64,000 nt of DNA from assembly GCA_000306725.1 (NCBI GenBank), contig CP003083.1:2194042-2258041 (forward strand), written 5' to 3'. Both the position numbers and the translations under genes were made by a program. The stretch is from Methanolobus psychrophilus R15 (GTDB taxonomy: Archaea > Halobacteriota > Methanosarcinia > Methanosarcinales > Methanosarcinaceae). Every line of letters begins with the position of its first letter. Position 1 is the first letter of the stretch. A model generated the notes under the pieces. The model worked only from the letters and a program-made list of their open reading frames with translations. It made no database searches and was not told where the DNA came from. Positions 1-64,000 of this stretch are shown in pieces.

Positions 1-114
1 TATGTGCATGGTTGAAAATGTACTGATTTCTGGCTATTTCAGGGGTTCATATGATATTAACATCGTGACGCAGGCAATTTCATAGGACATCCATGTGGTG
101 GCCTTAAACTATAA

Positions 115-252
115 CATTCTGTGAGTATGAAGATGCTGAGTACTTCCTATTATGCGTTTAAAAAACAGATATATAGGGATACGTTGCATTACTGGAAGAA
201 GAATGCTGAGTATCTTCATAACAAGACTCATTTTTACAATAAATCTGTATAA
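115..252 (+). pseudogene. Decayed Cas1 C-terminal fragment (first copy)
   Basis: A short frame (first ATG at 127) reads KMLSTSYYAF, then TLHYWKKNAE, and stops at 250-252. It lines up with the better preserved fragment near 10.1 kb (KILSISYTDW, then TLHYMKKNAE), which resembles the C-terminal end of archaeal Cas1. Spacing and several residues match, but the glycine-rich GFSKG step is lost and the end diverges, so this is a relic, not a gene. The sequence upstream of it in the window holds no further recognisable Cas1. The Cas1 identity is from memory of the family. Confidence 0.33.
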
Positions 253-294
253 TCCTTTTTTACCATAAACAGGCTTATGAAATCAATCCATACA

Positions 295-870
295 TCATAT
301 GATTTTCATCAGTGCTTCCGCAACTGAAGTATCCTCCTCTGTCGTAGTGATTGCAGGATCATAACTTGGAGTATTAGGCTCATTCCAATCCCCAAACAGC
401 AGATAATGTGTTAAATCCCTGAGCTGAGCAACATCATCAACTGCTCGATAGAATGTTGTATGCTCGATCTTATCAAGGATATCTGTTTTGATCTTAGCGA
501 ACATGGCAATATCATTATCTCGTAAGATACTTAATTGCTGGCAGTTATGAATGAAATCTCGGACATAGCTGTCTTCTTCAAGGTACATGTCCAGGATTGT
601 GTAGGCCGTCATGATATGGGAACACATCTCAAATTTTGCAACACAGGAACAATCATGATTGACCATATACCCTTTGATACCATCTTCGACATATTGGCAG
701 ATTTGAACTCGTGCTTCATCCACGAATTTCACTTCAATACATGAAGTGAACTTAACTGTCCTATATAGCGGAAAAACTGAAATGGGAATATCATTGATCG
801 ACAGTATATTGCTGTCCATAGCGGACAATCTGTTTACGGTATCTTCTACCATACTGGGAAATACTTTCAT
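295..870 (-). CDS. SWIM zinc-finger domain protein
   Basis: This 191-aa protein has a central motif CSCVAKFEMCSH at about residues 74-85. It fits the SWIM zinc finger (CxC, spacer, CxH), a small zinc-binding fold found in transposases, DNA repair helpers and other nucleic-acid or protein-binding proteins. The flanks are hydrophobic and acidic and show no second domain I recognise. It is a stand-alone gene on the reverse strand at the start of the accessory island. SWIM proteins of this size often sit in mobile or defence regions, but no partner gene is adjacent: the nearest gene lies 1.8 kb away on the other strand. The function is unknown; only the zinc-finger call is firm. Confidence 0.7.
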   Translation of the reverse strand: MKVFPSMVEDTVNRLSAMDSNILSINDIPISVFPLYRTVKFTSCIEVKFVDEARVQICQYVEDGIKGYMVNHDCSCVAKFEMCSHIMTAYTILDMYLEEDSYVRDFIHNCQQLSILRDNDIAMFAKIKTDILDKIEHTTFYRAVDDVAQLRDLTHYLLFGDWNEPNTPSYDPAITTTEEDTSVAEALMKII

Positions 871-1607
871 GGTACTTCACAAACCTTCTACATTTTTTAG
901 ATTCATTCCTACATTCCTGTTCTAGTATATGCTCTTCTGAAATGTTCAGTTCATTTATTATGTAACTCGGAAAATTTTATCATATCCTGCCTCAACTGAT
1001 TAGATTTTTCTATAGACTTTATTGCAAACATGGAATTGGAATATATTTTATAGGCCAAAAGGCGAACTTTTTATCGGTCATGCATATGCGGCTTCCCAAA
1101 CATTTTAGAAAGGATCTGTGCTACATACTTATCAAAAGAACGTAATAAGTCCAGTAATGGAATTTTATCCATTTCATATGAATGATCGAATTAATCTACC
1201 AGGTGTATGGAATTTAATTTATCATAGAATTTCATGGCTAAAGTTGGACTTTCATGTGGGTAGATTTCGGCCTTTATTAACTATACTACCCTGGCCGTCG
1301 TTATAATTTATTTAAGAATGTGTTTGAGAAGTTGGGTGTGATTTTTTCAATCACATTTTTGAGCCAGCCACATATTGCTAAGGATTAGTCGTGTTGAACC
1401 CAATTCACTGTTTTTTGAGAAGTTTAATACTCTAAACCCAGGAAAAACTTGCTATGAGATTCATGTTTTAATCCACATAATCATGATTTCAGAAGAAGTA
1501 AATCGAACAAACATACACAATCCAATAATATAATAAACTATATATATAAATCCCTGCGTATGTTATTTGGGGATTTAGTATATGGATAGACCCATATACA
1601 CAAAATT

Positions 1608-1768
1608 CACACGATATCCTTCGATTGTGTGGCATGTCGGGGGCGTGCTGCGCTACTACGCATTGACTCAACCCTACAGCTGTGGGGGAGCAGTTGTATC
1701 AAATCAATGACCAGAAGAGACATCTCGGGTAATTCAATCAGATTAGCTAACCACTCCGCCGACCCGAG
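1608..1768. ncRNA. Candidate structured RNA, strand undetermined
   Basis: Six nested or consecutive complementary pairs fall in 160 bases: CACACGAT 1608-1615 with ATTGTGTG 1624-1631; ATGTC 1634-1638 with GACAT 1719-1723; GCG 1650-1652 with CGC 1659-1661; CATTGA 1661-1666 with TCAATG 1704-1709; CAGCTG 1677-1682 with CAGTTG 1691-1696; CTCGGGT 1724-1730 with ACCCGAG 1762-1768. Apart from one shared base at 1661 the pairs nest without crossing. The segment is also richer in G+C than the DNA around it, as expected for structured RNA in an AT-rich background. I do not recognise the RNA family. Confidence 0.4.
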
Positions 1769-1859
1769 CAAGTGTGAACTTTTGTAAGATTAGGCAACCA
1801 GATGCCTTGTATATATTCTCTTAGGAGGATGTATGCTATGTTCTGGAATAGCCTACGCT

Positions 1860-1933
1860 GTACCATTTCTGCTAATCGGAATGGTACCCCTGGATGCATG
1901 CATCTTAGCTGAAAAGCATGGATGCATGTATCC
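1860..1933. repeat. Cluster of palindromes
   Basis: GTACCATT at 1860-1867 pairs with AATGGTAC at 1880-1887. It is followed by two near-palindromes built on GGATGCATG, at 1892-1904 and 1920-1933. They could form hairpins or bind a dimeric protein. No gene start is close enough to assign a regulatory role. Confidence 0.4.
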
Positions 1934-2703
1934 TTACTTCATTAAAAAATATAATTCTGAAAATCTGTTTTGAAGTAAATCTTTACGTGTTGAAATAATC
2001 CTGATTTTGACCATAATTATAGAATTTTAAAGGCTCAAAAGATTAACTTAATTCTATTAATATACACATCGACTTCGCTTTAAGATTCGATTCAATAACA
2101 ACAGATATGCCTATTACATATCTCACCTGGATCATTGCCTTTCTACTACTTTGTCTCAATCATGAGACTCCTTTCAGAGACTGTAAGTTCCTTATACATC
2201 CTAGGCTGGTGAGTAGACACCATATGATCTGACGCATGATGAGAGGCATCTCCTGCTTGTAGAGTTCAAAAACAGATATCTTCTATCCTCTGGTTTAAAT
2301 GTCAGGTAATTTAACTCTGATGAACTGATTCAAGTTCAAACCCATGTCCGAAAAAGGATTGGATTTCCATAGGACAAATAACAGGTCTATAGATAATGTC
2401 TTTTCTTAGATGATGCAGGTTTTGGCTGAGATATCACTAATTGACAGACTACATATCCAACTTGCTGCTATTGAAATTGAGCTATTAATATTTGCACTTA
2501 GATTTGGTAATGTTGACTATACTTCTAAAGAAGTAGTATTTTTATTCCAATATTAAATCAAAAGTATTAGGAATTATGAGGTAGGATTTGTACACAAATA
2601 ATAATCCAGGGCAGATAATAAAATATTTAAATTAATGTGGCACAATTCGTTATTGACAAGTATTCAAATTTAGATTATTCTAATTCTATTATGAATCAAA
2701 GAG

Positions 2704-3462
2704 ATGAGTATGTTGGTCAATAAACAAGGGAATCATATTGTAGAACTCAATGAAGAAATGTATTACGCATGTTCAAAATGTAGTACAAATTCAAAAGTAA
2801 AATGGCATAGGCCACATAACAAAAAATGGTATGAGCACAAAAACTTTATAAATTTGGATGAAACAAACTCAAACCGACCAAGATATTTCTGGTGCACTTA
2901 CTGTAATAAATCACACGATTTCACAAGAAACTGTCTTGCATATAAAGCAATTGTTTCATATAAAGGAAAAACAGGAACAGTTAATAAAAAAACTATTCAA
3001 AAATCTCATGAGGATGTCCTAATTGAGATAAATACATATGTTTTAAAGCATACCAAAATCCTCAATTGGAGAACTGTGATAGGTAGAAACAGTCTTCCAT
3101 GGAAATGTACTATGTCATCAAGATTGATTGTTCCTGATCTAATTTATTGTGTTCCTAATAAAAATCTCAGATACAAATGTTCAATTACAAACATAATTGA
3201 ATTTGAAACCGCAACTTCTGAAGAAACAATCATTGGTAAAGTAAAACGATTTGATATGTCGTCTAAGAAAATGATTGAAGATAACGCCCAAAGTAAAGTT
3301 CAGTTACCAAGGATAATTTTTCTCTATGAGAATCAAACAGATATTAATATTGAGCACGTAAAAAATGCCATTGATAGCTTAAACTTTCAATTTCTCGATG
3401 ATGTCATCGTAGATTACTATGATGAAGAAGGAGATTGGTTTAGGCATTTTTTGAAAACATAG
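2704..3462 (+). CDS. Zinc-ribbon protein with possible PD-(D/E)XK-like core
   Basis: A 252-aa protein of unknown function. The N-terminal third holds two CxxC pairs, CSKC at residues 23-26 and CTYC at 64-67, which together could bind one zinc ion. The C-terminal part has PD at 144-145, then a predicted beta strand IIEFETAT with acidic E166 and E168, then a helix. The order resembles PD-(D/E)XK nucleases, although the usual lysine after the second acidic residue is not seen, so the nuclease reading is weak. It lies immediately before the convergent CARF regulator gene, with 36 bp between the stops. ATG 2704 is used; ATG 2710 is also possible. It may belong to the defence cluster that follows. 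Confidence 0.5.
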   Translation: MSMLVNKQGNHIVELNEEMYYACSKCSTNSKVKWHRPHNKKWYEHKNFINLDETNSNRPRYFWCTYCNKSHDFTRNCLAYKAIVSYKGKTGTVNKKTIQKSHEDVLIEINTYVLKHTKILNWRTVIGRNSLPWKCTMSSRLIVPDLIYCVPNKNLRYKCSITNIIEFETATSEETIIGKVKRFDMSSKKMIEDNAQSKVQLPRIIFLYENQTDINIEHVKNAIDSLNFQFLDDVIVDYYDEEGDWFRHFLKT

Positions 3463-3498
3463 TTTCAACTATTTAACCATCAACCACCTTTTTTAAAT

Positions 3499-4218
3499 TC
3501 AAATCATCACGAACCGCAGCGTAAACTCCCCATCAGGTGTTATACAATACTCAACTTCCTTTTCGCTACCTTCTCGAAATTTTTTTTCAATTAACTTCCA
3601 TTCAATCAAGTCTGAAATCAAGGAATTAAAACCAGTTGGAGAAAGTGTTCTTTTAGTTTTACTGGCTGACTTAACAGGGGCATACTTGGCACATAAGTCA
3701 TGATACAACTTCTTTTTTGCATAATATTTTCCTGATTTACTATTAAGTATCTCAAGAATGGTCACTCTGTTTGGATTTTTCTTAAAATCAGCCATATGAA
3801 CTTTTGGTATGGGTATTAATCTGGAATCTTTGTCGATACCAACATGATAGGGAATTGCATCAATCCATAATGCCATCATAAAAAGGCCAATTGAAAGACC
3901 TTTAGTTCCACTAGATAAATTAAAGTAGTACTGAGCATCCCGATTTTTTTCATATATTGATAAAACTGCATCTCTTATATAGTCAAGAGTATCATCAACA
4001 ATTTTAACAACTTCTATGCCATCTTCAACAAATGGATTTGCTATTTCCTTCAGTTTATCAATTGAGTCCAGTATTTCTTTTTTTCCATAGTTATAAACAC
4101 GATCTTCTACAATCACATACAATTTAGTGACATAGGAAATATCATTGAGTACTGTAGGAAACGTCTCATGGATACTTTGCCCAGCACTCATAATGTGAAT
4201 TCGTTTCTTCTGACTCAT
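3499..4218 (-). CDS. CARF domain-winged HTH transcriptional regulator (Csa3/DUF6293-like)
   Basis: A 239-aa protein in two parts. Residues 5 to about 135 form a Rossmann-like CARF domain. It starts with strand IHIMSAG and ends with the signature NLSSGTKGLSIGLFMMAL at about 100-117, the nucleotide-binding loop of CARF proteins. Residues 150-235 look like a winged helix-turn-helix with a C-terminal wing (EVEYCITPDGEFTL). CARF domains bind cyclic oligoadenylates or related signals in type III CRISPR responses, and CARF-HTH proteins such as Csa3 act as regulators. No CRISPR array or interference gene is in the window. The gene is divergent from the viperin operon, with 106 bp between start codons, so regulation of that operon is the natural inference. 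The ligand is unknown. Confidence 0.78.
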   Translation of the reverse strand: MSQKKRIHIMSAGQSIHETFPTVLNDISYVTKLYVIVEDRVYNYGKKEILDSIDKLKEIANPFVEDGIEVVKIVDDTLDYIRDAVLSIYEKNRDAQYYFNLSSGTKGLSIGLFMMALWIDAIPYHVGIDKDSRLIPIPKVHMADFKKNPNRVTILEILNSKSGKYYAKKKLYHDLCAKYAPVKSASKTKRTLSPTGFNSLISDLIEWKLIEKKFREGSEKEVEYCITPDGEFTLRFVMI

Positions 4219-4324
4219 CCGATTCCTCGATTAAAATTTATCTAATTTAGATTAGATATATCTATTAATAAATAGTTTTTGTCTAAAAAATATTGATATT
4301 GAATGTTTTGAATAGTAAGAATTG
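4219..4324. promoter_or_regulatory. Divergent promoter with inverted-repeat candidate operator
   Basis: This is the spacer between the CARF regulator and the viperin operon. At 4240-4257 the sequence ATCTAATTTAGATTAGAT contains ATCTAA/TTAGAT inverted around one base plus a third TTAGAT half-site. An A+T-rich TATA-like stretch (TATTAATAAATAG, about 4262-4274) lies 50-60 bases before the viperin start. The arrangement suits a dimeric HTH regulator that controls itself and the divergent operon. The operator role is inferred. Confidence 0.5.
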
Positions 4325-5167
4325 ATGACTGGAAACAAAATTCAATCAGTAAACTGGCATATAACAGGGAAATGCAATTACAACTGTAAGTTCTGCTACG
4401 TTCAGAATCTCAATGCTGAAATTAAGGATATTGAGACAGCACATCAAATATTACATAAACTAAGGTACACCAAAACAGATCAACTCGATATACAGAAGAT
4501 CAATTTTGTTGGTGGGGAGCCATTCCTTCATCCTAATTTTTACGACCTCCTGTCAATGGCATATGATATGGGGTTTGTTACATCTATTGTTACAAACGGA
4601 TCATTTATCAACAAAGACAATATTGAAAAAATTTCCCGATATACTGATTGGATTGGTATTTCTGTAGACTCTATTGATAACCAGGTAGAAGCAGAACTCG
4701 GAAGAGGTAGAGGAAAACATGTAACTCACGCTCTGGAAGTTGCAGATCTTGTTCACGATCACGGGATTAAACTGAAAGTGAATACGACAGTTACAAGACC
4801 AACCTACAAAGAAGATATGCATAATCTGATAGAGACAATGGATCCGCATAGATGGAAGATATTCCAGATGCTCCACATCGAAGGCCAGAACGATTCATGT
4901 GTCAGTGATTTATCCATAACCGATCAACAATTTGAATCTTTCAGAATACGTCATCAAGATATTCGCCTGCAGAACAATATAAAACCGACTTTTGAAACAA
5001 ACGATGACATGATTGGTTCATATTTAATTCTCGATCCAGCAGGGAAGGTATTGTCCAACGGTGATGGAAAATATACTCCATTTGAACTTGATCAATTCCT
5101 CTTAAATCCTGCTGTTGTAGTTAATTCAAGGAAATATGTAGGAAGGGAGGGTGTCTATGCCTGGTAA
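4325..5167 (+). CDS. Prokaryotic viperin (radical SAM 3'-deoxy-3',4'-didehydro-NTP synthase)
   Basis: A 280-aa radical SAM enzyme. The CxxxCxxC cluster motif is CNYNCKFC near residue 17, followed by INFVGGEPFL (the GGEP SAM site), SIVTNGS, DSIDNQVEAELGRG, KLKVNTTVTR and PHRWKIFQML, then SYLILDPAGK and a C-terminal GREGVYAW. These match animal viperin block by block (NFSGGEPFL, SIVSNGS, RWKVFQCLLIEGEN, DSYLILDE, GGKYIW), which separates it from generic radical SAM proteins such as MoaA. Viperins convert nucleoside triphosphates to chain-terminating ddhNTPs that stop viral polymerases. Length and ends agree with known pVips. ATG 4325 is preferred over the in-frame TTG at 4322. It is first gene of the operon, and the kinase gene overlaps its end by 11 bp. 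Confidence 0.88.
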   Translation: MTGNKIQSVNWHITGKCNYNCKFCYVQNLNAEIKDIETAHQILHKLRYTKTDQLDIQKINFVGGEPFLHPNFYDLLSMAYDMGFVTSIVTNGSFINKDNIEKISRYTDWIGISVDSIDNQVEAELGRGRGKHVTHALEVADLVHDHGIKLKVNTTVTRPTYKEDMHNLIETMDPHRWKIFQMLHIEGQNDSCVSDLSITDQQFESFRIRHQDIRLQNNIKPTFETNDDMIGSYLILDPAGKVLSNGDGKYTPFELDQFLLNPAVVVNSRKYVGREGVYAW

Positions 5168-5735
5168 AGATAAAACCTCTCCGTCCTTTCGAAGATTTTG
5201 TTTTACAGGAGTAAGGGGTGTAGGGAAGAGTACTGTAATAAACCGAATACGTTCAAGCGTTCCAGACATTAAATTCGTTTCTGGATCAGATATGCTTCAG
5301 GGTATGATGGGAGAGGACTACAAGCATTTTGAATATCTTCCTGAAGAGGAAAAGTATGCTTTAAGAATAAAGCTCAATAGCATGCTGCAGATTATACAGA
5401 AGGATGCTGCAAAAGATCTGGTTGTTGATTCACATCTTACAGTTTTCAATCTAAACACAGATGTAATTGATACTATCTTTACTGAGAAAGACTTTGAATT
5501 TTATACAGACATCATCTTGCTGGATTCTTATCCTGAGAAGATCTACGACCACCGTGCAAGAGATTTTTCTAAAAAACGGATTGTTGACAAGGAGATCATC
5601 GCAAAAGAACTTGATACCGAAAAGCAAGAAGCATTCCGAGTTGCTTCTGAATATAATATCAGACTGCATGTCATTGAGATGGGAGATGAAGCTGATGAGA
5701 AGATGATCAGTGTGTTATATGGTGGTATGGGATGA
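5157..5735 (+). CDS. P-loop nucleotide kinase-like protein, viperin partner
   Basis: A 192-aa kinase of the NMP-kinase/thymidylate kinase-like P-loop type. Walker A is GVRGVGKST at about residues 18-26. A DxxH pair (VVDSHLTVFNL, about 88-98) fits the kinase-family Walker B/LID region, and a basic stretch (DHRARDFSKKR) could be the lid. Nucleotide kinases are recurrent neighbours of prokaryotic viperins and probably supply or phosphorylate the nucleotide that viperin modifies. ATG 5157 follows a GGGAGGG ribosome site at the right distance. The gene overlaps viperin by 11 bp, and its own stop overlaps the next start (ATGA), so the three genes are translationally coupled. Which nucleotide it uses cannot be read from sequence. 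Confidence 0.72.
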   Translation: MPGKDKTSPSFRRFCFTGVRGVGKSTVINRIRSSVPDIKFVSGSDMLQGMMGEDYKHFEYLPEEEKYALRIKLNSMLQIIQKDAAKDLVVDSHLTVFNLNTDVIDTIFTEKDFEFYTDIILLDSYPEKIYDHRARDFSKKRIVDKEIIAKELDTEKQEAFRVASEYNIRLHVIEMGDEADEKMISVLYGGMG

Positions 5736-6484
5736 TTAACCTGACAGAAGGATTTCTTCCAGGCAGAGTTATTGATGTTGTAAATTGGCACATCACACCA
5801 AGATGCGGGTACAATTGCAAGTTTTGTAATGTTCACAATTGCTACTTTGAAATTCGAGATATGAAATATGCAAAGAAGAATCTAAAAAAATTGAAAGAAT
5901 TGGAGGAGCAGGATGTTCATATAAATACTTTGAACATTGCAGGAGGAGAGCCCTTACTTCATCCTAATTTATTTGACCTTTTGAAGATGGGAAATGAAGA
6001 AGGCTTCAATCTCTGGATAACAACCAATGGCACTCTGCTGAATGAAACGAATATTGATCAGCTGAGCAACTATATTGATGGGATCTCAGTTTCCGTAGAT
6101 TGTATCAGTAATATCAAGCAAAAAAAGATCGGTCGAGGTTATGGAACGCATGTGTCAGAGATGCTCAATGTTTCAGATCGGATACATGATACAGGGATCA
6201 AGCTTGGTGTGAACACTTTAGTTACAAAACTAAACTATAAAGACGATCTTCATGCCCTTCTTCATAGGCTTGACCCATATCAATGGAACGTTTATCAAAC
6301 CCTCCCTTGCCTTTATCAAAATAACTATCTAAGGAGCATAGAGGTCAATGAGAATGATTTTTACCTTTTTTTAAGAAGACATAGCCATTTAAGGTTTGGG
6401 CCATGCAATGAGCCTACTTTTTGGTCAAAAAACGACATGCAGAAAAAATACTATTTTCTGGTAGATGGGACAATAAGGATTTGA
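5732..6484 (+). CDS. Second viperin-like radical SAM protein, shortened C-terminus
   Basis: A 250-aa paralogue of the first viperin. It keeps C25, C29 and C32 (CGYNCKFC), NIAGGEPLLHP, TTNGT, the DxIxNxxxxxIGRGxGTH stretch, KLGVNTLVTK and PYQWNVYQTL. It stops at YFLVDGTIRI, about where the first viperin reads SYLILDPAGK, so roughly 35-40 C-terminal residues are missing, including the GxEGVYxW end that in viperin helps close the active site. DNA after the stop does not continue the frame, so this looks like a natural end or an old truncation. The start overlaps the kinase stop as ATGA. It may be a partner subunit, a paralogue with a different substrate, or a decaying copy. Confidence 0.75.
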   Translation: MINLTEGFLPGRVIDVVNWHITPRCGYNCKFCNVHNCYFEIRDMKYAKKNLKKLKELEEQDVHINTLNIAGGEPLLHPNLFDLLKMGNEEGFNLWITTNGTLLNETNIDQLSNYIDGISVSVDCISNIKQKKIGRGYGTHVSEMLNVSDRIHDTGIKLGVNTLVTKLNYKDDLHALLHRLDPYQWNVYQTLPCLYQNNYLRSIEVNENDFYLFLRRHSHLRFGPCNEPTFWSKNDMQKKYYFLVDGTIRI

Positions 6485-6548
6485 GAAGTTTATTAATAAC
6501 TAAATATAATAACATTAGATATATACATGTACTAAAGGGGACAAACAA

Positions 6549-9500
6549 ATGATAGATTCAATTTCAACAACCGATTTTTTCAACCTGAACTTACGCGAGA
6601 GATTTTTTTTAGAAAGAGAACTAGAGATTTTGCCTTATCATTTGAGAAAAAACAACACCAACAAAAATCAAAGGATACTTGAAGATCTTTTCATAAACAA
6701 GGTCCTCAGCGATCCACATTTTAGCATGTATGTTTCTAAACAAATAGAAGGCAGTGACTTTGATCTCAAAGACGTTTTTGCGTACTTAAGTTATGTTTTG
6801 TTAGAAAATTATCTCTCCAAGAGTCCCTTGTTGAACAACATAGAAGTAAAAGAAAGAAACTTGAATTTAGAACAAGCTCTCGATAAAAGAAACTTTGACT
6901 ATTTCTCACTAAAAAGTAGTACGTACTACCACGACAAAAGGGATTTCAAAAAAGCTATAGATGCTCTTCCTTTCAGAGGAGAAGGAATAAACAATCGTTG
7001 GTACAAAGGTTCATTGCTCAACTGGGATGCGGTAATGGAGATTCCTTATTATTCTTTAAGATCTGAGGAAAAAGTTGAATATCAGATGTTTGAAACAACT
7101 CATGCCCTTGAGAGTCTTGAAAATTTAGCAGATTTTCGCGATGAACATAGGTTCATATTTGAAAATATAGAGTCTAATTTTAGATATGATAGACAAACCG
7201 AATATATGAACATAAACGCTCCATTGTTTGGTTTTCTAAATAGTAGTACTGGTTTTATTTCATCTATCAAAAACCTACTTGAAAAATATGGATATCACAG
7301 GGACTTTAGTAATGATGAAATTGGGAAATACTTCAAAATATATACGGATTCTATTTTAATCGGACAGTTCTATTGGTTTGTATCTCTTAATCAGAATCAA
7401 ATGCTTTCGTTATTAAACGCATATTATGATGAACAGGGTCTATCATTTAAAGAGGAAAACCTTAACATCTTCCCAAATTCTAAACTGGTTCATTACTTTG
7501 TTTATTCCAATGTAAGGTGTATATGTGATAAGAAAGACTATAATGAAGCCATTAATCTCCTGAATAAACTAAGTGAATCAACAGATGATATGTTCCTTAA
7601 ACACCTGTGCTTTTTATGGACAGGGGATATCTATCAGGAAAGAAACGATTTTGATTTTGCTGCAAGTGCTTTTAATAAGGCCTATGAACTTGCTAGGGAC
7701 AATGATCTAACAAGAGATGATGAACTCCGTTTTTTGTATGAAATAGTATCAGGTAAGAAATCTCGAGTCGCTGAAGAACAAAATAAGAAATATGTCAATC
7801 TCTTGGAAGCCGCAGAAATGTATCACCATGCAGGCAATGTAAACAAATCAAATGAATTGATTCAACAATTGAATAGTGAACTGCACTCATTGTCTATTCC
7901 AAAACAGATGCATGTATGGTATGATATTTATCTTGACATATATTCTAGACAGGAAAAAGTCAGTGGGGCAATATTAAACAAGATCATTGAACTTGCAGGC
8001 ATATTTAACGATTCAAATTCAGATTATCTTGAAGAAGATATGGAAATAATAGATTGTTCTGTGTGGGATAAAAATGTCTCAAGAATGGACTGCATTGTAA
8101 AACACATAAACCACTTGAAAACGATTGCTGAAGAGAATAAAAAGAATTTAGACTCAAAAAATCTAGACCTTACTGCTGATTTATTTGTTATGAATCGTTT
8201 TTATGGTGGAAAATATCAATTCAATGAAAAAACAATCACTGGACAATTATTATCTTCAATGGGTTTAATTCGTGATGTCATTCACATTGATGATACGATT
8301 CCCTTTCTATTTGCTCCCAACAAACGCCTAGAAAAGATTGAAACAGCTATTTGCGAGATTGAATCAATGGACAAGGATGAACATGTAAATATTGCAAATC
8401 TTTATACTGGATCAATTTCTGACGTAGTACAAAGATTGAAACTAAAACAAGCTAGATGCTATTATCTTTTGAATAAAAATGATTCTGCACAGGACATTTT
8501 GAAAGATATTTTGGATACTGCAACTGAAGTTGGAGTTCAATATCATGCACATTGTGTGCTTGGAACCATTTTTGCAAAAAAGCAGATGGTTGAAGATTCA
8601 ATTGAACACTTTAAGCTAGCTATTGATAGTAAGTATTTATCAGAATCAGGCTCTGGAATAGTGATTGAATATTGTAGAGATGAACTTTTACAATCCGTTT
8701 CGAAAGAACTGTTTTTCGAAACCGTAGACTCTATAATTGATCACATAAACATGAAATCTAAAGATAGATCATATAAAGACAACGGTTTTTGGCAAGCAGT
8801 TGATCTATGCAATCAATTCGGACTTACCGAAGAGTCTCTGCATTTTATTGAACGTGGGCTTTTAGAAAAAGATGAATTTGTGAAGTCGAAGTTACTTGAA
8901 GAAAAAGCATATATAAAGTACCTTGATGGAAATCTAGATGCATCTCAGGAATTATTAGAGGTAGCAAAACAAGAAATTAAATCAGTTATTGTAATGAAAA
9001 ACACAGAATATCGTGAGCTCTGCTCTTCAATTTTCCATAAATCATCAATCATAGCGGGAAAACGGCTTGATTTCAAGAAAGCAGAAAAAGATATGGAGAT
9101 GGCAATTAAGATTTTGGAAAATTCTGCAGGTAAGCAAGAGAACTCTAAATTAAAATGTTATAGTAGATTAAAAGATGTATATCGCAATCTTTCCAAGAAT
9201 GTAATCGAATATAACAAAATAACGGATCCTGATGTAGTTACTATTCTTAAAACGGGGGAAATGATTGTTTCAGATTTGTTAAATGGTGCACGCAACAGAA
9301 AAATAGATTATTCCCTAGCACTTGCAGAATATGGTAAAGGTCTAGAAACTGCACTAGATAAAGTTATAACAGCAGCTCTTAGAGAACATATATTTTCGCT
9401 ACATACACAAAAACCTATTGAAGATTCATACTTTAAAGGTGAAGGCAAGTTTAAAAATGAAGGTATATCATATGTTTCTCCATATGGATTAAAAGACGCA

Positions 9501-9794
9501 TTGAACTGCAATGAGCATAAAACAATCTCACTTGGTAGTTGGAAAGGTTTTATTCAAGATGAGATACTCAAGTCGAAAAGCTATAAAAACCCATATTTGA
9601 AAGATTCTTATGAGTTTTTACGAGGTTCCAAGTCAAAAGAAGAATGGAATGTAATAGCAGAAAATTGTGCGGTCGTTAAGGAATACCGCAATGGTTCTTC
9701 ACATTATGGAACAAAGAAGATAGACTATATTTTTGAAAAGAGAGCAGATACTATCAGAAAAATAAATGAAATTATCGATATACTTTATCCTTAG
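6549..9794 (+). CDS. Large TPR-repeat protein with C-terminal HEPN-like RNase motif
   Basis: A 1081-aa, mostly helical protein. The middle has TPR-like helix pairs (for example about residues 345-385, KHLCFLWTGDIYQERNDF onward, and about 635-700). The final 170 residues form a separate helical domain ending in EYRNGSSHYG, with R1047 and H1052: an RxxxxH motif preceded by a helix and with a polar residue after the arginine, as in HEPN ribonucleases. TPR-HEPN architectures occur in defence proteins, where the TPR part senses or scaffolds and HEPN cuts RNA. The N-terminal 300 residues match nothing I know. It lies 64 bp after the second viperin, with GGGG before ATG and an AT-rich spacer that could carry its own promoter. 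An RNase role is inferred from the motif alone. Confidence 0.6.
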   Translation: MIDSISTTDFFNLNLRERFFLERELEILPYHLRKNNTNKNQRILEDLFINKVLSDPHFSMYVSKQIEGSDFDLKDVFAYLSYVLLENYLSKSPLLNNIEVKERNLNLEQALDKRNFDYFSLKSSTYYHDKRDFKKAIDALPFRGEGINNRWYKGSLLNWDAVMEIPYYSLRSEEKVEYQMFETTHALESLENLADFRDEHRFIFENIESNFRYDRQTEYMNINAPLFGFLNSSTGFISSIKNLLEKYGYHRDFSNDEIGKYFKIYTDSILIGQFYWFVSLNQNQMLSLLNAYYDEQGLSFKEENLNIFPNSKLVHYFVYSNVRCICDKKDYNEAINLLNKLSESTDDMFLKHLCFLWTGDIYQERNDFDFAASAFNKAYELARDNDLTRDDELRFLYEIVSGKKSRVAEEQNKKYVNLLEAAEMYHHAGNVNKSNELIQQLNSELHSLSIPKQMHVWYDIYLDIYSRQEKVSGAILNKIIELAGIFNDSNSDYLEEDMEIIDCSVWDKNVSRMDCIVKHINHLKTIAEENKKNLDSKNLDLTADLFVMNRFYGGKYQFNEKTITGQLLSSMGLIRDVIHIDDTIPFLFAPNKRLEKIETAICEIESMDKDEHVNIANLYTGSISDVVQRLKLKQARCYYLLNKNDSAQDILKDILDTATEVGVQYHAHCVLGTIFAKKQMVEDSIEHFKLAIDSKYLSESGSGIVIEYCRDELLQSVSKELFFETVDSIIDHINMKSKDRSYKDNGFWQAVDLCNQFGLTEESLHFIERGLLEKDEFVKSKLLEEKAYIKYLDGNLDASQELLEVAKQEIKSVIVMKNTEYRELCSSIFHKSSIIAGKRLDFKKAEKDMEMAIKILENSAGKQENSKLKCYSRLKDVYRNLSKNVIEYNKITDPDVVTILKTGEMIVSDLLNGARNRKIDYSLALAEYGKGLETALDKVITAALREHIFSLHTQKPIEDSYFKGEGKFKNEGISYVSPYGLKDALNCNEHKTISLGSWKGFIQDEILKSKSYKNPYLKDSYEFLRGSKSKEEWNVIAENCAVVKEYRNGSSHYGTKKIDYIFEKRADTIRKINEIIDILYP

Positions 9795-9998
9795 AATGTA
9801 CTCTTAATTTTTTTTGAGTACAAGTGATAGTATGGTAGCTGATTCTATTGGGAAGATAGAGAAAACCGTGATTTCAAAAAGTTAGAAGATGATCTCGGGA
9901 TGAATGGGAGTTTAATCAACGACACACGAATGTTCATTAAACCCCCCGCCTCAGTCAGGCAGAGTTAAAACATAGCCATAATTCTTAGCATTTATTGA
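9795..9998. other. Spacer after the TPR gene, decayed coding trace
   Basis: An ACTC/GAGT pair around a run of T (GAGTACAAG follows) could act as the operon terminator at 9800-9824. A 40-codon frame (YWEDRENRDFKKLEDDLG, about 9847-9966) has no start and no recognisable family. It may be another relic of the lost cas genes that follow. Confidence 0.35.
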
Positions 9999-10236
9999 TT
10001 AAAGCAAAGCAACTTTGATATAATTATAGACTCTGCCTACCTAAGTGGTCCTATAATTTCAAAGGACATAAGGCAAAAGATACTAAGCATCTCTTATACA
10101 GATTGGGAGAATATGGGATTCTCCAAAGGTACTCTCCATTACATGAAGAAGAATGCTGAAGTTGATAAGCCATTTACTCTTAATTGCTCATGTTAAGGAA
10201 AGGTTGGAAGGATGGAGTAAGCATATGGTGGGATAA
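9999..10236 (+). pseudogene. cas1: Decayed Cas1 C-terminal fragment (second copy)
   Basis: One frame from 9999 reads FDIIIDSAYLSG, DIRQKILSISYTDWENMG, FSKGTLHYMKKNAE and KPFTLN. One extra base then shifts the frame, and the next frame continues AHVKERLEGWSKHMVG to a stop at 10234-10236. Joined across the frameshift, this matches the end of archaeal Cas1: the LxR-x-DxxxLR-like segment, the GFSKGTLHY(L/M)KKNA block, KPF-x-LN, and HV-x-ERLxxW. There is no start and the catalytic N-terminal two thirds are missing, so this is a relic. A second, weaker relic lies at 115..252, so the viperin locus sits between two cas1 scars. No CRISPR repeats accompany either. Assignment is from recall of the family. 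Confidence 0.5.
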
Positions 10237-10435
10237 ATTGTTAATTAATATGAAAAACTATAAACAAAATTCTGTGAGTGGTATTTTCATTATGAGTGTA
10301 TTGAAGTTATTACTGATTCTGGAATTGAAAGTTTTTCCTCTTGTGATTCAGGAGAAAAATAAAGAACTTCCACGAGGCGTGCAGTGTGCTACACCGCTAC
10401 TATTCGAAGCGAGCCACTTGAGTCCTGTATGCTCC

Positions 10436-11221
10436 TTATTCTGGCATGAGGATTTCGGTAACTCCAGTTCCTTTTTTGAACATCGTACGCCGATTTAGAA
10501 CAACGATGACCACTGCCGTGAGAGCGATAAGGAGGCTATCCCAGGGTTGAGCATCGGGAAAGATGGGATTCATTATTTGAAAGTGGTACAGGTAAGCTAT
10601 CAGCAGACTGCCGCGAGCGCTGTTGAACATGGGAGTAAGGATGACGGAGAGGGCGATAACACCGCCAAAGTATGGCACGGCTGACCATGCCTCATATTGA
10701 AGTCCGCTAATATAGAAAGCAGGGATGTGCCAGGCTGCCCAGATGATGCCCAAGATCAAACCCGCCCAGAAGGGGGAATATTTGCGCTGCAGTAGAGGCA
10801 AGGCGACTCCCCGCCATCCGAATTCCTCGTTCGTACCCAAGAGGAAAAAGGAAAGCGCCAGAGCTGAAAATACCTGATACCAGGGGGAAAAGGGAAAAGG
10901 ATCGCTGATGGTTCCTTTCAGTGCGGCGCCAAGGTAAATAGTGGCAGGAAAGCCCACGAGCAAGTACAACCACCACTTCCGAGGCATCCGCCATAAGGTC
11001 AATCGTCGAAAGAAGCTACCCAACCCTTTCAATCCGTAATATCGCCAGACCAGAATTATGCCAACAATACCAGGCGAATAAACCGCAAGGAGAAATACGG
11101 GAGTGCTAAATGATACGAAAATCAGCACTGCAGCGAGACCCCAAGTCAGAGTGAAGGTAAGTATGAGGAAAGGAACAAGCGTTTTTACTGTCATACCTTG
11201 AGTTTTCGGTTTCGTTTGCAT
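10436..11221 (-). CDS. CPBP-family intramembrane metalloprotease (CAAX protease/Abi type)
   Basis: A 261-aa membrane protein with about seven hydrophobic segments. The two conserved motifs are EEFGWRG at about 132-138 (EExxxR, catalytic glutamates) and WHIP at about 164-167 (zinc-ligand histidine), with a further N in the MFNSARGS segment. This fits CPBP glutamate-type proteases related to Rce1 and bacteriocin self-immunity proteins. G+C is visibly higher than in the DNA on both sides, and the gene stands alone, which suggests transfer from another genome. A short AGGAGG lies just before the ATG. The substrate is unknown. Confidence 0.85.
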   Translation of the reverse strand: MQTKPKTQGMTVKTLVPFLILTFTLTWGLAAVLIFVSFSTPVFLLAVYSPGIVGIILVWRYYGLKGLGSFFRRLTLWRMPRKWWLYLLVGFPATIYLGAALKGTISDPFPFSPWYQVFSALALSFFLLGTNEEFGWRGVALPLLQRKYSPFWAGLILGIIWAAWHIPAFYISGLQYEAWSAVPYFGGVIALSVILTPMFNSARGSLLIAYLYHFQIMNPIFPDAQPWDSLLIALTAVVIVVLNRRTMFKKGTGVTEILMPE

Positions 11222-11597
11222 TATAACCTCCTCTTATATTCTTTTTCTATCGTATAGCAAGTATTTAGGTAGCACACTTGGCGAAAAAATAAAATCTTAT
11301 ATAGGACACATTTATGCCACATATTATACTTGTTTCTCGTATAATATACCGTTTTTATGACATAATTATTTTTTGATTTTATTTTTTTACTAAGCGTGAT
11401 TATCAGTATTTTCTTTTTAATTGAGGCGCGTGATTTATTAAAACAAACCCGAAACCAAATAGAGTTATAAGAAGATTGAAATTATACAATTACTAACTTC
11501 AGAAGTTTGAAGCCTATAACATTGCCTCAATCAGGCAGTACTTCATTTTTGCGATTTCTAATGGCAGCGTTTGCTTAATTTTTAAAAAATAGATAAA
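11222..11597. other. Non-coding AT-rich spacer
   Basis: No gene seen. It contains the upstream region of the CPBP gene, with AGGAGG about 8 bases from its start, and AT-rich DNA. A short imperfect palindrome GCCTCAATCAGGC occurs at about 11524-11536; similar GCCTCAGTCAGGC lies at about 9949-9961. Confidence 0.5.
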
Positions 11598-11813
11598 TCA
11601 TAAACCCCTCCGAATTTCTCTACGTTTATCTTCCCACTCTTCTCTTTCAATGAGAAGCTGTTCTTTTTCCATTTTCAAATCGTTTATTACATCTTGACTA
11701 AACGCATTCTGAATCCTTTCATCAATTCGCTCAATCTCATCATCAATCTCGATGATTTTCTCGGCATAATAATTAGATTCTGAAATCTCATCTATGAACT
11801 CATCCATATCCAT
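11598..11813 (-). CDS. Small acidic coiled-coil protein
   Basis: A 71-aa protein, rich in E, D and I, with heptad-like spacing from about residue 18 to 65 (YAEKIIEIDDEIERIDERI), so a coiled coil is likely. It begins 6 bp after the stop of the 418-aa gene and is the last member of the Orc1/Cdc6-like operon. I recognise no family. A role as a dimerising accessory of the replication-type module is only a guess from position. Confidence 0.6.
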   Translation of the reverse strand: MDMDEFIDEISESNYYAEKIIEIDDEIERIDERIQNAFSQDVINDLKMEKEQLLIEREEWEDKRREIRRGL

Positions 11814-11819
11814 GTCACA

Positions 11820-13076
11820 TCACATCTTGAAATCAATAAGCCTAAATGTTTCCATATTCGGACAATAAACAATACCTTTCTTTCGAAGTATATCGAATGT
11901 TTCCTCTATAAGCCAAAATTCTACACTCTTTACATCTTTCAATACAGACATTGGAATAGGCTCTTCCAGACCATACATGTCCTGAAGTTCCTGATACAAC
12001 CTAAACTCATCTGGCCTTAATTTAAAAAGATGATCTACATCAATTCCCGCTTTCTCAATTTTCAAACTATGATGATACATATCCAGCCATATATCACCAC
12101 ATTCAATGACATCAGCTTCAGTAAAAACATCAGACAACTTCAAGCGAGCAAACGCAGAACTTAATTTTGAAGCAGTTGAACTAACATCAATATTACAGGC
12201 CATTGATTGTGTACTACTAACTTTATTCAAAATTGAATGAATCATATCTACAACTCTTTTTTCAACCTTCTCCGATGCAGGCTGTGGCTCAAACAATAAA
12301 GTATCAAGCATATAAGCTCTTATTATTGGAATTTGATAGAGAACATTCTCTTTATACTGACTTTTCCTCCGCACTTCGCCATCAACAAGAATAGGAATAT
12401 GAATAGCAGTAGACTTAGGAGTTAACAATGACATATTTATTTCTTTACTGTTAACTGGATTTATAAGAGCATCTTTCTCAGTTTGGTTATAATAATATTT
12501 TGACTGTGCTCTTTTAAAATCAGATGGAATCAAGCCCATAACATCCTTGTACGAACTCCATACATCCTTCTTTCCAAAGATCCCAGTATCAATTCCACCT
12601 TTTCCGTTTGCCCCGATCATTGGAGATGATACTGTAGATAAAGCCATACAAAAAGAAAGATCCTCAACACTATTCTTATTATTTCCCCTGAATGGCTGAC
12701 CAAAAAAATCAGTATATTCATCCCGTTTCATGGCCTTACTCTGGATATACTTATTCGGGCTCAGTTTCCTCCAATCCTTAACATATTTAATTACAACTCG
12801 AATGCAATTATGCACAGGTCCTTCAAAATTCTTTTCATCAGTTTCAAGTGTAATTACTTCAATGAGCTCCCCCTCTTTAGGCAGGTTCTCACATTCGAAT
12901 ACATAAACCTCCCTCTTTGGAGTTTTTTTAAAAGGAGATGGATCAAGATAAGCCTTTGTTTTATATCCTATATTATATCTAACAAATCCAATATTATCAT
13001 TCTCAAAGATTAATTTCATCTCTGTACCAGATAATTCATAACCACGCCAACGATTATCCAATGATCTTCTTGCCAT
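11820..13076 (-). CDS. Conserved-looking 418-aa partner of the Orc1/Cdc6-like ATPase, weak MCM-like C-terminus
   Basis: The middle part (LSFCMALSTVSSP at about 141-153) has no family I recognise. Near the C-terminus, ARLKLSDVFTEADVIECGDI resembles the helical lid after the MCM ATPase core (ARMRLSDxVTxEDVxxA), and the end looks like a winged helix. There is no Walker A or arginine finger, so it is not an active helicase; it could be an MCM-derived or MCM-contacting protein. The start codon overlaps the stop of the Orc1/Cdc6-like gene (TAATG), so the two products are probably made together. Initiator-plus-partner pairs of this kind are expected for an integrated plasmid or virus. Confidence 0.5.
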   Translation of the reverse strand: MARRSLDNRWRGYELSGTEMKLIFENDNIGFVRYNIGYKTKAYLDPSPFKKTPKREVYVFECENLPKEGELIEVITLETDEKNFEGPVHNCIRVVIKYVKDWRKLSPNKYIQSKAMKRDEYTDFFGQPFRGNNKNSVEDLSFCMALSTVSSPMIGANGKGGIDTGIFGKKDVWSSYKDVMGLIPSDFKRAQSKYYYNQTEKDALINPVNSKEINMSLLTPKSTAIHIPILVDGEVRRKSQYKENVLYQIPIIRAYMLDTLLFEPQPASEKVEKRVVDMIHSILNKVSSTQSMACNIDVSSTASKLSSAFARLKLSDVFTEADVIECGDIWLDMYHHSLKIEKAGIDVDHLFKLRPDEFRLYQELQDMYGLEEPIPMSVLKDVKSVEFWLIEETFDILRKKGIVYCPNMETFRLIDFKM

Positions 13077-14281
13077 TATGCACCTTCGCTATTTTTCATA
13101 ATATCTAGCATTTCATTGTCTGCATTCAATGCGATGCGAATATAATGGAGTGAATTTTCTGCAAATGATATTGATTTGTAGCGTCCTTTACCAGTATTTT
13201 TTTGTTTTATGGTTGATGAAATTAAACCACTTGCTTCGATTTTGGAAATGTTGCGAGATGTTTGGCGGAGTAATGTTTCTTTGAACTTATATTTTTTACA
13301 TAATGCAACATATGCCGACAATATCTCTGTAGCAAGCATTTCGTTTACTCCCGTTTTATCATATTTCTTTACCATTGCTTGCAGAATGAGTTTTTCATTG
13401 GTTGGCATATTGTAGATGATGTGGCATATTTTATTCTGTTGCATTAATTTTGCAGCAAGATCAATATACGATTCAGTTACTATAGATTGAAATTCCTTTT
13501 CAGTTAGTAAAGCTGCATTTTTTAATAATGTGATTGCATACTCGATGTTATTGTCGTTTTTTATTGCTAATGATGCACATAATGGTATTACTTCATTGGA
13601 AATACTACCTTGTCTAAAAAACATATTTGAAAATTGATTGAGTATATCTGTTATTTCCTGAGCAGAGTACGGTGGGACTTCAATGTGGTGGAATGATAGA
13701 TATGATAATGTGGATGGGCTTGTATTTTCGATAATGTTATCGGAATTTGTGATTGCAATCACGTTGATTTTTTGATTCAGATTTGGGATTTCTGGCGATT
13801 GCATTATTTTTTTAATTTTGTCTAGATCGGAGGAGGTTTGTATATTTTCAAAGATTACTGAATAGGTTTTACATGCTGAGGGTTTGGCAAAATAAGTATT
13901 GAATTCTTGTGATAATATTTCGGCTATTTCATCATCGAATGTTGTTATTCTTTTGGTTATAGTTTTGTATTTGGCAGTAGAAATGTCATATATTTCGCAG
14001 AAGTGGGTTGGATTTCCTGTATTTCTTGCGGTGATATAAATATATTGCATCACTTTATCTAATGTGAATGATTTTCCAGATTTCGCATGTCCTGAGAGTA
14101 GTATATTTGGTGCCTGGTTTCCGTTGATTAATGGGAGTAATGAAGTAATGAGATCTGTTACAACCTGATCTCTGTGAAGAAGAGTGGGTAAGTTTATTTT
14201 TCCCTGATGATTTGTAAATTCACAGATGTCAAGAATAATTGGGTCATGTGTTTTGATTTTGTTAAGTAATTCCATGTCCAT
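13076..14281 (-). CDS. Orc1/Cdc6-like AAA+ ATPase
   Basis: A 401-aa AAA+ protein. Near residue 36 HRDQVVTDLITSLLPLI matches the Orc/Cdc6 entry (hRexqixxlxxxL). Walker A is GHAKSGKS at 64-71, the Walker B region reads YSVIFENIQ, sensor 1 is VIAITNSDN, and a C-terminal winged helix follows (about 290-400). The Walker B acidic pair DE appears as EN, so ATP hydrolysis may be weak. It is distinct from a chromosomal Cdc6 in this and in its shorter, AT-rich gene. It probably recognises an origin of an integrated replicon. It heads a three-gene reverse operon. No obvious origin repeats are seen directly upstream. Confidence 0.72.
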   Translation of the reverse strand: MDMELLNKIKTHDPIILDICEFTNHQGKINLPTLLHRDQVVTDLITSLLPLINGNQAPNILLSGHAKSGKSFTLDKVMQYIYITARNTGNPTHFCEIYDISTAKYKTITKRITTFDDEIAEILSQEFNTYFAKPSACKTYSVIFENIQTSSDLDKIKKIMQSPEIPNLNQKINVIAITNSDNIIENTSPSTLSYLSFHHIEVPPYSAQEITDILNQFSNMFFRQGSISNEVIPLCASLAIKNDNNIEYAITLLKNAALLTEKEFQSIVTESYIDLAAKLMQQNKICHIIYNMPTNEKLILQAMVKKYDKTGVNEMLATEILSAYVALCKKYKFKETLLRQTSRNISKIEASGLISSTIKQKNTGKGRYKSISFAENSLHYIRIALNADNEMLDIMKNSEGA

Positions 14282-15198
14282 TACAGTACCTCATACATTG
14301 TAGAGGTTGGTATTGCATATAACCATGACTTTTGTGACATTTTTGACTTCTAAGACACTTGATGTAACATGTTAGTTTTTACTGTTGCTAACTATGTTAT
14401 ATGCGCAAAACTTAGAGATAAATATTTTAGAGTTATTTATTAATTATTAGTTTTTAAATAGGGCGAATATTTCAGTTTTGGATAATGCATCGTATATTTG
14501 CTCGAATGGGAATGTGACAAAAACTGAACAGTAGCGACTTTTTCCTTCTTCTTTCTGTTTCATAGTAGTGTGTACTATTCCTAATGATTTCAGCCCATCT
14601 TATTGAGAGGAGCATAATTTGAACCAACACAATATCCAGTAAAGTTGCAAATATCCGATCACTAAATTCTGCAACAAATATATCCTATAATCCCCGCCCC
14701 ATCTAGGCGAAGTAAAAAGACTGAGTTTGGAATTCAATAAATATATCAAAGCAACCAAAGCAAACGGGGCGATTCAAGGATAGAGTAAGAGTTACGGGAC
14801 ATAGTATCACATCGTGACAATAGATGGTATAGTCTTCTGATATTTTTCCATGAATAAAGCAGTCTTTATGTATTTCCTCTTCGGTGTGGCACTACCCATG
14901 AGCTGCAGGTTTAGTGCGATCACTTTGCAATGTAGGATCCATATATTTTCCGTTTGATTGGGTAAGGGTAATCTACAGATTTGTCTCTTCTTTTGGGGCC
15001 ATGATTTCTTTCTCCGTTTGTTTTCGGGTACACTATCAACATTTTGTAGTAGGAATCAGAATTATAATCAAGGATGTCCATGGATGGCATTAGATTAAAT
15101 TTCATTAGAATATGCTTCTTTCAATTGATGCAAATAAGAATCAAAGGATAAGGGAAAAAGAAGGGCCATTAGGTGTGGCCACATTCATACGCTTTAGT
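14282..15198. other. Non-coding spacer upstream of the Orc1/Cdc6-like operon
   Basis: No convincing gene. The first 180 bases hold the promoter of the reverse operon and an AT-rich run near 14425-14460. Around 14694-14715 CCCCGCCCCATCTAGGCG recalls the CCCCGCC-x-CAGTCAGGC sequence near 9945; both may be pieces of one dispersed repeat. A 61-codon reverse frame at 14920-15105 shows no family features and is not called. Confidence 0.5.
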
Positions 15199-15639
15199 TC
15201 AGTGACTGGCAAGAATCTCTTCTGCCACTCCTAAGAACTCAAAATGTTCTCCATAATTGCCACTTACTTTCAAGTATTCGAGATAAAATCCTATAATCAT
15301 AAGTGTAATCGGATCGTTACAAAGCATTTCCTTGATATCTTCGATGTCCATACCAAGAGATGGTCCAAATTTTCCGCATCCTATGCAGTGGTATTTGGGG
15401 ACCACAAGACCCAATTGTATACCACGTTCCATTATTCTGCTGGCACAGTTCCCTGCAATTGTGTAGGGTAACGTGCAATCAGTGAGACCAATCAGAACGA
15501 AACTGGAGATGATCATTCTAGGAAGGGTCTCGCTGGTTATAATTATTCCTTCTGGTTCAGATTTTATGTCTTTGAATCCGTTGGATGATTTTGAATTCAT
15601 AGTTATCATGCTCTTATATTGGTTCAGATAGATTTTCAT
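15199..15639 (-). CDS. Hypothetical protein with CxGC motif
   Basis: A 146-aa protein I do not recognise. It has a hydrophobic middle (IISSFVLIGLTDC, about 43-55) and a short cysteine motif CIGCG at about 85-89, and four or five cysteines in all, so metal binding is possible. It stands alone, with non-coding DNA on both sides. Downstream is a long AT-rich gap before the 750-aa gene on the other strand. The frame is open and the start (ATG at 15639) is unremarkable. The reality of the gene is supported only by length and composition. Confidence 0.4.
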   Translation of the reverse strand: MKIYLNQYKSMITMNSKSSNGFKDIKSEPEGIIITSETLPRMIISSFVLIGLTDCTLPYTIAGNCASRIMERGIQLGLVVPKYHCIGCGKFGPSLGMDIEDIKEMLCNDPITLMIIGFYLEYLKVSGNYGEHFEFLGVAEEILASH

Positions 15640-16112
15640 TTAAACATTGGTACCAAGTCAGGGTGGTCGATATTGTGCAGGTATACATGGACATTGTCAA
15701 TGTCCATGGAAGTGTTGATGACTAATGAATTGTACAATCCATTCTCACAAACTGTCTTTGTTTCTTCATGCCTATTCATGTTTTATTTTCCTTATATTTT
15801 ATTTTCTTGATACTATTACATTTGAGTATAAAATATTTCAAGTATATAAAAGCATGTATTTATATAATGGAGGTTAAATACAAACCAAATAAACATGCTG
15901 AACTCCAATTTTTACCCCTTTTTTGCAAGAGTGTGTTTGAATTTTGAGAGATTACATATAAAATAGTCAGAAGTTGCTGTTAAATTACTATAAAATCGAT
16001 TCAGAAATTCTATATTTGATCGAGTTGCGCGCTACCACCAAGAGATTCTACCATAATCTAAATAAGCATGAAATAAATATTAATATATAGTTATTAAAAT
16101 CAATTGCTTTTT
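15640..16112. other. AT-rich spacer
   Basis: No gene seen. An AT-rich TATA-like run (ATAAATATTAATATATAG, about 16073-16090) lies 25-40 bases before the ATG of the next gene and is a good candidate for its promoter. Confidence 0.5.
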
Positions 16113-18365
16113 ATGATAAACATAGATAACAGGATAAGAGGTCCAAATGAAAAATATGCTAGATGGTGCGATAAAAACATCGATTTCAACAGGCGTAGTT
16201 TAAAGACTGCTAACATAAAGGGATTAGATGAATGTGCAGCTATTGGCATTCATAGTGATGAGCGATTTGGAAGTAAACCAGCTGATACTAAACTTGACCA
16301 CACAAACCTTGCAGAGGTTGCAGCTCACCTGAACCAACTTGCTGATAACTATCAAGACCTATATCATGAACATCGAAGCCTTGCGAGAAAGCAATACAGA
16401 AACAATCAGATAGATATTAAAACCTACAAAAAACACCGAGTTAAATATCTCGAATACAGAGCTTTTGCCAAACAATATCGACACTATTCCAATGAGCTAA
16501 AACAAGCAAACAATAACGAGATTGCTGGGCATAAATATGTAACATATATAAAACGGAAATTGACTAGGGTACCACATACCGAAAATGTATTGTTAATCTT
16601 GCCTGGCGAATCAAGTATCCCTATTGCTGCCAAGAAGGTGTATGTAAATCGGGAGCATATCTCAATATCGGCCTCCCATCGTGAGAAGATACGTTTATCT
16701 TTGATTAACAGTCGGATCCTCAATTGGAAATGGATGGTCTATCAGGACCATAAAGGGGAACTTCACAATGCAACACCATATTTTTTGAATGCCATGGGGA
16801 AGTTCTACTACAATGTTCGATTCAATAAGAGTCCTGACAGTGTTGCCAAGTCCTTTTATCAGAACAGAGCTGTGCAGAACCGTGCCTTTTCAATATTGCA
16901 TATTACGTTGCTTGAGGACTTCTATCGTAAGGGTGGACATGATGTTGAAGTTGGACGATATCCATTCGATCTGATAATTGATGGCAAACATGCGTTTATC
17001 TGCACTGAATTCCATGAAAATAGTGTTGGTATTGAGATGCGCCTATCAGAGGCGATGTATCAATGTGAGCAGAAGGACATGGTATTGTATTTGCCTGCAA
17101 TGAACCCTGAGCACCGCAGGCGCATAAGTTCAATTATGGCTGGATTGTTGTTTGAAGGCCGTGTTGGACTATACACATATGTTACATATCTCGAAGCACA
17201 GATATGTTCGAATATTAAAGCATCAGACTGGTCATACATGCGGACCAAGACCGATTATGATACGATATCACCCCTTCCTGAGAATAGATTACCGTTCCCG
17301 AAAGTAAGTATCTCCAGTAAAGACATTGTCATCAATGAGATGTTAAAAACTGAAGATGATGAAGATGATAAAAAATGTTTCCAGGACAACTGGGATGACG
17401 GAATAACAACTCGTAAGAAGAGACGAAAGAAAGATTATGGTCAGTTCGGTCGTGGGTTCAAGTACTCTACAACATTTATCAATGGATTGAACAGCCACCA
17501 ACTTGTTCCTGGTGTCAAGGTTACTGTTAGTGTTGGGCAGATGGGGAACCTATGGAGGGAGATGTCTGTTGGTGCCGATGTAATTATAACGGGGATCTGC
17601 AGGGAGCATATCCGAGATGGAATAAAGTTAAGTGAATTACCTGATTCCAAGAAATATCCAAAACTATTGATTGTCAATGATGTTCGGGAAAGCGATGTCC
17701 ATGAAAGGATTATTGGGATATTCGAATCACATGGCACTCAGGTAAAGCGTCTTCACAGGAACCATGGAAAAGCGATTTTGAATCGGTATGAACTGCTTAT
17801 ACATTCCATGACCACCACCAATTATATGGGGAATAATCGAGAGTCATACTGTCTGATCGACTTTAGTGAACATATACAGCGGGAGTTTATTCGCCAGGCT
17901 CTGATCAACATGTTCCATGCGTATGGTAATGCTGATGCCTTGGGGTTCATCAAGATATGGAAGTCTATATGTCATCTATTCGGTGGAAAATTGGGAATTT
18001 TTGTCCATTTTAGCAAACATGATTATAATCGCTCACAAGCAGGGAATAAGTCAGGGAAAACCATAAACTGGATGTTCTATAAGGAGCTTGTGAAATTTGG
18101 TACTCGGCAACCTTTGACAGTATATACGTCACACCTTGATATGCGAAAGATTGCCTTGTGTTGTAAGGAGCTCAGGATACAGGGAACAAGTCGGTTCAGT
18201 AATCACTTGTGTAGCATGGATGTGAAAGGCAGGGTCATCAAGGAGAGATTGTGGCACCCCCGCCTCGCATTCAATAATCGCATAGTTGCCCTTGGCAGCT
18301 GGGACTTTTCCCAGATACTTGATCAAAAAGAACTGCAGGTGATTATATACATTGACGATAAATGA
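16113..18365 (+). CDS. Large protein with nuclease-like centre and degenerate PLD-like C-terminus
   Basis: A 750-aa protein with no family I can name. Numbered from an in-frame TTG three codons earlier, the features are: a basic helical N-terminus (75-135); a segment GRYPFDLIIDGKHAFICTEF with D289 and E302, shaped like a PD-(D/E)XK core; a charged linker with a nuclear-localisation-like RKKRRKK (438-444); and a C-terminal half with two PLD-type hairpins, HGKAILNRYELLIHSMT at 554-570 and HPRLAFNNRIVALGSWD at 718-734. The first keeps HxK, and the second has HxR with a GS pair, so the phosphodiesterase site is partly degenerate. A DNA-acting defence or mobile-element protein is plausible. ATG 16113 is preferred. 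It is monocistronic. Confidence 0.5.
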   Translation: MINIDNRIRGPNEKYARWCDKNIDFNRRSLKTANIKGLDECAAIGIHSDERFGSKPADTKLDHTNLAEVAAHLNQLADNYQDLYHEHRSLARKQYRNNQIDIKTYKKHRVKYLEYRAFAKQYRHYSNELKQANNNEIAGHKYVTYIKRKLTRVPHTENVLLILPGESSIPIAAKKVYVNREHISISASHREKIRLSLINSRILNWKWMVYQDHKGELHNATPYFLNAMGKFYYNVRFNKSPDSVAKSFYQNRAVQNRAFSILHITLLEDFYRKGGHDVEVGRYPFDLIIDGKHAFICTEFHENSVGIEMRLSEAMYQCEQKDMVLYLPAMNPEHRRRISSIMAGLLFEGRVGLYTYVTYLEAQICSNIKASDWSYMRTKTDYDTISPLPENRLPFPKVSISSKDIVINEMLKTEDDEDDKKCFQDNWDDGITTRKKRRKKDYGQFGRGFKYSTTFINGLNSHQLVPGVKVTVSVGQMGNLWREMSVGADVIITGICREHIRDGIKLSELPDSKKYPKLLIVNDVRESDVHERIIGIFESHGTQVKRLHRNHGKAILNRYELLIHSMTTTNYMGNNRESYCLIDFSEHIQREFIRQALINMFHAYGNADALGFIKIWKSICHLFGGKLGIFVHFSKHDYNRSQAGNKSGKTINWMFYKELVKFGTRQPLTVYTSHLDMRKIALCCKELRIQGTSRFSNHLCSMDVKGRVIKERLWHPRLAFNNRIVALGSWDFSQILDQKELQVIIYIDDK

Positions 18366-18641
18366 AGCATAGTATATTTAAGGCAACAGACTCTGCAGAC
18401 ATGGATTTTTCTTTCGTCTCGTCATGCATACGGTGCATACAATTGATTAGAATAATATGTTTCCATGTTTTCTGAAAAATTCTCTCGTACGACAGGGAAG
18501 CTATTACCTATAGACTTGCTGCAACATTCAGGTTTTTGCCAACTTGATTGGCATTGGCGGGCTACAGATTTATCTTGTCATTACTCTGGTTAAACTATTT
18601 TTTACTTGTTGATTTAAAAAACCAATTCACCATATTTGGAT
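18366..18641. other. Spacer between convergent genes
   Basis: Convergent genes end on both sides. A short repeat TGCCAACTTGATTGGCA at about 18537-18553 can form a TGCCAA/TTGGCA hairpin and may act as a terminator; no gene is seen. Confidence 0.45.
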
Positions 18642-19076
18642 TTAAGAGAAACGGCTTAATTTGATACTATTTTTTCCAGATGGAAAATTCCACGAATTTT
18701 CTTTTATATAATAGAAAGATTGAGGAGCTTTAAAATTATCAAATTCTACAAAGGGATCAATCGGGCTCTTAAAGATATCAAGATCCTCAATTGAAATTGC
18801 AACAGCTTTATCATTATTTTTGAAATATTCAAAGAAATCTGTTCTACTAATTCCTGCAAAATCTTGACACTGCTCCCATATATACTCGGGAGTTCCTGAA
18901 ATTACACGCCCAACTTTAAAAGACCCGATTATTTTTTTAATTGGGGAAGTTGAATATATGTATACACGATTCAAACCATCGCCATTTTTAAACTCAGTTT
19001 TACGAAATTCGTATTTTTTCTCTCTACTAATAATCTTATCAACAAACTTTGGTTTAATTGATAGTAAAACGTTCAT
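18642..19076 (-). CDS. ASCH-domain protein
   Basis: A 144-aa protein that opens MNVLLSIKPKFVDKIISREK followed by KYEFRK, the signature of the ASCH (PUA-like) fold in its 'LLSIKPxFxxxIxxGxKxYEFRK' form. ASCH proteins bind RNA or nucleotides, and some are amidohydrolases or ribonucleases. Its start lies inside the upstream PIN-GNAT gene (23 bp overlap), so it is made from the same message and is probably a partner of that protein. The pairing recalls toxin-antitoxin or RNA-modification modules. Function not proven. Confidence 0.75.
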   Translation of the reverse strand: MNVLLSIKPKFVDKIISREKKYEFRKTEFKNGDGLNRVYIYSTSPIKKIIGSFKVGRVISGTPEYIWEQCQDFAGISRTDFFEYFKNNDKAVAISIEDLDIFKSPIDPFVEFDNFKAPQSFYYIKENSWNFPSGKNSIKLSRFS

Positions 19077-20592
19077 CTATCCTGCCTTGCTCTTTTATTA
19101 TAAGATACTTGTCGTGCGAAATTTCCATTAACCGTTGAGGCGGCCCTTTTAGAATTCCCCACTCTTCAAGATTTGTATATTCCAACTGGTTTGGGAGATG
19201 AAAGTGGAATGTAAATAATATGATTAATGTAGACTTTTGTGCAAGATTTGCAATTTCATCTTTTAAATAAACCGACTTTTTACCAACGATTTGAGCGATT
19301 TCATCTGGAGTATGCTTTCCTTTAAATACTTTTTCGATAACTCCTAATGAAGTAATTGCTTTTTCATCACCTGATCTGTAAAAAAGTAAGATGTCTCCTT
19401 CCTTTATTTTTTTGGACAGCGCATGGCAGATATATGACTTTTTAATTGTGTTTCCTTCAATAACAAATTGACCTACAAATTCGACTAGAGTTGGTTGACG
19501 GCCTTTTTTTATTTTTTCCCCCATTCGAGTTCGATTATAATCTGTAAACAACCTTTCGTGCCACTGTGACTGGATGGGAATTATAAATTTATTCACACTT
19601 TCTCCATCATAATATGTGGGATAGAATTTCTTAGAGATATCGGCAGGATTGAGGTTGCTAATTGGTTCATCAGAAACTTCAAGTTTTTTAATAAATACTG
19701 CTTCTCCTGTCTGATTTAGAACCGCTTTTTTTTGAAAGCCGTAACTATCAATGAGTTCTACTAAATAATCAACATCATTCAGAACATGATGAGTAAGATA
19801 GAGTTCTTTTAAGTCATTATCTCTTGCATAATTAACTGCAAGTTTGATGAATAGTTCACCTATTTTGTTTCCAATATTAGATACCTTAAATGTCGACAAT
19901 TTAAGTCTCTTTTTTTTAGGGAGAACAGGAAAAGAATCTAAAACCTCATCTTCGATTTTGTATATTAAAAGAGCTCCAATTTTATTATTTTCCTTATAAT
20001 GAACATAACATTTCCTACCACTTTTTGAAATTTTAGTAAACCAAGTTTCAAAACCCCTATATTCATCTTTTAATGAGTCGAAAAAAGGATCATTAACGTT
20101 TAAATTATACACAAAATCCTTTTTCAATGCTGGAAGGTTAACTAGGTTTTCGGTAGCCATTTCTTTTTTGAATATTTCAAGAGCAGTATTTACATCTAAA
20201 ACACGGTCGTTAAGATTTATCCTCTTTGCTTTTTTATGTATACCCCTATCGTTAGTGACTAAAAAATCTACGCTGTTTCTATATAGCGAATATAAAATAG
20301 AATTATCGATGATATCATTTATTTTTGAAGTGCTGCCCATATTTTCTGCAAAATAAGGATCCCGACCGATTTCAGGAGGAGACTCTAAAAGAGCATATGA
20401 TCGCACTTTAGATAATATGATTGATTTTCTTTTCTCATCCGAATCTCTTTTTATATCATCAATTGATTTAGGATGGACTATTATTTCAGCATGAATCTTG
20501 TTAATAATAAACATCATTTCTTGCAAATCTTTCGATAATTCTTTGTTGTCTTCTCTATAAACAAAGATGTTTGTATCAATCAAGATTCGCAT
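19054..20592 (-). CDS. PIN-GNAT-PUA-like three-domain protein
   Basis: A 512-aa fusion. Residues 1-140 are a PIN nuclease domain: MRILIDTNIFVY with D6, an acidic middle and FLVTNDRGIHKKA with the fourth acidic residue. Residues about 170-310 look like a GNAT acetyltransferase (KLSTFKVSNIGNKIGELFIKLA and DSYGFQKKAV). Residues about 365-460 resemble an EVE/PUA-like fold with HALSKKIKEGDILLFYRSGDE and the GVIEKVF strand. PIN cuts RNA; GNAT toxins acetylate aminoacyl-tRNA or proteins. Fusion of the three suggests an RNA-directed toxin or regulator. It overlaps the ASCH gene by 23 bp and is divergent from a second GNAT protein. The activity is inferred from domain motifs. Confidence 0.75.
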   Translation of the reverse strand: MRILIDTNIFVYREDNKELSKDLQEMMFIINKIHAEIIVHPKSIDDIKRDSDEKRKSIILSKVRSYALLESPPEIGRDPYFAENMGSTSKINDIIDNSILYSLYRNSVDFLVTNDRGIHKKAKRINLNDRVLDVNTALEIFKKEMATENLVNLPALKKDFVYNLNVNDPFFDSLKDEYRGFETWFTKISKSGRKCYVHYKENNKIGALLIYKIEDEVLDSFPVLPKKKRLKLSTFKVSNIGNKIGELFIKLAVNYARDNDLKELYLTHHVLNDVDYLVELIDSYGFQKKAVLNQTGEAVFIKKLEVSDEPISNLNPADISKKFYPTYYDGESVNKFIIPIQSQWHERLFTDYNRTRMGEKIKKGRQPTLVEFVGQFVIEGNTIKKSYICHALSKKIKEGDILLFYRSGDEKAITSLGVIEKVFKGKHTPDEIAQIVGKKSVYLKDEIANLAQKSTLIILFTFHFHLPNQLEYTNLEEWGILKGPPQRLMEISHDKYLIIKEQGRIDERFTIN

Positions 20593-20692
20593 ATTGTTAT
20601 ACTATCGGAACAAATATATTTTAAACTATTTCTTGAATACACTGTTAGATAATTATTTATTTTACCTGATATCTTAACTATATCAATAAATA
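20593..20692. promoter_or_regulatory. Divergent promoter between the two GNAT-type genes
   Basis: This 100-bp spacer separates the starts of the PIN-GNAT-PUA gene (reverse) and the second GNAT gene (forward). It is very AT-rich, with TATA-like TTATTTATTTT at about 20652-20662 for the forward gene. Shared control of the two units is likely; no operator repeat is clear. Confidence 0.4.
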
Positions 20693-22459
20693 ATGAAGCA
20701 CTTATATTTTTGGAGCATCAAAGTGGATTTTGAAGACAAATATGAGTTCAGGGCATTATTCTTAAAAAAAGAGTTCGATGAAGTAAAGGATTTACTTGTT
20801 AACGAACCTACATTTAAAAATTACTATCCTGATTTTGAAAAGTGGCTTGAAAAAGCTTTAAAAGAAGCTTTGAAAGGCGAAAGGCTTGTTTATGCATTGT
20901 ATGAAGCAGCTCTTCGTTTAGGCAAGCCTCAGTTAAAAATAAACAGTGTTGCTATTGTCAAAATTGCTGGTGAATCCGCTGAGTTAAAGTGTTTGTTTAT
21001 CGATGAAATAATGGATTCCAACGGGAGTGGCAAATTACTCTATGAGCGTGTAGAAGAGCAACTTACAAAAAAAGGCATCGGAAAAATAATCACTGACGTA
21101 CCTTACGAAAATAAAGAACTTAACTGGTTTCTAATTCAAAATGGATTTCAAGTTAATGGATTTGTTGAAAGGTACAAAAAAGGAAGGTTTGACTATATTT
21201 TGTCAAAAGATGTTCCTATGTGTTATACAGGAGATCCCTTTAATTGGTATTCCATTTCCAAATGGTTCTTGGAAAATGTTTATGGATTTAAAATTGCTGA
21301 TTGCGAAGAGAAAGATGAAGAATTCATTCAAGAACATCGATTACTAGTTACATCTAAAAACGATACGAACTTGATGCTACCTTACATCAAGGGTAACTCA
21401 ATTGTTTATGATGGCATGCTCCAAAATGACAAGCTAAATCATATAATAGAGGCGATTAACACCACAAATTCTTTTAACATCATTATCGCCCATGAATTTG
21501 AAGACGAGAATCTTGATTCACATTCACAAAAAAACATTTTATGTTTTGATAAAAAATCCGTTTTTGAAAAATGCGGATGTGATGAACCACTTTTTGAAAA
21601 GGAAGATATTAATGGAATTATTGTTGAGGTTAAAAAAGAGCGTTTTGAAAAAATACCCTTAGATGACAGCCATTTTACTTACGTAAAAGGATCTGGTAGT
21701 GGGAGGTTTGCAAGAATTAATAATTATGTCTTGTTCCTTGTTGATTCACACGGTGATTCTCCTTTTGGAGCAATTATGGGATATGGAAAGATTAAAAAAA
21801 TATCGTGCTCGGATCCAATATCACAATGGGAAGCACATAAAGATTTAAATCCAATTTTCTCAAAGGATGACTATGATCAATTTACTGCTCATAAAAAAGA
21901 AGTAATTGCTATTGTTGTTGAAGGTTTTAAAGAAATAGAACCGATTTTATACAACGACTTTAAGGTAGAATTCAAAGAGCATTTCCAAGGCGATTACATT
22001 GGAAATGTATATGTTAATGAGGATTTCACAACATCATTCTTATTATATCTTTCCCAAAAACAAGATTTGTTGCAAGGTATTAGTGAAATTGAAGAAGATG
22101 ATTCAGAGGAAGGACAACTTAAACTACTACTGGAAAAAGTAAATGCAGTTCTCGAAGATTTCAAAAGACAGAATACTGATTTCACTATGATGAAAAAAGA
22201 TATAGAAGAAATTAGAATCAAACAACAACCTAGTATAAAAGAAGAGATCGTTATATCAGTTGGTCTTGAAGCTCTTGGAACAGGTGGTCAACATATAGTT
22301 ACTATCCCTATACAAGATATTCCTTACAAAGATTTAAAAGAAGAGTTGGAAGGGTTCTTTTCAGCCGAATCAAGCGGGAAGTATCCACAAAAAATTGTTA
22401 ATCGAATTTTAAAATCACTCTTAGAGAAAAAATTGTCACAAGAAGATAAGTCAGATTAA
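20693..22459 (+). CDS. GNAT-like N-terminal domain protein with ASCH/EVE-like C-terminal region
   Basis: A 588-aa protein. Residues about 60-165 resemble a GNAT domain (CLFIDEIMDSNGSGKLLYERV and FLIQNGFQVNGFVERYKKGR), the same arrangement as in the divergent PIN-GNAT protein. Residues about 335-420 contain a PUA-like stretch (FARINNYVLFLVDSHGD, then AIMGYGKIKKIS), and residues about 470-530 a charged coiled coil. It has no PIN domain, so it could be a companion enzyme to the neighbour or an antitoxin-like regulator. The two genes start 100 bp apart. I do not recognise the full protein; the GNAT call is moderate. Confidence 0.55.
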   Translation: MKHLYFWSIKVDFEDKYEFRALFLKKEFDEVKDLLVNEPTFKNYYPDFEKWLEKALKEALKGERLVYALYEAALRLGKPQLKINSVAIVKIAGESAELKCLFIDEIMDSNGSGKLLYERVEEQLTKKGIGKIITDVPYENKELNWFLIQNGFQVNGFVERYKKGRFDYILSKDVPMCYTGDPFNWYSISKWFLENVYGFKIADCEEKDEEFIQEHRLLVTSKNDTNLMLPYIKGNSIVYDGMLQNDKLNHIIEAINTTNSFNIIIAHEFEDENLDSHSQKNILCFDKKSVFEKCGCDEPLFEKEDINGIIVEVKKERFEKIPLDDSHFTYVKGSGSGRFARINNYVLFLVDSHGDSPFGAIMGYGKIKKISCSDPISQWEAHKDLNPIFSKDDYDQFTAHKKEVIAIVVEGFKEIEPILYNDFKVEFKEHFQGDYIGNVYVNEDFTTSFLLYLSQKQDLLQGISEIEEDDSEEGQLKLLLEKVNAVLEDFKRQNTDFTMMKKDIEEIRIKQQPSIKEEIVISVGLEALGTGGQHIVTIPIQDIPYKDLKEELEGFFSAESSGKYPQKIVNRILKSLLEKKLSQEDKSD

Positions 22460-22728
22460 AGTAAAATGTTGGATACCGCTTATGCATAAATTTTGAAATA
22501 CAACCATAAATTATTCATTTTAATTGTTTACTCGAGTTACTTTACTTAAATACAATTCCAAGCCAATACATATCCGAAAGAGACAAATATTCATCGCCAT
22601 ATTTTGGCGATGTAATCAAACATATTCAAAACTAGTAGATATATCTCGCATTGGAACATTTTATTTTCACCAATACTGAATTGTTCTCTTTCCATTATTA
22701 TGTAAAATGGAGACTGGAAGCCTCCATT

Positions 22729-24243
22729 TCACTTTTCAGTTATTAAACACGCTTTCAGTTTATCGTTCAGTGCCTCCATCTTTACCTGGATATCATTTTC
22801 ATATGCCTGCAGCCTGCCGTAAAGAACATCTGCTGGCTCGTAGTCGGTTTCTTCGTAATTCATCTCTGTGTACTTGGATATGCTCAGGTCGTATCCATTT
22901 CCACGGATCTCATCTCCAGGAACAAAGAAACACTTGCCAGTACGGTCAGAAAAGTCCTGATTTTCCCTGTCATGGAACTTTTCGATGATATCAGGTATAT
23001 CGCCCTTACCATCGACGAAGGTCCGTTTGTCGTCAAGTGTGAACCCGTCAGACTCCATGCGGTAGAACCAGACCTTTTCAGTGGGTTCACCTTTGGTAAA
23101 GACAAGTATTCCCGTAGATACTCCTGCATACGGCTTGAAGACACCAGAAGGCATGGATATGACCGCATCCAGCCTGCACTTGTCAAGGATCATCTCACGA
23201 ACGCCTCTATGAGCTTTACTGCTTCCGAACAGGACACCATCAGGAACAATGACGGCACAGCGTCCACCAATCTGCAAGAGTTCAAACATCTGCTCAATGT
23301 AGAGCAATTCGGTCTTGGTAGTGGTGACCTTGAACTTGCCTTTGATCTCTTCCTCGTTGATACTGCCCTTGAAAGGCGGATTTGCCAGTACCAGGGTGTA
23401 TTTACCCTTTTCCTTGTCACATTCGACCAGGCTGTTACGGTGGGATATGTGCGGATTCTTGATACCGTGCATCATCAGGTTCATCATAGCAATACGGACC
23501 ATTGTCTGATCAATGTCGGAACCGTATAGTGTGTTGTTGAGTAACGTTTCCCATTCATCTTTGCTCAGTTTATCTCCCACAAAATTGTGTTCGAATCCCT
23601 GTTCATCGACCTCAATGAATTTGGGTGATGTATATGTTTTCAATATATGCAGCAATGCTGAAATGATGAAACCAGCAGTACCACATGCAGGATCGCATAT
23701 CTTGTCCGACCGTAGGTTCGGTAAGCGCAGCATTAGTTTCCTTATATGGTTTGGGGTCCTGAACTGACCGTTCTTACCTGATGTTCTAAGCTCACTCAGG
23801 ATATATTCGTAGATGTCTCCCTGAGCATCCCTGTTCTGTTCAAGAATATGGAGATCTTCTATGATCTTTACGGCCTCAGAGAGGAGTGCACCCGTTGGGA
23901 TTACGAATGAAGCATCTTCCATGTACTTGGAATAAAGGGTGTTGTCCCCGTTCAGTTTCTTCAGGAAAGGGAACACAATAGTACGTACATGTTCGAGCAT
24001 GTCGTTGGCTGGATATTCTTTCCAGATGGACCATTTGCAATTCTCATGACCTTCAAGGATGGACTGGTAGCTTTCACCCCTCAGCCGAGCCTTATTCATG
24101 CCCTGAATATCTTCGTCCTCGATCCTCTTCATGAAGATAAGGTACGATATCTGTTCGATGGCTGTAAGCGGATTGGAGATACCATTGCTCCAGAAACGGT
24201 CCCACAGCTTGTTAATGTCGGATTTCATCTTAGGATTTAGCAT
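22729..24243 (-). CDS. hsdM: Type I restriction-modification DNA methyltransferase (HsdM)
   Basis: A 504-aa full-length type I methyltransferase subunit. The N-terminal HsdM helical domain opens with INKLWDRFWSNGISNPLTAIEQ. The SAM-binding motif is DPACGTAGFI (about 199-208) and the catalytic NPPF is at about 305-308. It methylates adenine in DNA when joined by HsdS. Here no complete HsdS and no HsdR are in the window: only a fragment of the HsdS C-terminus precedes it. It may therefore be an orphan methyltransferase or the remains of a broken system. The start codon overlaps the end of the fragment's frame. Confidence 0.85.
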   Translation of the reverse strand: MLNPKMKSDINKLWDRFWSNGISNPLTAIEQISYLIFMKRIEDEDIQGMNKARLRGESYQSILEGHENCKWSIWKEYPANDMLEHVRTIVFPFLKKLNGDNTLYSKYMEDASFVIPTGALLSEAVKIIEDLHILEQNRDAQGDIYEYILSELRTSGKNGQFRTPNHIRKLMLRLPNLRSDKICDPACGTAGFIISALLHILKTYTSPKFIEVDEQGFEHNFVGDKLSKDEWETLLNNTLYGSDIDQTMVRIAMMNLMMHGIKNPHISHRNSLVECDKEKGKYTLVLANPPFKGSINEEEIKGKFKVTTTKTELLYIEQMFELLQIGGRCAVIVPDGVLFGSSKAHRGVREMILDKCRLDAVISMPSGVFKPYAGVSTGILVFTKGEPTEKVWFYRMESDGFTLDDKRTFVDGKGDIPDIIEKFHDRENQDFSDRTGKCFFVPGDEIRGNGYDLSISKYTEMNYEETDYEPADVLYGRLQAYENDIQVKMEALNDKLKACLITEK

Positions 24244-24370
24244 ACAAGTTCACCTTTGAAGGCTTTATCAAGGAAAGAATTGAACATTTCATCCATAGTG
24301 TCAGCAGAACCAGTTACCGAATTGTGCAATTGACATCGAGGTGAAATCTTTAGAAAATAATGCCTATATG
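24237..24370 (-). pseudogene. HsdS C-terminal remnant
   Basis: Reading reverse, the frame ends with MDEMFNSFLDKAFKGELVC and a stop that overlaps the start region of hsdM. The pattern LxKAFxGELV is the usual C-terminal end of HsdS specificity subunits. Upstream, about 20 more codons are open but not recognisable, and no start or target-recognition domain is present. So hsdS was probably deleted except for its last 30-45 codons, leaving hsdM without specificity. Confidence 0.55.
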
Positions 24371-24688
24371 TGAAATGTGAAGAAAGTAGGTACTGCTATA
24401 TATCGCGCTTTCTGGTGATAGTACTGCTGGGAGTAAGAAATGGGGTGAAACTGTTCCATGCGTGTGGTTGATGATACTATATTTCCACAACTTCTGTACA
24501 TAGAGGGCCATGATTTTCCATATAACGATATAATCAGTTCCCATGGTTCAAGGGGAAAGTTTCAAGATGGTTCCTTTTCCGCTTGATTGTGCGTGGATGC
24601 ATAGGCATGTGTGACATGTTCAGATGATTTAAAACGCACGAAAAGTTGGTACGATATATTCAGAATGAAAATTAAAAGTTCAGATGAT
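24371..24688. other. Spacer between hsdM remnant and helicase gene
   Basis: No gene seen. A direct repeat of TTCAGATGATTTAA (about 24618-24631 and 24678-24691), followed by CGCACGAAAAGT or GCATCGTGAAAAGT, marks 60-bp spaced copies near the end of the helicase gene; the second copy includes its last codons. This may be a boundary of the integrated replicon. Confidence 0.5.
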
Positions 24689-26269
24689 TTAAGCATCGTG
24701 AAAAGTCAAAAGGTAATAGCGGCGGGGTACCAGGCCGCCGCCACGGGGATAAATTGGGCAATCTGCGCCAACAAAAACCAGTTTATCCAGGTCCACATAG
24801 CCCTTATTGAACAAACCGCGAACGTTGATCTGGATCTTTCGGGCGCGTGTCCTACCCACGAAGTCCAAAGACGCAAGCTGCGATTTGTCGGATCCTGCCT
24901 GTTTCACCCAATAATTAGGAAGTTCTGGATTACTAATAGCAAGTTCAAACGTGCCCCCCTTTGCTCCATGGAACGTGTCACACGCACGTGGATGGAATGG
25001 ATCATCGTGGTTGTTACGCATGATTGTACCCATACGGGCTACCTGGGCATTGGTAGGGGCAATAAATGCAGCCTTCTCAATCTCTTTGCCGCTAAAGGAA
25101 TTCATGATATCGATAAACCCACGTTCGCCCCTGACGTTGATTACTTCATCATCATTGCATTCCAATGGGTTAATACCATCTACATTATAAGGTGCGCGGG
25201 TATACGGAATAAGCCATTTAGCGTCTGCCCATATATTCTGTCCATATCTGTAAATTGTATCCAGACAATCCGTTCTATACCGTGGGAACTCCAATAACTC
25301 GTCGGGTGAGGTGCCCTGAAATGAAAATACGCATTGTGCGACGTCCCCGACTATATATGCTCGAGTAACAGTAGGACTGGCAATCCAGTTCGAAACGATC
25401 ATCCACTGCAGCGGGGTAAGATCATTAGCTTCATCGATTATAATTATATTCTCGTCGGGTGTGTAGCCTTCCACTGCGACTTCTACCAGTGTATCAGTAT
25501 AATCAATGAACCCATGTTCACTCTTCCAATTCTCATATGCAATAGCATGTTTGATAAAAGCATTTACAGACAGACCATGTTCACTACTACGTGTCATGTC
25601 ATTAGTATACGACTTGTATGTAGGCTCATGTCCACCATGATCTTTAATGATACTGCGATAAATACTTTTAATACCATCTACTGACGGAACGCATTGTTTA
25701 TCTGAAGCGCGCCAATCGAACACTTCACCCATATAGCTATTGCGGATACGATTCCATAATTGAACTGAAGCACCAAATTCAGTCTTTTTTAGCCGATCAC
25801 AGACATCGTCGGGTACTTTCATCAATTCTTTTAACTCCTGCCTGGAATACTTGCGATCATATGCCATTTCCACAAGATAGTCCAGATCTAACTTGTCTTT
25901 TTTGGCATATAATCCCATCAACACTTTTTCCTTGATGTAACTACCATCAGGATCACCTGTCAATTGTGCACATTGGGATTGAATGGTCTGACCATCTTCA
26001 CCATATTCGGATACAGCCATATTGGAATGTGAAAATACGCGGCATCTGTTTCCGTTTGCTACTTCATCATAGAATGTTTCTCGGACCCATGTCGTCTTTC
26101 CAGTTCCCGCTGTACCATACACAACCTGGGTTTTTGCACCGACAATATCAGTCGAACCATAGTCGATTTCAGTATTCTCACGTTTAAGGTTACTGTTCTC
26201 ACATAAAAGGTTACACTTATCGCGTATAGGGGTACGTTTCTTGGTTTGCATTGTATCACCGTTATTCAA
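24689..26269 (-). CDS. Superfamily 1 (UvrD/Rep-type) DNA helicase, plasmid/virus-like
   Basis: A 526-aa helicase. Motif I is YGTAGTGKTTW (about 52-62), motif Ia is FSHSNMAV, motif II is IIIIDEANDLT, motif III is YIVGDVAQCVFSFQG, motif IV/V FHGAKGGTFELA and motif VI FVGRTRARKI. Compact size and a short 2B region distinguish it from the chromosomal UvrD. Next to the repeat-rich spacer and the 412-aa gene, it looks like the replication helicase of an integrated plasmid or virus. Start is taken at 26269; ATG 26251 is also possible. It is read away from the origin-like spacer. Confidence 0.8.
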   Translation of the reverse strand: MNNGDTMQTKKRTPIRDKCNLLCENSNLKRENTEIDYGSTDIVGAKTQVVYGTAGTGKTTWVRETFYDEVANGNRCRVFSHSNMAVSEYGEDGQTIQSQCAQLTGDPDGSYIKEKVLMGLYAKKDKLDLDYLVEMAYDRKYSRQELKELMKVPDDVCDRLKKTEFGASVQLWNRIRNSYMGEVFDWRASDKQCVPSVDGIKSIYRSIIKDHGGHEPTYKSYTNDMTRSSEHGLSVNAFIKHAIAYENWKSEHGFIDYTDTLVEVAVEGYTPDENIIIIDEANDLTPLQWMIVSNWIASPTVTRAYIVGDVAQCVFSFQGTSPDELLEFPRYRTDCLDTIYRYGQNIWADAKWLIPYTRAPYNVDGINPLECNDDEVINVRGERGFIDIMNSFSGKEIEKAAFIAPTNAQVARMGTIMRNNHDDPFHPRACDTFHGAKGGTFELAISNPELPNYWVKQAGSDKSQLASLDFVGRTRARKIQINVRGLFNKGYVDLDKLVFVGADCPIYPRGGGLVPRRYYLLTFHDA

Positions 26270-26326
26270 TTATATAATAGGTAGATTATAATATATCAGT
26301 GATGATTATATATACCTTTCCAATTC

Positions 26327-26405
26327 GCACCATAACCCCAACCCCACATTCCCGTACCACATCCCCACGCTCATATCCCCAAACCACATCCCCAACACCC
26401 GACGT
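26327..26405. repeat. C-rich block, G-rich on the reverse strand
   Basis: Runs of four C recur every 7-18 bases (CCCCAACCCC, CATCCCCACG, ATATCCCCAAACC, CATCCCCAACACCC). ACCACATCCCCA occurs twice. The reverse strand could fold as a G-quadruplex or bind an initiator. The short word GGGGTTGGGG seen inside the direct repeats at 26769 and 26821 occurs here as its complement. Confidence 0.5.
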
Positions 26406-26768
26406 TTGCCATCCTGTGTGGCAAGAGTTCGAACCAATAAAACGGGCGAAAATTGGCAAAATTTCGTGTCTGTTTTCTTGGGGTAGGACTTATCCGTAGA
26501 TGTATTGTAGTCATGGGTTGGTAGGTCGTTTTCCCGTTATAACGGGCAGGAATCATTCACGTATCGATTGTGTTCAAACAAATAAAACGTTCATAGACGT
26601 TTACCCTTTATAAAGGGAAATACATCCACGATCAGTTAAAACTGAACAGTCTATAGATTTTGTTTGACCGTACCTAACGGGCTGGCTTTTTCTTATATTA
26701 TATAGTATTTTATGTAACTAACGTAACGGTATCCCCCATATAATTTATAAAAAATCTCTATAATATAT

Positions 26769-26848
26769 GGCAAAACCTCGGGGTTGGGGAAAATGTTCAG
26801 GAAAATGTGGGAAATTGGCGGGCAAAACATCGGGGTTGGGGAAAATGT
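26769..26848. repeat. 28-bp direct repeat, two copies 52 bp apart
   Basis: The copies lie at 26769-26796 and 26821-26848. Both start GGCAAAAC, contain CGGGGTTGGGGAAAATGT, and differ at one position (CT versus AT). The CGGGGTTGGGG core recalls the G-string end of archaeal origin recognition boxes, and could be a binding site for the replicon's initiator. Confidence 0.6.
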
Positions 26849-26885
26849 GTAATTCCGTAAAATTTGGTAATGAATATACCGATTT

Positions 26886-27181
26886 ATGTAACGCATCAGT
26901 CTAAAATATGTTAAGTAAAGATGGGTGTCTATCGGCGGGAATTGTTAAGTTTGGTAACGGATGTAACGATTTAGGCATGTTTTTTGCATATGTTTTTTTA
27001 GGCCTTATTTCGTTACATCTATTACGCGTTTGTCCAGATTCCGTATGCTTCGCCTTCGAACTTATCGTGTCTTTTTTGACTGATGCGTTACATATTTCGA
27101 CTTTGCGTTACATGATTTTTACATAACGGTCCAGATTCCATATGTGTCGGGTTCGAACTTATTGTATATGTATGTAACGCA
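26886..27181. repeat. Four ATGTAACGCA iteron-like elements
   Basis: The motif ATGTAACGCA is found forward at 26886-26895 and 27172-27181 and as TGCGTTACAT at 27084-27093 and 27104-27113. Further GTAACG words lie between. This is consistent with binding sites for a replication or partition protein of the element. Confidence 0.6.
27032..27167. repeat. 39-bp imperfect direct repeat
   Basis: The copies at 27032-27070 and 27129-27167 share GTCCAGATTCC, TATG and TTCGAACTTAT with few differences between. The shared TTCGAACTTAT also contains a palindrome core TTCGAA. It is interspersed with the ATGTAACGCA motifs. Confidence 0.6.
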
Positions 27182-27209
27182 TTTTAAACAGTGTGATGCA
27201 TATTTTTAC

Positions 27210-28448
27210 TTAAATGATCCTGATCTTTCGGGACGTGTTCTTTTCCGCAACCGTGCGTGTTGGTTCATTGTCGGTTGGTACTTGGGTTGCCATGATATGC
27301 CCTGTTCTGACATATTTATATGGTATATCGACTGTGGTTGTCCTTGCGCCTCGGGACTGTGTAACTGGTGTTATTTCTAATGTCCACTTGAGGTGCCCGT
27401 AATCGATATTATGTACTCGACATGCCTCTATGATGATTGCGGCAGGTATCGTTATAGGGGTATCATCATTTAATATGACTTCTGGCATATATATAGTTTT
27501 TCTATCCTTATCGTCTTGCATTACTGTTAGATCATGTGTCCAGATACAGTTTCGCAGATTCTCTGCATATGCATCCAATGCGATCCAGATGGCCTCTTTA
27601 TCAGTGGATGATGAATCGATGCCCGTTTTCAAATCATCTATGAATTCGGCAATGAACTTTTCGAATGATTCTTTGTTCGTTTTATCCAATTTACGCAGGG
27701 TACAGTTTGTCATCGAACGGAAAAGATTGAACCACGTTACAAAAGCTTCAGCTTTAGTTAAATCAATTTTTGTAGGATTGAATTGTTTTGATAATGTGTC
27801 GAATATGCAACATTCAATGACCGATCCTTTTTCGGTGGTTTTGATTTTTACACCATCTTCTATGAACATTGGGATCTGTGTATAATCCAGATGTTCGCCT
27901 GGCTTGATGATCTTTGCGCCTGGAATATAGTCATCTGTTATGATTATCATTCCGCCATGTGTATCGTGGGTTTTTCCGAAGTTCACGTTGTGTGGTATGT
28001 CGAACTTGCCGTTTTCGATGATTTCCTTATTTATTGTGAAAATGCGCTCCTTTGGGGCGGGGGCAGTGTAGTTGACTATATGTTCAAAATGTTTCTTCAG
28101 TAGTACAGGATGCTTTGATTCCACTTTTGCAATGAAATTGAATATTTTCTCTGAACTTAGCAGGATCGAATAGTCGACTTTGCTGTATGTGCCTATCAGA
28201 AAATTCAGGATACTCTCTAACTCGCCATCATTGAGCGGGCACTCTACCATGTCCTCGAAGATTTTTTTGATCTGGTCTTTGTAGATCACATATCCTGATG
28301 TTTCTTCATAGACGGTTTCTTTGTTTCCGCTTTCGATCAATGCCATTTCGAGCTTTGAGCGTTTGAACAGTGTGTAGTTGCCATCTATTAGCATCTGGAT
28401 ATTGTCTTTCTTCGTTTCATCTTTGGGTATAGGTCCGTTGTTGGTCAT
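27210..28448 (-). CDS. 412-aa replicon-associated protein of unknown function
   Basis: I do not recognise this protein. It is mostly soluble and acidic, with a mixed alpha/beta look, and has a possible nucleic-acid-binding C-terminus rich in R and T (RGARTTTVDIPYKYVR). A middle region contains EAFVTWFNLFRSMTNCTLRK. There is no Walker or zinc motif. Its position between the origin-like spacer and two small genes suggests a replication or packaging protein of an integrated plasmid or virus. It follows the 66-aa gene by 24 bp in the same direction. Confidence 0.55.
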   Translation of the reverse strand: MTNNGPIPKDETKKDNIQMLIDGNYTLFKRSKLEMALIESGNKETVYEETSGYVIYKDQIKKIFEDMVECPLNDGELESILNFLIGTYSKVDYSILLSSEKIFNFIAKVESKHPVLLKKHFEHIVNYTAPAPKERIFTINKEIIENGKFDIPHNVNFGKTHDTHGGMIIITDDYIPGAKIIKPGEHLDYTQIPMFIEDGVKIKTTEKGSVIECCIFDTLSKQFNPTKIDLTKAEAFVTWFNLFRSMTNCTLRKLDKTNKESFEKFIAEFIDDLKTGIDSSSTDKEAIWIALDAYAENLRNCIWTHDLTVMQDDKDRKTIYMPEVILNDDTPITIPAAIIIEACRVHNIDYGHLKWTLEITPVTQSRGARTTTVDIPYKYVRTGHIMATQVPTDNEPTRTVAEKNTSRKIRII

Positions 28449-28472
28449 AATATCACCGTTTTTACATAATAA

Positions 28473-28673
28473 TTAATAGTCAATCTTCAATGTCTCGTAC
28501 TTAATATCGTCTGTGGTTGGTTCTGGGCATTCTCCGTCGTCGACTTCCTCTGAAAAGGAATCCTCTTCATATATCCCGTTCATTTTATCGTAGTCCTCTG
28601 GCTGACTGATCGCCCAATTGAGCAAGGCATCAGCGCGATCATAGTCTTTAATAAAAAAGTCATCGTGGGACAT
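28473..28673 (-). CDS. Small acidic protein
   Basis: A 66-aa strongly acidic protein (many D and E, no cysteine pair). It starts TGA-ATACC-ATG right after the 45-aa gene and 24 bp before the 412-aa gene, in one run of reverse-strand genes. Small acidic proteins of viruses and plasmids often act as regulators or anti-restriction DNA mimics; that is a guess from composition. Confidence 0.55.
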   Translation of the reverse strand: MSHDDFFIKDYDRADALLNWAISQPEDYDKMNGIYEEDSFSEEVDDGECPEPTTDDIKYETLKIDY

Positions 28674-28677
28674 GGTA

Positions 28678-28815
28678 TCACTCCCACCCGTTCATTTTTC
28701 GGATCTGTCCGACATTCGCGGAAAATACGCGGCGGAAGGGCATGGGTTGTAATTTATCCATCTGTGCGGGCTCAACGTGAGCAAGATTAACTGTGATTAT
28801 TGTGGTGTATAGCAT
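28678..28815 (-). CDS. Small basic protein, first gene of the replicon operon
   Basis: A 45-codon frame (MLYTTIITVNLAHVEPAQ and a basic end RRVFSANVGQIRKMNGWE). Its stop lies 4 bp before the next start, so it fits the tight spacing of the operon. It is too short to identify and may be a leader or regulator. Confidence comes from spacing only. Confidence 0.4.
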   Translation of the reverse strand: MLYTTIITVNLAHVEPAQMDKLQPMPFRRVFSANVGQIRKMNGWE

Positions 28816-30454
28816 TCAAGCACCTATGTATGTAATCAATTATTATTTAAGTTTTTTTATTATTTACATGTTATGTATATAACTGAGGCATATTTTATAA
28901 TTTTATTCATATATATCTTGCGCTATTTTTTAAATCATATTCAGCCGATGTATATTGTACAAAAATGAGAAACCGAAACTGTCGGCTATGAACAGTTAAA
29001 CATCTAAAATAATTACATATGCGAAAAGAAAGAATCGTTCTACATATTGAGCAGGACTCATCTACAGAATTGCCCTGACCCGTATAAAGGGTTGATTAAT
29101 ATGTCGCAGTGTTAATTATTTTGTAATTCTACTTATCGCCATGTTCGTATGTCACCATATAGACTACGTGGTAGAGTGATTTTGGTAAAGGGGTTTGTAA
29201 GAAATTATATACTCCTCCTTATATAATTCTGTCATGTTAAATAGAAGTCGTAGATTTGCAAACTGAAGGTTTTTTGTGCCTTCGCACGTGAAGTGTGTCT
29301 AGTCTAATATGATGAAGCCACCACACTCGGCTACCAGTGCGCTTGCAAGATCCATTGATTCGCTGGTATTGTATTGACACGCGTTGAGGAACGATTGAGA
29401 TTGTCGGTTTGCTAATAGGAGGAACATCGCATTACATGGACAACATGCAAAAGCTGATAAGTCTTTTACACTGAATACATGTTTATCAAATATCCAAGGT
29501 TATCTACCCATATCGTTGCTGGCGTTCAATAGTGTTCAGAATCTCGTTCTTTGCATGCACTTTTATGCCTACTCTCTGTCGTCCAGATACCGAAGGTTCG
29601 GTGGTCAGAGTAAAGTGAATAGAGAAATATTTCAGAATATCTGCTTTGATAGTGTGGGTTGGACATATCATCTGACGACATAAAAAAAAGATGGGATTAT
29701 TCATTTATAAGCATACTTAAATTGTGATAAACTAGTATCTATTTAAATAAATAATAATTGAAAAAATTGACCTTGTTTCTAATTTAAACATATAAAAAAA
29801 ATGCATCTAAGTAGTATTATAATTTCAAAAAAATATGGTAAGTTGGTTTTTAGTATTCCATGATAACTCCAATTATTGAGACACGACTGCGTTGATCGCA
29901 GACTCTATTACGGTGTGCCATCATCTGAGTGAATGCCATTCAATGTTCAGTTGGACTACAATATCTCTTTTTACAGTTACATAAAAATCTCAACACTTGG
30001 ATAGGCAAGTTGCCCTAGGTGCCGCAGGTCAGGCCAGTTCCTCCATTCTACCATCAAATATTGCATATTAAGCTGGAAATCGTATAATTTCTCCACAGAT
30101 GGTCAAAAATATTTATTCAAATCCCATATGAAAAAAATAGCAAAAAATGCATTTTTTAGCAAATAAACTGCATTTACGTATAGACTTACCTAACCCCATA
30201 ATTATCATGGATTTGATTCAATTTTAATGCATTTTCTAGCACATTCCAATGAGGTTGTTCAAAATCTTCCATCGGAACTGCAAGAGATACTCACTTTAAC
30301 TCAATTAAAATCGATACTGACAGAAGCAGAGCTAAATTAATTATAAGCGTGAACTATAAATGGTAGTAGCATAATTGGGATTTGGACAAGGACTAATACA
30401 GAGGTAAACAAAAAATGGAGGGTAATGTGGTAATTTGAATTAAGTGTGGTTACC
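28816..30454. other. Long AT-rich non-coding region
   Basis: No gene seen over 1.6 kb. It holds the upstream region of the reverse replicon operon near 28816-28920 (very AT-rich), and otherwise degenerate sequence. A forward or reverse frame of 66 codons at 29504-29704 has no family features. It is probably decayed mobile-element DNA. Confidence 0.55.
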
Positions 30455-30637
30455 ATGAATACATCTACAATAAACCCAGAAGTACAAAGAAAAGCAAGAG
30501 AAACATATCTAAAATACAAAGAAGTAATTGATTCAGATGCGGTACATGCTACTGGCTGGAATAAAGCAGTAGCACGCACATACATCCAGCTTGCTGGCTA
30601 TGATGTAGGGGTAAAATCTGCTATCAATGAGGCATAA
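30455..30637 (+). CDS. Small hypothetical protein
   Basis: A 60-aa basic helical protein (ATG 30455; an in-frame GTG at 30446 adds three residues). The composition is ordinary for a coding gene, with SAINEA at the end. The next small gene starts 2 bp after its stop, so they form an operon. I do not recognise the family; it looks phage- or plasmid-derived. Confidence 0.5.
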   Translation: MNTSTINPEVQRKARETYLKYKEVIDSDAVHATGWNKAVARTYIQLAGYDVGVKSAINEA

Positions 30638-30639
30638 GA

Positions 30640-30765
30640 ATGGTAAACAAGAAATGCCTCAGTTGCGGATCTAAGTTCACTACATCACCGTGCAGAATAA
30701 AAAAAGGACATGGAAAATATTGCAGTCGAAGTTGTATGAGGAACTATAAGGATAAAATGCATTAA
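30640..30765 (+). CDS. Small zinc-finger protein
   Basis: A 41-aa protein with CLSCGSKF, then GHGKYCSRSC, giving C-x2-C and C-x3-C pairs plus a conserved GxGKYCS, the pattern of small phage zinc-binding proteins and of the N-terminal zinc finger in some HNH nucleases. It begins 2 bp after the 60-aa gene. It is likely a remnant or small accessory of a viral or plasmid module. Confidence 0.6.
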   Translation: MVNKKCLSCGSKFTTSPCRIKKGHGKYCSRSCMRNYKDKMH

Positions 30766-31457
30766 ATACCAAAATACACTATACTTTTAATCTTTTTTAC
30801 AAAACACTCCCCTTATGAAAATGTGACATAAATTTGCTCATTTTGGAGGGGAGATTTTTATCTTTTTAATTATAGTCTCTAACTCAACAAATCACATTTT
30901 TTATCTGTGCATTAAATGTTTCCATCCATTTTTTGCAAACGATAATGAGCTCTTTACCCTCATAAATTCCATTTTGATAGTATTTCTCAACTGTTCTTTT
31001 GATCTGGCAAATTTGAGTGACACTTCTCTTTTGATTGTTTTCCAGACAAATTCACTCTAAATCGTATTCACATTAAGCGGACTTTTCCGACAGTCTCTAG
31101 TAAGTTACGTTGAACATTATAACTGACTGACTCAAGGATTCCACCAGTTTGCACATCCCAGGTGGAATCTACCATTCTTATATGAGAGAGCATATCATTT
31201 TCTTACGCGAAACATGTATATTAGCGCGACCAAAGGCAATGAAACATCTATAGATTTGTTTTTGTGCTTCTGTATGGGAATTATTTTCTATTGTGTTTGA
31301 GAAGAGACATCAATACCACCGCGTTAAGTGAATGATTTATATTACATCATTTATATTATAACATATGGCCGATGGTTATATAGAAACATTATTTATTTTC
31401 TATGCCGCCAAGTGTACATATTATTAATTATCGACAGTCAATTTTGGCAGGGACAAA
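30766..31457. other. Spacer before the surface-protein gene
   Basis: No gene seen. Near the end, TTATATTATAAC (about 31350-31361) and TTATATAG (about 31375-31382) are TATA-like and can serve the large gene. GGCAGGGAC just before its ATG is the likely ribosome site. Confidence 0.5.
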
Positions 31458-34400
31458 ATGATAGAAAAAAAACATTTATTAAAAAAAGTTAGCTCGACTC
31501 TGTTCGTAAGTGCTATGATTGTGCTAATGTTCACAACTATGAGCGCATCGGCAGACGGAAACTATTACGATGCGACCAATCATACAATGAATATTGTGTC
31601 GTTTGCTACGGGTTCACTTTCGGCCAGTATAGAATCCGCACATTCTACTCCCAGTGAGATAAACACATTGAGGATCACAGGCGGTACATTAAATCCAGTG
31701 GATACGCTCTGGATAAAGTCCAATTTAGTCAACCTCGGGACGTTTGAGGTTATCGAGGATGGAGCATTTTTTGCAAATGCAGTACCATCAACTATGTTTG
31801 AATATAACGGGAATATTGTTAATGTAACTTTTACTACAGTTACCAAGGTCGAATATTCGGCGTTTATGTCTTGTGGGGCATTGGAATATGTAAATTTACC
31901 TCTGGTTGAAACAATAGAGTTCAACAGTTTTAGTGAGTGTATAAGTTTGTCAACGATTATTGCTCCCAACGTGAAGACAATCGGTTCGAGTGCTTTCTTG
32001 GGTTCTAAACTTGAAACTATAGATTTTCCAGAGCTCATTTCTGTAGCAAATGGTGCCTTTTATCATTGTAATTGGCTTGCCAATGTAAGCATGCCAAATG
32101 TGAGTTCCATTGGAGGAATGGCATTTAATGGTTGTAATAATCTTACTGATGTATATATGCCAAATGTGACGACAATCGATTCGAGTGCTTTCAGTGGTTC
32201 TAAACTTGAAACTATAGATGTGCCAGAGCTCATTTCTGTAGGATTTGGTGCATTTTTCAATTGTGATTGGCTTGTCAATGTAAGCATGCCAAATGTAACT
32301 ACGATTGGTGGTTTTGCATTTGATGATTGTAATAATCTTACTGATGTATATATGCCAAAAGTTACTACATTTGGAAGCGGTGTTTTTGATGGGTGTTCTC
32401 AATTGGATTCATTGACCCTTGGTAGCACTATTCCGTCAGTAGCTGATTCCGCTGTATTCAATGGCCTGCCAGCAACCCGTACACTATACGTACCCAACGA
32501 AAACATCAGTTCATATAAGGAATATGACGACGGGGATGATCCAGCAAGTGATTTATGGTATGGGTGGATTGTGTGTGGAATAGATGAACTCTATTACGTA
32601 ACATATGATAATAATGGAGCAATTGACGGATTTGTACCCGTTGATGGGTCATCCTATCTGAATGGTACTAATGTTACATTGCCAGGTAAAGGCGATCTAC
32701 TCAAAATCGGCTATGAGTTCTCTGGATGGAATACTCTAGCTGATGGTAACGGGACCAACTATTTGCCTGGTGAAGAGTTCACAATTTCAGGCAATACTAC
32801 CTTGTACGCAAACTGGACCGCAATCTACTTCGCAATATACCATGGAACTGGTGCCATAAGCGGGAGTGCGCCAGTTGACTTGAACATATACCACCTGGGC
32901 GATGAGGTTACCGTCAGTGACCAGAATACCCTTGTCAAAACGGGATATGTATTCGATGGATGGACCACCATGCTAGACGGAACTGGAAACAGCTACACTC
33001 CAGGTGATACGTTCAACATTGATGGCACTGTAAATCTCTACGCACAGTGGATTTGTTTCGTAACATATGACGACAATAACGCAACCGAAGGATCTTTACC
33101 TGTCGATGTGGAAGAATATTCTGAAGGTGACATTGTTAACATAATGGGTCCAAGTGATCTCCTGAAAGATGGCCATGAGTTTTCTGGATGGAACACTGCG
33201 GATGATGGTAGTGGGACCAACTATGTCCAAAATGATACATTTACAATTTTAGGTAACACTACCCTGTATGCAAACTGGACAGCAGTTTATTCCGTAACAT
33301 ACAATGCAAATGGTGCTACAAGTGGCGATGTACATGTTGATTCAACGGTATATTACCTGAATGATGAAGTTACCGTAAAGAACGAAAATACTCTTGTCAG
33401 GACAGGATATGCATTCGATGGATGGAACACAGCTGCCGATGGAACTGGTACAGATTATGCATCACTTGAGACCTTTGAAATAACTGAAGATGTAAACCTG
33501 TATGCACAGTGGATCTGTTTTGTAACGTATAATAATAATGGTGCTACGAGCGGAACCGTACCAGTTGACCAGGGCAATTATTCTGAGGATGACTCTGTTA
33601 TCGTATTAGGACAAAGCGATCTCATGAACACTGGACATGAGTTCATGGGATGGAACACCGCATCTGATGGTACTGGAACCAACTATGTACTTGATGATAC
33701 GTTTACAATTGTATGCAATACTACTCTGTACGCAAACTGGGCACTCAATTATTCCGTGACGTATAATGGCAATGGTGAAACGGGCGGTGCTGTACCTATC
33801 GATGGAAATGTCTACCATATAAATGATTCTGCGTTTGTAGAAAATCAAAATACTCTTGTCAGAACAGGCCACGTATTTGCTGGATGGAATAGTGCAGCTG
33901 ATGGAACTGGCTCAGAACACGCGCCATTTGATGCATTTGTGATAACAGGTGATGTAACTCTCTATGCACAATGGATATGTTATATAACATATGATGGCAA
34001 TGATGCAACTGAAGGAACTGCGCCTGCGGATGTGTCACCATATCCGACTGGTACTAATGTTACATTACCAGGTGAGGGCGATCTCCTGAAAACTGGCCAT
34101 ATATTCACTGGATGGAACACGGCAGTCGATGGTAGTGGAGACAACTACATGCCTGGTGTCGAGTTCACAATGACAGGTAACACTACTTTCTATGCGAACT
34201 GGACCGCAGTTTATTCTGTGATATATGATGTAAATGGCGCAACCGAATGGACTCTGCCCATCGATCCAAATAACCCGCATGTAACTGGTACCAATGTTAC
34301 TGTAATGGATGGTACACTTGCCAGAACAGACTATGTGTTTGATGGATGGAATACTGCAGCAGATGGAACTGGAACCAGCTACAATCCAGCCGAGGAGTTC

Positions 34401-36746
34401 ACCATAACCAGTGATGTAACTCTCTATGCGCAATGGATATGTTTTGTGACATATGATGACAATGGTGCAACCAGTGGATCCGCTCCATCTGATCTATACG
34501 GTTATTCCGAGAACGAATCTGTTACTGTACTGGGTCAAAACGATCTGCTGAAGATGGACCATGAATTCATGGGATGGAACACTGCTGCAGATGGCAATGG
34601 GACCAACTATGTACAAGACACTTCATTTGCAGCATCAGGCAATGTAACATTGTATGCAAATTGGATGCTCAACTGTTCAGTGACATACCATGCCAATGGA
34701 GATGTGACGGGCTCGGTGCCTGTGGATACAGTTGTCTATCACCCAGGCGATGAAGTTACCGTGAAAACAAATGATACCATTGTAAGAGATGGTTATGTAT
34801 TTGCAGGATGGAACACTCTAGCCGATGGTAATGGAACCAGCTACAATCCAACAGAGACATTCAATATAGAAAATGATGTGGATCTCTATGCTCAATGGTT
34901 AAAGATTTGTTATGTGACATATTATCCAAACAATGCAGATGACGGCGATGTTCCAGTAGATAACGACAGTCCGTATATCGAAGGTGACATGGTTACTGTA
35001 AAGGACCAAAATACCCTCATTAGAAACGAACACGGATTTGATGGCTGGAATACCATAGCAAACGGAAGCGGAACTGCATATCAATCTGGAGAAATGTTCG
35101 GAATATCTGGCAATGTCAGCCTGTATGCACAATGGAATGTCAATTATTATGACGCAGGAACACTTACAGTCATTGACTTTACCACAGGTTCTATTTCATC
35201 AGAAATTGTACACGTTCAGCCAGCACTTGCTGATATAACAACGTTGAAGGTTAAGAACGGAACATTGGATATTGTCGATATTCACTGGATACGTGATAAC
35301 CTGACCAGTTTGGAAACGTTTGAAGTAACAGAGAATGGCGCATTTGTCAATGATACATTGCCCAATTCAGCATTCCATAACAACTTATTGGGACATGCGA
35401 ACATAACTAATGTAACTCTTACCACGGTTAATGTGATAGGCGATCATGCATTTAATTCCTGTTACAACCTGACTACCCTGGACATACCAAATGTAATATC
35501 CATTGGCGATTATTCAGTTACATCATGCTATTCATTGATCAATATTACGGCACCAGAAGTCGTTAATATTGGAGCATTTGCATTTGAAGATTGCTATCGA
35601 CTTGAATCGATCGATATGCCAAACCTGACCATTGCATCTGATGGTGCATTTTACGACACTGGCTTTACCGAGGTTTCGCTGCCAAAATTAACTAATGTCA
35701 GCAGGTTTATGTTTGTCAGTTGTCACAACTTGACAAGCGCATTTTTACCAAATGTTACCAACATTGGTAGATATGCTTTCCACGACTGCACCCAACTTGA
35801 TTCACTTACACTTGGTAGTTCCATACCTATCGTCGATAATTCCAGCATGGATATAGATTCTGTTGACTATGTTGCCGATGACAGGATCCATGTTTCTGGT
35901 ATCAGTGGTGGTACGTTTTACGGATTGCCGACAAATCGTATCCTGCATGTACCAGATGCTGCTATAAGTTCTTATAAGGCGTATGACGATGGCGATGATC
36001 CAGCCACAGATCTCTGGTATGGGTGGACAGTATATGAAGAACCAGCCGACAGATCACCAAGTGGTTCAGGTGGGTACTACATTGCCAATCCAGGCACAGA
36101 CCCTGACAATTTAGAAAGCTCAGCTACACGCACTCTTCGTATATCTGCAGGCGTAAATGCAAACTACGACTTTTCAGCAAGTGAAGGTCCAGTGTTTGGC
36201 ATAAGCTTTGTGCCAATGAAGAATGTAGGCACTGTAGTAACCAGGGTTGATGTTCTTTCCAATACACCATCGGATGTTACAGAATCATCAGGTATGTCGT
36301 ACAAGATGATGAACATCGAGGTTGGTCGCGCGGGAACCATTTCTTCATCCAACGCAAAGGATATTATTATCAATTTCAAGGTATCTAAAACATGGATCGA
36401 AGAGAATAACATCGATATTTCAACTATTCGCTTATCCAGGTATCACGCAGATCAGTGGAATGATCTTCCGACTACCCAGGAAAGCGAAGACGATGAGTAT
36501 ATCTACTTCTCTGCTGAAACGCCAGGATTCTCTGTTTTCGAGATCAAAGGAGATATCATTTCTACGTCCGATGAAAAGCCTGGACAGATTCCAGTAGCGG
36601 AGCCCAACTCAGATGTTGAAGATGTACCAATCGAGAATACAAAAGACAAGAACAATGGATATATCTTCCTCGTGCTTGGTATTCTGGTTGTCATCGGAGC
36701 AGCTGGATACATCTATTGGACGAAGCAGAATAGGGGCAGAAAGTAA
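31458..36746 (+). CDS. Giant secreted surface protein: BspA-like LRR, eleven InlB-type repeats, PGF-pre-PGF-like domain, C-terminal anchor
   Basis: A 1762-aa secreted protein. Residues 1-33 are a signal peptide (KKVSSTLFVSAMIVLMF). It has a BspA/LRR_5-type block (about 60-365, with repeats of the form IGSSAFLGSKLETIDFPELI), then eleven tandem repeats of about 75 residues, each ending LYANW or LYAQW, like Listeria-Bacteroides (Flg_new/InlB B) repeats (about 375-1225). A second LRR block follows (about 1235-1540), then a domain ending PGFSVFEIKGD (about 1560-1690) typical of the methanogen PGF-pre-PGF domain, and last a transmembrane helix with a basic tail (about 1738-1762). The PGF-CTERM anchor motif is absent. 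An adhesin or surface-layer role is likely. The gene is monocistronic. Confidence 0.85.
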   Translation: MIEKKHLLKKVSSTLFVSAMIVLMFTTMSASADGNYYDATNHTMNIVSFATGSLSASIESAHSTPSEINTLRITGGTLNPVDTLWIKSNLVNLGTFEVIEDGAFFANAVPSTMFEYNGNIVNVTFTTVTKVEYSAFMSCGALEYVNLPLVETIEFNSFSECISLSTIIAPNVKTIGSSAFLGSKLETIDFPELISVANGAFYHCNWLANVSMPNVSSIGGMAFNGCNNLTDVYMPNVTTIDSSAFSGSKLETIDVPELISVGFGAFFNCDWLVNVSMPNVTTIGGFAFDDCNNLTDVYMPKVTTFGSGVFDGCSQLDSLTLGSTIPSVADSAVFNGLPATRTLYVPNENISSYKEYDDGDDPASDLWYGWIVCGIDELYYVTYDNNGAIDGFVPVDGSSYLNGTNVTLPGKGDLLKIGYEFSGWNTLADGNGTNYLPGEEFTISGNTTLYANWTAIYFAIYHGTGAISGSAPVDLNIYHLGDEVTVSDQNTLVKTGYVFDGWTTMLDGTGNSYTPGDTFNIDGTVNLYAQWICFVTYDDNNATEGSLPVDVEEYSEGDIVNIMGPSDLLKDGHEFSGWNTADDGSGTNYVQNDTFTILGNTTLYANWTAVYSVTYNANGATSGDVHVDSTVYYLNDEVTVKNENTLVRTGYAFDGWNTAADGTGTDYASLETFEITEDVNLYAQWICFVTYNNNGATSGTVPVDQGNYSEDDSVIVLGQSDLMNTGHEFMGWNTASDGTGTNYVLDDTFTIVCNTTLYANWALNYSVTYNGNGETGGAVPIDGNVYHINDSAFVENQNTLVRTGHVFAGWNSAADGTGSEHAPFDAFVITGDVTLYAQWICYITYDGNDATEGTAPADVSPYPTGTNVTLPGEGDLLKTGHIFTGWNTAVDGSGDNYMPGVEFTMTGNTTFYANWTAVYSVIYDVNGATEWTLPIDPNNPHVTGTNVTVMDGTLARTDYVFDGWNTAADGTGTSYNPAEEFTITSDVTLYAQWICFVTYDDNGATSGSAPSDLYGYSENESVTVLGQNDLLKMDHEFMGWNTAADGNGTNYVQDTSFAASGNVTLYANWMLNCSVTYHANGDVTGSVPVDTVVYHPGDEVTVKTNDTIVRDGYVFAGWNTLADGNGTSYNPTETFNIENDVDLYAQWLKICYVTYYPNNADDGDVPVDNDSPYIEGDMVTVKDQNTLIRNEHGFDGWNTIANGSGTAYQSGEMFGISGNVSLYAQWNVNYYDAGTLTVIDFTTGSISSEIVHVQPALADITTLKVKNGTLDIVDIHWIRDNLTSLETFEVTENGAFVNDTLPNSAFHNNLLGHANITNVTLTTVNVIGDHAFNSCYNLTTLDIPNVISIGDYSVTSCYSLINITAPEVVNIGAFAFEDCYRLESIDMPNLTIASDGAFYDTGFTEVSLPKLTNVSRFMFVSCHNLTSAFLPNVTNIGRYAFHDCTQLDSLTLGSSIPIVDNSSMDIDSVDYVADDRIHVSGISGGTFYGLPTNRILHVPDAAISSYKAYDDGDDPATDLWYGWTVYEEPADRSPSGSGGYYIANPGTDPDNLESSATRTLRISAGVNANYDFSASEGPVFGISFVPMKNVGTVVTRVDVLSNTPSDVTESSGMSYKMMNIEVGRAGTISSSNAKDIIINFKVSKTWIEENNIDISTIRLSRYHADQWNDLPTTQESEDDEYIYFSAETPGFSVFEIKGDIISTSDEKPGQIPVAEPNSDVEDVPIENTKDKNNGYIFLVLGILVVIGAAGYIYWTKQNRGRK

Positions 36747-36749
36747 TAA

Positions 36750-36779
36750 CCTTTCTCCCTTTCTTTTTTATTTTTTTAT
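36750..36779 (+). terminator. Poly-T terminator
   Basis: After the stop at 36744-36746 the sequence runs into TTTCTTTTTTATTTTTTTATC, an archaeal-type oligo-T terminator for the giant surface-protein gene. Confidence 0.55.
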
Positions 36780-36797
36780 CAGCATATAGCAAGGAGA

Positions 36798-36817
36798 CCC
36801 CCGTATTTATACGGGGG
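36798..36817. repeat. Hairpin CCCCCGTAT / ATACGGGGG
   Basis: A perfect 9-bp stem with a two-base loop (or 8 bp with four). It stands out in AT-rich DNA. It lies between the surface gene and the convergent 116-aa gene and could stop transcripts from both sides. Confidence 0.6.
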
Positions 36818-36946
36818 GAGAATTGAGTTTTCAAATATCATAAACTACTATTTGTTCGAAAATAACAAGGGTTTCTACAGAACTCATTTATTACTAATTG
36901 TGTTCATACTTGAAATGATTGAACATCTGCTTTCCATGGGTAAACA

Positions 36947-37297
36947 TTAACTAGTTTTCCTCTGGTTTTTGAGGTTGAGTTTAATTGTTCTATCGTCAAC
37001 AGTAGTATCTGCTCGGATGGTATTCGATATTCTTGATTTTGCAGGTACAAATTCTGTGCTTCTGGCGACTACACCACGCTCAGTTTCAATAACTACATCG
37101 ATTATGCCATCGGCATCTCCAGAATTAAATAGGGTATAGCTTACGTCGGTATAGGCTCCAAGTGCCAAATTAAAGCCTTCATTATGATTCCATTGAGAAA
37201 GCTGAATGTCTGGTTCAGCTGTTAAACCTGTCAAAAATCCTGAACTAACTAGAAACCAAGCAACAATTATCAGGATTAATATATTTATAAATTTCAT
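36947..37297 (-). CDS. Membrane-anchored CARDB-like beta-sandwich protein
   Basis: A 116-aa protein with an N-terminal hydrophobic segment (residues about 5-22, ILILIIVAWFLVSSGF), then a globular part resembling a CARDB/immunoglobulin-like fold (SYTLFNSGDADGIIDVVIETERG). It is probably held in the membrane with the domain outside. It is convergent with the giant surface protein and may contribute to the cell surface. The function is unknown. Confidence 0.6.
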   Translation of the reverse strand: MKFINILILIIVAWFLVSSGFLTGLTAEPDIQLSQWNHNEGFNLALGAYTDVSYTLFNSGDADGIIDVVIETERGVVARSTEFVPAKSRISNTIRADTTVDDRTIKLNLKNQRKTS

Positions 37298-38241
37298 ATT
37301 TTTAAAAGGATGTTTTCTTACTTAATTTTGATGGTTATTATTTGAAGGTTGTAGCCATAAGCAGTAAAAAGTGAGGTAAATTATAGTTATACATTTCATT
37401 GAATTTCGAAAAGTTATCGCGCAATTTATCAGTTAACTTTTCAAAGTTTCCCGAAAAGAAGCAATCGCATCTTCTCGGCATATTTTGAAAAGTTAATTTA
37501 ATTTGATGGATTATTTTTTTTCTAGTAATGCAATCCAAAAAAAAAATTACTATTTTAATAATTTTATTTATTTTTGTAAATTATATTTTGTCAAAGTTGG
37601 GTAAAAATATGCCAAAATTAGGTATATTAGGGCTTTTAAACCATTCAGATACTGCGATATCAAAGTCAATTTTTAAGTGTCATTTTTCCCCTGCTTTTGA
37701 AGTAAATATTTTAATAATGTACCACAATTGTTATATAGTTGATTCTTTTAACGATCGAAAAAACGCTATTTGGAGCTCTATTTGAGTGAACCTCTTTGTT
37801 ACCTGTTATATACGAATATCAACTTGTCCTTCGACTCGGTAGTGGTGGTACAGGTAAAAAGTATAAGAAACACATAGCACGCTAAAAAATCGATAGCTGT
37901 AGACATGTTATTGTTTAAATTAGCCTCGATTTTACTGAAATTTCCGATTATCGGGCTTTCTACAAAATATTCAGCAAACTGGAAAAAAGCCTACCTGAAT
38001 CGACCTCTGGAGAAAATACTTCTCGAAATGTTATGATAAGTTTCCGAATTTTAATCGCTATAAAATCTGTTCGTATTGAGTAAAACCATGGGTATGAAAG
38101 TTTGAAGATAAGAATAAATCCTCAAGAAAAAGTTGAACACAAAAATACTTAACTTATCAAAGAAGCTTGAAATCAAATCTGCCAGAGATGGTGACTAAAA
38201 TCCTAATTTTTTTGAATTAATACCTCTGGCTTTATTCTAAT
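37298..38241. other. AT-rich non-coding spacer with decayed frames
   Basis: No convincing gene. An 85-codon forward frame at 37528-37785 is made of low-complexity AT-rich codons. A 50-codon frame near 37927-38085 (ISDYRAFYKIFSKLEKSL) has no start or family. Near the IS the left flank could read IRIKPEVLIQKN in reverse, which I could not prove to be the lost TBP end. Confidence 0.5.
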
Positions 38242-38981
38242 GGCATTGTTAATTAAACATCGCTAGTTCTTTATTTCTGTACTTCATTAACAGGAGAACA
38301 GAGTATCTCAACATTTCAAGACTCTTTGAATAACATTTAGACTTTCTTCTCAATCTTGCCAGGAAATGCCTAAATATGCTGTTATATCCTTCTACGGTAT
38401 ATGTTTCAGCTTTGGATCGAGTATGAATAACCTCTGGAAGAAACTCTGCATATGCTTTCCAGTGATCGGTCATGACTTCTTTTATTTCCTTATCCTTTAG
38501 TATTTCCCAGAGTTGTCTTCCAGTTTCCGTGCCTCTGCTACCAAAAGAGCAGTTGATGAACTTTTTCCCAATCCTATCAACAGCAATCCAGATCCAGCAA
38601 TATTTTTTTTGTTGCCTATATAAGTGTGCATTTCATCTAATTCAACAATCTCAATCTCATTTTCACTTTTTAGGTCCTCTAACTCCTGACCAAATTTCTT
38701 AATCCAATTATAAACAGAAACATGACTTACTCCCAAAAATCTTCCGATCGAACGAAATCCTAATCCTTCAAGATAGAGTTGTAAAGCCTGCCTTTTAATG
38801 GAAGTAGAACTCGCAGTCGATTTTATCTCGACTGTATAGTTATATCCGCAATCATAACATTTGTAGCGTTGACGTTCATCGACTTTCCCATTCTTTTTGT
38901 GGTTGGAACTCTTACATTTAGGGCAGTTCATACTGAAGTATAGGCTTTCATCCTATATACCTCTATTTACTTAACAATGCC
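38242..38981 (-). mobile_element. IS1-family insertion sequence
   Basis: A 740-bp element bounded by a 16-bp inverted repeat: GGCATTGTTAATTAAA at 38242-38257 and, in reverse, GGCATTGTTAAGTAAA at 38966-38981 (one mismatch). It carries a transposase in two frames. No target-site duplication is evident, and the right end lies inside a TBP gene, so a deletion at the left flank after insertion is likely. Confidence 0.75.
38249..38931 (-). CDS. IS1-type transposase in two overlapping frames (InsA/InsB-like)
   Basis: The first frame starts at 38931: a zinc-finger DNA-binding domain (CPKCKS, then YKCYDCG), a helix-turn-helix (SIGRFLGVSHVSVYNWIKKF) and the first catalytic residue region (VELDEMHTYIGNKKN). 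At that point eight A on the coding strand (38603-38610) would allow a -1 slip into the second frame. It then reads YCWIWIAVDRIGKKF, and later MTDHWKAYAEFLPEVIHTRS with the second catalytic D and ends NKELAMFN. IS1 elements use -1 frameshifting at an A run to make the fused enzyme, so this may be functional. A single-base indel inactivating it cannot be excluded. Confidence 0.7.
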
Positions 38982-39549
38982 TGCCAGTTATCGTAATTTT
39001 TCCTGAAGAAAATAAAATAAACGATGCTCCCCAGTCTTTATAAACTAAACCTGGGAATTGTTCAGGTTCATAACTGGCCTTGGATTGATCAAGAACATAC
39101 ATGAGTTTTTCGAGGGTTGATTTCATTTCAATATGATCCTGTATCACAAAATTGTGGATGGAAATCTTTATTTGGCCAATAGATATTTCTGCATCCTTTA
39201 AAAGAGAAATAATTTTGTCCGCAATTATTTCCACCTCTGAAACTGATTTAACCCCTGTGATCAAAAACTTACCTGACTTATAGAACGCAACATAATACCC
39301 TTCAGGAATTAATCGCATTTTCAGCCAAGCTTTTGTAGACGCAAACTCTCCACCTTTTACCTTTTCCTGTATTTCAGCAAGCTCAAAAGATTGAGATGCC
39401 TTGACTGTTGCAACTACATTCACAATTTCCATGCTCTCATAATTGAAAGAGGGCATATTTAAGGGTACGTAGGTAGTATCCTCTGTATCAATACACTTAT
39501 ATGTTGTTGAACAATTTTTCTTTGACCAGATTTGCAAAGTCATTCTCAT
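38982..39549 (-). pseudogene. tbp: Divergent TATA-binding protein paralogue cut by IS1
   Basis: The frame encodes two TBP repeats. The first starts EIVNVVATVKASQSFELAEI and includes LKMRLIPEGYYVAFYKSGKF then LITGVKSVSEVE. The second starts KISIHNFVIQDHIEMK and ends LFSSGKITITG, where the IS1 end adds RHC and a stop. About 35 C-terminal residues of the second repeat are missing. An N-terminal extension of about 39 residues precedes the core. Methanosarcinales commonly have more than one TBP; this copy differs from the standard saddle in several positions. A truncated saddle may not fold, so I call it a pseudogene, though the frame is otherwise intact. Confidence 0.75.
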
Positions 39550-40103
39550 TTTTAATCATGGAGAATAACTTAAAGTTTACATCAATCAATTTGTCAATGT
39601 CTTTATCAAACTCGTCTCTGACCATGTGAATGTGCCATACTTCTGCATGTATAGACTCCTTTCACAAGACAAAACTTGTTTAAGGTGCTTCTATTTCTTG
39701 CCACATATCTTGTTGGAGCAGCCCGCCGATATTTGTTGATTCCACTCCGAGTATTTCATATATCGCTTTTTGCCAGAAGGCTCTGTGGAAATCCTCGCTA
39801 TTCAGGCAAGAATGGAAATTAGCAATAATTCAAAATGTGCTGTCAGCTATTGACGACATTTGATAATTTTGATCTGTAGCTAGTGGTTTCGATAGGTTTT
39901 CTACAGAGCCAAAGCTTTTTAATTTTAAAAATGGATATTTTTCTATCCAGAATGCGATTTTTCTACTACCTATAAAAGCAAAAACCATCTATAGACATTG
40001 CTTTTCCCCGACAAACACAAGGCAGCGTACAAAACAAAGAGATTATCCCACTTATAAAGAGAAGAGTAATTCATTCAAGCCAAAGAATAGTAAGTGCAGG
40101 GTG
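39550..40103. other. Spacer upstream of TBP and downstream of the integrase
   Basis: No complete gene. In reverse, a frame tail reads FWQKAIYEILGVESTNIGGLL and ends QEIEAP at about 39680-39830, with no start; it looks like the end of a decayed regulator-type protein. The remainder is AT-rich. Confidence 0.4.
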
Positions 40104-41258
40104 TTACCCCACACAAAGATTTTCTTGCAATTTACTGTTCGAATAAGGGCACATTGCAATAAAGCTTGTGATTTCAATGGATAGTTCCTTGTTGATTTGC
40201 TCGTGGTCCATTGTTGCCTTCAAGTCCAAAGGACATCCACAGTGGCTGCACAGATTAGCTGCAGGACTGTTTCTGGTGTTGCACCGATGGCATACTTTAT
40301 CTAGCAGGAAAGGCTCTGCCTTCTTCTCCTTATACCCTCCTAGAGACAGTAGGAAGTCACCAACATCCTTTGAGGACAGATGAACATATGTTTTGGGCAT
40401 ATCTGATCCAGGTGCCCAGCCCAAATGGGCTTTAAGCTGAGATTCAGAGAGATGATTTGCAAGGTCGGTACTTCTTGAATGACGGAACAGGTGAGGATGT
40501 ACGTTCTTAACAATGCCTGCTTTTGTGGCAGTTCTTTTGATCATCATGTAAAGAGCGCCGTAATCCATTTTCTGTCCATGGTTTCGTGTACCCGTATTAA
40601 CCCACAGGGGAGCGTTCATATTATGTTTCTGTGGATGGATATCCATCCACTTGGACAGAGCAGGAACACTGTAGAGCAATCTAATATCTCTCTTATCGGT
40701 TTTCCCATCGACTGAAATGGTTGCGCTATAATCATCAAAACAAACGTTCTTGATACAAAGGTGTGCAATCTCTCCAATTCTTGCCCCAGAGTCCGCAAGC
40801 ACTGATATGATTGCCTGATTCCTGACATCAGCAGCAGCATCGATCATAGCAATAATTTCATCGTGTGTCAGCAAATCTTCTCTCTGAACAGATGAGGTCC
40901 TTACTGGTTTTATCTTAATCCAGTCGATAATGGCTGGCTTTTCTTCATCGTAGTACCATTTGTAAAATGACTTGATGCACTTCTTATAATCATTTCTGGT
41001 AGTTACAGCATAACCATTCCTTTCGATTCTACTGATAAGGCTTACTATATCTTTTTTCTTTGCAGTACCGAAAGTGACACTCCACTTCGATGCAATGAGA
41101 TTAAGTAAACCGAGAAGTTTCACAACACGGTAAATACCTACTCCTTTAGCAAAGAGATAGTCTTCATATTCTATGAGAATACTCTTGTCCTCTTCGGAGT
41201 AGGATGCATTTCTGATTCGATCTTCAAGTGATTCTAGCTGTTTCTTAATTTTATACAT
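40104..41258 (-). CDS. Tyrosine recombinase/integrase with C-terminal zinc ribbon (second copy)
   Basis: A 384-aa XerC/D-like integrase. It has an N-terminal SAM-like core-binding domain (about 1-120) and a catalytic domain with ARIGEIAHL (first Arg), HPHLFRHSRST (HxxR), LGWAPGS and the nucleophile in PKTYVHLS. After the catalytic domain, CHRCNTRNSP and CSHCGCPLD form a zinc ribbon (two CxxC). All catalytic residues are present, so it may be active. It is a close paralogue of the neighbour at 41476, with 217 bp between. Together they mark the right end of the island at tRNA-Thr. Confidence 0.88.
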   Translation of the reverse strand: MYKIKKQLESLEDRIRNASYSEEDKSILIEYEDYLFAKGVGIYRVVKLLGLLNLIASKWSVTFGTAKKKDIVSLISRIERNGYAVTTRNDYKKCIKSFYKWYYDEEKPAIIDWIKIKPVRTSSVQREDLLTHDEIIAMIDAAADVRNQAIISVLADSGARIGEIAHLCIKNVCFDDYSATISVDGKTDKRDIRLLYSVPALSKWMDIHPQKHNMNAPLWVNTGTRNHGQKMDYGALYMMIKRTATKAGIVKNVHPHLFRHSRSTDLANHLSESQLKAHLGWAPGSDMPKTYVHLSSKDVGDFLLSLGGYKEKKAEPFLLDKVCHRCNTRNSPAANLCSHCGCPLDLKATMDHEQINKELSIEITSFIAMCPYSNSKLQENLCVG

Positions 41259-41475
41259 AATGTTTTTTCCTTCATACTATTGACAACTATGTTTCAAAAA
41301 ATAGTCTCGACATCATGTATTTAAATATATGCGGAAGGATAATATTCAAATCAACTACACAGCACCAACTTCAAATTTTGGACAAATATACCCTTACTTA
41401 ATAATATTTTAAACGGGTAACAAAAAATAAAATAAAAAGAAAAGCCCTCTTTTGGCTCAAAATCTTTTGAAAAGT

Positions 41476-42654
41476 TCATTCCTCTCTGAGTTGCGCCTTA
41501 CATATCAAGTCCTCGAGGAAAGACTTTAACTCTGGATTATCCTTCATCCTTTCAATCAGTTGGTTTGTCGACTTCTCGGATTTTTCTCCCATCTCGATAG
41601 CATCCTTAATATTAAACGCAAACCCGCATTTTTTGCAGATCTTATTGGTAGTCTCATTGGTTGTATCACACCTTGGGCATCGTTTGAATGCTGTTTGAGG
41701 CTTTGACTCGTCAATTTCCAATCCGTACAACTTTAATATCGCTCTATCAAGGTCTTTCCCCGAAAGATGGACATATACGCCCGACATGTCTGATCCTGTT
41801 ACCCAGCCTGCGTATTTTTCCAGTTGAGCTTCAGTTAGGTTCTGAGCAAGGATTGTACATCTCGAATGCCTGAATAGATGTGGATATATCCTTTTCTTTA
41901 CTCCTGCTTTCCCAGCAATCCTTTTTAGAAGGATATTATAACCAGCGTAGCTCATGGGTTCCCCATAGCTACGTGTCCCGACGTTTATCCAAACAAAACT
42001 CTCGGGGTTGTCACGATGTGGGTGTATGGAAAGCCAAGATGCAAGGTAAGGCACACAAACAATAGTACGGATCCGTCTCATCCCCGTTTTACCAGTCAAA
42101 GTTACCTGTGCACCAAGTTCATCAAAATGTACGTGCTTGATCTTGAGGTTGGCCATCTCGCCAATTCTCGCCGCAGAGTCATAAAGTGTTGCAATTAAAG
42201 CCTTGTCGCGCACATGGTTGGATACATCTACCATTTTCAAAACATCGTCTTCCGTAAGCAGATCTTCAGGAACTTTTGAATTAGCAATTCTTTCTTTGAT
42301 TGTCAACCATTCTAAAAGGGAAGGATAATCATCTGGTTTCAACCACTGGTAGAATTTGCGTATACATATCTTGTAGTCTTTCTTTGTTGATGCAGCAAGC
42401 CCTTCATCCCTTTGGACCTTACCCACGAGATTCTTGAGATCTCTTTCGGTCGCATCTTCAAAATCAACACTCATCATATGTCGGAGTCTGTTTAATTGAC
42501 CCAGATACTTTGATATACGCGAAAGGCTCAGATCTTCGGTAAAAAGCTGATCCTCGTAGCTAAAGAGTGTTTCCTTATCCTTTTCAGAATATGTCGCATT
42601 CTTAATGCGCCTTTCAGCAGCTTTAAGCTGCTCCTCGAAGTCATGTAGTGACAT
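41476..42654 (-). CDS. Tyrosine recombinase/integrase with C-terminal zinc ribbon, beside tRNA-Thr
   Basis: A 392-aa paralogue of the previous integrase. Catalytic landmarks are ARIGEMANL, YPHLFRHSRCT, YAGWVTGS and the nucleophile in SGVYVHLSG. The zinc ribbon is CPRCDTTNE with CKKCGFAFN, followed by a longer C-terminal tail. The start lies 60 bp from the 3' end of tRNA-Thr and reads away from it, the usual arrangement for an integrase that recombines into a tRNA gene 3' end. Both enzymes may act as a pair, or one may be for excision. Confidence 0.88.
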   Translation of the reverse strand: MSLHDFEEQLKAAERRIKNATYSEKDKETLFSYEDQLFTEDLSLSRISKYLGQLNRLRHMMSVDFEDATERDLKNLVGKVQRDEGLAASTKKDYKICIRKFYQWLKPDDYPSLLEWLTIKERIANSKVPEDLLTEDDVLKMVDVSNHVRDKALIATLYDSAARIGEMANLKIKHVHFDELGAQVTLTGKTGMRRIRTIVCVPYLASWLSIHPHRDNPESFVWINVGTRSYGEPMSYAGYNILLKRIAGKAGVKKRIYPHLFRHSRCTILAQNLTEAQLEKYAGWVTGSDMSGVYVHLSGKDLDRAILKLYGLEIDESKPQTAFKRCPRCDTTNETTNKICKKCGFAFNIKDAIEMGEKSEKSTNQLIERMKDNPELKSFLEDLICKAQLREE

Positions 42655-42713
42655 TTGCTCTGACCTACCTTGATCCTTCCAAGGCAGGTGGGAGCGTTAA
42701 ACTGGAAGTAGGA

Positions 42714-42787
42714 AGCCCCGGGCGTGATTTGAACACGCGGCCTAGTGATTACAAGTCACTCGCTCTGCCGGGCTGAGCCACCGAGGC
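42714..42787 (-). tRNA. tRNA-Thr (TGT anticodon)
   Basis: A 74-base cloverleaf read in reverse: acceptor GCCTCGG with CCGGGGC, D-arm GCTC/GAGC, anticodon arm AGTGA-CTTGTAA-TCACT (anticodon TGT, decoding ACA), T-arm GCGTG-TTCAAAT-CACGC. No CCA is encoded. It forms the right boundary of the integrated region; a duplicated 3' end at the far side was not found in the window. Confidence 0.93.
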
Positions 42788-42888
42788 ATTCTGTAGGAAA
42801 TGTGCTCCGCACTTATTTATGGGATGCACTCCCTTACATAGCATGATAGCAGATAAATTTTATGGTTATCCGGGACCGGAGGTGTCCT

Positions 42889-43443
42889 ATGTGGCGTGAG
42901 ATATCGAGGATCGGCAAAAAGCTTGTGGACAGCGGGCTTGTGGAATCCCACTTCGGGAACATAAGCGTGAGGGTCGGGAACAGGATGATCATTACACGCA
43001 GCGGCAGCGCTCTGGATGAGATAAGTGAGAACAATGTCGTCGAGGTCAGGCTCGACAGCACCTGCGCGCTTGATGTCATAGCATCTTCCGAAGCTATAGT
43101 GCACAGGGCTATCTATAAGAACACGCCGGCACTTGCTATTATACATGCGCATTGTCCGTTCGCGGTCACCATGTCCCTGCTTGCGCGGGGGGAGGTCATC
43201 GAGCCGGCGGACAGTGAAGGACAATATTTCCTGGGTGGTATCCCTATAGTCAGGGGTGGTATCGGCTCTGGAGAGCTCGCGACCAACATGTCCCAGGTTC
43301 TTGCATCATGCAAGGCGGCTATCCTGTACAGCCACGGAACATTCGCCATAGGGCGTGTACTGGACGAAGCATACGTCATGACGACCCAGGTAGAGCACTC
43401 CTGCAAGATAAAATACTGGTACGACCTGGCGAGCAAGCGATGA
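42889..43443 (+). CDS. Class II aldolase/adducin-family protein (fuculose-1-phosphate aldolase-like)
   Basis: A 184-aa class II aldolase. The fold signature SHFGNISVR (near residue 21), ITRSGSALDEI, the metal-binding HAHC (about 92-95) and a late SHGTFAIG are present, so zinc-dependent aldol cleavage is expected. Methanogens use such an enzyme in sugar-phosphate or deoxysugar metabolism; the true substrate is not shown. The start is ATG 42889, just after GGAGGTG, rather than the in-frame 42862. First core gene after tRNA-Thr. It precedes the CDP-alcohol phosphatidyltransferase by 67 bp, with no overlap. Confidence 0.8.
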   Translation: MWREISRIGKKLVDSGLVESHFGNISVRVGNRMIITRSGSALDEISENNVVEVRLDSTCALDVIASSEAIVHRAIYKNTPALAIIHAHCPFAVTMSLLARGEVIEPADSEGQYFLGGIPIVRGGIGSGELATNMSQVLASCKAAILYSHGTFAIGRVLDEAYVMTTQVEHSCKIKYWYDLASKR

Positions 43444-43510
43444 ACACGTTTTGAACTTCCTAACTCTGGAAAAGATTAAATCGGAATAGAAGACATTTGG
43501 TACAATATCC

Positions 43511-44164
43511 ATGACCTTTAACGCCCTCAGACCGCTTGCCCTCAAATATCTGGAACCCATGGCAAGGACTACAGCAGACGCAGGCATATCCCCTAATACT
43601 GTTTCCGCCCTGTCACTTGTGTTCGCCGCTCTTTCTGGCCTGCTTTTCTATTATTCCGGACTTCAGCCTGAATCGGCCCCTCTGCTGGTACTCGCCGCGG
43701 GCCTGATGGTAGCCCTGAACTCCCTTCTCGACGCAATGGACGGCGTCATGGCACGCTACCTGGGCACATCAAGCCCTAAAGGCGACTTCCTTGACCACGT
43801 CATCGACCGCTATGCAGATTCTTTCATAATATGCGGCATCTTCTTTGGCGGTCATGTCCAGTGGCAGATAGGAGTAATGACAATAGTGGGCGTCCTGATA
43901 ACAAGCTATCTGGGGACCCAGGCTCAGGCCCTTAACCTCGGAAGATATTATGGTGGCATTATCGGAAGGGCAGACCGCCTCATACTTATTATACTGGCTA
44001 CGGTGGTGTATGCTATATATCCGGCGCCGTTCTATGGCTTATCCTCTCTTGGATGGATCATACTCATAATTGGCGTGGGCAGCCACATAACGGCATTCCA
44101 GAGGATATTCCACATTTGGAAGCAATTAAATGTGTCCTCTGCGGATACCGGTAATGATGATTGA
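43511..44164 (+). CDS. CDP-alcohol phosphatidyltransferase (archaetidylinositol phosphate synthase-like)
   Basis: A 217-aa polytopic membrane enzyme. The family motif DGxxARxxxxxxxxGxxxDxxxD appears as DAMDGVMARYLGTSSPKGDF followed by LDHVIDRYAD (about 77-105), and about six hydrophobic segments flank it. It transfers a polar alcohol phosphate to CDP-archaeol. The archaetidylinositol phosphate synthase type is the best match by length and motif context, but other alcohols cannot be excluded. It is separate from the PssA of this window at 51.2 kb. Next gene is archease, 42 bp later. Confidence 0.78.
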   Translation: MTFNALRPLALKYLEPMARTTADAGISPNTVSALSLVFAALSGLLFYYSGLQPESAPLLVLAAGLMVALNSLLDAMDGVMARYLGTSSPKGDFLDHVIDRYADSFIICGIFFGGHVQWQIGVMTIVGVLITSYLGTQAQALNLGRYYGGIIGRADRLILIILATVVYAIYPAPFYGLSSLGWIILIIGVGSHITAFQRIFHIWKQLNVSSADTGNDD

Positions 44165-44206
44165 TCCTGCAACAGGGTCATGCAAATCGATAAGGAGTAT
44201 TTTTTC

Positions 44207-44638
44207 ATGGATAATAGATTCGAATATCTGGAGCATACTGCGGATGCCAAGTTCAGGGCTTATGGAAAGTCTCTGGAGGAAGCTTTTGAGAATGCAGCAT
44301 TTGCAATGTTCAATGTCATGATCGACACCTCCACGGTGGCAACAGGGATTTCCCACGAGATAGAACTGAACTCCGAGGATATGGAAGGCCTGCTGTTCAA
44401 CTGGCTCTCTGAAATATTGTTCGTTTTTGAAGTGGAGAGCATTGTCTTTGCAAAATTCATTGTGGACCGGCTTGAGCAGGACGCAGGCGGTTGCCGGCTA
44501 TTCGCAAGGGCTGTGGGAGAAGAGATAAACCTGTCCAAACACAAATTCGGCACCGAGGTCAAGGCAGCCACATATAACGACATGAAGATCGAGAAGATGC
44601 CTGAAGGATGGATGGTACAGGCAACGGTGGATACCTGA
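44207..44638 (+). CDS. Archease, RtcB-activating protein
   Basis: A 143-aa archease. It opens FEYLEHTADAKFRAYGKSLE, with the conserved D of HTAD, and closes MPEGWMVQATVDT, giving the acidic metal site. Archease speeds the guanylylation and turnover of the RNA ligase RtcB, which lies 170 bp downstream. The start ATG 44207 follows AAGGAG at the right distance; an upstream in-frame ATG (44180) is less likely. Works in tRNA splicing and RNA repair. Confidence 0.88.
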   Translation: MDNRFEYLEHTADAKFRAYGKSLEEAFENAAFAMFNVMIDTSTVATGISHEIELNSEDMEGLLFNWLSEILFVFEVESIVFAKFIVDRLEQDAGGCRLFARAVGEEINLSKHKFGTEVKAATYNDMKIEKMPEGWMVQATVDT

Positions 44639-44807
44639 TAATTACTGTTTTTACCAATGAGGATGCTGCTTAATTTCACCTGCGATGAGCTTCTGTACCT
44701 TCAGAAGTCTTCTGTCTCGGGTTGCTGTACCATGCATTATCATCAACATATTCATACGCTCACAGCATATAGTTCAAATCACACAAATTCATCACGAGGA
44801 ATAATCA

Positions 44808-46274
44808 ATGTCAGAGGAAAATGAAAGTTCTGTCTTTAATGTGCTTAAAAGAATAAGCGACAACATCTGGGAAGTACCTATGGACTACATGCCAGGAATG
44901 CGTGTTCCCGGAAGGATATTTGTCTCTGAGCACCTGTTAGGCATCCTGGAAAAGGAAACTATAGACCAGGTAGCAAACGTTGCGACGCTGCCGGGAATAC
45001 TGAAATATTCCATGGCAATGCCGGATGCACACCTTGGTTATGGCTTTTCTATAGGCGGGGTTGCCGCATTCGACAAGGAGACCGGGGTCATCAGTCCTGG
45101 GGGAGTGGGGTTTGATATAAACTGCGGAGTGCGCCTCATACGCACTAATCTCTCGGAAAATGATGTTCGACCTAAGCTTTCAAAGCTTGTGGATGATCTC
45201 TTTGAGGCTATTCCGACAGGCGTAGGTTCCAAGAGCCGCATCAGGGTCTCTGATGCTGAACTGGATGAAATCTTTGTTAATGGAGTTCAGTGGGCGGTTG
45301 ATAACGGGTACGGGGTAAAGGCAGATGTTGATAATTGTGAGAGCGCTGGAAAGATATCCGGTGCTGATCCCTCCAAAGTGAGTATCAAAGCCCGCAAGCG
45401 TGGAAGGCCCCAGCTTGGGACACTGGGAAGCGGCAACCATTTCCTGGAGGTTCAGTATGTGGATAAGATATATGATGAAGAGGCAGCTTCTGCTTTTGGT
45501 CTCAGGGAAGGACAGATCGCTTTTATGATCCATTGCGGATCACGTGGTGCCGGTCACCAGATATGCACAGATCATCTGCAGGTGCTGACACAGGCTTCAA
45601 AAAAGTACAATATTACTCTGCCTGACAAACAGCTTGCCTGTGCCCCGGCACAGTCTCCGGAAGCCCAGGATTACTTCAAGGCTATGCTATGTGCCGCAAA
45701 CTACGCTTGGGTGAATCGGCATGTGATCATGCACTGGACACGCGAAGTTTTTGAAAAGACATTTGCAGAAGAATTTGGCGATCTGGGTATGCACCTTGTT
45801 TATGATGTGGCGCACAACATTGCCAAGCTTGAAGAGCATAATGTGGACGGGAAAAAGACCGAGGTGTACGTACACCGCAAGGGCGCAACCCGTGCTTTTG
45901 CTCCGGGGCATCCTGACCTTCCCGAGGCTTATCAGGCCATAGGCCAGCCTGTGATCATCCCCGGGAGCATGGGCACAGCTTCCTATGTGCTGCGCAGTAC
46001 AAAAGAGTCAATGGATATCAGTTTTGGAAGCGCATGTCATGGTGCAGGGCGTGTCATGAGCCGCAAGAGTGCAAAAAGCGAGCTCCATGGGGAGCAGGTA
46101 AGGGAAGAACTGAGTATGAAAGGCATTCAGGTGCGTGCCTCGCAGCCCTCTCTTATAGCTGAAGAGGCTCCCGAGGTTTACAAGTCCAGCAGTGAAGTAG
46201 TGGACGTTGTGCATGAGCTTGGTATCGCAACAAAGGTTGCGAGGCTCCTGCCAATGGGAGTGATCAAGGGTTAA
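44808..46274 (+). CDS. rtcB: tRNA-splicing/RNA ligase RtcB
   Basis: A 488-aa RtcB. Key stretches are GGVGFDINCGVRL (metal-site Cys), LGSGNHFLEVQ, IHCGSRGAGHQI, PGSMGTASYVL and the HGAGRVMSR that holds the guanylylated histidine. It joins 2',3'-cyclic phosphate or 3'-phosphate ends to 5'-OH with GTP and Mn(II), healing tRNA halves after intron removal. No intein is present. Paired with archease 170 bp upstream. GAGGA precedes the start ATG. Confidence 0.95.
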   Translation: MSEENESSVFNVLKRISDNIWEVPMDYMPGMRVPGRIFVSEHLLGILEKETIDQVANVATLPGILKYSMAMPDAHLGYGFSIGGVAAFDKETGVISPGGVGFDINCGVRLIRTNLSENDVRPKLSKLVDDLFEAIPTGVGSKSRIRVSDAELDEIFVNGVQWAVDNGYGVKADVDNCESAGKISGADPSKVSIKARKRGRPQLGTLGSGNHFLEVQYVDKIYDEEAASAFGLREGQIAFMIHCGSRGAGHQICTDHLQVLTQASKKYNITLPDKQLACAPAQSPEAQDYFKAMLCAANYAWVNRHVIMHWTREVFEKTFAEEFGDLGMHLVYDVAHNIAKLEEHNVDGKKTEVYVHRKGATRAFAPGHPDLPEAYQAIGQPVIIPGSMGTASYVLRSTKESMDISFGSACHGAGRVMSRKSAKSELHGEQVREELSMKGIQVRASQPSLIAEEAPEVYKSSSEVVDVVHELGIATKVARLLPMGVIKG

Positions 46275-46635
46275 CAAGGATAACGAAAAGATATTCCCGT
46301 CTCTTTTTTATTTCTTTTTTTACTGGCTGGAGACTGACTAGTATGCCCTGTCTGAAAAGCAGATGCTCTTTGGTTGATAATTTATAAAAGAAAGCTCCCG
46401 ATTGAGCAATGAGGAAACGAGATGTGTTTGAGGGGATGAATGGTTTTGCTTGGTTACAGTTACTATACCTTTGAATACAGCTACAAGCAGTTTTCTCGTT
46501 TCCTCAGGATATAATTGGTCATTATTATATATAAATCTGTTCGATATTCTTTATATACTATTTTTGTTTTGCGCGGGATGTCCTGTCCGAACTGACCGCT
46601 ATGAATTTAAGACTTATATTTTATTTATACCATCT
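46275..46635. other. Spacer with terminator
   Basis: Right after rtcB the sequence GTCTCTTTTTTATTTCTTTTTTT (46301-46322) is an oligo-T terminator. The rest is AT-rich and holds the promoter for the PUA-domain gene. A longer frame from 46450 runs into that gene but its hydrophobic first 60 codons are non-homologous to the family, so they are not counted. Confidence 0.6.
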
Positions 46636-47109
46636 ATGCAGGCAAACGATAAAAATCTTACCAGAGTTCGTATAATGGCGGACTTTCAGTTCGGGAGGGG
46701 TTGCGGAGAAGTCCTTTTCCCGGAGGGCGTTACTTTTAAGCTGTCAAAGACCAAGCGGGTAAGACAAGTGTTCAGTAAAAATGATCATATTGCAACGGTA
46801 CGTGCCAGCGACGGCATGTTCACGCTTGGTATGGAAGGTGCACGTTTATTGCATGCTCTCTTTCCAGCGCCTGAAAAGAGAGTTGTGGTGTGTGAAGATG
46901 CAGTTCCCTTTGTCTCCCAGGGGAAGACCACTTTTGCTAAACATGTAATCGGCATAGATCCTGAAATGAGGGCAGGTGATGAAGTGATCGTTGTGAGCGA
47001 ATCAGATGATCTGCTCGCAACGGGACAGCTGCTCCTTGCGCCTGAAGAGATCATTATTCTTGACAGGGGAATGGCCGTTGATGTCAGGCGAGGCAGGGAC
47101 CAGGCATAA
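46636..47109 (+). CDS. PUA-domain protein
   Basis: A 157-aa archaeal protein. The first half starts around MADFQFGRGCGEVLF, and the second half has the PUA pattern VVVCEDAVPFVSQGKTTFAKHV with a late GDEVIVVSESDDLLATGQLLL. PUA domains bind structured RNA, often in tRNA or rRNA modification. The protein lacks a catalytic domain, so it is a stand-alone RNA-binding factor. ATG 46636 or ATG 46678 could be the start. No operon partner. Confidence 0.8.
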   Translation: MQANDKNLTRVRIMADFQFGRGCGEVLFPEGVTFKLSKTKRVRQVFSKNDHIATVRASDGMFTLGMEGARLLHALFPAPEKRVVVCEDAVPFVSQGKTTFAKHVIGIDPEMRAGDEVIVVSESDDLLATGQLLLAPEEIIILDRGMAVDVRRGRDQA

Positions 47110-47186
47110 GGGTATGTTAATATACTATATGTATTAAATATGAGAAAAATAATATAAGCAGGAGCTTATATAATCCACTAGAACTC

Positions 47187-48107
47187 ATGACCCCGACAGA
47201 ATCAATCCAGTCTCCGGAACGCGAGAATGTAGAAGAGGATGTTTTCAAGACATTCGTTGTCCCTGATAAGACCCGAATGGAAGAGCATACTATCGTTGTA
47301 GACGGAGACGTGATCGTAGGCAACCATTCTGATATCAAGTATGGTATAATGTCCAATTCCTCTATACTCGGAGAGAGGGTAGAGATAGCAGGTGACCTTA
47401 TTTCCAGGTCCGATGTGAGGGTTGATATCTGGTCCCGCATTGGCGGTAATCTCAAAACGGACACCAACGCCTACATCGGTGAGTTTGTCACTATAGAGGG
47501 TAAGCTAGTGGTAAAAGGGGACCTTGATGTTGGTAACGATGTCAAGATCAACGGCGGCTTTGAGGCTAAAGGCTGGATCGTAGTGCGTAATCCTGTCCCT
47601 GTCATTGTCTATCTTTATCTTTACATTAGTGAACTTTTAAGGCTTGGCAAGGATGAACAAGTAGAAAAAGCCCTGAGTGAACTGTTCGAGGATGACAAGG
47701 AAATTGTCGGTATCAATAGCATGATCATTCCAAACGGCTCCAAGATATCTATGGATTCCATCAGGGTGCCATCAAAAGCTCTTATCGGGAGTGGTTGCAG
47801 GCTGGTAGGTAATATCCGCGCGACTTCTCTGGAGATGGCAAATGATACCATCCTTTATGGAAGTATCCGCACAATCCAGGACATTAAGCTGGGCAGGAAT
47901 AACATAATCCATGGCAATATCGTTTCAAGAGGTAATGTGTACATCAGCGAAAAGACCCATGTGCTGGGTGAGATCAACGCACAGACCATTAAGATCCATG
48001 AGAGTGCCCGCGTAGACGGTGTTATGCGTGCCTCCGGCGGTATCGTGTTCGAAAGGGAAGAAGAAAAAGTTCTCAATGAAAAAGAATTGATGCAACTTAA
48101 TATTTGA
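47187..48107 (+). CDS. Bactofilin-like polymer-forming protein
   Basis: A 306-aa protein of short beta-strand turns (VDGDVIVGNHSDIKYGIM, IAGDLISRSDVRVD, VTIEGKLVVKGDLDVGN), the pattern of right-handed beta-helix bactofilins (DUF583). The middle has a helical insertion (about 130-170) and the C-terminal half resumes the beta-helix. Bactofilins self-polymerise on membranes to organise cell shape. In archaea the role is unknown. It starts shortly after the PUA gene and its stop is followed by a small membrane protein at 48161. Confidence 0.78.
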   Translation: MTPTESIQSPERENVEEDVFKTFVVPDKTRMEEHTIVVDGDVIVGNHSDIKYGIMSNSSILGERVEIAGDLISRSDVRVDIWSRIGGNLKTDTNAYIGEFVTIEGKLVVKGDLDVGNDVKINGGFEAKGWIVVRNPVPVIVYLYLYISELLRLGKDEQVEKALSELFEDDKEIVGINSMIIPNGSKISMDSIRVPSKALIGSGCRLVGNIRATSLEMANDTILYGSIRTIQDIKLGRNNIIHGNIVSRGNVYISEKTHVLGEINAQTIKIHESARVDGVMRASGGIVFEREEEKVLNEKELMQLNI

Positions 48108-48160
48108 AGTATGATCACAATTTGGCAATTCTATGTTTAAAGGAATGCGGAGGGCTGTTT

Positions 48161-48505
48161 ATGAGCTCTATTGAATTATTCGATTTTCTTGATCTTGTGC
48201 TCAGGCTATGTATCTTTTTAGTGGCGCTGATGATAGCAAGTCTCTTGGTGAGGATAGATGCAGATGTCATCCGTTCGAGGATATATGTATCTTTCAGGAA
48301 ACTGAAAGGGTCATTCGTTTTGCTGACGGTGGGCTTTCTGTTCTACCTTGCAGAAACTTTTGTAGGTATCAGTAGTCCGGCAGTATCTGAAAGTGCTAAC
48401 TTCCTGCTTATTGGAATGCTGTCGATATCTTTCCAGATACTTATTCTACTTTTCCTGTATCATCTGTATGTGGCCATAAGAGTCCCTGACAGACGAATAC
48501 TCTAA
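48161..48505 (+). CDS. Small integral membrane protein
   Basis: A 114-aa protein with three hydrophobic segments (about 8-30, 46-66, 78-102), a short basic loop after the first and a charged C-terminus. GCGGAGGG precedes ATG 48161, so the upstream in-frame ATG is not used. It is probably a partner of the bactofilin-like protein ending 53 bp upstream, though the link is only position. Confidence 0.65.
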   Translation: MSSIELFDFLDLVLRLCIFLVALMIASLLVRIDADVIRSRIYVSFRKLKGSFVLLTVGFLFYLAETFVGISSPAVSESANFLLIGMLSISFQILILLFLYHLYVAIRVPDRRIL

Positions 48506-48633
48506 AAGCCCTCTGTTACAGGGCTTTTCTTTCTTTTCATTGCTTGCAGTTGAATAACATTTTATAGGAATGGCTTTTATCCATGGCCATATTTAAAACA
48601 AGTTTGCATAATATAAGCACACAAGGTGTATAC

Positions 48634-49809
48634 ATGACAGAACAGGTTATCTCATGGTCATCATCCCAAGAGGCTGTGATCCAAAAAGACGCAAAGTATG
48701 TAATGCAGAACTATGGTCGCCAGCCTCTTGTACTGGAGAGCGGCGACGGTTGCATAGTCCGTGATATAGACGGCAGGGAATATATCGACTGTGTAGCAGG
48801 CATAGCAGTGAACAATGTCGGGCACAGTCACCCAAAACTGGTAGAGGCCCTAAAGAAGCAGGCAGAAAAACTGATGCATGTTTCCAATCTCTACTATACT
48901 GTTCCCCAAGCTGAACTAGCTGAGAAACTCGTTCAAATTACCGGCATGTCCAGGGTATTTTTCTGCAATTCAGGCACAGAGGCAGTGGAAGCTGCAATGA
49001 AGCTTGCACGTGTCAAGACGGGAAAGACAGACTTTGTAGCGGTCGAGCACGCATTCCACGGGCGTACCATGGGTGCCCTGTCGCTCACATACAAGGAAAT
49101 GTATCGCACTCCTTTTAAGCCGCTATTGCAGGAGGAGAAATTCGTTCCCTGCAATGATGCAAAAGCAATTGCTAACGCAATTAATGATAAGACCGCAGCT
49201 GTCATCATAGAGCCAATCCAGGGCGAGGGAGGCATCAATATTCACTCCGATGCGTACCTGAAAGAAGTCCGCAGGATATGTGATGAAACAGGAACCCTGC
49301 TCATCTTTGATGAGGTGCAGACTGGTTTTGGAAGGACGGGTAAGTGGTTCTGTAAGGAACATTTCGGCGTCGAACCAGACATAATGACCATGGCAAAAGC
49401 AATGGGCGGCGGTTTCCCAATGGGTGCCGTTGCAGCACGTGAAGGCATAGCCTTTGAGCGCGGCCAGCACGCAGCCACCTTCGGAGGCAGTCCCCTTGCA
49501 TGTGCCGCAGCCCTGGCTTCTATTGATATCATAGAGAAAGAAGATCTTCTCCGGCATGCAACGGAAATGGGCGATTATTTCATGAGCCGGCTCAAAGATA
49601 TCTCCCTGGATGGCGTTGTAGAAGTACGTGGTCGCGGGCTTATGATAGGGGTTGAACTGGACCGTAAGTGTGCAGACATTGTGGACTTTGCCCTGAGGAA
49701 TGGAGTACTTCTCAACTGCACATCCGAGAAAGTACTGCGTATCGCACCGCCTCTGGTAATAACTAAAGAGCAGATCGACTCGGTGGTGGCTGTGCTTGAG
49801 CAGGCCTGA
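48634..49809 (+). CDS. argD: Acetylornithine aminotransferase
   Basis: A 391-aa class III PLP aminotransferase. The PLP lysine sits in [15 protein letters not shown], and [45 protein letters not shown] and [14 protein letters not shown] are the expected ArgD segments. It makes N-acetylornithine (and in some organisms N-succinyl-diaminopimelate) in arginine and lysine synthesis. ATG 48634 after AAGGTGT is used. hisC overlaps its end by 14 bp. Confidence 0.93.
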
Positions 49810-50887
49810 GCTGGTTAAAAAGGAAGTCTCCGGGATAGCTGAATATGTTCCTGGCAAGTCCATTGAGGAAATAGCCAGCAAATATGGCCTTGACCCTGCA
49901 TCGATCATAAAGCTGGGCTCAAATGAGAATGTGCTGGGGCCATCCCCCAAAGCGATAGCTGCAGTCATAGCTCATGCAAGTGGCATCAACATATATCCTT
50001 CAGCTGATGCATCCGAACTTGTTAAGGCAATCTCTGTCTATACCGGCTTCCCGGTACAGAATATATGCGCTGCGGGACCGGGTATGGATGGTCTGCTGGA
50101 TAACCTTATGAGGCTGCTGATATCAGCCGGTGATGAGGTCATACTTCCTCTTCCTACTTTCTCTTACTACGAGATCGCAGCCCGCGCCAACGGTGCGGCC
50201 CCGGTCTATGTCGGCTCAGGTGAAGAGTTTGCTTTTGATATTGAAGGTATAATGAATGCAGAATCTGAAAGAACAAAGATCATATTCCTGTGTTCTCCTA
50301 ACAATCCCACGGGCAGGCTTGTAAGTGAAGCCGACCTGCGCAGGATACTTGAACACACAAGAGGCCTGGTCTTTGTGGATGAAGCCTACGTGGAATTCTC
50401 AGACCGCAATCTGGCTCACCTCATAAATGAGTATGACAACATTATCGTCGGAAGAACATTTTCCAAAGCTTTCGGCCTTGCAGGCATGCGTCTGGGATAT
50501 GGCCTGATGCCTGCATGGATCAGGTCCGAGTACATGAAAATAGCAACTCCTTTCAACATCAGTGTGCCTGCGATAGTTGCAGGTATTGCTGCACTCTCGG
50601 ATACTCTCTATCTCCAGAAAAGCATCCGGTGCGCAAGAGAAGGGCGTGATTTCCTGACAAAACACATTCCTTTCAGGGTCTATGATTCCCAGGCCAATTT
50701 TGTTCTTGTGGACGTTGCTCCCCTAAAGTCTCGGGATGTCAGCGAAGCCCTGCTCAATAAAGGCATCATAGTAAGGGACTGCAGGTCTTTCAGGGATGCA
50801 GGCGAAACCCTCATCCGTGTAACTGTGGGTACGCCTGAGCAGAATGAGAAGGTTGTTGCAGCTTTTAAAGAAGTTTCAGTTGCCTGA
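49796..50887 (+). CDS. hisC: Histidinol-phosphate aminotransferase
   Basis: A 363-aa class I PLP aminotransferase. [14 protein letters not shown] is the N-terminal HisC signature, [11 protein letters not shown] holds the aspartate for PLP, and [19 protein letters not shown] the lysine. It converts imidazole acetol phosphate to histidinol phosphate. The start is a TTG at 49796 inside the end of argD; a later start would cut into the family's N-terminus. The coupling suggests joint amino-acid control. It ends 12 bp into the converging mptD stop region. Confidence 0.9.
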
Positions 50888-51241
50888 ACTGTAAACCTTC
50901 TCTATTTTCATTAGCGGATAGTCTAACTCCGCGCTATATGCAAGACTTACGTCCGCAAGGGTTGACTCATACCTGACGGTTATTCTCACATCAAGCATAC
51001 GGCCTTCAAGTTCGCAATAGCCGAACTCACTGTTCATTTTTGAGCGAATGATATCCCTGTCTATGGAAACGCTGATATCCTTTACAAAAGGCTGGACTGC
51101 AATGCTCTCTTGTATGGCTTTCTCCAGGCTGTCTGCGTTTTTCAGGTTCACAGGTGATCCAGTGAACTGGTGGTAGAGGGCACCGAGCTTGATACCTGCT
51201 TCAAAGAGCGCATTATCCCTATCTGTGACATTATCATTCAT
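50876..51241 (-). CDS. mptD: Archaeal dihydroneopterin aldolase (MptD family)
   Basis: A 121-aa protein of the archaea-type DHNA family. It carries [19 protein letters not shown] and [20 protein letters not shown], the defining blocks of the family. The enzyme splits 7,8-dihydroneopterin on the way to methanopterin, the C1 carrier of methanogens. The start overlaps the pssA stop as ATGA, so it is the last gene of the artA operon. Its stop region overlaps the end of hisC on the other strand by 12 bp. Confidence 0.72.
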
Positions 51242-51945
51242 TTAGGTGCCTCCGCAGCCTGCCTCCGGGAGCCAGCTCTCCGGATAGCCGGTGAGGCAAC
51301 ATAGAAGATCATTATTGCAAGTACGGCGGATGCAAGCATGTGGGTATAACTTATGCCGAATGGGTAGGACAGGAAAGTGATGACGAAAAGCAAACCAATA
51401 GGCAGCACATGGGTGGGTTTCTTTGCCTTCATGTATGTTATCTTGCTGATCATCAGAAGCCCCACGCCAAATGAGAGCAGAATAACAAGCCATGTATGGA
51501 AATACTGTTCCCCTGCCAGCACATATGCTGAGAGTATGATACCTCCTGCTGTAATGGGCAGACCTTTGAAAGAAGGCAGTCCCTGATGGACTGTGTTGAA
51601 CCTTGCCAGTCTGAGGATGCCGCAGAAGAAGTAAAAGCATAGTGCTGCAAGGAGCAGGTAAGATGCCTCACTGCCGGCTGCAGCATATACAATAACTACA
51701 GGTGCAAGTCCGAATGAGATAACGTCTGCAAGAGAATCCAGGTTGGCACCGATCTCGCTTCCGGAGAACATCCTTGAAAGATAGCCATCAACACCATCGG
51801 CTACCGCGGCTGCGAGTATCAGTGTGGGTGCAAGATATGTAAAACCATTCTGGACAAGTATAATGGCCAATAAACCAAGGAGGGCATTGAGCAATGTTAC
51901 AATATCAGCTAATTTCAATGTTTGGAGTATGGTGTTCACTTCCAC
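51238..51945 (-). CDS. pssA: Archaetidylserine synthase
   Basis: A 235-aa membrane CDP-alcohol phosphatidyltransferase. The motif is DGVDGYLSRMFSGSEIGANL, then DSLADVISFG, with several hydrophobic segments, one short N-terminal helix and a basic C-terminus. It joins L-serine to CDP-archaeol to give archaetidylserine. Start is read as GTG 51945, overlapping the asd stop TAG; a second GTG at 51939 is equally placed. Upstream asd and artA and downstream mptD are in the same operon. Confidence 0.88.
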   Translation of the reverse strand: MEVNTILQTLKLADIVTLLNALLGLLAIILVQNGFTYLAPTLILAAAVADGVDGYLSRMFSGSEIGANLDSLADVISFGLAPVVIVYAAAGSEASYLLLAALCFYFFCGILRLARFNTVHQGLPSFKGLPITAGGIILSAYVLAGEQYFHTWLVILLSFGVGLLMISKITYMKAKKPTHVLPIGLLFVITFLSYPFGISYTHMLASAVLAIMIFYVASPAIRRAGSRRQAAEAPK

Positions 51946-52673
51946 TATTCTTTCCCATAACTTACACTCGTACCTGCAGTAACTATGCCGCCTTTGCTGC
52001 ACAGAATGTCAAAACTGTCAGGAACTGTCAATATCTCAAGTTCCTGTGAAGTATTATCGTTAGTGTTTCGCTTTCGGGCTATGACTGTCATTCCTGCAGT
52101 AACTTTTTCGCCTTTGGTGCATAGGATTTCGAAATTCTCAGGTATCGTCACATCCACCCTTGATCCAAAGCGTATCATGCCAAACCTTTGCCCCCGGACC
52201 ATCTGGTCACCTACCTGCACATATGAGACTATCCTTCTGGCTATTGTCCCGGCTATCTGGATAACTTCTACTATGCCGTGCTCGGTATCAATGAATATAT
52301 GGCTGCGCTCATTTCTCTCTGAATCCTTACTGAATGCAGGTCTATATCCTCCTTTCTTATGCTCTATGGCGATAACTTTACCGGTCAGAGGCGCCCTGTT
52401 GACATGGACATTATGGACGTTCATGAAAATACATATCTTACGTCCTCTTATGTCTACGATCTTCCCGTCGGCAGGTGCTGTCATGCTACTGCAGCAATGC
52501 TCTGTTTCCCTTTCAGGGTCCCTGAAAAAGAAGATGAAGAATGTCAATCCGGCCAGCCCCAAAAGTGTAACTATGTTCATATAAGGCCAGTATAATGTAA
52601 TGTGTGCAATCGCGGCAAGTGCGCTGATCACGACCACGGTCATTATCCATGGAGCAGAACCTTTTGCAAGCAT
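51945..52673 (-). CDS. asd: Archaetidylserine decarboxylase with duplicated C-terminus
   Basis: A 242-aa PSD-A-type decarboxylase that self-cleaves to form a pyruvoyl group. RFGSRVDV holds the cleavage serine (Gly-Ser). One or two N-terminal membrane segments are followed by PADGKIVDIRG and FMNVHNVHVNRAP. It makes archaetidylethanolamine. The C-terminal block VTIPENFEILCTKGEKVTAG (from 175) is repeated as LTVPDSFDILCSKGGIVTAG (from 215), a 40-residue duplication beyond the normal end of the family. It sits directly after artA (stop TAA next to ATG) and before pssA. Confidence 0.85.
   Translation of the reverse strand: MLAKGSAPWIMTVVVISALAAIAHITLYWPYMNIVTLLGLAGLTFFIFFFRDPERETEHCCSSMTAPADGKIVDIRGRKICIFMNVHNVHVNRAPLTGKVIAIEHKKGGYRPAFSKDSERNERSHIFIDTEHGIVEVIQIAGTIARRIVSYVQVGDQMVRGQRFGMIRFGSRVDVTIPENFEILCTKGEKVTAGMTVIARKRNTNDNTSQELEILTVPDSFDILCSKGGIVTAGTSVSYGKE
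51957..52151 (-). repeat. Internal duplication in asd (two 75-bp units)
   Basis: Units at 52077..52151 and 51957..52031 encode VTIPENFEILCTKGEKVTAG and LTVPDSFDILCSKGGIVTAG. Period is 120 bp, and DNA identity is still visible (for example GTAACTNTNNCGCCTTTG on the forward strand). The second unit extends the protein past the usual end. Confidence 0.75.
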
Positions 52674-53495
52674 TTAATCGTTCCTTACTTTTTCATATAT
52701 GCTGTAGATATATTCTGCCACCATCTTCCATATCCCTTCTATAAGATCAACGAGTTCGGGCAAGATGCGCATAACAATGTAGGCTATACCAAAGAGAGCG
52801 ATACCGGACCCAATCTTTGCAATGGTATGGTGAGCGATCTCAAAGCTGTTGGGGCCGAACCATTGGTATGCATAGGCTACGATCACGAATACATCCCTTA
52901 TTATATTCAAAGTATATATAATTGGTACGGATACCAGGAATGCTAACACCAGTTTTTTCAAAGGTGCGTTAACAGAGGCAATAAGCCCTATGAACAAAGC
53001 GATACTCTCGATGGCAGTACAGGCAAGTATTATCTCTACCTGATGTCCATTCAAGGCTATCTTATTCCATGCTGCCATCTCCGCAGGTTGTCCCAATGCC
53101 TGAAGTGTCCAGAAAACATTATCCGTTACAAGGGATATTATCCATACATTGAGTGAATCCATTTGAGCAAAGGGGAAATAGAACAAAGATGCAAGTGCTG
53201 TTGCAACAGTTGCCATCGATGTAACATCGACTGTTCCGTCACCTATCAGCTTCAAAGACCTGTATTCCTTAAGCATGTTGTATGCAAGTATAAGGCAAAT
53301 GATACCAACTACAATGACCAGTACAACATTCACATAATCCCTTATCTCTATAAAGTGCATTGGCTGGTAGAGCCAGTGTATAGAAAAGAATCCCCATCCT
53401 GTGGCACCCAGCAATTTACGTATTTTAATTCTTTTAGGCATCAGTGAGCAAGCAAGCATTAATGCCACTGCGACCCATAGTACATTTTCAATCAT
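52674..53495 (-). CDS. artA: Archaeosortase A
   Basis: A 273-aa polytopic membrane protease-transpeptidase. The catalytic cysteine is in ACTAIES (near 158-164), the arginine in NIIRD and the histidine in IAHHTIAK, as in the exosortase/archaeosortase family. It cuts PGF-CTERM proteins and attaches them to archaeal lipid. In haloarchaea PssA and the partner decarboxylase are needed for this anchoring, so the operon artA-asd-pssA is consistent. The giant surface protein in this window has no PGF-CTERM motif, so its targets are elsewhere. Confidence 0.9.
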   Translation of the reverse strand: MIENVLWVAVALMLACSLMPKRIKIRKLLGATGWGFFSIHWLYQPMHFIEIRDYVNVVLVIVVGIICLILAYNMLKEYRSLKLIGDGTVDVTSMATVATALASLFYFPFAQMDSLNVWIISLVTDNVFWTLQALGQPAEMAAWNKIALNGHQVEIILACTAIESIALFIGLIASVNAPLKKLVLAFLVSVPIIYTLNIIRDVFVIVAYAYQWFGPNSFEIAHHTIAKIGSGIALFGIAYIVMRILPELVDLIEGIWKMVAEYIYSIYEKVRND

Positions 53496-53520
53496 TTACA
53501 AGCACCTTTAATAGGTATGC

Positions 53521-53559
53521 CTGTATATATCAAATGTAGTGTATTAATCTTTTGTTCGT
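53521..53559 (+). promoter_or_regulatory. Promoter of the NUDIX-TFS operon
   Basis: TGTATATATCAAA at about 53522-53534 is a TATA-like box about 25-35 bases before ATG 53560. With no Shine-Dalgarno in between, a leaderless transcript is likely. Confidence 0.5.
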
Positions 53560-53976
53560 ATGTATGCTGATACTCCAAAATTGACAGTGGATGCTGTTAT
53601 TCTTTATAATGGCAGGATTGTTCTTATTCAAAGGAAAAACCCCCCTTTTCAGGGAAAGTTCGCTTTGCCCGGTGGTTTTGTAAATATAGGTGAAACTGTG
53701 GAGGATGCGGTTGTCCGTGAAGCCTACGAGGAAACCGGCCTGTCGATAGAAATAGTTAAGTTGCTTGGGGTATATTCTGACCCTCTGCGCGATCCAAGAG
53801 GACATACAGTAAGTATATGCTACCTGTCATTAGGTCACGGTATCCTGAAGGCGGATTCGGATGCAAAGGATGTATTCCTGTTCGATGTTGACCGTTTGCC
53901 GGAAATGGCTTTCGATCACAACAAGATAGTAGAGCAGGCAAGAGGTGAAGTCAATGGAATTTTGTCCAAAATGTAA
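53560..53976 (+). CDS. NUDIX hydrolase
   Basis: A 138-aa NUDIX protein. The Nudix box GFVNIGETVEDAVVREAYEE then TGL is complete (G-x5-E-x7-REUxEExGU) at about 43-65. It hydrolyses a nucleoside diphosphate derivative, such as oxidised dNTP, ADP-ribose or NADH. TFS begins inside its last 23 bp, so they are co-translated, which links it with transcription factor S. Confidence 0.85.
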   Translation: MYADTPKLTVDAVILYNGRIVLIQRKNPPFQGKFALPGGFVNIGETVEDAVVREAYEETGLSIEIVKLLGVYSDPLRDPRGHTVSICYLSLGHGILKADSDAKDVFLFDVDRLPEMAFDHNKIVEQARGEVNGILSKM

Positions 53977-54274
53977 AACTATGATGGTTCCGGTAAAAGG
54001 CGTATCCAAATGCAGGAACAGCAAATGTGGATATGTAAAAGAGAAAGAAACTGATCAGGAATCACTAATGTCAAAGGCAGCACGTTCAGAGAGAGAGGTC
54101 ACGGTGCTTGAAGGCAATACTGACCAGGGTCTGCCCACTACATCAGTCCGATGTGATGAATGCGGTCATAATGTCGCATACTGGTGGTTGCGCCAGCTCA
54201 GGTCGGCGGATGAATCAGAAACACGCTTTTTCAAGTGCACAAAGTGCGGTTTAACCTGGCGTGAATATGATTAA
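53954..54274 (+). CDS. tfs: Transcription factor S (TFIIS/RPB9-like, RpoM)
   Basis: A 106-aa archaeal TFS. N-terminal zinc ribbon CPKCKTMM and CRNSKCGY, C-terminal ribbon CDECGHN and CTKCGLTW, with RSADESETRFF holding the acidic DE pair that enters the RNA polymerase active site for transcript cleavage. ATG 53954, after GAGGTGAAG, is used rather than 53945. It lies at the start of the replication cluster pcn-priL but has its own upstream partner, the NUDIX gene. Confidence 0.92.
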   Translation: MEFCPKCKTMMVPVKGVSKCRNSKCGYVKEKETDQESLMSKAARSEREVTVLEGNTDQGLPTTSVRCDECGHNVAYWWLRQLRSADESETRFFKCTKCGLTWREYD

Positions 54275-54427
54275 TAGATCCTAGTATAATTTATAGAACT
54301 ATAGTCTCATATAATACCTGGCTGATGAGTGCGTATCTTTGCATGTTTTCTGTTTATAAAAACAAAGCTTTTATTAGTTAGTGGATATAATGACCTAGAA
54401 ATCCAATTTATTTAGCGGAGAATCCAG

Positions 54428-55165
54428 ATGTTCAAGGCAACAATCGATGCAGATATCTTAAAGACTTCCATAGAGACGCTTTCAGTCCTTGTTGATGAAG
54501 CAAGGTTCAAAATATCTCCAGAAGGTATTACTGTCAGGGCCGTTGACCCTGCTAACGTGGCAATGGTCAGCTTCGAGCTCAGCTCCAGCGCATTTGATGA
54601 GTATAGTGCCGATGATTGTGAGATCGGCCTGGACCTTTCAAAGATCAATGATATATTCAGTGTTGCCGGGAAAGAGGACAAGCTCAGCATGGAACTGGAC
54701 GAGTTGTCCCAGAAGCTGTCCCTTCACATTGGCGGTCTTTCATATACCCTTGCATTGCTCGATCCTTCTACTATCAGGGCCGAACCGCGGATCCCACAGC
54801 TTGAACTTCCGGCAGAGGTTGTTCTCAACGGTAAGGATCTCCTCAAGGCTGTGAAGGCCGCTGAGAAGATAAGCGACCACATGCTGCTGGGTATTGAAGG
54901 CGACACATTCTACATGGAAGCCGAGGGAGACACCGACCGTGTGAGGCTGGACATTCCCCGCGACCAGCTCATCGATATCAGGGCAGGCGACGCACGCTCA
55001 TTGTTCTCGCTTGACTACCTGTCAGATATCGTTAAACCCGCATCCAGGTCCAATGAGGTCACAGTTGAGCTGGGCAAGGATTTCCCTGTAAAGATCGGCT
55101 TCACGATAGCCAACGGCGCAGGTAAGATCGGATATCTGCTTGCCCCGCGCATTGAATCAGATTAA
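54428..55165 (+). CDS. pcn: DNA polymerase sliding clamp (PCNA)
   Basis: A 245-aa PCNA. FKATIDADILKTSIETLSVL, then GITVRAVDPANVAMV in the first half, and the interdomain and C-terminal strands ending GKIGYLLAPRIESD, mark the family. The homotrimer holds DNA polymerase and other enzymes on DNA. The next gene, priL, starts 7 bp after its stop, or overlaps it by 26 bp if the earlier start is used. AGCGGAGAA precedes ATG. Confidence 0.94.
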   Translation: MFKATIDADILKTSIETLSVLVDEARFKISPEGITVRAVDPANVAMVSFELSSSAFDEYSADDCEIGLDLSKINDIFSVAGKEDKLSMELDELSQKLSLHIGGLSYTLALLDPSTIRAEPRIPQLELPAEVVLNGKDLLKAVKAAEKISDHMLLGIEGDTFYMEAEGDTDRVRLDIPRDQLIDIRAGDARSLFSLDYLSDIVKPASRSNEVTVELGKDFPVKIGFTIANGAGKIGYLLAPRIESD

Positions 55166-55172
55166 ACTGTCT

Positions 55173-56240
55173 ATGGATAATAAGGATCTTGCGTTATATC
55201 CGTACCTTGCAGAGGCTTCCCGATATGTGGCGAGCCTCGATTTTTCCCTTGACAGCCTTATATCTTCGCGCGCAATGGATTCTGCAAGAGCGCGCGGTAA
55301 GGAGCGTGTGCTCCAGTCAATAGCCGGGGAGATATTCAAACCGCCCCTGTCAAACTCGGACGACAGGAAGATCCTCATCGAGCTTTTATCATACCCTTTC
55401 TCCAGGATACTTGTATCCTGTATCGATGATCCTTTTCTGATAAGGCGTTACTCTCTGGCTGAGGCGGTCGCATCATACAAGTCCCTTAAAGGTATGGATA
55501 TCGCTTTCCTTGGGGAATTCTCTCTTGATTTCGGCATCCATGCCCAAGTGAAAGAATCCGGTGTCAGGGTCCATTTCACCGATTATATACGTCTTGCCAG
55601 TTCCCTCAAGGCCATGGAATGGAAGCTTGTGAACAGGAAGATGGACCACGGATATGTGACCGTGTCCAGAGAGGAGCTTGCCCGCCTCCTGCAGGAGGGT
55701 GTGAGGCACAGGATAGAAGGCACCCTTCCTATGCAAGTACCTGAAGAGGTATGCCTGTCCTGCCAGCCTTATATCTCTGACATCCTGGCTGCGCTGAACG
55801 AGCGCAAGAGCCGTTTCGAAGGCTCGGAGTTCCAGACAGTTGAAGCGGGCCTTTTCCCGCCCTGTATCACTCACGCCATATCCCAGTCACAGGCAGGTGT
55901 CAACCTTGCGCACTCAATGAGGTTTGCAATGACCTCTTTCCTGCTTGGCATTGGGATGTCAGTCGACGATATCATGAATCTCTTCATATCATCCCCTGAT
56001 TTTGATGTCGAGAAGGCACGGTACCAGGTGGAGCATATCGCAGGCTCATCAGGCACAAGTTATAAGCCCCCTTCATGTGCAACCATGCAGACCTATGGTA
56101 ACTGTTATGCGCCGGATGAGATATGTAAAAGGATAAGCCATCCTCTTAACTACTATCGCCGCAAGGTTTGGTTCAGTAACAGGGATGCCCAAAAAGAAAA
56201 AGATGGGCAGTCTTCAGATACGCCCGAGAAACTTGTCTGA
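55173..56240 (+). CDS. priL: DNA primase large subunit PriL
   Basis: A 355-aa PriL. The C-terminal 4Fe-4S ligands are visible: the Cys of FPPCITHA, then SCATM, GNCY and EICK. LSYPFSRILVSC and HSMRFAMTSFLLGIGMS are family blocks. It joins PriS to make RNA-DNA primers. ATG 55173 is used, as the earlier ATG 55140 would overlap pcn. Adjacent to PCNA, a common archaeal pairing. Confidence 0.9.
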   Translation: MDNKDLALYPYLAEASRYVASLDFSLDSLISSRAMDSARARGKERVLQSIAGEIFKPPLSNSDDRKILIELLSYPFSRILVSCIDDPFLIRRYSLAEAVASYKSLKGMDIAFLGEFSLDFGIHAQVKESGVRVHFTDYIRLASSLKAMEWKLVNRKMDHGYVTVSREELARLLQEGVRHRIEGTLPMQVPEEVCLSCQPYISDILAALNERKSRFEGSEFQTVEAGLFPPCITHAISQSQAGVNLAHSMRFAMTSFLLGIGMSVDDIMNLFISSPDFDVEKARYQVEHIAGSSGTSYKPPSCATMQTYGNCYAPDEICKRISHPLNYYRRKVWFSNRDAQKEKDGQSSDTPEKLV

Positions 56241-56260
56241 TGCTGCCCGATGCCGCAGAC

Positions 56261-57577
56261 TCAGCTGCGCTTATATTCCCTGCATTTCCCAACAAAGCTT
56301 TTCACAGGGAATGAAGCTGGATGCGCATGGGTGTAACTTGCAAGTGAATTATGCTCGGTGATGCCATCCTTTCCGTCTCTGATGCCCTTGCCTCTTTTCA
56401 TCTCATAGGACAGTCTTGCATCGCTGGCACAGTTGGTGACAGAATAGTGGAACTCATGCCCTCTGATGGTTCCTTTGATGAAGTCCCCTTTTGCTGTCCC
56501 TTCTGTGTAGCCGAGTGCCTGAAGTTTCTTTGTCATGACGGTCTCTGCAGGGAAGAGGTTCGCGGTCCTGTAGGTCTTTTCTTCCACTTCATAGGATGTG
56601 GAGAGGTACTGAAGGCCGCCACATTCTCCGTATATGGGCATGCCGTCTGCTGAAATATCCCTGAGTACCTTTGTAGTCCTTGAATGCTCTAGTTCTTTCA
56701 GGTACAGCTCAGGATACCCGCCTCCAAAGTACATGCCGTCAACCTCCGGAACTTCTCCTTCTATGGGGCTGAAGGGAACTATCTCTGCTCCCGCTTCCCT
56801 GAATGAATCGAACATCTCCTGGTAGTAGAAACAGAAGGCACTGTCCAATGCCACACCTATTTTCACGTCTGATTCGGGCAGCTTTTCCTCCTTAGCGGGT
56901 TCTATATCGGGTGCACTTTCAGCAATGGAAATTATGGCGTCAAGGTCGATGTTCTGCTCTATGAAATCAGCAAGTTTCGAAGCATCAAAATCCTGCTCGT
57001 GGGCCATGTATAATCCCAGATGGCGGGAAGGCACGCTGATTTCCTGGTTGCGCGGGAGAATGCCCACTACAGGTATGTCGGGAATGCAGTCTTTGATCAT
57101 CTGTGCATGCCTGGGGCTTCCGACCCTGTTGAGTATCACTCCTGCGATATTTACTTCCCTGTCAAATTCGGAGAATCCTTTCACTATAGCAGCAGCACTG
57201 CGTGACATGCCATGGACATTGATGACAAGGATGACAGGCACTCCAAGTGATTTGGCCACATGAGCGGAACTGGCTATCTCTGTGGAATCCATGCCGTCAA
57301 AAAGCCCCATCACACCTTCAATTACATTGATGTCATTTTTCTGCGCATGCCTGGAAAATGTGCGCCTGACACCGTCCACCTGCATCATGAATGTGTCCAG
57401 ATTCCTTGAAGGCTTGCCGCATATGGCGGTATGGTAGGTCGGATCGATGTAGTCCGGACCCACTTTATAAGGCTGGACGTCCATCTCTCTCTTTTTCAGG
57501 GCTGCCATTATCCCCATGGACACAGTAGTCTTTCCGACACCGCTGTGTGTTCCGGCGAGCAGTACAGTTTTTGTCAT
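56261..57577 (-). CDS. cfbB: CbiA/CfbB-type a,c-diamide synthase (Ni-sirohydrochlorin type in methanogens)
   Basis: A 438-aa two-domain enzyme. The N-terminal dethiobiotin-synthase-like P-loop is AGTHSGVGKTTVSMG. The C-terminal glutamine amidotransferase part holds the nucleophile in YGECGGLQYLS and a catalytic HEFHYS. It amidates the a and c acetate groups of Ni-sirohydrochlorin for coenzyme F430, and possibly cobyrinate for B12; the same fold and motif do both, so cfbB versus cbiA is not settled. Divergent from moaA with 66 bp between starts. Confidence 0.82.
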   Translation of the reverse strand: MTKTVLLAGTHSGVGKTTVSMGIMAALKKREMDVQPYKVGPDYIDPTYHTAICGKPSRNLDTFMMQVDGVRRTFSRHAQKNDINVIEGVMGLFDGMDSTEIASSAHVAKSLGVPVILVINVHGMSRSAAAIVKGFSEFDREVNIAGVILNRVGSPRHAQMIKDCIPDIPVVGILPRNQEISVPSRHLGLYMAHEQDFDASKLADFIEQNIDLDAIISIAESAPDIEPAKEEKLPESDVKIGVALDSAFCFYYQEMFDSFREAGAEIVPFSPIEGEVPEVDGMYFGGGYPELYLKELEHSRTTKVLRDISADGMPIYGECGGLQYLSTSYEVEEKTYRTANLFPAETVMTKKLQALGYTEGTAKGDFIKGTIRGHEFHYSVTNCASDARLSYEMKRGKGIRDGKDGITEHNSLASYTHAHPASFPVKSFVGKCREYKRS

Positions 57578-57643
57578 GCTGGGTAGTTTGTCAAATATGT
57601 ATATAGTGTTATTCCCGCATTATTCAAAACGGTTAAATAAAGA

Positions 57644-58597
57644 ATGTCTATCTACCATACTATGAATTCCTCCGGGCCGCGCAGGACACTTACCGATCCT
57701 TTCGGGCGTACGGTAAAAAGTCTGAGGATGTCCATTACCAACCGGTGCAACCTTAATTGTATCTACTGCCATAACGAGGGTGACCATGGCAGCACCGGTG
57801 AAATGACAGTTGAGACCATTGTCAACATCGTGAAAGCTGCCGCAGAGTTTGGTGTGGACAGGCTCAAGATATCCGGAGGTGAGCCTCTAATAAGAAAGGA
57901 CCTGGAGGAAATCCTCTCTGCACTGCCTCCTCTGAAGGATGTGTCCCTGACCACAAATGGGACGCTTCTCAAGGGCAGGGCAAGGTCCCTGAAGGAAGCA
58001 GGGCTTAATCGTGTGAACGTAAGCCTGGACACTCTGGATCCTGGCAAGTTCAGGATGATCACCAATTGCAAGCGGGACATTCTTCCCACTGTCCTCGAAG
58101 GCATTGACGAGGCTGTTGAGGCAGGTCTTACGCCAGTGAAGATCAATATGGTGCTCCTGAAAGATATTAACGAGGCCGAGATCGAGAAAATGCTTAAGTT
58201 CACAAAAGGTTACAATGGCGATGTCATCCTGCAGCTCATTGAGCTGATGAATTTCAGGGATACAGCTCCGTATCATGTGGACGCTGATCTGGTAGAGGAG
58301 GAATTGTTGCAGAATGCCACCGATGTCACGACCCGTACCATGCACCACAGGAAAAAATACTTCATTAATGGTGCAGAGGTCGAGTTCGTCCGCCCTGTGG
58401 ATAATACTGAATTCTGTGCAAACTGCAACCGGCTGCGTGTAACTGCCGATGGCAAGCTCAAGCCGTGTTTGCTCGTTAACGATAATCTTATAGATGTTTC
58501 ACATGCAAGATATGATGAGCTGCCCGGACTACTGCAGCTTGCAGTGAGCAAAAGGGTGCCATTTTATGGCCATGATACTTACAGGCAGGAGAAATAA
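57644..58597 (+). CDS. moaA: GTP 3',8-cyclase MoaA
   Basis: A 317-aa radical SAM enzyme. The first cluster is CNLNCIYC, SAM-binding SGGEPLIR follows, and the second cluster lies in FCANCNRLRVTADGKLKPCL, the C-x2-C-x13-C of MoaA. It starts molybdopterin (here likely tungstopterin) synthesis from GTP, needed by formylmethanofuran dehydrogenase. It is unlike the viperins of the island, having the second cluster. ATG 57644 or 57662 can be the start. The 49-aa gene follows 2 bp later. Confidence 0.93.
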   Translation: MSIYHTMNSSGPRRTLTDPFGRTVKSLRMSITNRCNLNCIYCHNEGDHGSTGEMTVETIVNIVKAAAEFGVDRLKISGGEPLIRKDLEEILSALPPLKDVSLTTNGTLLKGRARSLKEAGLNRVNVSLDTLDPGKFRMITNCKRDILPTVLEGIDEAVEAGLTPVKINMVLLKDINEAEIEKMLKFTKGYNGDVILQLIELMNFRDTAPYHVDADLVEEELLQNATDVTTRTMHHRKKYFINGAEVEFVRPVDNTEFCANCNRLRVTADGKLKPCLLVNDNLIDVSHARYDELPGLLQLAVSKRVPFYGHDTYRQEK

Positions 58598-58599
58598 AA

Positions 58600-58749
58600 A
58601 TGGAAGTAGAACTTATAGTTGATGGAAAAGTGATCGAGATTAACCGCTTTGTTCAGGAGATCCTGGGGAGTACTGTGCTGGGTGCCGCCGGGACACTGCG
58701 CGGTGTGGAAGAAAATTGCAAAGAGGTCAGCGTAACCATTAAAAAATAG
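58600..58749 (+). CDS. Conserved 49-aa archaeal protein
   Basis: A small frame MEVELIVDGKVIEINRFVQE, then ILGSTVLGAAG, ends EVSVTIKK. ATG 58600 follows CAGGAGA and lies 2 bp after the moaA stop. The pattern IELNxFVxxIL-x-TVxG is seen in small conserved proteins of Methanosarcinales, so the gene is real. Function unknown; possible molybdopterin link from position. Confidence 0.7.
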   Translation: MEVELIVDGKVIEINRFVQEILGSTVLGAAGTLRGVEENCKEVSVTIKK

Positions 58750-58798
58750 TTAGAATCCGCTTATGTTGCAGCGGTTATCTCCGGCCCATCCCTGCCGC

Positions 58799-59587
58799 TC
58801 AGATAAGGCGTTCTATTTCTGAAAAGTCGATGGGTGATGTCGCATCCAGAGATAACGGTGTCACCGAGATGTGCCCTTTCTGTATCAGCGCATTGACATC
58901 GGTGCCTTCCTCATCCACTGTGGAAAGATCACCTGCTATCCAGTAATATGGCCTGCCTCTGGGATCGTGCCTCTCTTCAACCTCGGTCCTGAAGAGCTTT
59001 CTGGCAAGCCTTGTGATCTCAATTTCCGTGTCTATCTCCACGAAGTGGGGGATGTTCACGTTCAGGACATCGACTTTGTCCGGAAGGCCGAGCCTGAGTA
59101 CGTTCCTTGCTATCCTGTTCACGACTTTGATAGCGATGCCGAAATCATGTTCGTAGTCCCTGTTGTCATCGAACTTCAGGCCTTCTTCCTTTACCTGGAT
59201 GGAAGCTGCGATAGCGGGGATGCCATAACTTGCACCTTCAAGTGCCGCACCGATAGTGCCTGATGTGGTCACGGTATCAGTGCTGATATTCTCGCCAATG
59301 TTAAAACCGGAAAGTATGAGGTCCGGCTTTTGCTTCATGATGGTGAACATGCCTATTATCACAGAGTCTGTAGGCGTTCCTCCTACTGCATTGACCTCAA
59401 TGCCGTCCACCTTTGTCCTGGTGACCCTTAAAGGCTCAAAAATGGATATAGAACGTCCCACCCCGCTTTGTTGCATCATGGGTGCGGATACAGTGACATC
59501 ACCTAGATCCGCCACGCTTTTGTAGGCAGCCCTTATTCCCGAGGAGTATACTCCGTCATCATTGGTAAGAAGGATTTTACTGGACAT
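58799..59587 (-). CDS. surE: 5'/3'-nucleotidase SurE
   Basis: A 262-aa SurE. KILLTNDDGVYSSGI holds the DD metal site, and LSGFNIGENI and SGTIGAALEGASYG the second and third conserved blocks. It removes phosphate from nucleotides during stress or salvage. ATG 59587 (MSSKILL) is the family start; the longer N-terminus from 59635 is not conserved. Isolated gene. Confidence 0.93.
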   Translation of the reverse strand: MSSKILLTNDDGVYSSGIRAAYKSVADLGDVTVSAPMMQQSGVGRSISIFEPLRVTRTKVDGIEVNAVGGTPTDSVIIGMFTIMKQKPDLILSGFNIGENISTDTVTTSGTIGAALEGASYGIPAIAASIQVKEEGLKFDDNRDYEHDFGIAIKVVNRIARNVLRLGLPDKVDVLNVNIPHFVEIDTEIEITRLARKLFRTEVEERHDPRGRPYYWIAGDLSTVDEEGTDVNALIQKGHISVTPLSLDATSPIDFSEIERLI

Positions 59588-59667
59588 GACATATCTTCTG
59601 CAGATATGTGACTTAAAACTAATGGCTAAAAACACTAAAAAGGGGTAAACGAAGGCCAGTGTGAAGT

Positions 59668-60084
59668 CTATACGTTGGCAAATATTCTCTTTTTATCATT
59701 GGCATGTAAGCAGGCATCAGAGCCTTCAGGAAGGTCTGCAAGGGCTTTTACCTTTTCGATGACTTCAATATTTTCACTCATGGCATCAAGTTTGCTTATT
59801 ATTTCAATGATGTTCTCATTCTGTTCATCACTGAGGCACTTATTATCCTTCACGATCTCAAGCAGTATTGACGCATCATCCAATACCTGTGCAGCGATAG
59901 TTCTTTCCATGTACTGCTTGGCGAGTGCAGAGTCACTACCTTTAAGCGTCAGATTGAACTCATTGAGCTGAGTTTCAAAAAGCCCGACATCATAATGGGC
60001 GCTCCTGAATATCTTTTTGACATAGTCTTCCCTGTAGACTTGCTTTGAGTTTTTAAGGATTCTTAGGAATTTCTTATAATCCAT
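59668..60084 (-). CDS. Hypothetical helical protein
   Basis: A 138-aa, strongly helical and charged protein with no family I recognise. It reads MDYKKFLRILKNSKQVYRED and is rich in leucine, with two low-cysteine halves (one cysteine in NKCLS, one in DACLH). The gene follows another unknown on the same strand, and both lie between surE and alaS in the reverse direction, possibly one operon. Confidence 0.6.
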   Translation of the reverse strand: MDYKKFLRILKNSKQVYREDYVKKIFRSAHYDVGLFETQLNEFNLTLKGSDSALAKQYMERTIAAQVLDDASILLEIVKDNKCLSDEQNENIIEIISKLDAMSENIEVIEKVKALADLPEGSDACLHANDKKRIFANV

Positions 60085-60125
60085 TCTCTCTCATCCCGTT
60101 TTCAAACCATGCCGGCAGTATTTTA

Positions 60126-60473
60126 TCAGAGACTCTTGCTAAGTGATCTGCGCTTGAACTCCAGGTTAATTTCCGACTCCGCAGAAAAGGTCGTGATGTT
60201 CTGTAGTGCATTGTATGTTTCACTGAACTGTCCGCCATTAACGTCGTAGTCGCTTTCAATGTCGATTCCATAGTCTCTATTCTCTTCTACGATGGGATCG
60301 CAAAGGTATACCTGCAGGCTGCCGCCCGCGTCCATGAAAACAGAAGGTCTGACTCCGGAGTTGTTGTACTCTTCGACCAATCCCCTAAATATTAAAGACA
60401 TGTACCTCATTGATTCCATTAGGTCATCACCAGTTATGGAATTTCCTGACCATGCATTTATAGGTAATGTCAC
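60126..60473 (-). CDS. Hypothetical protein upstream of the helical protein
   Basis: A 115-aa protein with a central region RPSVFMDAGGSLQVYLCDPI. It resembles no family I know; halobacterial-type output domains have similar GGSLQV-like strands, but the match is slight. The downstream gene starts 42 bp after its stop. Divergent from alaS, with about 226 bp between. Confidence 0.55.
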   Translation of the reverse strand: MTLPINAWSGNSITGDDLMESMRYMSLIFRGLVEEYNNSGVRPSVFMDAGGSLQVYLCDPIVEENRDYGIDIESDYDVNGGQFSETYNALQNITTFSAESEINLEFKRRSLSKSL

Positions 60474-60699
60474 TGATTTCCAACTTATGGACTTTTATTC
60501 AGGATGTTATGTTCATAAAATAGTTACTTATTAATGCTCTTAATCTTCAATACGTCATCTGGTTCCGTAGTCAGGGATGTATATTTATATTAGTGCTCTT
60601 ATTATTCATCCCAAATCTGTTAATAAGAAATGTTTTTAATCATTAGAGTGTACTTGGAAGAATAAATTTCATTAAAGGACCATCTAAGTTGGAGTAATT

Positions 60700-63477
60700 A
60701 TGCTTGAGGATGAGTATCAACTTGATTTTTTTTCCGAAAACGGTTTTGTCCGTAAGCAATGTTCAAAATGCGGAAAATTCTACTGGACACGGGACCTTGA
60801 CAGGAATACCTGTGGGGATGCCCCATGCGACCCATATTCCTTTATAGGGAACCCTGTCTTTAACAAGAAGTTCGACCTTGCTGAGATGAGGGAGTATTAC
60901 CTTAAGTTCTTTGAGGATCAGGGTCATACGAGGCTTGAAAGGTATCCTGTTGTCGCCAGGTGGAGGGACGATATCTATCTCACAATAGCATCTATCGCAG
61001 ACTTCCAGCCTTTTGTCACATCAGGGCAGGTCCGGCCCCCTGCAAATCCCCTGACCATTTCCCAGCCCTGCATACGTCTTTCAGACCTTGATGCAGTGGG
61101 AAGGAGCGGGCGCCATCTCACAACCTTTGAGATGATGGCTCACCACGCTTTCAACAAAAAAGGTGAGGAAATATACTGGAAGGACCGGACCATGGAGCTA
61201 TGCGACGAGCTTTTCAATTCGCTTGGAGTTGATCCTCTGGCAGTCACATACAAAGAGGAACCCTGGGCAGGCGGCGGTAACGCCGGTCCATGTGTCGAGG
61301 CTCTTATAGGCGGTCTTGAGGTCGCGACGCTGGTGTTCATGGACCTGGAACAGTCCAAGGATGGTACGATACCTATCAAGGGTGAGAACTACCGTAAGAT
61401 GGACAACTACATCGTTGACACAGGATATGGACTTGAGCGGTTTGTCTGGGCTTCCAAAGGCTCACCTACTATATACGATGCAGTATTCCCGACCATTGTC
61501 AATGAGCTCATGCAGCTTGCAGGCCTTGAGCATCAGATCGACGATCCGGAGTATGCTAACATCCTTTCCCAGAGTGCACGCCTTGCAGGGCTTATGGATG
61601 TGAGCGAGAAAGCAAACCTCCTTCAGCTTCGCAAGCAAGTGGCCTCCAGCATAGGAACAAGTGTGGAAAAGCTGTCTTCCATCATGGAGCCTGTTGAGAA
61701 CATCTATGCTATTACTGATCATACCCGATGCCTGACATTCATGCTTGCTGACGGTATCATTCCTTCCAATGTGAAAGCAGGTTACCTTGCACGCCTTGTG
61801 CTGCGCAGGACCCTTCGTATGATGAAGGACATGGATATCAACACCTCACTATCCGATATTGTGAGGATGCACATTAAGAATCTGCCGGAGTATCCGGAGT
61901 TCTCCGAGAAGTTCGATGTCATAGAGGACATACTTGCCCATGAGGAAATGAAGTTCGACGAAACCCTTGAACGCGGCAGGCGCATGATCCAGAAATCTGC
62001 CAAGCACTACAAGTCCACAGGCGAAAAGATACCTCTGCCAACGCTGATCGAGATGTATGACAGCCATGGCATCCCTCCTGAGATCTCAAAGGAGGCCGCA
62101 TCCGAGATGGGTGTGGAGGTCGACCTTCCGGATAATTTCTATTCACTTGTGGCAGAGGGCCACAGCAAAGCCGAGCCAAAAGAAGAAAAGGTTTTTCCAT
62201 ACATGGACCGTGTGGAGAAACTGCCAAAGACAAAGCGCCTCTTCTACGATGAGCCCACGAGGATGAAATTCGAAGCTGTAGTGCTTGATGTATTCGACAA
62301 GCATCTGGTGCTTGACAGCACGCTCTTCTATCCGGAGGGTGGCGGACAGCCTGCAGACCACGGGACCATCACGATATATGACAATGTTCTCAATGTTGTC
62401 GATGTGCAGGTGGCCAACGGTGTGATAGTGCATATAATCAACGGAATAGAGGATGAACTTTACCTCCGCAAAGGTGACCTTGTCATCGGGAAAGTGAATG
62501 AGGAAAGGAGGATGGCTCATGCCTGCCACCATACTGCAACACACATCATCAACGATGCGGCAAGGAAAGTGCTGGGTGACCACGTATGGCAGACAGGTGC
62601 ACAGAAGACCACAGACCGCGCTCGTCTGGACATATCCCATTACAAGCGCATAACCCCCGATGAGCTGAATAGGATAGAACTGATAGCTAACCGTACCGTG
62701 ATGGATAACCAGCGTGTTACGGCTGAATGGATGGACAGGGTGGATGCGGAGAAGAAATACGGTTTCGGTCTTTACCAGGGTGGTGTCCCGCCAGGCAACA
62801 GGATACGCGTCCTTAAAGTGGCTGATGACATCGAGGCATGCGGCGGTACCCATTGTACCAGTACAGGCCTTGTAGGTCCGATTAAGATACTCAAGACCGA
62901 ACGTATCCAGGATGGTGTTGAGCGTATCGAGTATGCCGCAGGTCTTGCAGCAGTGAGGGCCACACAGAAGATGGAAACCTGCCTGAACCAGTCTGCAGAA
63001 TCTCTCAGGGTCCTGCCGGAGCACCTGCCTGCGACCATTGACCGTTTCTTCAATGAATGGAAAGAGTTCAAGAAAGATAACGAACGTCTGAAAGAGGAGC
63101 TTGCTCACATGCGCGTCAGCTGGATGGCAGATAATTCCACCATCGTCGGCGGCATGCGGGTTGTGGCTGAACAGGTCCCAAATGCGGATGCTGATGAATT
63201 GGTCAAGATCGCAGGCGAGCTTGCAGGTAGCAAGGATGTCGTTGTCATTCTTGCAAGTGAATGTGGCGGTGTCAAGATCGTGGCAGCCGCTGGCGAGGAT
63301 GCGCTCAAGGCTGGTGCAGATGCCGGAAAGATCGTCACCCGGATGTCCGCGGTAGTTGGCGGTGGCGGTGGCGGCCGCCCGAACATGGCACGTGGCGGTG
63401 GTACTGATCCCCTCAAGATAAGTGACTCGCTAAAAAGCGGTATGGACTTGCTTAAACAGCAGCTTAAGGTCAACTGA
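60700..63477 (+). CDS. alaS: Alanyl-tRNA synthetase, archaeal type
   Basis: A 925-aa AlaRS. The archaeal N-terminus with CSKCGKFYWTRDLDRNTCGDA precedes class II motifs (ARWRDDIYLTIASIADF, then GYGLERFVWAS). The editing domain has HACHHTATHI and ECGGTH-like CGGTHCTS, the zinc site for clearing mischarged Ser or Gly. The C-terminal Ala domain ends in a glycine-rich VVGGGGGGRPN and DLLKQQLKVN. Full length. GGAG lies just before ATG. The next gene starts 8 bp after its stop. Confidence 0.96.
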   Translation: MLEDEYQLDFFSENGFVRKQCSKCGKFYWTRDLDRNTCGDAPCDPYSFIGNPVFNKKFDLAEMREYYLKFFEDQGHTRLERYPVVARWRDDIYLTIASIADFQPFVTSGQVRPPANPLTISQPCIRLSDLDAVGRSGRHLTTFEMMAHHAFNKKGEEIYWKDRTMELCDELFNSLGVDPLAVTYKEEPWAGGGNAGPCVEALIGGLEVATLVFMDLEQSKDGTIPIKGENYRKMDNYIVDTGYGLERFVWASKGSPTIYDAVFPTIVNELMQLAGLEHQIDDPEYANILSQSARLAGLMDVSEKANLLQLRKQVASSIGTSVEKLSSIMEPVENIYAITDHTRCLTFMLADGIIPSNVKAGYLARLVLRRTLRMMKDMDINTSLSDIVRMHIKNLPEYPEFSEKFDVIEDILAHEEMKFDETLERGRRMIQKSAKHYKSTGEKIPLPTLIEMYDSHGIPPEISKEAASEMGVEVDLPDNFYSLVAEGHSKAEPKEEKVFPYMDRVEKLPKTKRLFYDEPTRMKFEAVVLDVFDKHLVLDSTLFYPEGGGQPADHGTITIYDNVLNVVDVQVANGVIVHIINGIEDELYLRKGDLVIGKVNEERRMAHACHHTATHIINDAARKVLGDHVWQTGAQKTTDRARLDISHYKRITPDELNRIELIANRTVMDNQRVTAEWMDRVDAEKKYGFGLYQGGVPPGNRIRVLKVADDIEACGGTHCTSTGLVGPIKILKTERIQDGVERIEYAAGLAAVRATQKMETCLNQSAESLRVLPEHLPATIDRFFNEWKEFKKDNERLKEELAHMRVSWMADNSTIVGGMRVVAEQVPNADADELVKIAGELAGSKDVVVILASECGGVKIVAAAGEDALKAGADAGKIVTRMSAVVGGGGGGRPNMARGGGTDPLKISDSLKSGMDLLKQQLKVN

Positions 63478-63485
63478 GGTACAAG

Positions 63486-64000
63486 ATGATTCCGGGGGAG
63501 ATAAGGCAGTTCTTCTCTTCTCAATTTGGGAAGTCCCTTGTCGTAAAAGGGAAGCCGGGAACCGGGAAGACCACGTTTGTATTTGAGATACTGCATGAAC
63601 TGTGTCCGGGTGGAAACTGCATTTACATCTCTCCCAGGATAGACAAATCTTCATCCTATGGGAAATTTCCCTGGATAGAAGGGGATTTCAATAACAATGA
63701 GGATTTCCTGCGGATGCTTGCTTCCCGTATCAAGGCCATATGGGAATCAAGCGACTCAAAACCAATGGTAGCTGTCGATTCCATTGATTCGCTGAGCATT
63801 GCAACAACAAGGTCGGCGCGCTGGGAGGAAAACAAGTTCGAACTGGAACGTCTTCTTCTGGACTTCTCGAGAAAGGTGAACGCAGATATTGTAATGATCA
63901 CAGAGCAGACCGATATTGGCTCTCTGGATTACCTTGTTGATGGTGTCGTGTCGGTCGAAGCACTGGAGATGGCTGGAAGCGATATTCGCAAGACCCATCT
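63486..64000 (+). CDS. KaiC/RecA-like ATPase, GvpD P-loop type (cut by the window end)
   Basis: The start of a RecA-fold ATPase: MIPGEIRQFFSSQFGKSL, then Walker A GKPGTGKTT, the Walker B VAVDSID and MITEQ. It resembles the archaeal GvpD/KaiC-like P-loop proteins found in methanogens, where the role is unclear, often linked to regulation. Its start lies 8 bp after alaS. The 3' end lies beyond base 64000, so the class of C-terminus is unknown. Confidence 0.8.
   Translation, partial: MIPGEIRQFFSSQFGKSLVVKGKPGTGKTTFVFEILHELCPGGNCIYISPRIDKSSSYGKFPWIEGDFNNNEDFLRMLASRIKAIWESSDSKPMVAVDSIDSLSIATTRSARWEENKFELERLLLDFSRKVNADIVMITEQTDIGSLDYLVDGVVSVEALEMAGSDIRKTH

What the first reader, a model, noticed from the sequence alone, without database searches (positions are those of the whole stretch)
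3499..9794. CARF-regulated viperin-kinase-viperin-TPR/HEPN locus
A CARF-wHTH regulator is divergent from a coupled operon of viperin, NMP-kinase-like protein and a second viperin, followed by a 1081-aa TPR protein with an RxxxxH motif. Viperins make chain-terminating nucleotides; CARF proteins sense cyclic oligonucleotides or similar; HEPN proteins cut RNA. Seen in sequence: order, overlaps and motifs. Known: viperin and kinase are neighbours in prokaryotic pVip loci. Inferred: the CARF factor turns the operon on or off in response to infection, and the TPR/HEPN protein adds an RNA-cutting arm. I know of no described system with this exact combination.
Basis: partly seen in the sequence, partly recalled or inferred. 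Interest (0 to 1): 0.95.

Follow-up and report, generated by a model that had tools for sequence, protein, structure and literature searches.

The report
CARF-switched archaeal viperin–HEPN defence operon
An archaeal gene cluster that recurs across its phylum sets a gene for viperin (viperins make antiviral nucleotides) beside a regulator gene of CRISPR type and often a gene for a predicted RNA-cutting protein; the regulator likely senses a sign of virus infection, and in most of the genomes checked the CRISPR enzyme that usually makes such signals was not found.

Summary

The unit recurs. CARF sits beside viperin at 27 of 37 viperin loci: 14 of 20 in the class, 13 of 17 outside it in an even phylum sample. 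TPR sits at 20 of 37, always with CARF; RNxxxH is kept in all 20.

Only 3 of 25 genomes with the pair hold a clear Cas10, and the window's complete genome matches neither Cas10 model nor mCpol; its one SMODS match is the CCA enzyme. VIP2 is a conserved clade with changed viperin positions and no C-terminal tail, seen only with one TPR type (3 of 3 against 0 of 8 genome loci).

Viperin+TPR is already a reported archaeal system type and RNase genes beside bacterial viperins are published. Verdict: new variant of a known kind.

The parts
3499..4218 (-). Csa3-like CARF-wHTH regulator (239 aa); CARF about residues 5-138, winged helix about 141-239
4219..4321 (.). 103-bp divergent promoter region between CARF and VIP1, AT-rich; presumed operator. 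Its best inverted repeat is not above shuffles (13 of 100 reach it)
4322..5167 (+). VIP1, full-length prokaryotic viperin (281 aa from TTG; ATG at 4325); CxxxCxxC at about 4373-4396; keeps the viperin C-terminal tail
5151..5735 (+). viperin-associated nucleotide kinase (VakA, adenylate-kinase-like P-loop; 194 aa from GTG, ATG at 5157)
5732..6484 (+). VIP2, tail-less viperin-like paralogue (250 aa), clade A; CxxxCxxC at about 5804-5827
6549..9794 (+). TPR repeat protein (1081 aa), TPR-A type
9186..9791 (+). C-terminal helical, HEPN-like domain of the TPR protein (residues 880-1081); RNxxxH codons at about 9687-9704

Best explanation
The locus encodes a CARF-wHTH regulator with a predicted Csa3-like fold, divergent from overlapping viperin, kinase and second-viperin genes followed by a TPR protein with an RNxxxH motif, and it likely works as an inducible antiviral system in which the regulator, on binding a nucleotide-type signal of infection, would switch the operon on. 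Shown by calls: the genes, their order and overlaps, the recurrence of CARF+viperin and CARF+viperin+TPR across the phylum, the invariant RNxxxH, the lack of Cas10 and mCpol matches in the window's genome, and the altered, tail-less VIP2 clade. Inferred: VIP1 makes ddh-nucleotide chain terminators, the kinase feeds it nucleotides or phosphorylates the product, the TPR-HEPN protein cuts RNA as a second arm, VIP2 works together with the TPR-A protein, and the CARF ligand is not type III CRISPR cOA but another nucleotide, such as c-di-AMP, a virus-borne or virus-altered nucleotide, or a viperin product.
Confidence: 0.55

Rival explanations
1. The CARF regulator answers to ordinary type III CRISPR cyclic oligoadenylate, so the operon is simply a CRISPR-induced pVip locus.
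For: The predicted fold is Csa3-like and Csa3 binds cA4 (PMC8699464, passages); 3 of 25 genomes with the pair have a clear Cas10 and two more a Cas10-like palm match.
Against: The window's one-contig genome (99.97% complete) has no Cas10 match, and 20 of 25 genomes with the pair have neither a clear Cas10 nor a palm match; Csa3 motif 1 is not kept.
Confidence: 0.15
2. The regulator is a plain repressor or autoregulator with no infection ligand; linkage only reflects joint transfer of a defence island, and the TPR protein is a scaffold or sensor without nuclease activity.
For: Adjacent genes share history by linkage alone; HEPN fold evidence is weak and 16 of 20 slices match no HEPN family.
Against: RNxxxH is kept in 19 of 19 aligned TPR proteins and the D920/K930/E933 positions in 18 of 19; the CARF-viperin pair recurs inside and outside the class, divergent in 25 of 27.
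Confidence: 0.2
3. VIP2 is a decaying duplicate of VIP1 with no function.
For: It lacks the tail and several viperin-typical residues; in L088 the second-slot gene has lost CxxxCxxC altogether.
Against: 10 clade-A sequences average 76% column identity with 90 invariant columns, CxxxCxxC included, though some are close relatives; 13 of 13 proteins of clades A and B keep CxxxCxxC; the 11 clade-A members are 247-273 aa long; clade A was seen only with TPR-A.
Confidence: 0.1

Closest known systems
Prokaryotic viperin (pVip) systems with nucleotide kinase (Bernheim 2021, recalled, not held; PADLOC pVip/VakA)
   Same: VIP1 and the kinase match the pVip and VakA models; overlapping genes
   Different: CARF regulator, TPR-HEPN-like partner and tail-less second viperin in one locus
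PADLOC archaeal 'viperin + TPR protein' system type (PMC12988326, passages)
   Same: Viperin plus a protein of the PDLC02907 TPR family
   Different: The passages seen name no regulator, HEPN motif, second viperin or missing Cas10; Csa3 occurs once in that paper, in its reference list
Bacterial pVips with adjacent HicA or RelE RNase genes (PMC10865869, passages)
   Same: A viperin gene beside a (here predicted) RNase gene
   Different: HEPN-like domain on a TPR protein instead of HicA/RelE; archaeal; with a CARF regulator. That paper asks how the RNases are regulated
Csa3 CARF-wHTH transcription factors (2wte; cA4-bound 6wxq, 6w11)
   Same: Same two-domain fold over residues 5-238
   Different: 12% identity, different pocket motif 1, viperin beside it, Cas10 mostly not found; the PADLOC type I-A Csa3 model scores only 0.0013 on the relative in L094
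MM_0565 of Methanosarcina mazei (PMC7465815, passages)
   Same: CARF-wHTH regulator of a methanogen with Csa3-like modelled fold that binds promoters
   Different: Linked to type I-B CRISPR and a casposon; sequence relation not tested here
HEPN ribonucleases (Pfam Apea-like, MAE_28990-like, RiboL-PSP, Swt1-like; RnlA and Csm6, recalled as HEPN)
   Same: Helical domain with invariant RNxxxH; weak family and fold matches
   Different: Carried by a long TPR protein; no match over a Pfam gathering score

Membership tests
Prokaryotic viperin (VIP1) | Match over the NF038283 cut-off and CxxxCxxC | tested here: met
   272 bits against 180; C18/C22/C25
Prokaryotic viperin (VIP1) | C-terminal viperin tail | tested here: met
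   Aligns to the end with a solved viperin-like chain (query 8-281 to 28-303 of 9dfw)
Prokaryotic viperin (VIP1) | Makes ddh-nucleotide | not testable with these tools
   Needs enzyme assay
Prokaryotic viperin (VIP2) | Match over the NF038283 cut-off | tested here: not met
   178.0 bits against 180; 177.3 in the genome search
Prokaryotic viperin (VIP2) | C-terminal tail and residues kept in other viperins | tested here: not met
   Tail positions K271 and Y272 absent in 11 of 11 clade-A members; K152 to G/A 11 of 11; S88 to W 11 of 11
Csa3-like CARF-wHTH regulator | CARF Rossmann domain plus C-terminal winged helix | tested here: met
Csa3 (CRISPR) | cA4 pocket motif 1 T-h-G-F-(N/D)-E-X4-R | tested here: not met
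   Conserved SAGxxxHxTF instead (motif from PMC8699464)
Csa3 (CRISPR) | cOA-making Cas10 in the genome | tested here: not met
   No Csm1 or Cmr2 match in the window's genome
Csa3 (CRISPR) | cas genes beside it | not tested
   Neighbours were only partly family-scanned
PADLOC viperin + TPR system | pVip and PDLC02907 TPR genes in one locus | tested here: met
HEPN ribonuclease | RxxxxH motif conserved in the family | tested here: met
   RNxxxH in 16 of 16 and in 20 of 20 locus TPR proteins
HEPN ribonuclease | HEPN helical fold | tested here: inconclusive
HEPN ribonuclease | RNA cleavage | not testable with these tools
   Needs enzyme assay
Viperin-associated kinase | Match to VakA / P-loop kinase | tested here: met
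   VakA 8.5e-24; AAA_17 over cut-off

The most novel reading that the evidence does not exclude
A CARF transcription factor has left CRISPR and become the dedicated sensor of viperin immunity: it reads a non-CRISPR nucleotide, possibly the viperin product itself or RNA ends made from it, closing a self-amplifying loop, while the tail-less VIP2 is a neofunctionalised viperin that works with, or switches, the TPR-HEPN RNase. The second viperin slot was filled more than once, and in clades A and B each time the tail was lost.
Probability: 0.2. Interest if true: 0.9.

Novelty: new variant of a known kind. Interest (0 to 1): 0.68.

Why it matters
How viperin loci and the RNases beside them are regulated is put as an open question in PMC10865869 (passage), and no listing or passage I saw describes a CARF regulator of viperin. 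Here a protein with the fold of a known ligand-binding regulator sits beside viperin in 27 of 37 loci, so the inducing signal can be sought directly with a ligand panel. If that ligand is not type III cOA, CARF sensing reaches beyond CRISPR in these archaea. The locus would also join chain-terminator immunity to a predicted HEPN RNase, and it holds a viperin paralogue that has lost viperin-typical residues but is conserved.

Tried and rejected
Unique to this genome: rejected, the unit recurs. CARF as a common unlinked regulator: rejected for the close clade; of 38 hits in the phylum sample, 20 have E <= 1e-60 and 19 of these are beside viperin; held against me: 16 of 29 outside-class hits, all in family f17 and all at 5.9e-57 or weaker, are not. 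VIP2 as a frameshift artefact: thought unlikely, the short form is shared by its relatives and only 64 nt separate it from the TPR gene. Own-genome CD-NTase: the one SMODS hit is the CCA enzyme; the other ~450-480-aa SMODS frames were not checked one by one; G073 has a real CBASS cyclase (L086) but no CARF hit. Viral copies: none found with the VIP2 and CARF alignments. PDB sequence search with the CARF profile gave only chance hits, so the Csa3 likeness rests on the model and on PADLOC models. PDB sequence search with the TPR C-terminal profile gave no HEPN chain. TPR-type relatives outside viperin loci: two Patescibacteria contigs carry weak relatives of the C-terminus, with no viperin, CARF or kinase match on the DNA held. 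Operator motif: no significant palindrome in the window; an AT-rich palindrome in close relatives L066, L068, L073 (0 of 100 shuffles; 8 of 100 in L067 and L070) and a different one in L077. Published nucleotide-binding residues of viperin could not be read, so VIP2's changes are stated only against 28 other viperins, and no role in NTP binding is claimed. The TPR tree was a quick one and warned of long branches meeting. The VIP2-A/TPR-A Fisher value (1/165) was worked out by hand.
Full report
1. What is in the window. One search finds the five open frames exactly as described, with a 17-nt overlap of VIP1 and kinase, a 4-nt overlap of kinase and VIP2, and 64 nt before the TPR gene. Family scans give viperin for VIP1 (272 bits, cut-off 180) and, just under the cut-off, for VIP2 (178 bits), VakA for the kinase, the PADLOC TPR model for the long protein and PADLOC Csa3 (PDLC02909) for the regulator. 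The window lies at 2194042-2258041 of a one-contig, 99.97% complete genome. Named relatives of the TPR protein are in Methanolobus and Methanosarcina.

3. Conservation in the class. In 237 genomes, viperin occurs in 17 (20 loci), the CARF family in 15 (16 hits) and the TPR family in 10 (11 hits). Gene maps of 21 fetched stretches, which cover 19 of the 20 viperin loci and the two CARF hits without viperin, the window being the twentieth viperin locus, show CARF divergent from viperin at 14 of 20, and TPR at 11 of 20 (plus a shortened TPR-like frame in L079), all 11 with CARF; in L073 the TPR gene is inverted. Of the 16 CARF hits 14 are beside viperin; L080 faces a type I restriction operon and L081 is a fragment. 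A second viperin stands at 6 of 20 loci. The kinase is intact at 11 of the 14 CARF loci and a remnant at one (L068); in L076 it stands on the far side of the CARF gene.

4. Conservation in the phylum. In an even draw of 392 genomes there are, outside the class, 17 viperin loci in 15 genomes; 13 have CARF next door (recount), 11 of them divergent. Maps of these 17 show TPR at 9, all with CARF. No kinase match (E <= 1e-4 to five kinase queries) and no second viperin with an intact CxxxCxxC was seen there; L088 has a 247-aa viperin-like neighbour without it. Totals: CARF 27 of 37, TPR 20 of 37. Against: 16 of the 29 CARF hits outside the class lie without viperin, all in one family and all at 5.9e-57 or weaker; at E <= 1e-60, 19 of 20 are beside viperin. 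Two Patescibacteria contigs encode weak relatives of the TPR C-terminus without viperin or CARF on the DNA held, so that domain is not confined to this system.

5. Co-evolution. Within the class, identity-based distances correlate for CARF-VIP1 (r 0.55, 14 loci), CARF-KIN (0.76, 12) and VIP1-KIN (0.77, 12), each p 0.0002 by permutation, while TPR distances do not follow (r 0.02 to 0.15). Over the phylum all three pairs correlate (CARF-VIP 0.70, 27 loci; CARF-TPR 0.54 and VIP-TPR 0.45, 19 loci; L075, whose TPR match fell under my score limit, was dropped from the TPR rows). Shared descent and linkage contribute to these values. The window's VIP1 is 84% identical to L065's but its TPR only 23%, so the TPR end has likely been exchanged: a core (regulator, viperin, kinase) plus a changeable cassette. 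Other followers of a CARF-linked viperin include a DUF5677 protein (L077) and an SF1-type helicase (L092).

6. VIP2. The tree (42 rows; L072 and P0025, both under 200 aa, left out) puts VIP2 in a clade of 11 (support 100/99) on a long stem. The second viperins of L067 and L070 form another long-branched pair (100/100) inside a different group, so the slot was filled at least twice; that of L076 keeps its tail. Clade-A members are 247-252 aa (273 in L074) and lack the tail that ends VIP1 and solved viperins. Of positions kept in at least 90% of 28 other viperins, K152 is G or A in 11 of 11, S88 is W in 11 of 11, W110 is changed in 11 of 11, and GGEP is GGDP in 10 of 11 (the window keeps E); tail positions K271 and Y272 are absent in 11 of 11. 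CxxxCxxC is kept in 13 of 13 proteins of clades A and B; 10 clade-A members, some of them close kin, average 76% column identity. This looks like a changed but maintained radical-SAM protein. TPR proteins fall into two groups, TPR-A and TPR-B (a quick tree with long-branch warnings); all 3 TPR-A genome loci carry clade-A VIP2 and none of the 8 TPR-B loci do, which suggests a VIP2-TPR partnership. Longest-contig lengths shared by three further TPR-A and VIP2 hits (13658, 21780, 23668) point the same way but were not opened.

8. Signal. In 19 class genomes Cas10 is over cut-off only in G046. The Csm1 model also gave weak matches in 11 other genomes; ten of these have only a match to positions 3-77 of 753 in short 217-238-aa frames, which I do not count; G185 has in addition a 513-aa Cas10-like palm protein. 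In 12 outside genomes with the pair, two have Cas10, G526 a palm-like match, and G403 and G353 only N-terminal matches (only the Csm1 model was run there). That makes 3 of 25 genomes with the pair with a clear Cas10 and 2 with a partial one; G090, one of the rest, is only 57% complete. The window's genome has no Cas10 or mCpol match, and its SMODS match is the CCA-adding enzyme. A c-di-AMP cyclase is present in all 19 class genomes, with or without the CARF gene. The usual CARF signal thus seems missing in most hosts checked.

9. Mechanism. Shown: genes, order, linkage, motif conservation, Cas10 not found; predicted: folds. Inferred: ligand binding, switching of the divergent promoter, ddh-nucleotide synthesis, kinase role, RNA cutting, VIP2 partnership.

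10. Known and new. PMC12988326 (passages) says the viperin+TPR type was found exclusively in Archaea and cites Bernheim 2021, which is not held. PMC10865869 (passages) describes HicA and RelE RNase genes beside bacterial pVips and asks how they are regulated; PMC9122601 only names viperins in its introduction. PADLOC numbers its pVip, TPR, Csa3 and VakA models close together (PDLC02903-02911) and keeps a separate type I-A Csa3 model (PDLC01044), so its curators probably saw the neighbourhood; that is my inference. Text searches for viperin with Csa3, CARF or TPR listed no paper that, in listing or passages seen, describes a CARF regulator of viperin; most listed papers were not opened, and the library holds open-licence papers only. 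Hence new variant of a known kind. On checking I lowered interest from 0.70 to 0.68, because the viperin-RNase pairing has a published bacterial parallel.

Noticed in passing
L088:7774-8517 (G256): A 247-aa viperin-like protein right behind the viperin has no CxxxCxxC (pVip 4.1e-19): a possible pseudo-enzyme viperin in a CARF locus.
   Followed up: partly
L080:8923-15152 (G111): The same CARF-wHTH family divergent from an operon with type I specificity and restriction subunits instead of viperin.
   Followed up: partly
L065 and L066 (G115; L066 matches L009, Methanolobus bombayensis): One genome with two separate CARF-viperin-kinase-TPR loci, one with VIP2 and TPR-A, one without VIP2 and with TPR-B.
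   Followed up: partly
L077:6703-8445 (G046): Where other loci have TPR, a 580-aa DUF5677 protein follows the CARF-linked viperin; this genome has Cas10.
   Followed up: partly
L092:5399-10423 and L101:10045-15105: Behind viperin a set of a 161/176-aa protein, a 990/971-aa SF1-type helicase and a 530/543-aa protein without Pfam match; L092 has the CARF, L101 a distant one.
   Followed up: partly
family f17 genomes (G383, G450, G470, G474, G516, G526, G534): CARF-wHTH genes, mostly several per genome, without viperin beside them; their neighbours were not looked at.
   Followed up: no
window 22729-24243 and 24689-26269: A type I restriction methylase (HsdM_N, N6_Mtase) and a UvrD-like helicase frame, so the locus seems to lie in a defence-rich region.
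   Followed up: partly
window 31458-36746: A 1762-aa secreted-looking protein with many GWN-type repeat units, seen by eye; not tested.
   Followed up: no
L066, L068, L073 intergenic regions: AT-rich palindrome in the CARF-viperin intergenic regions of close relatives (0 of 100 shuffles in these three), a candidate operator not seen in the window.
   Followed up: partly
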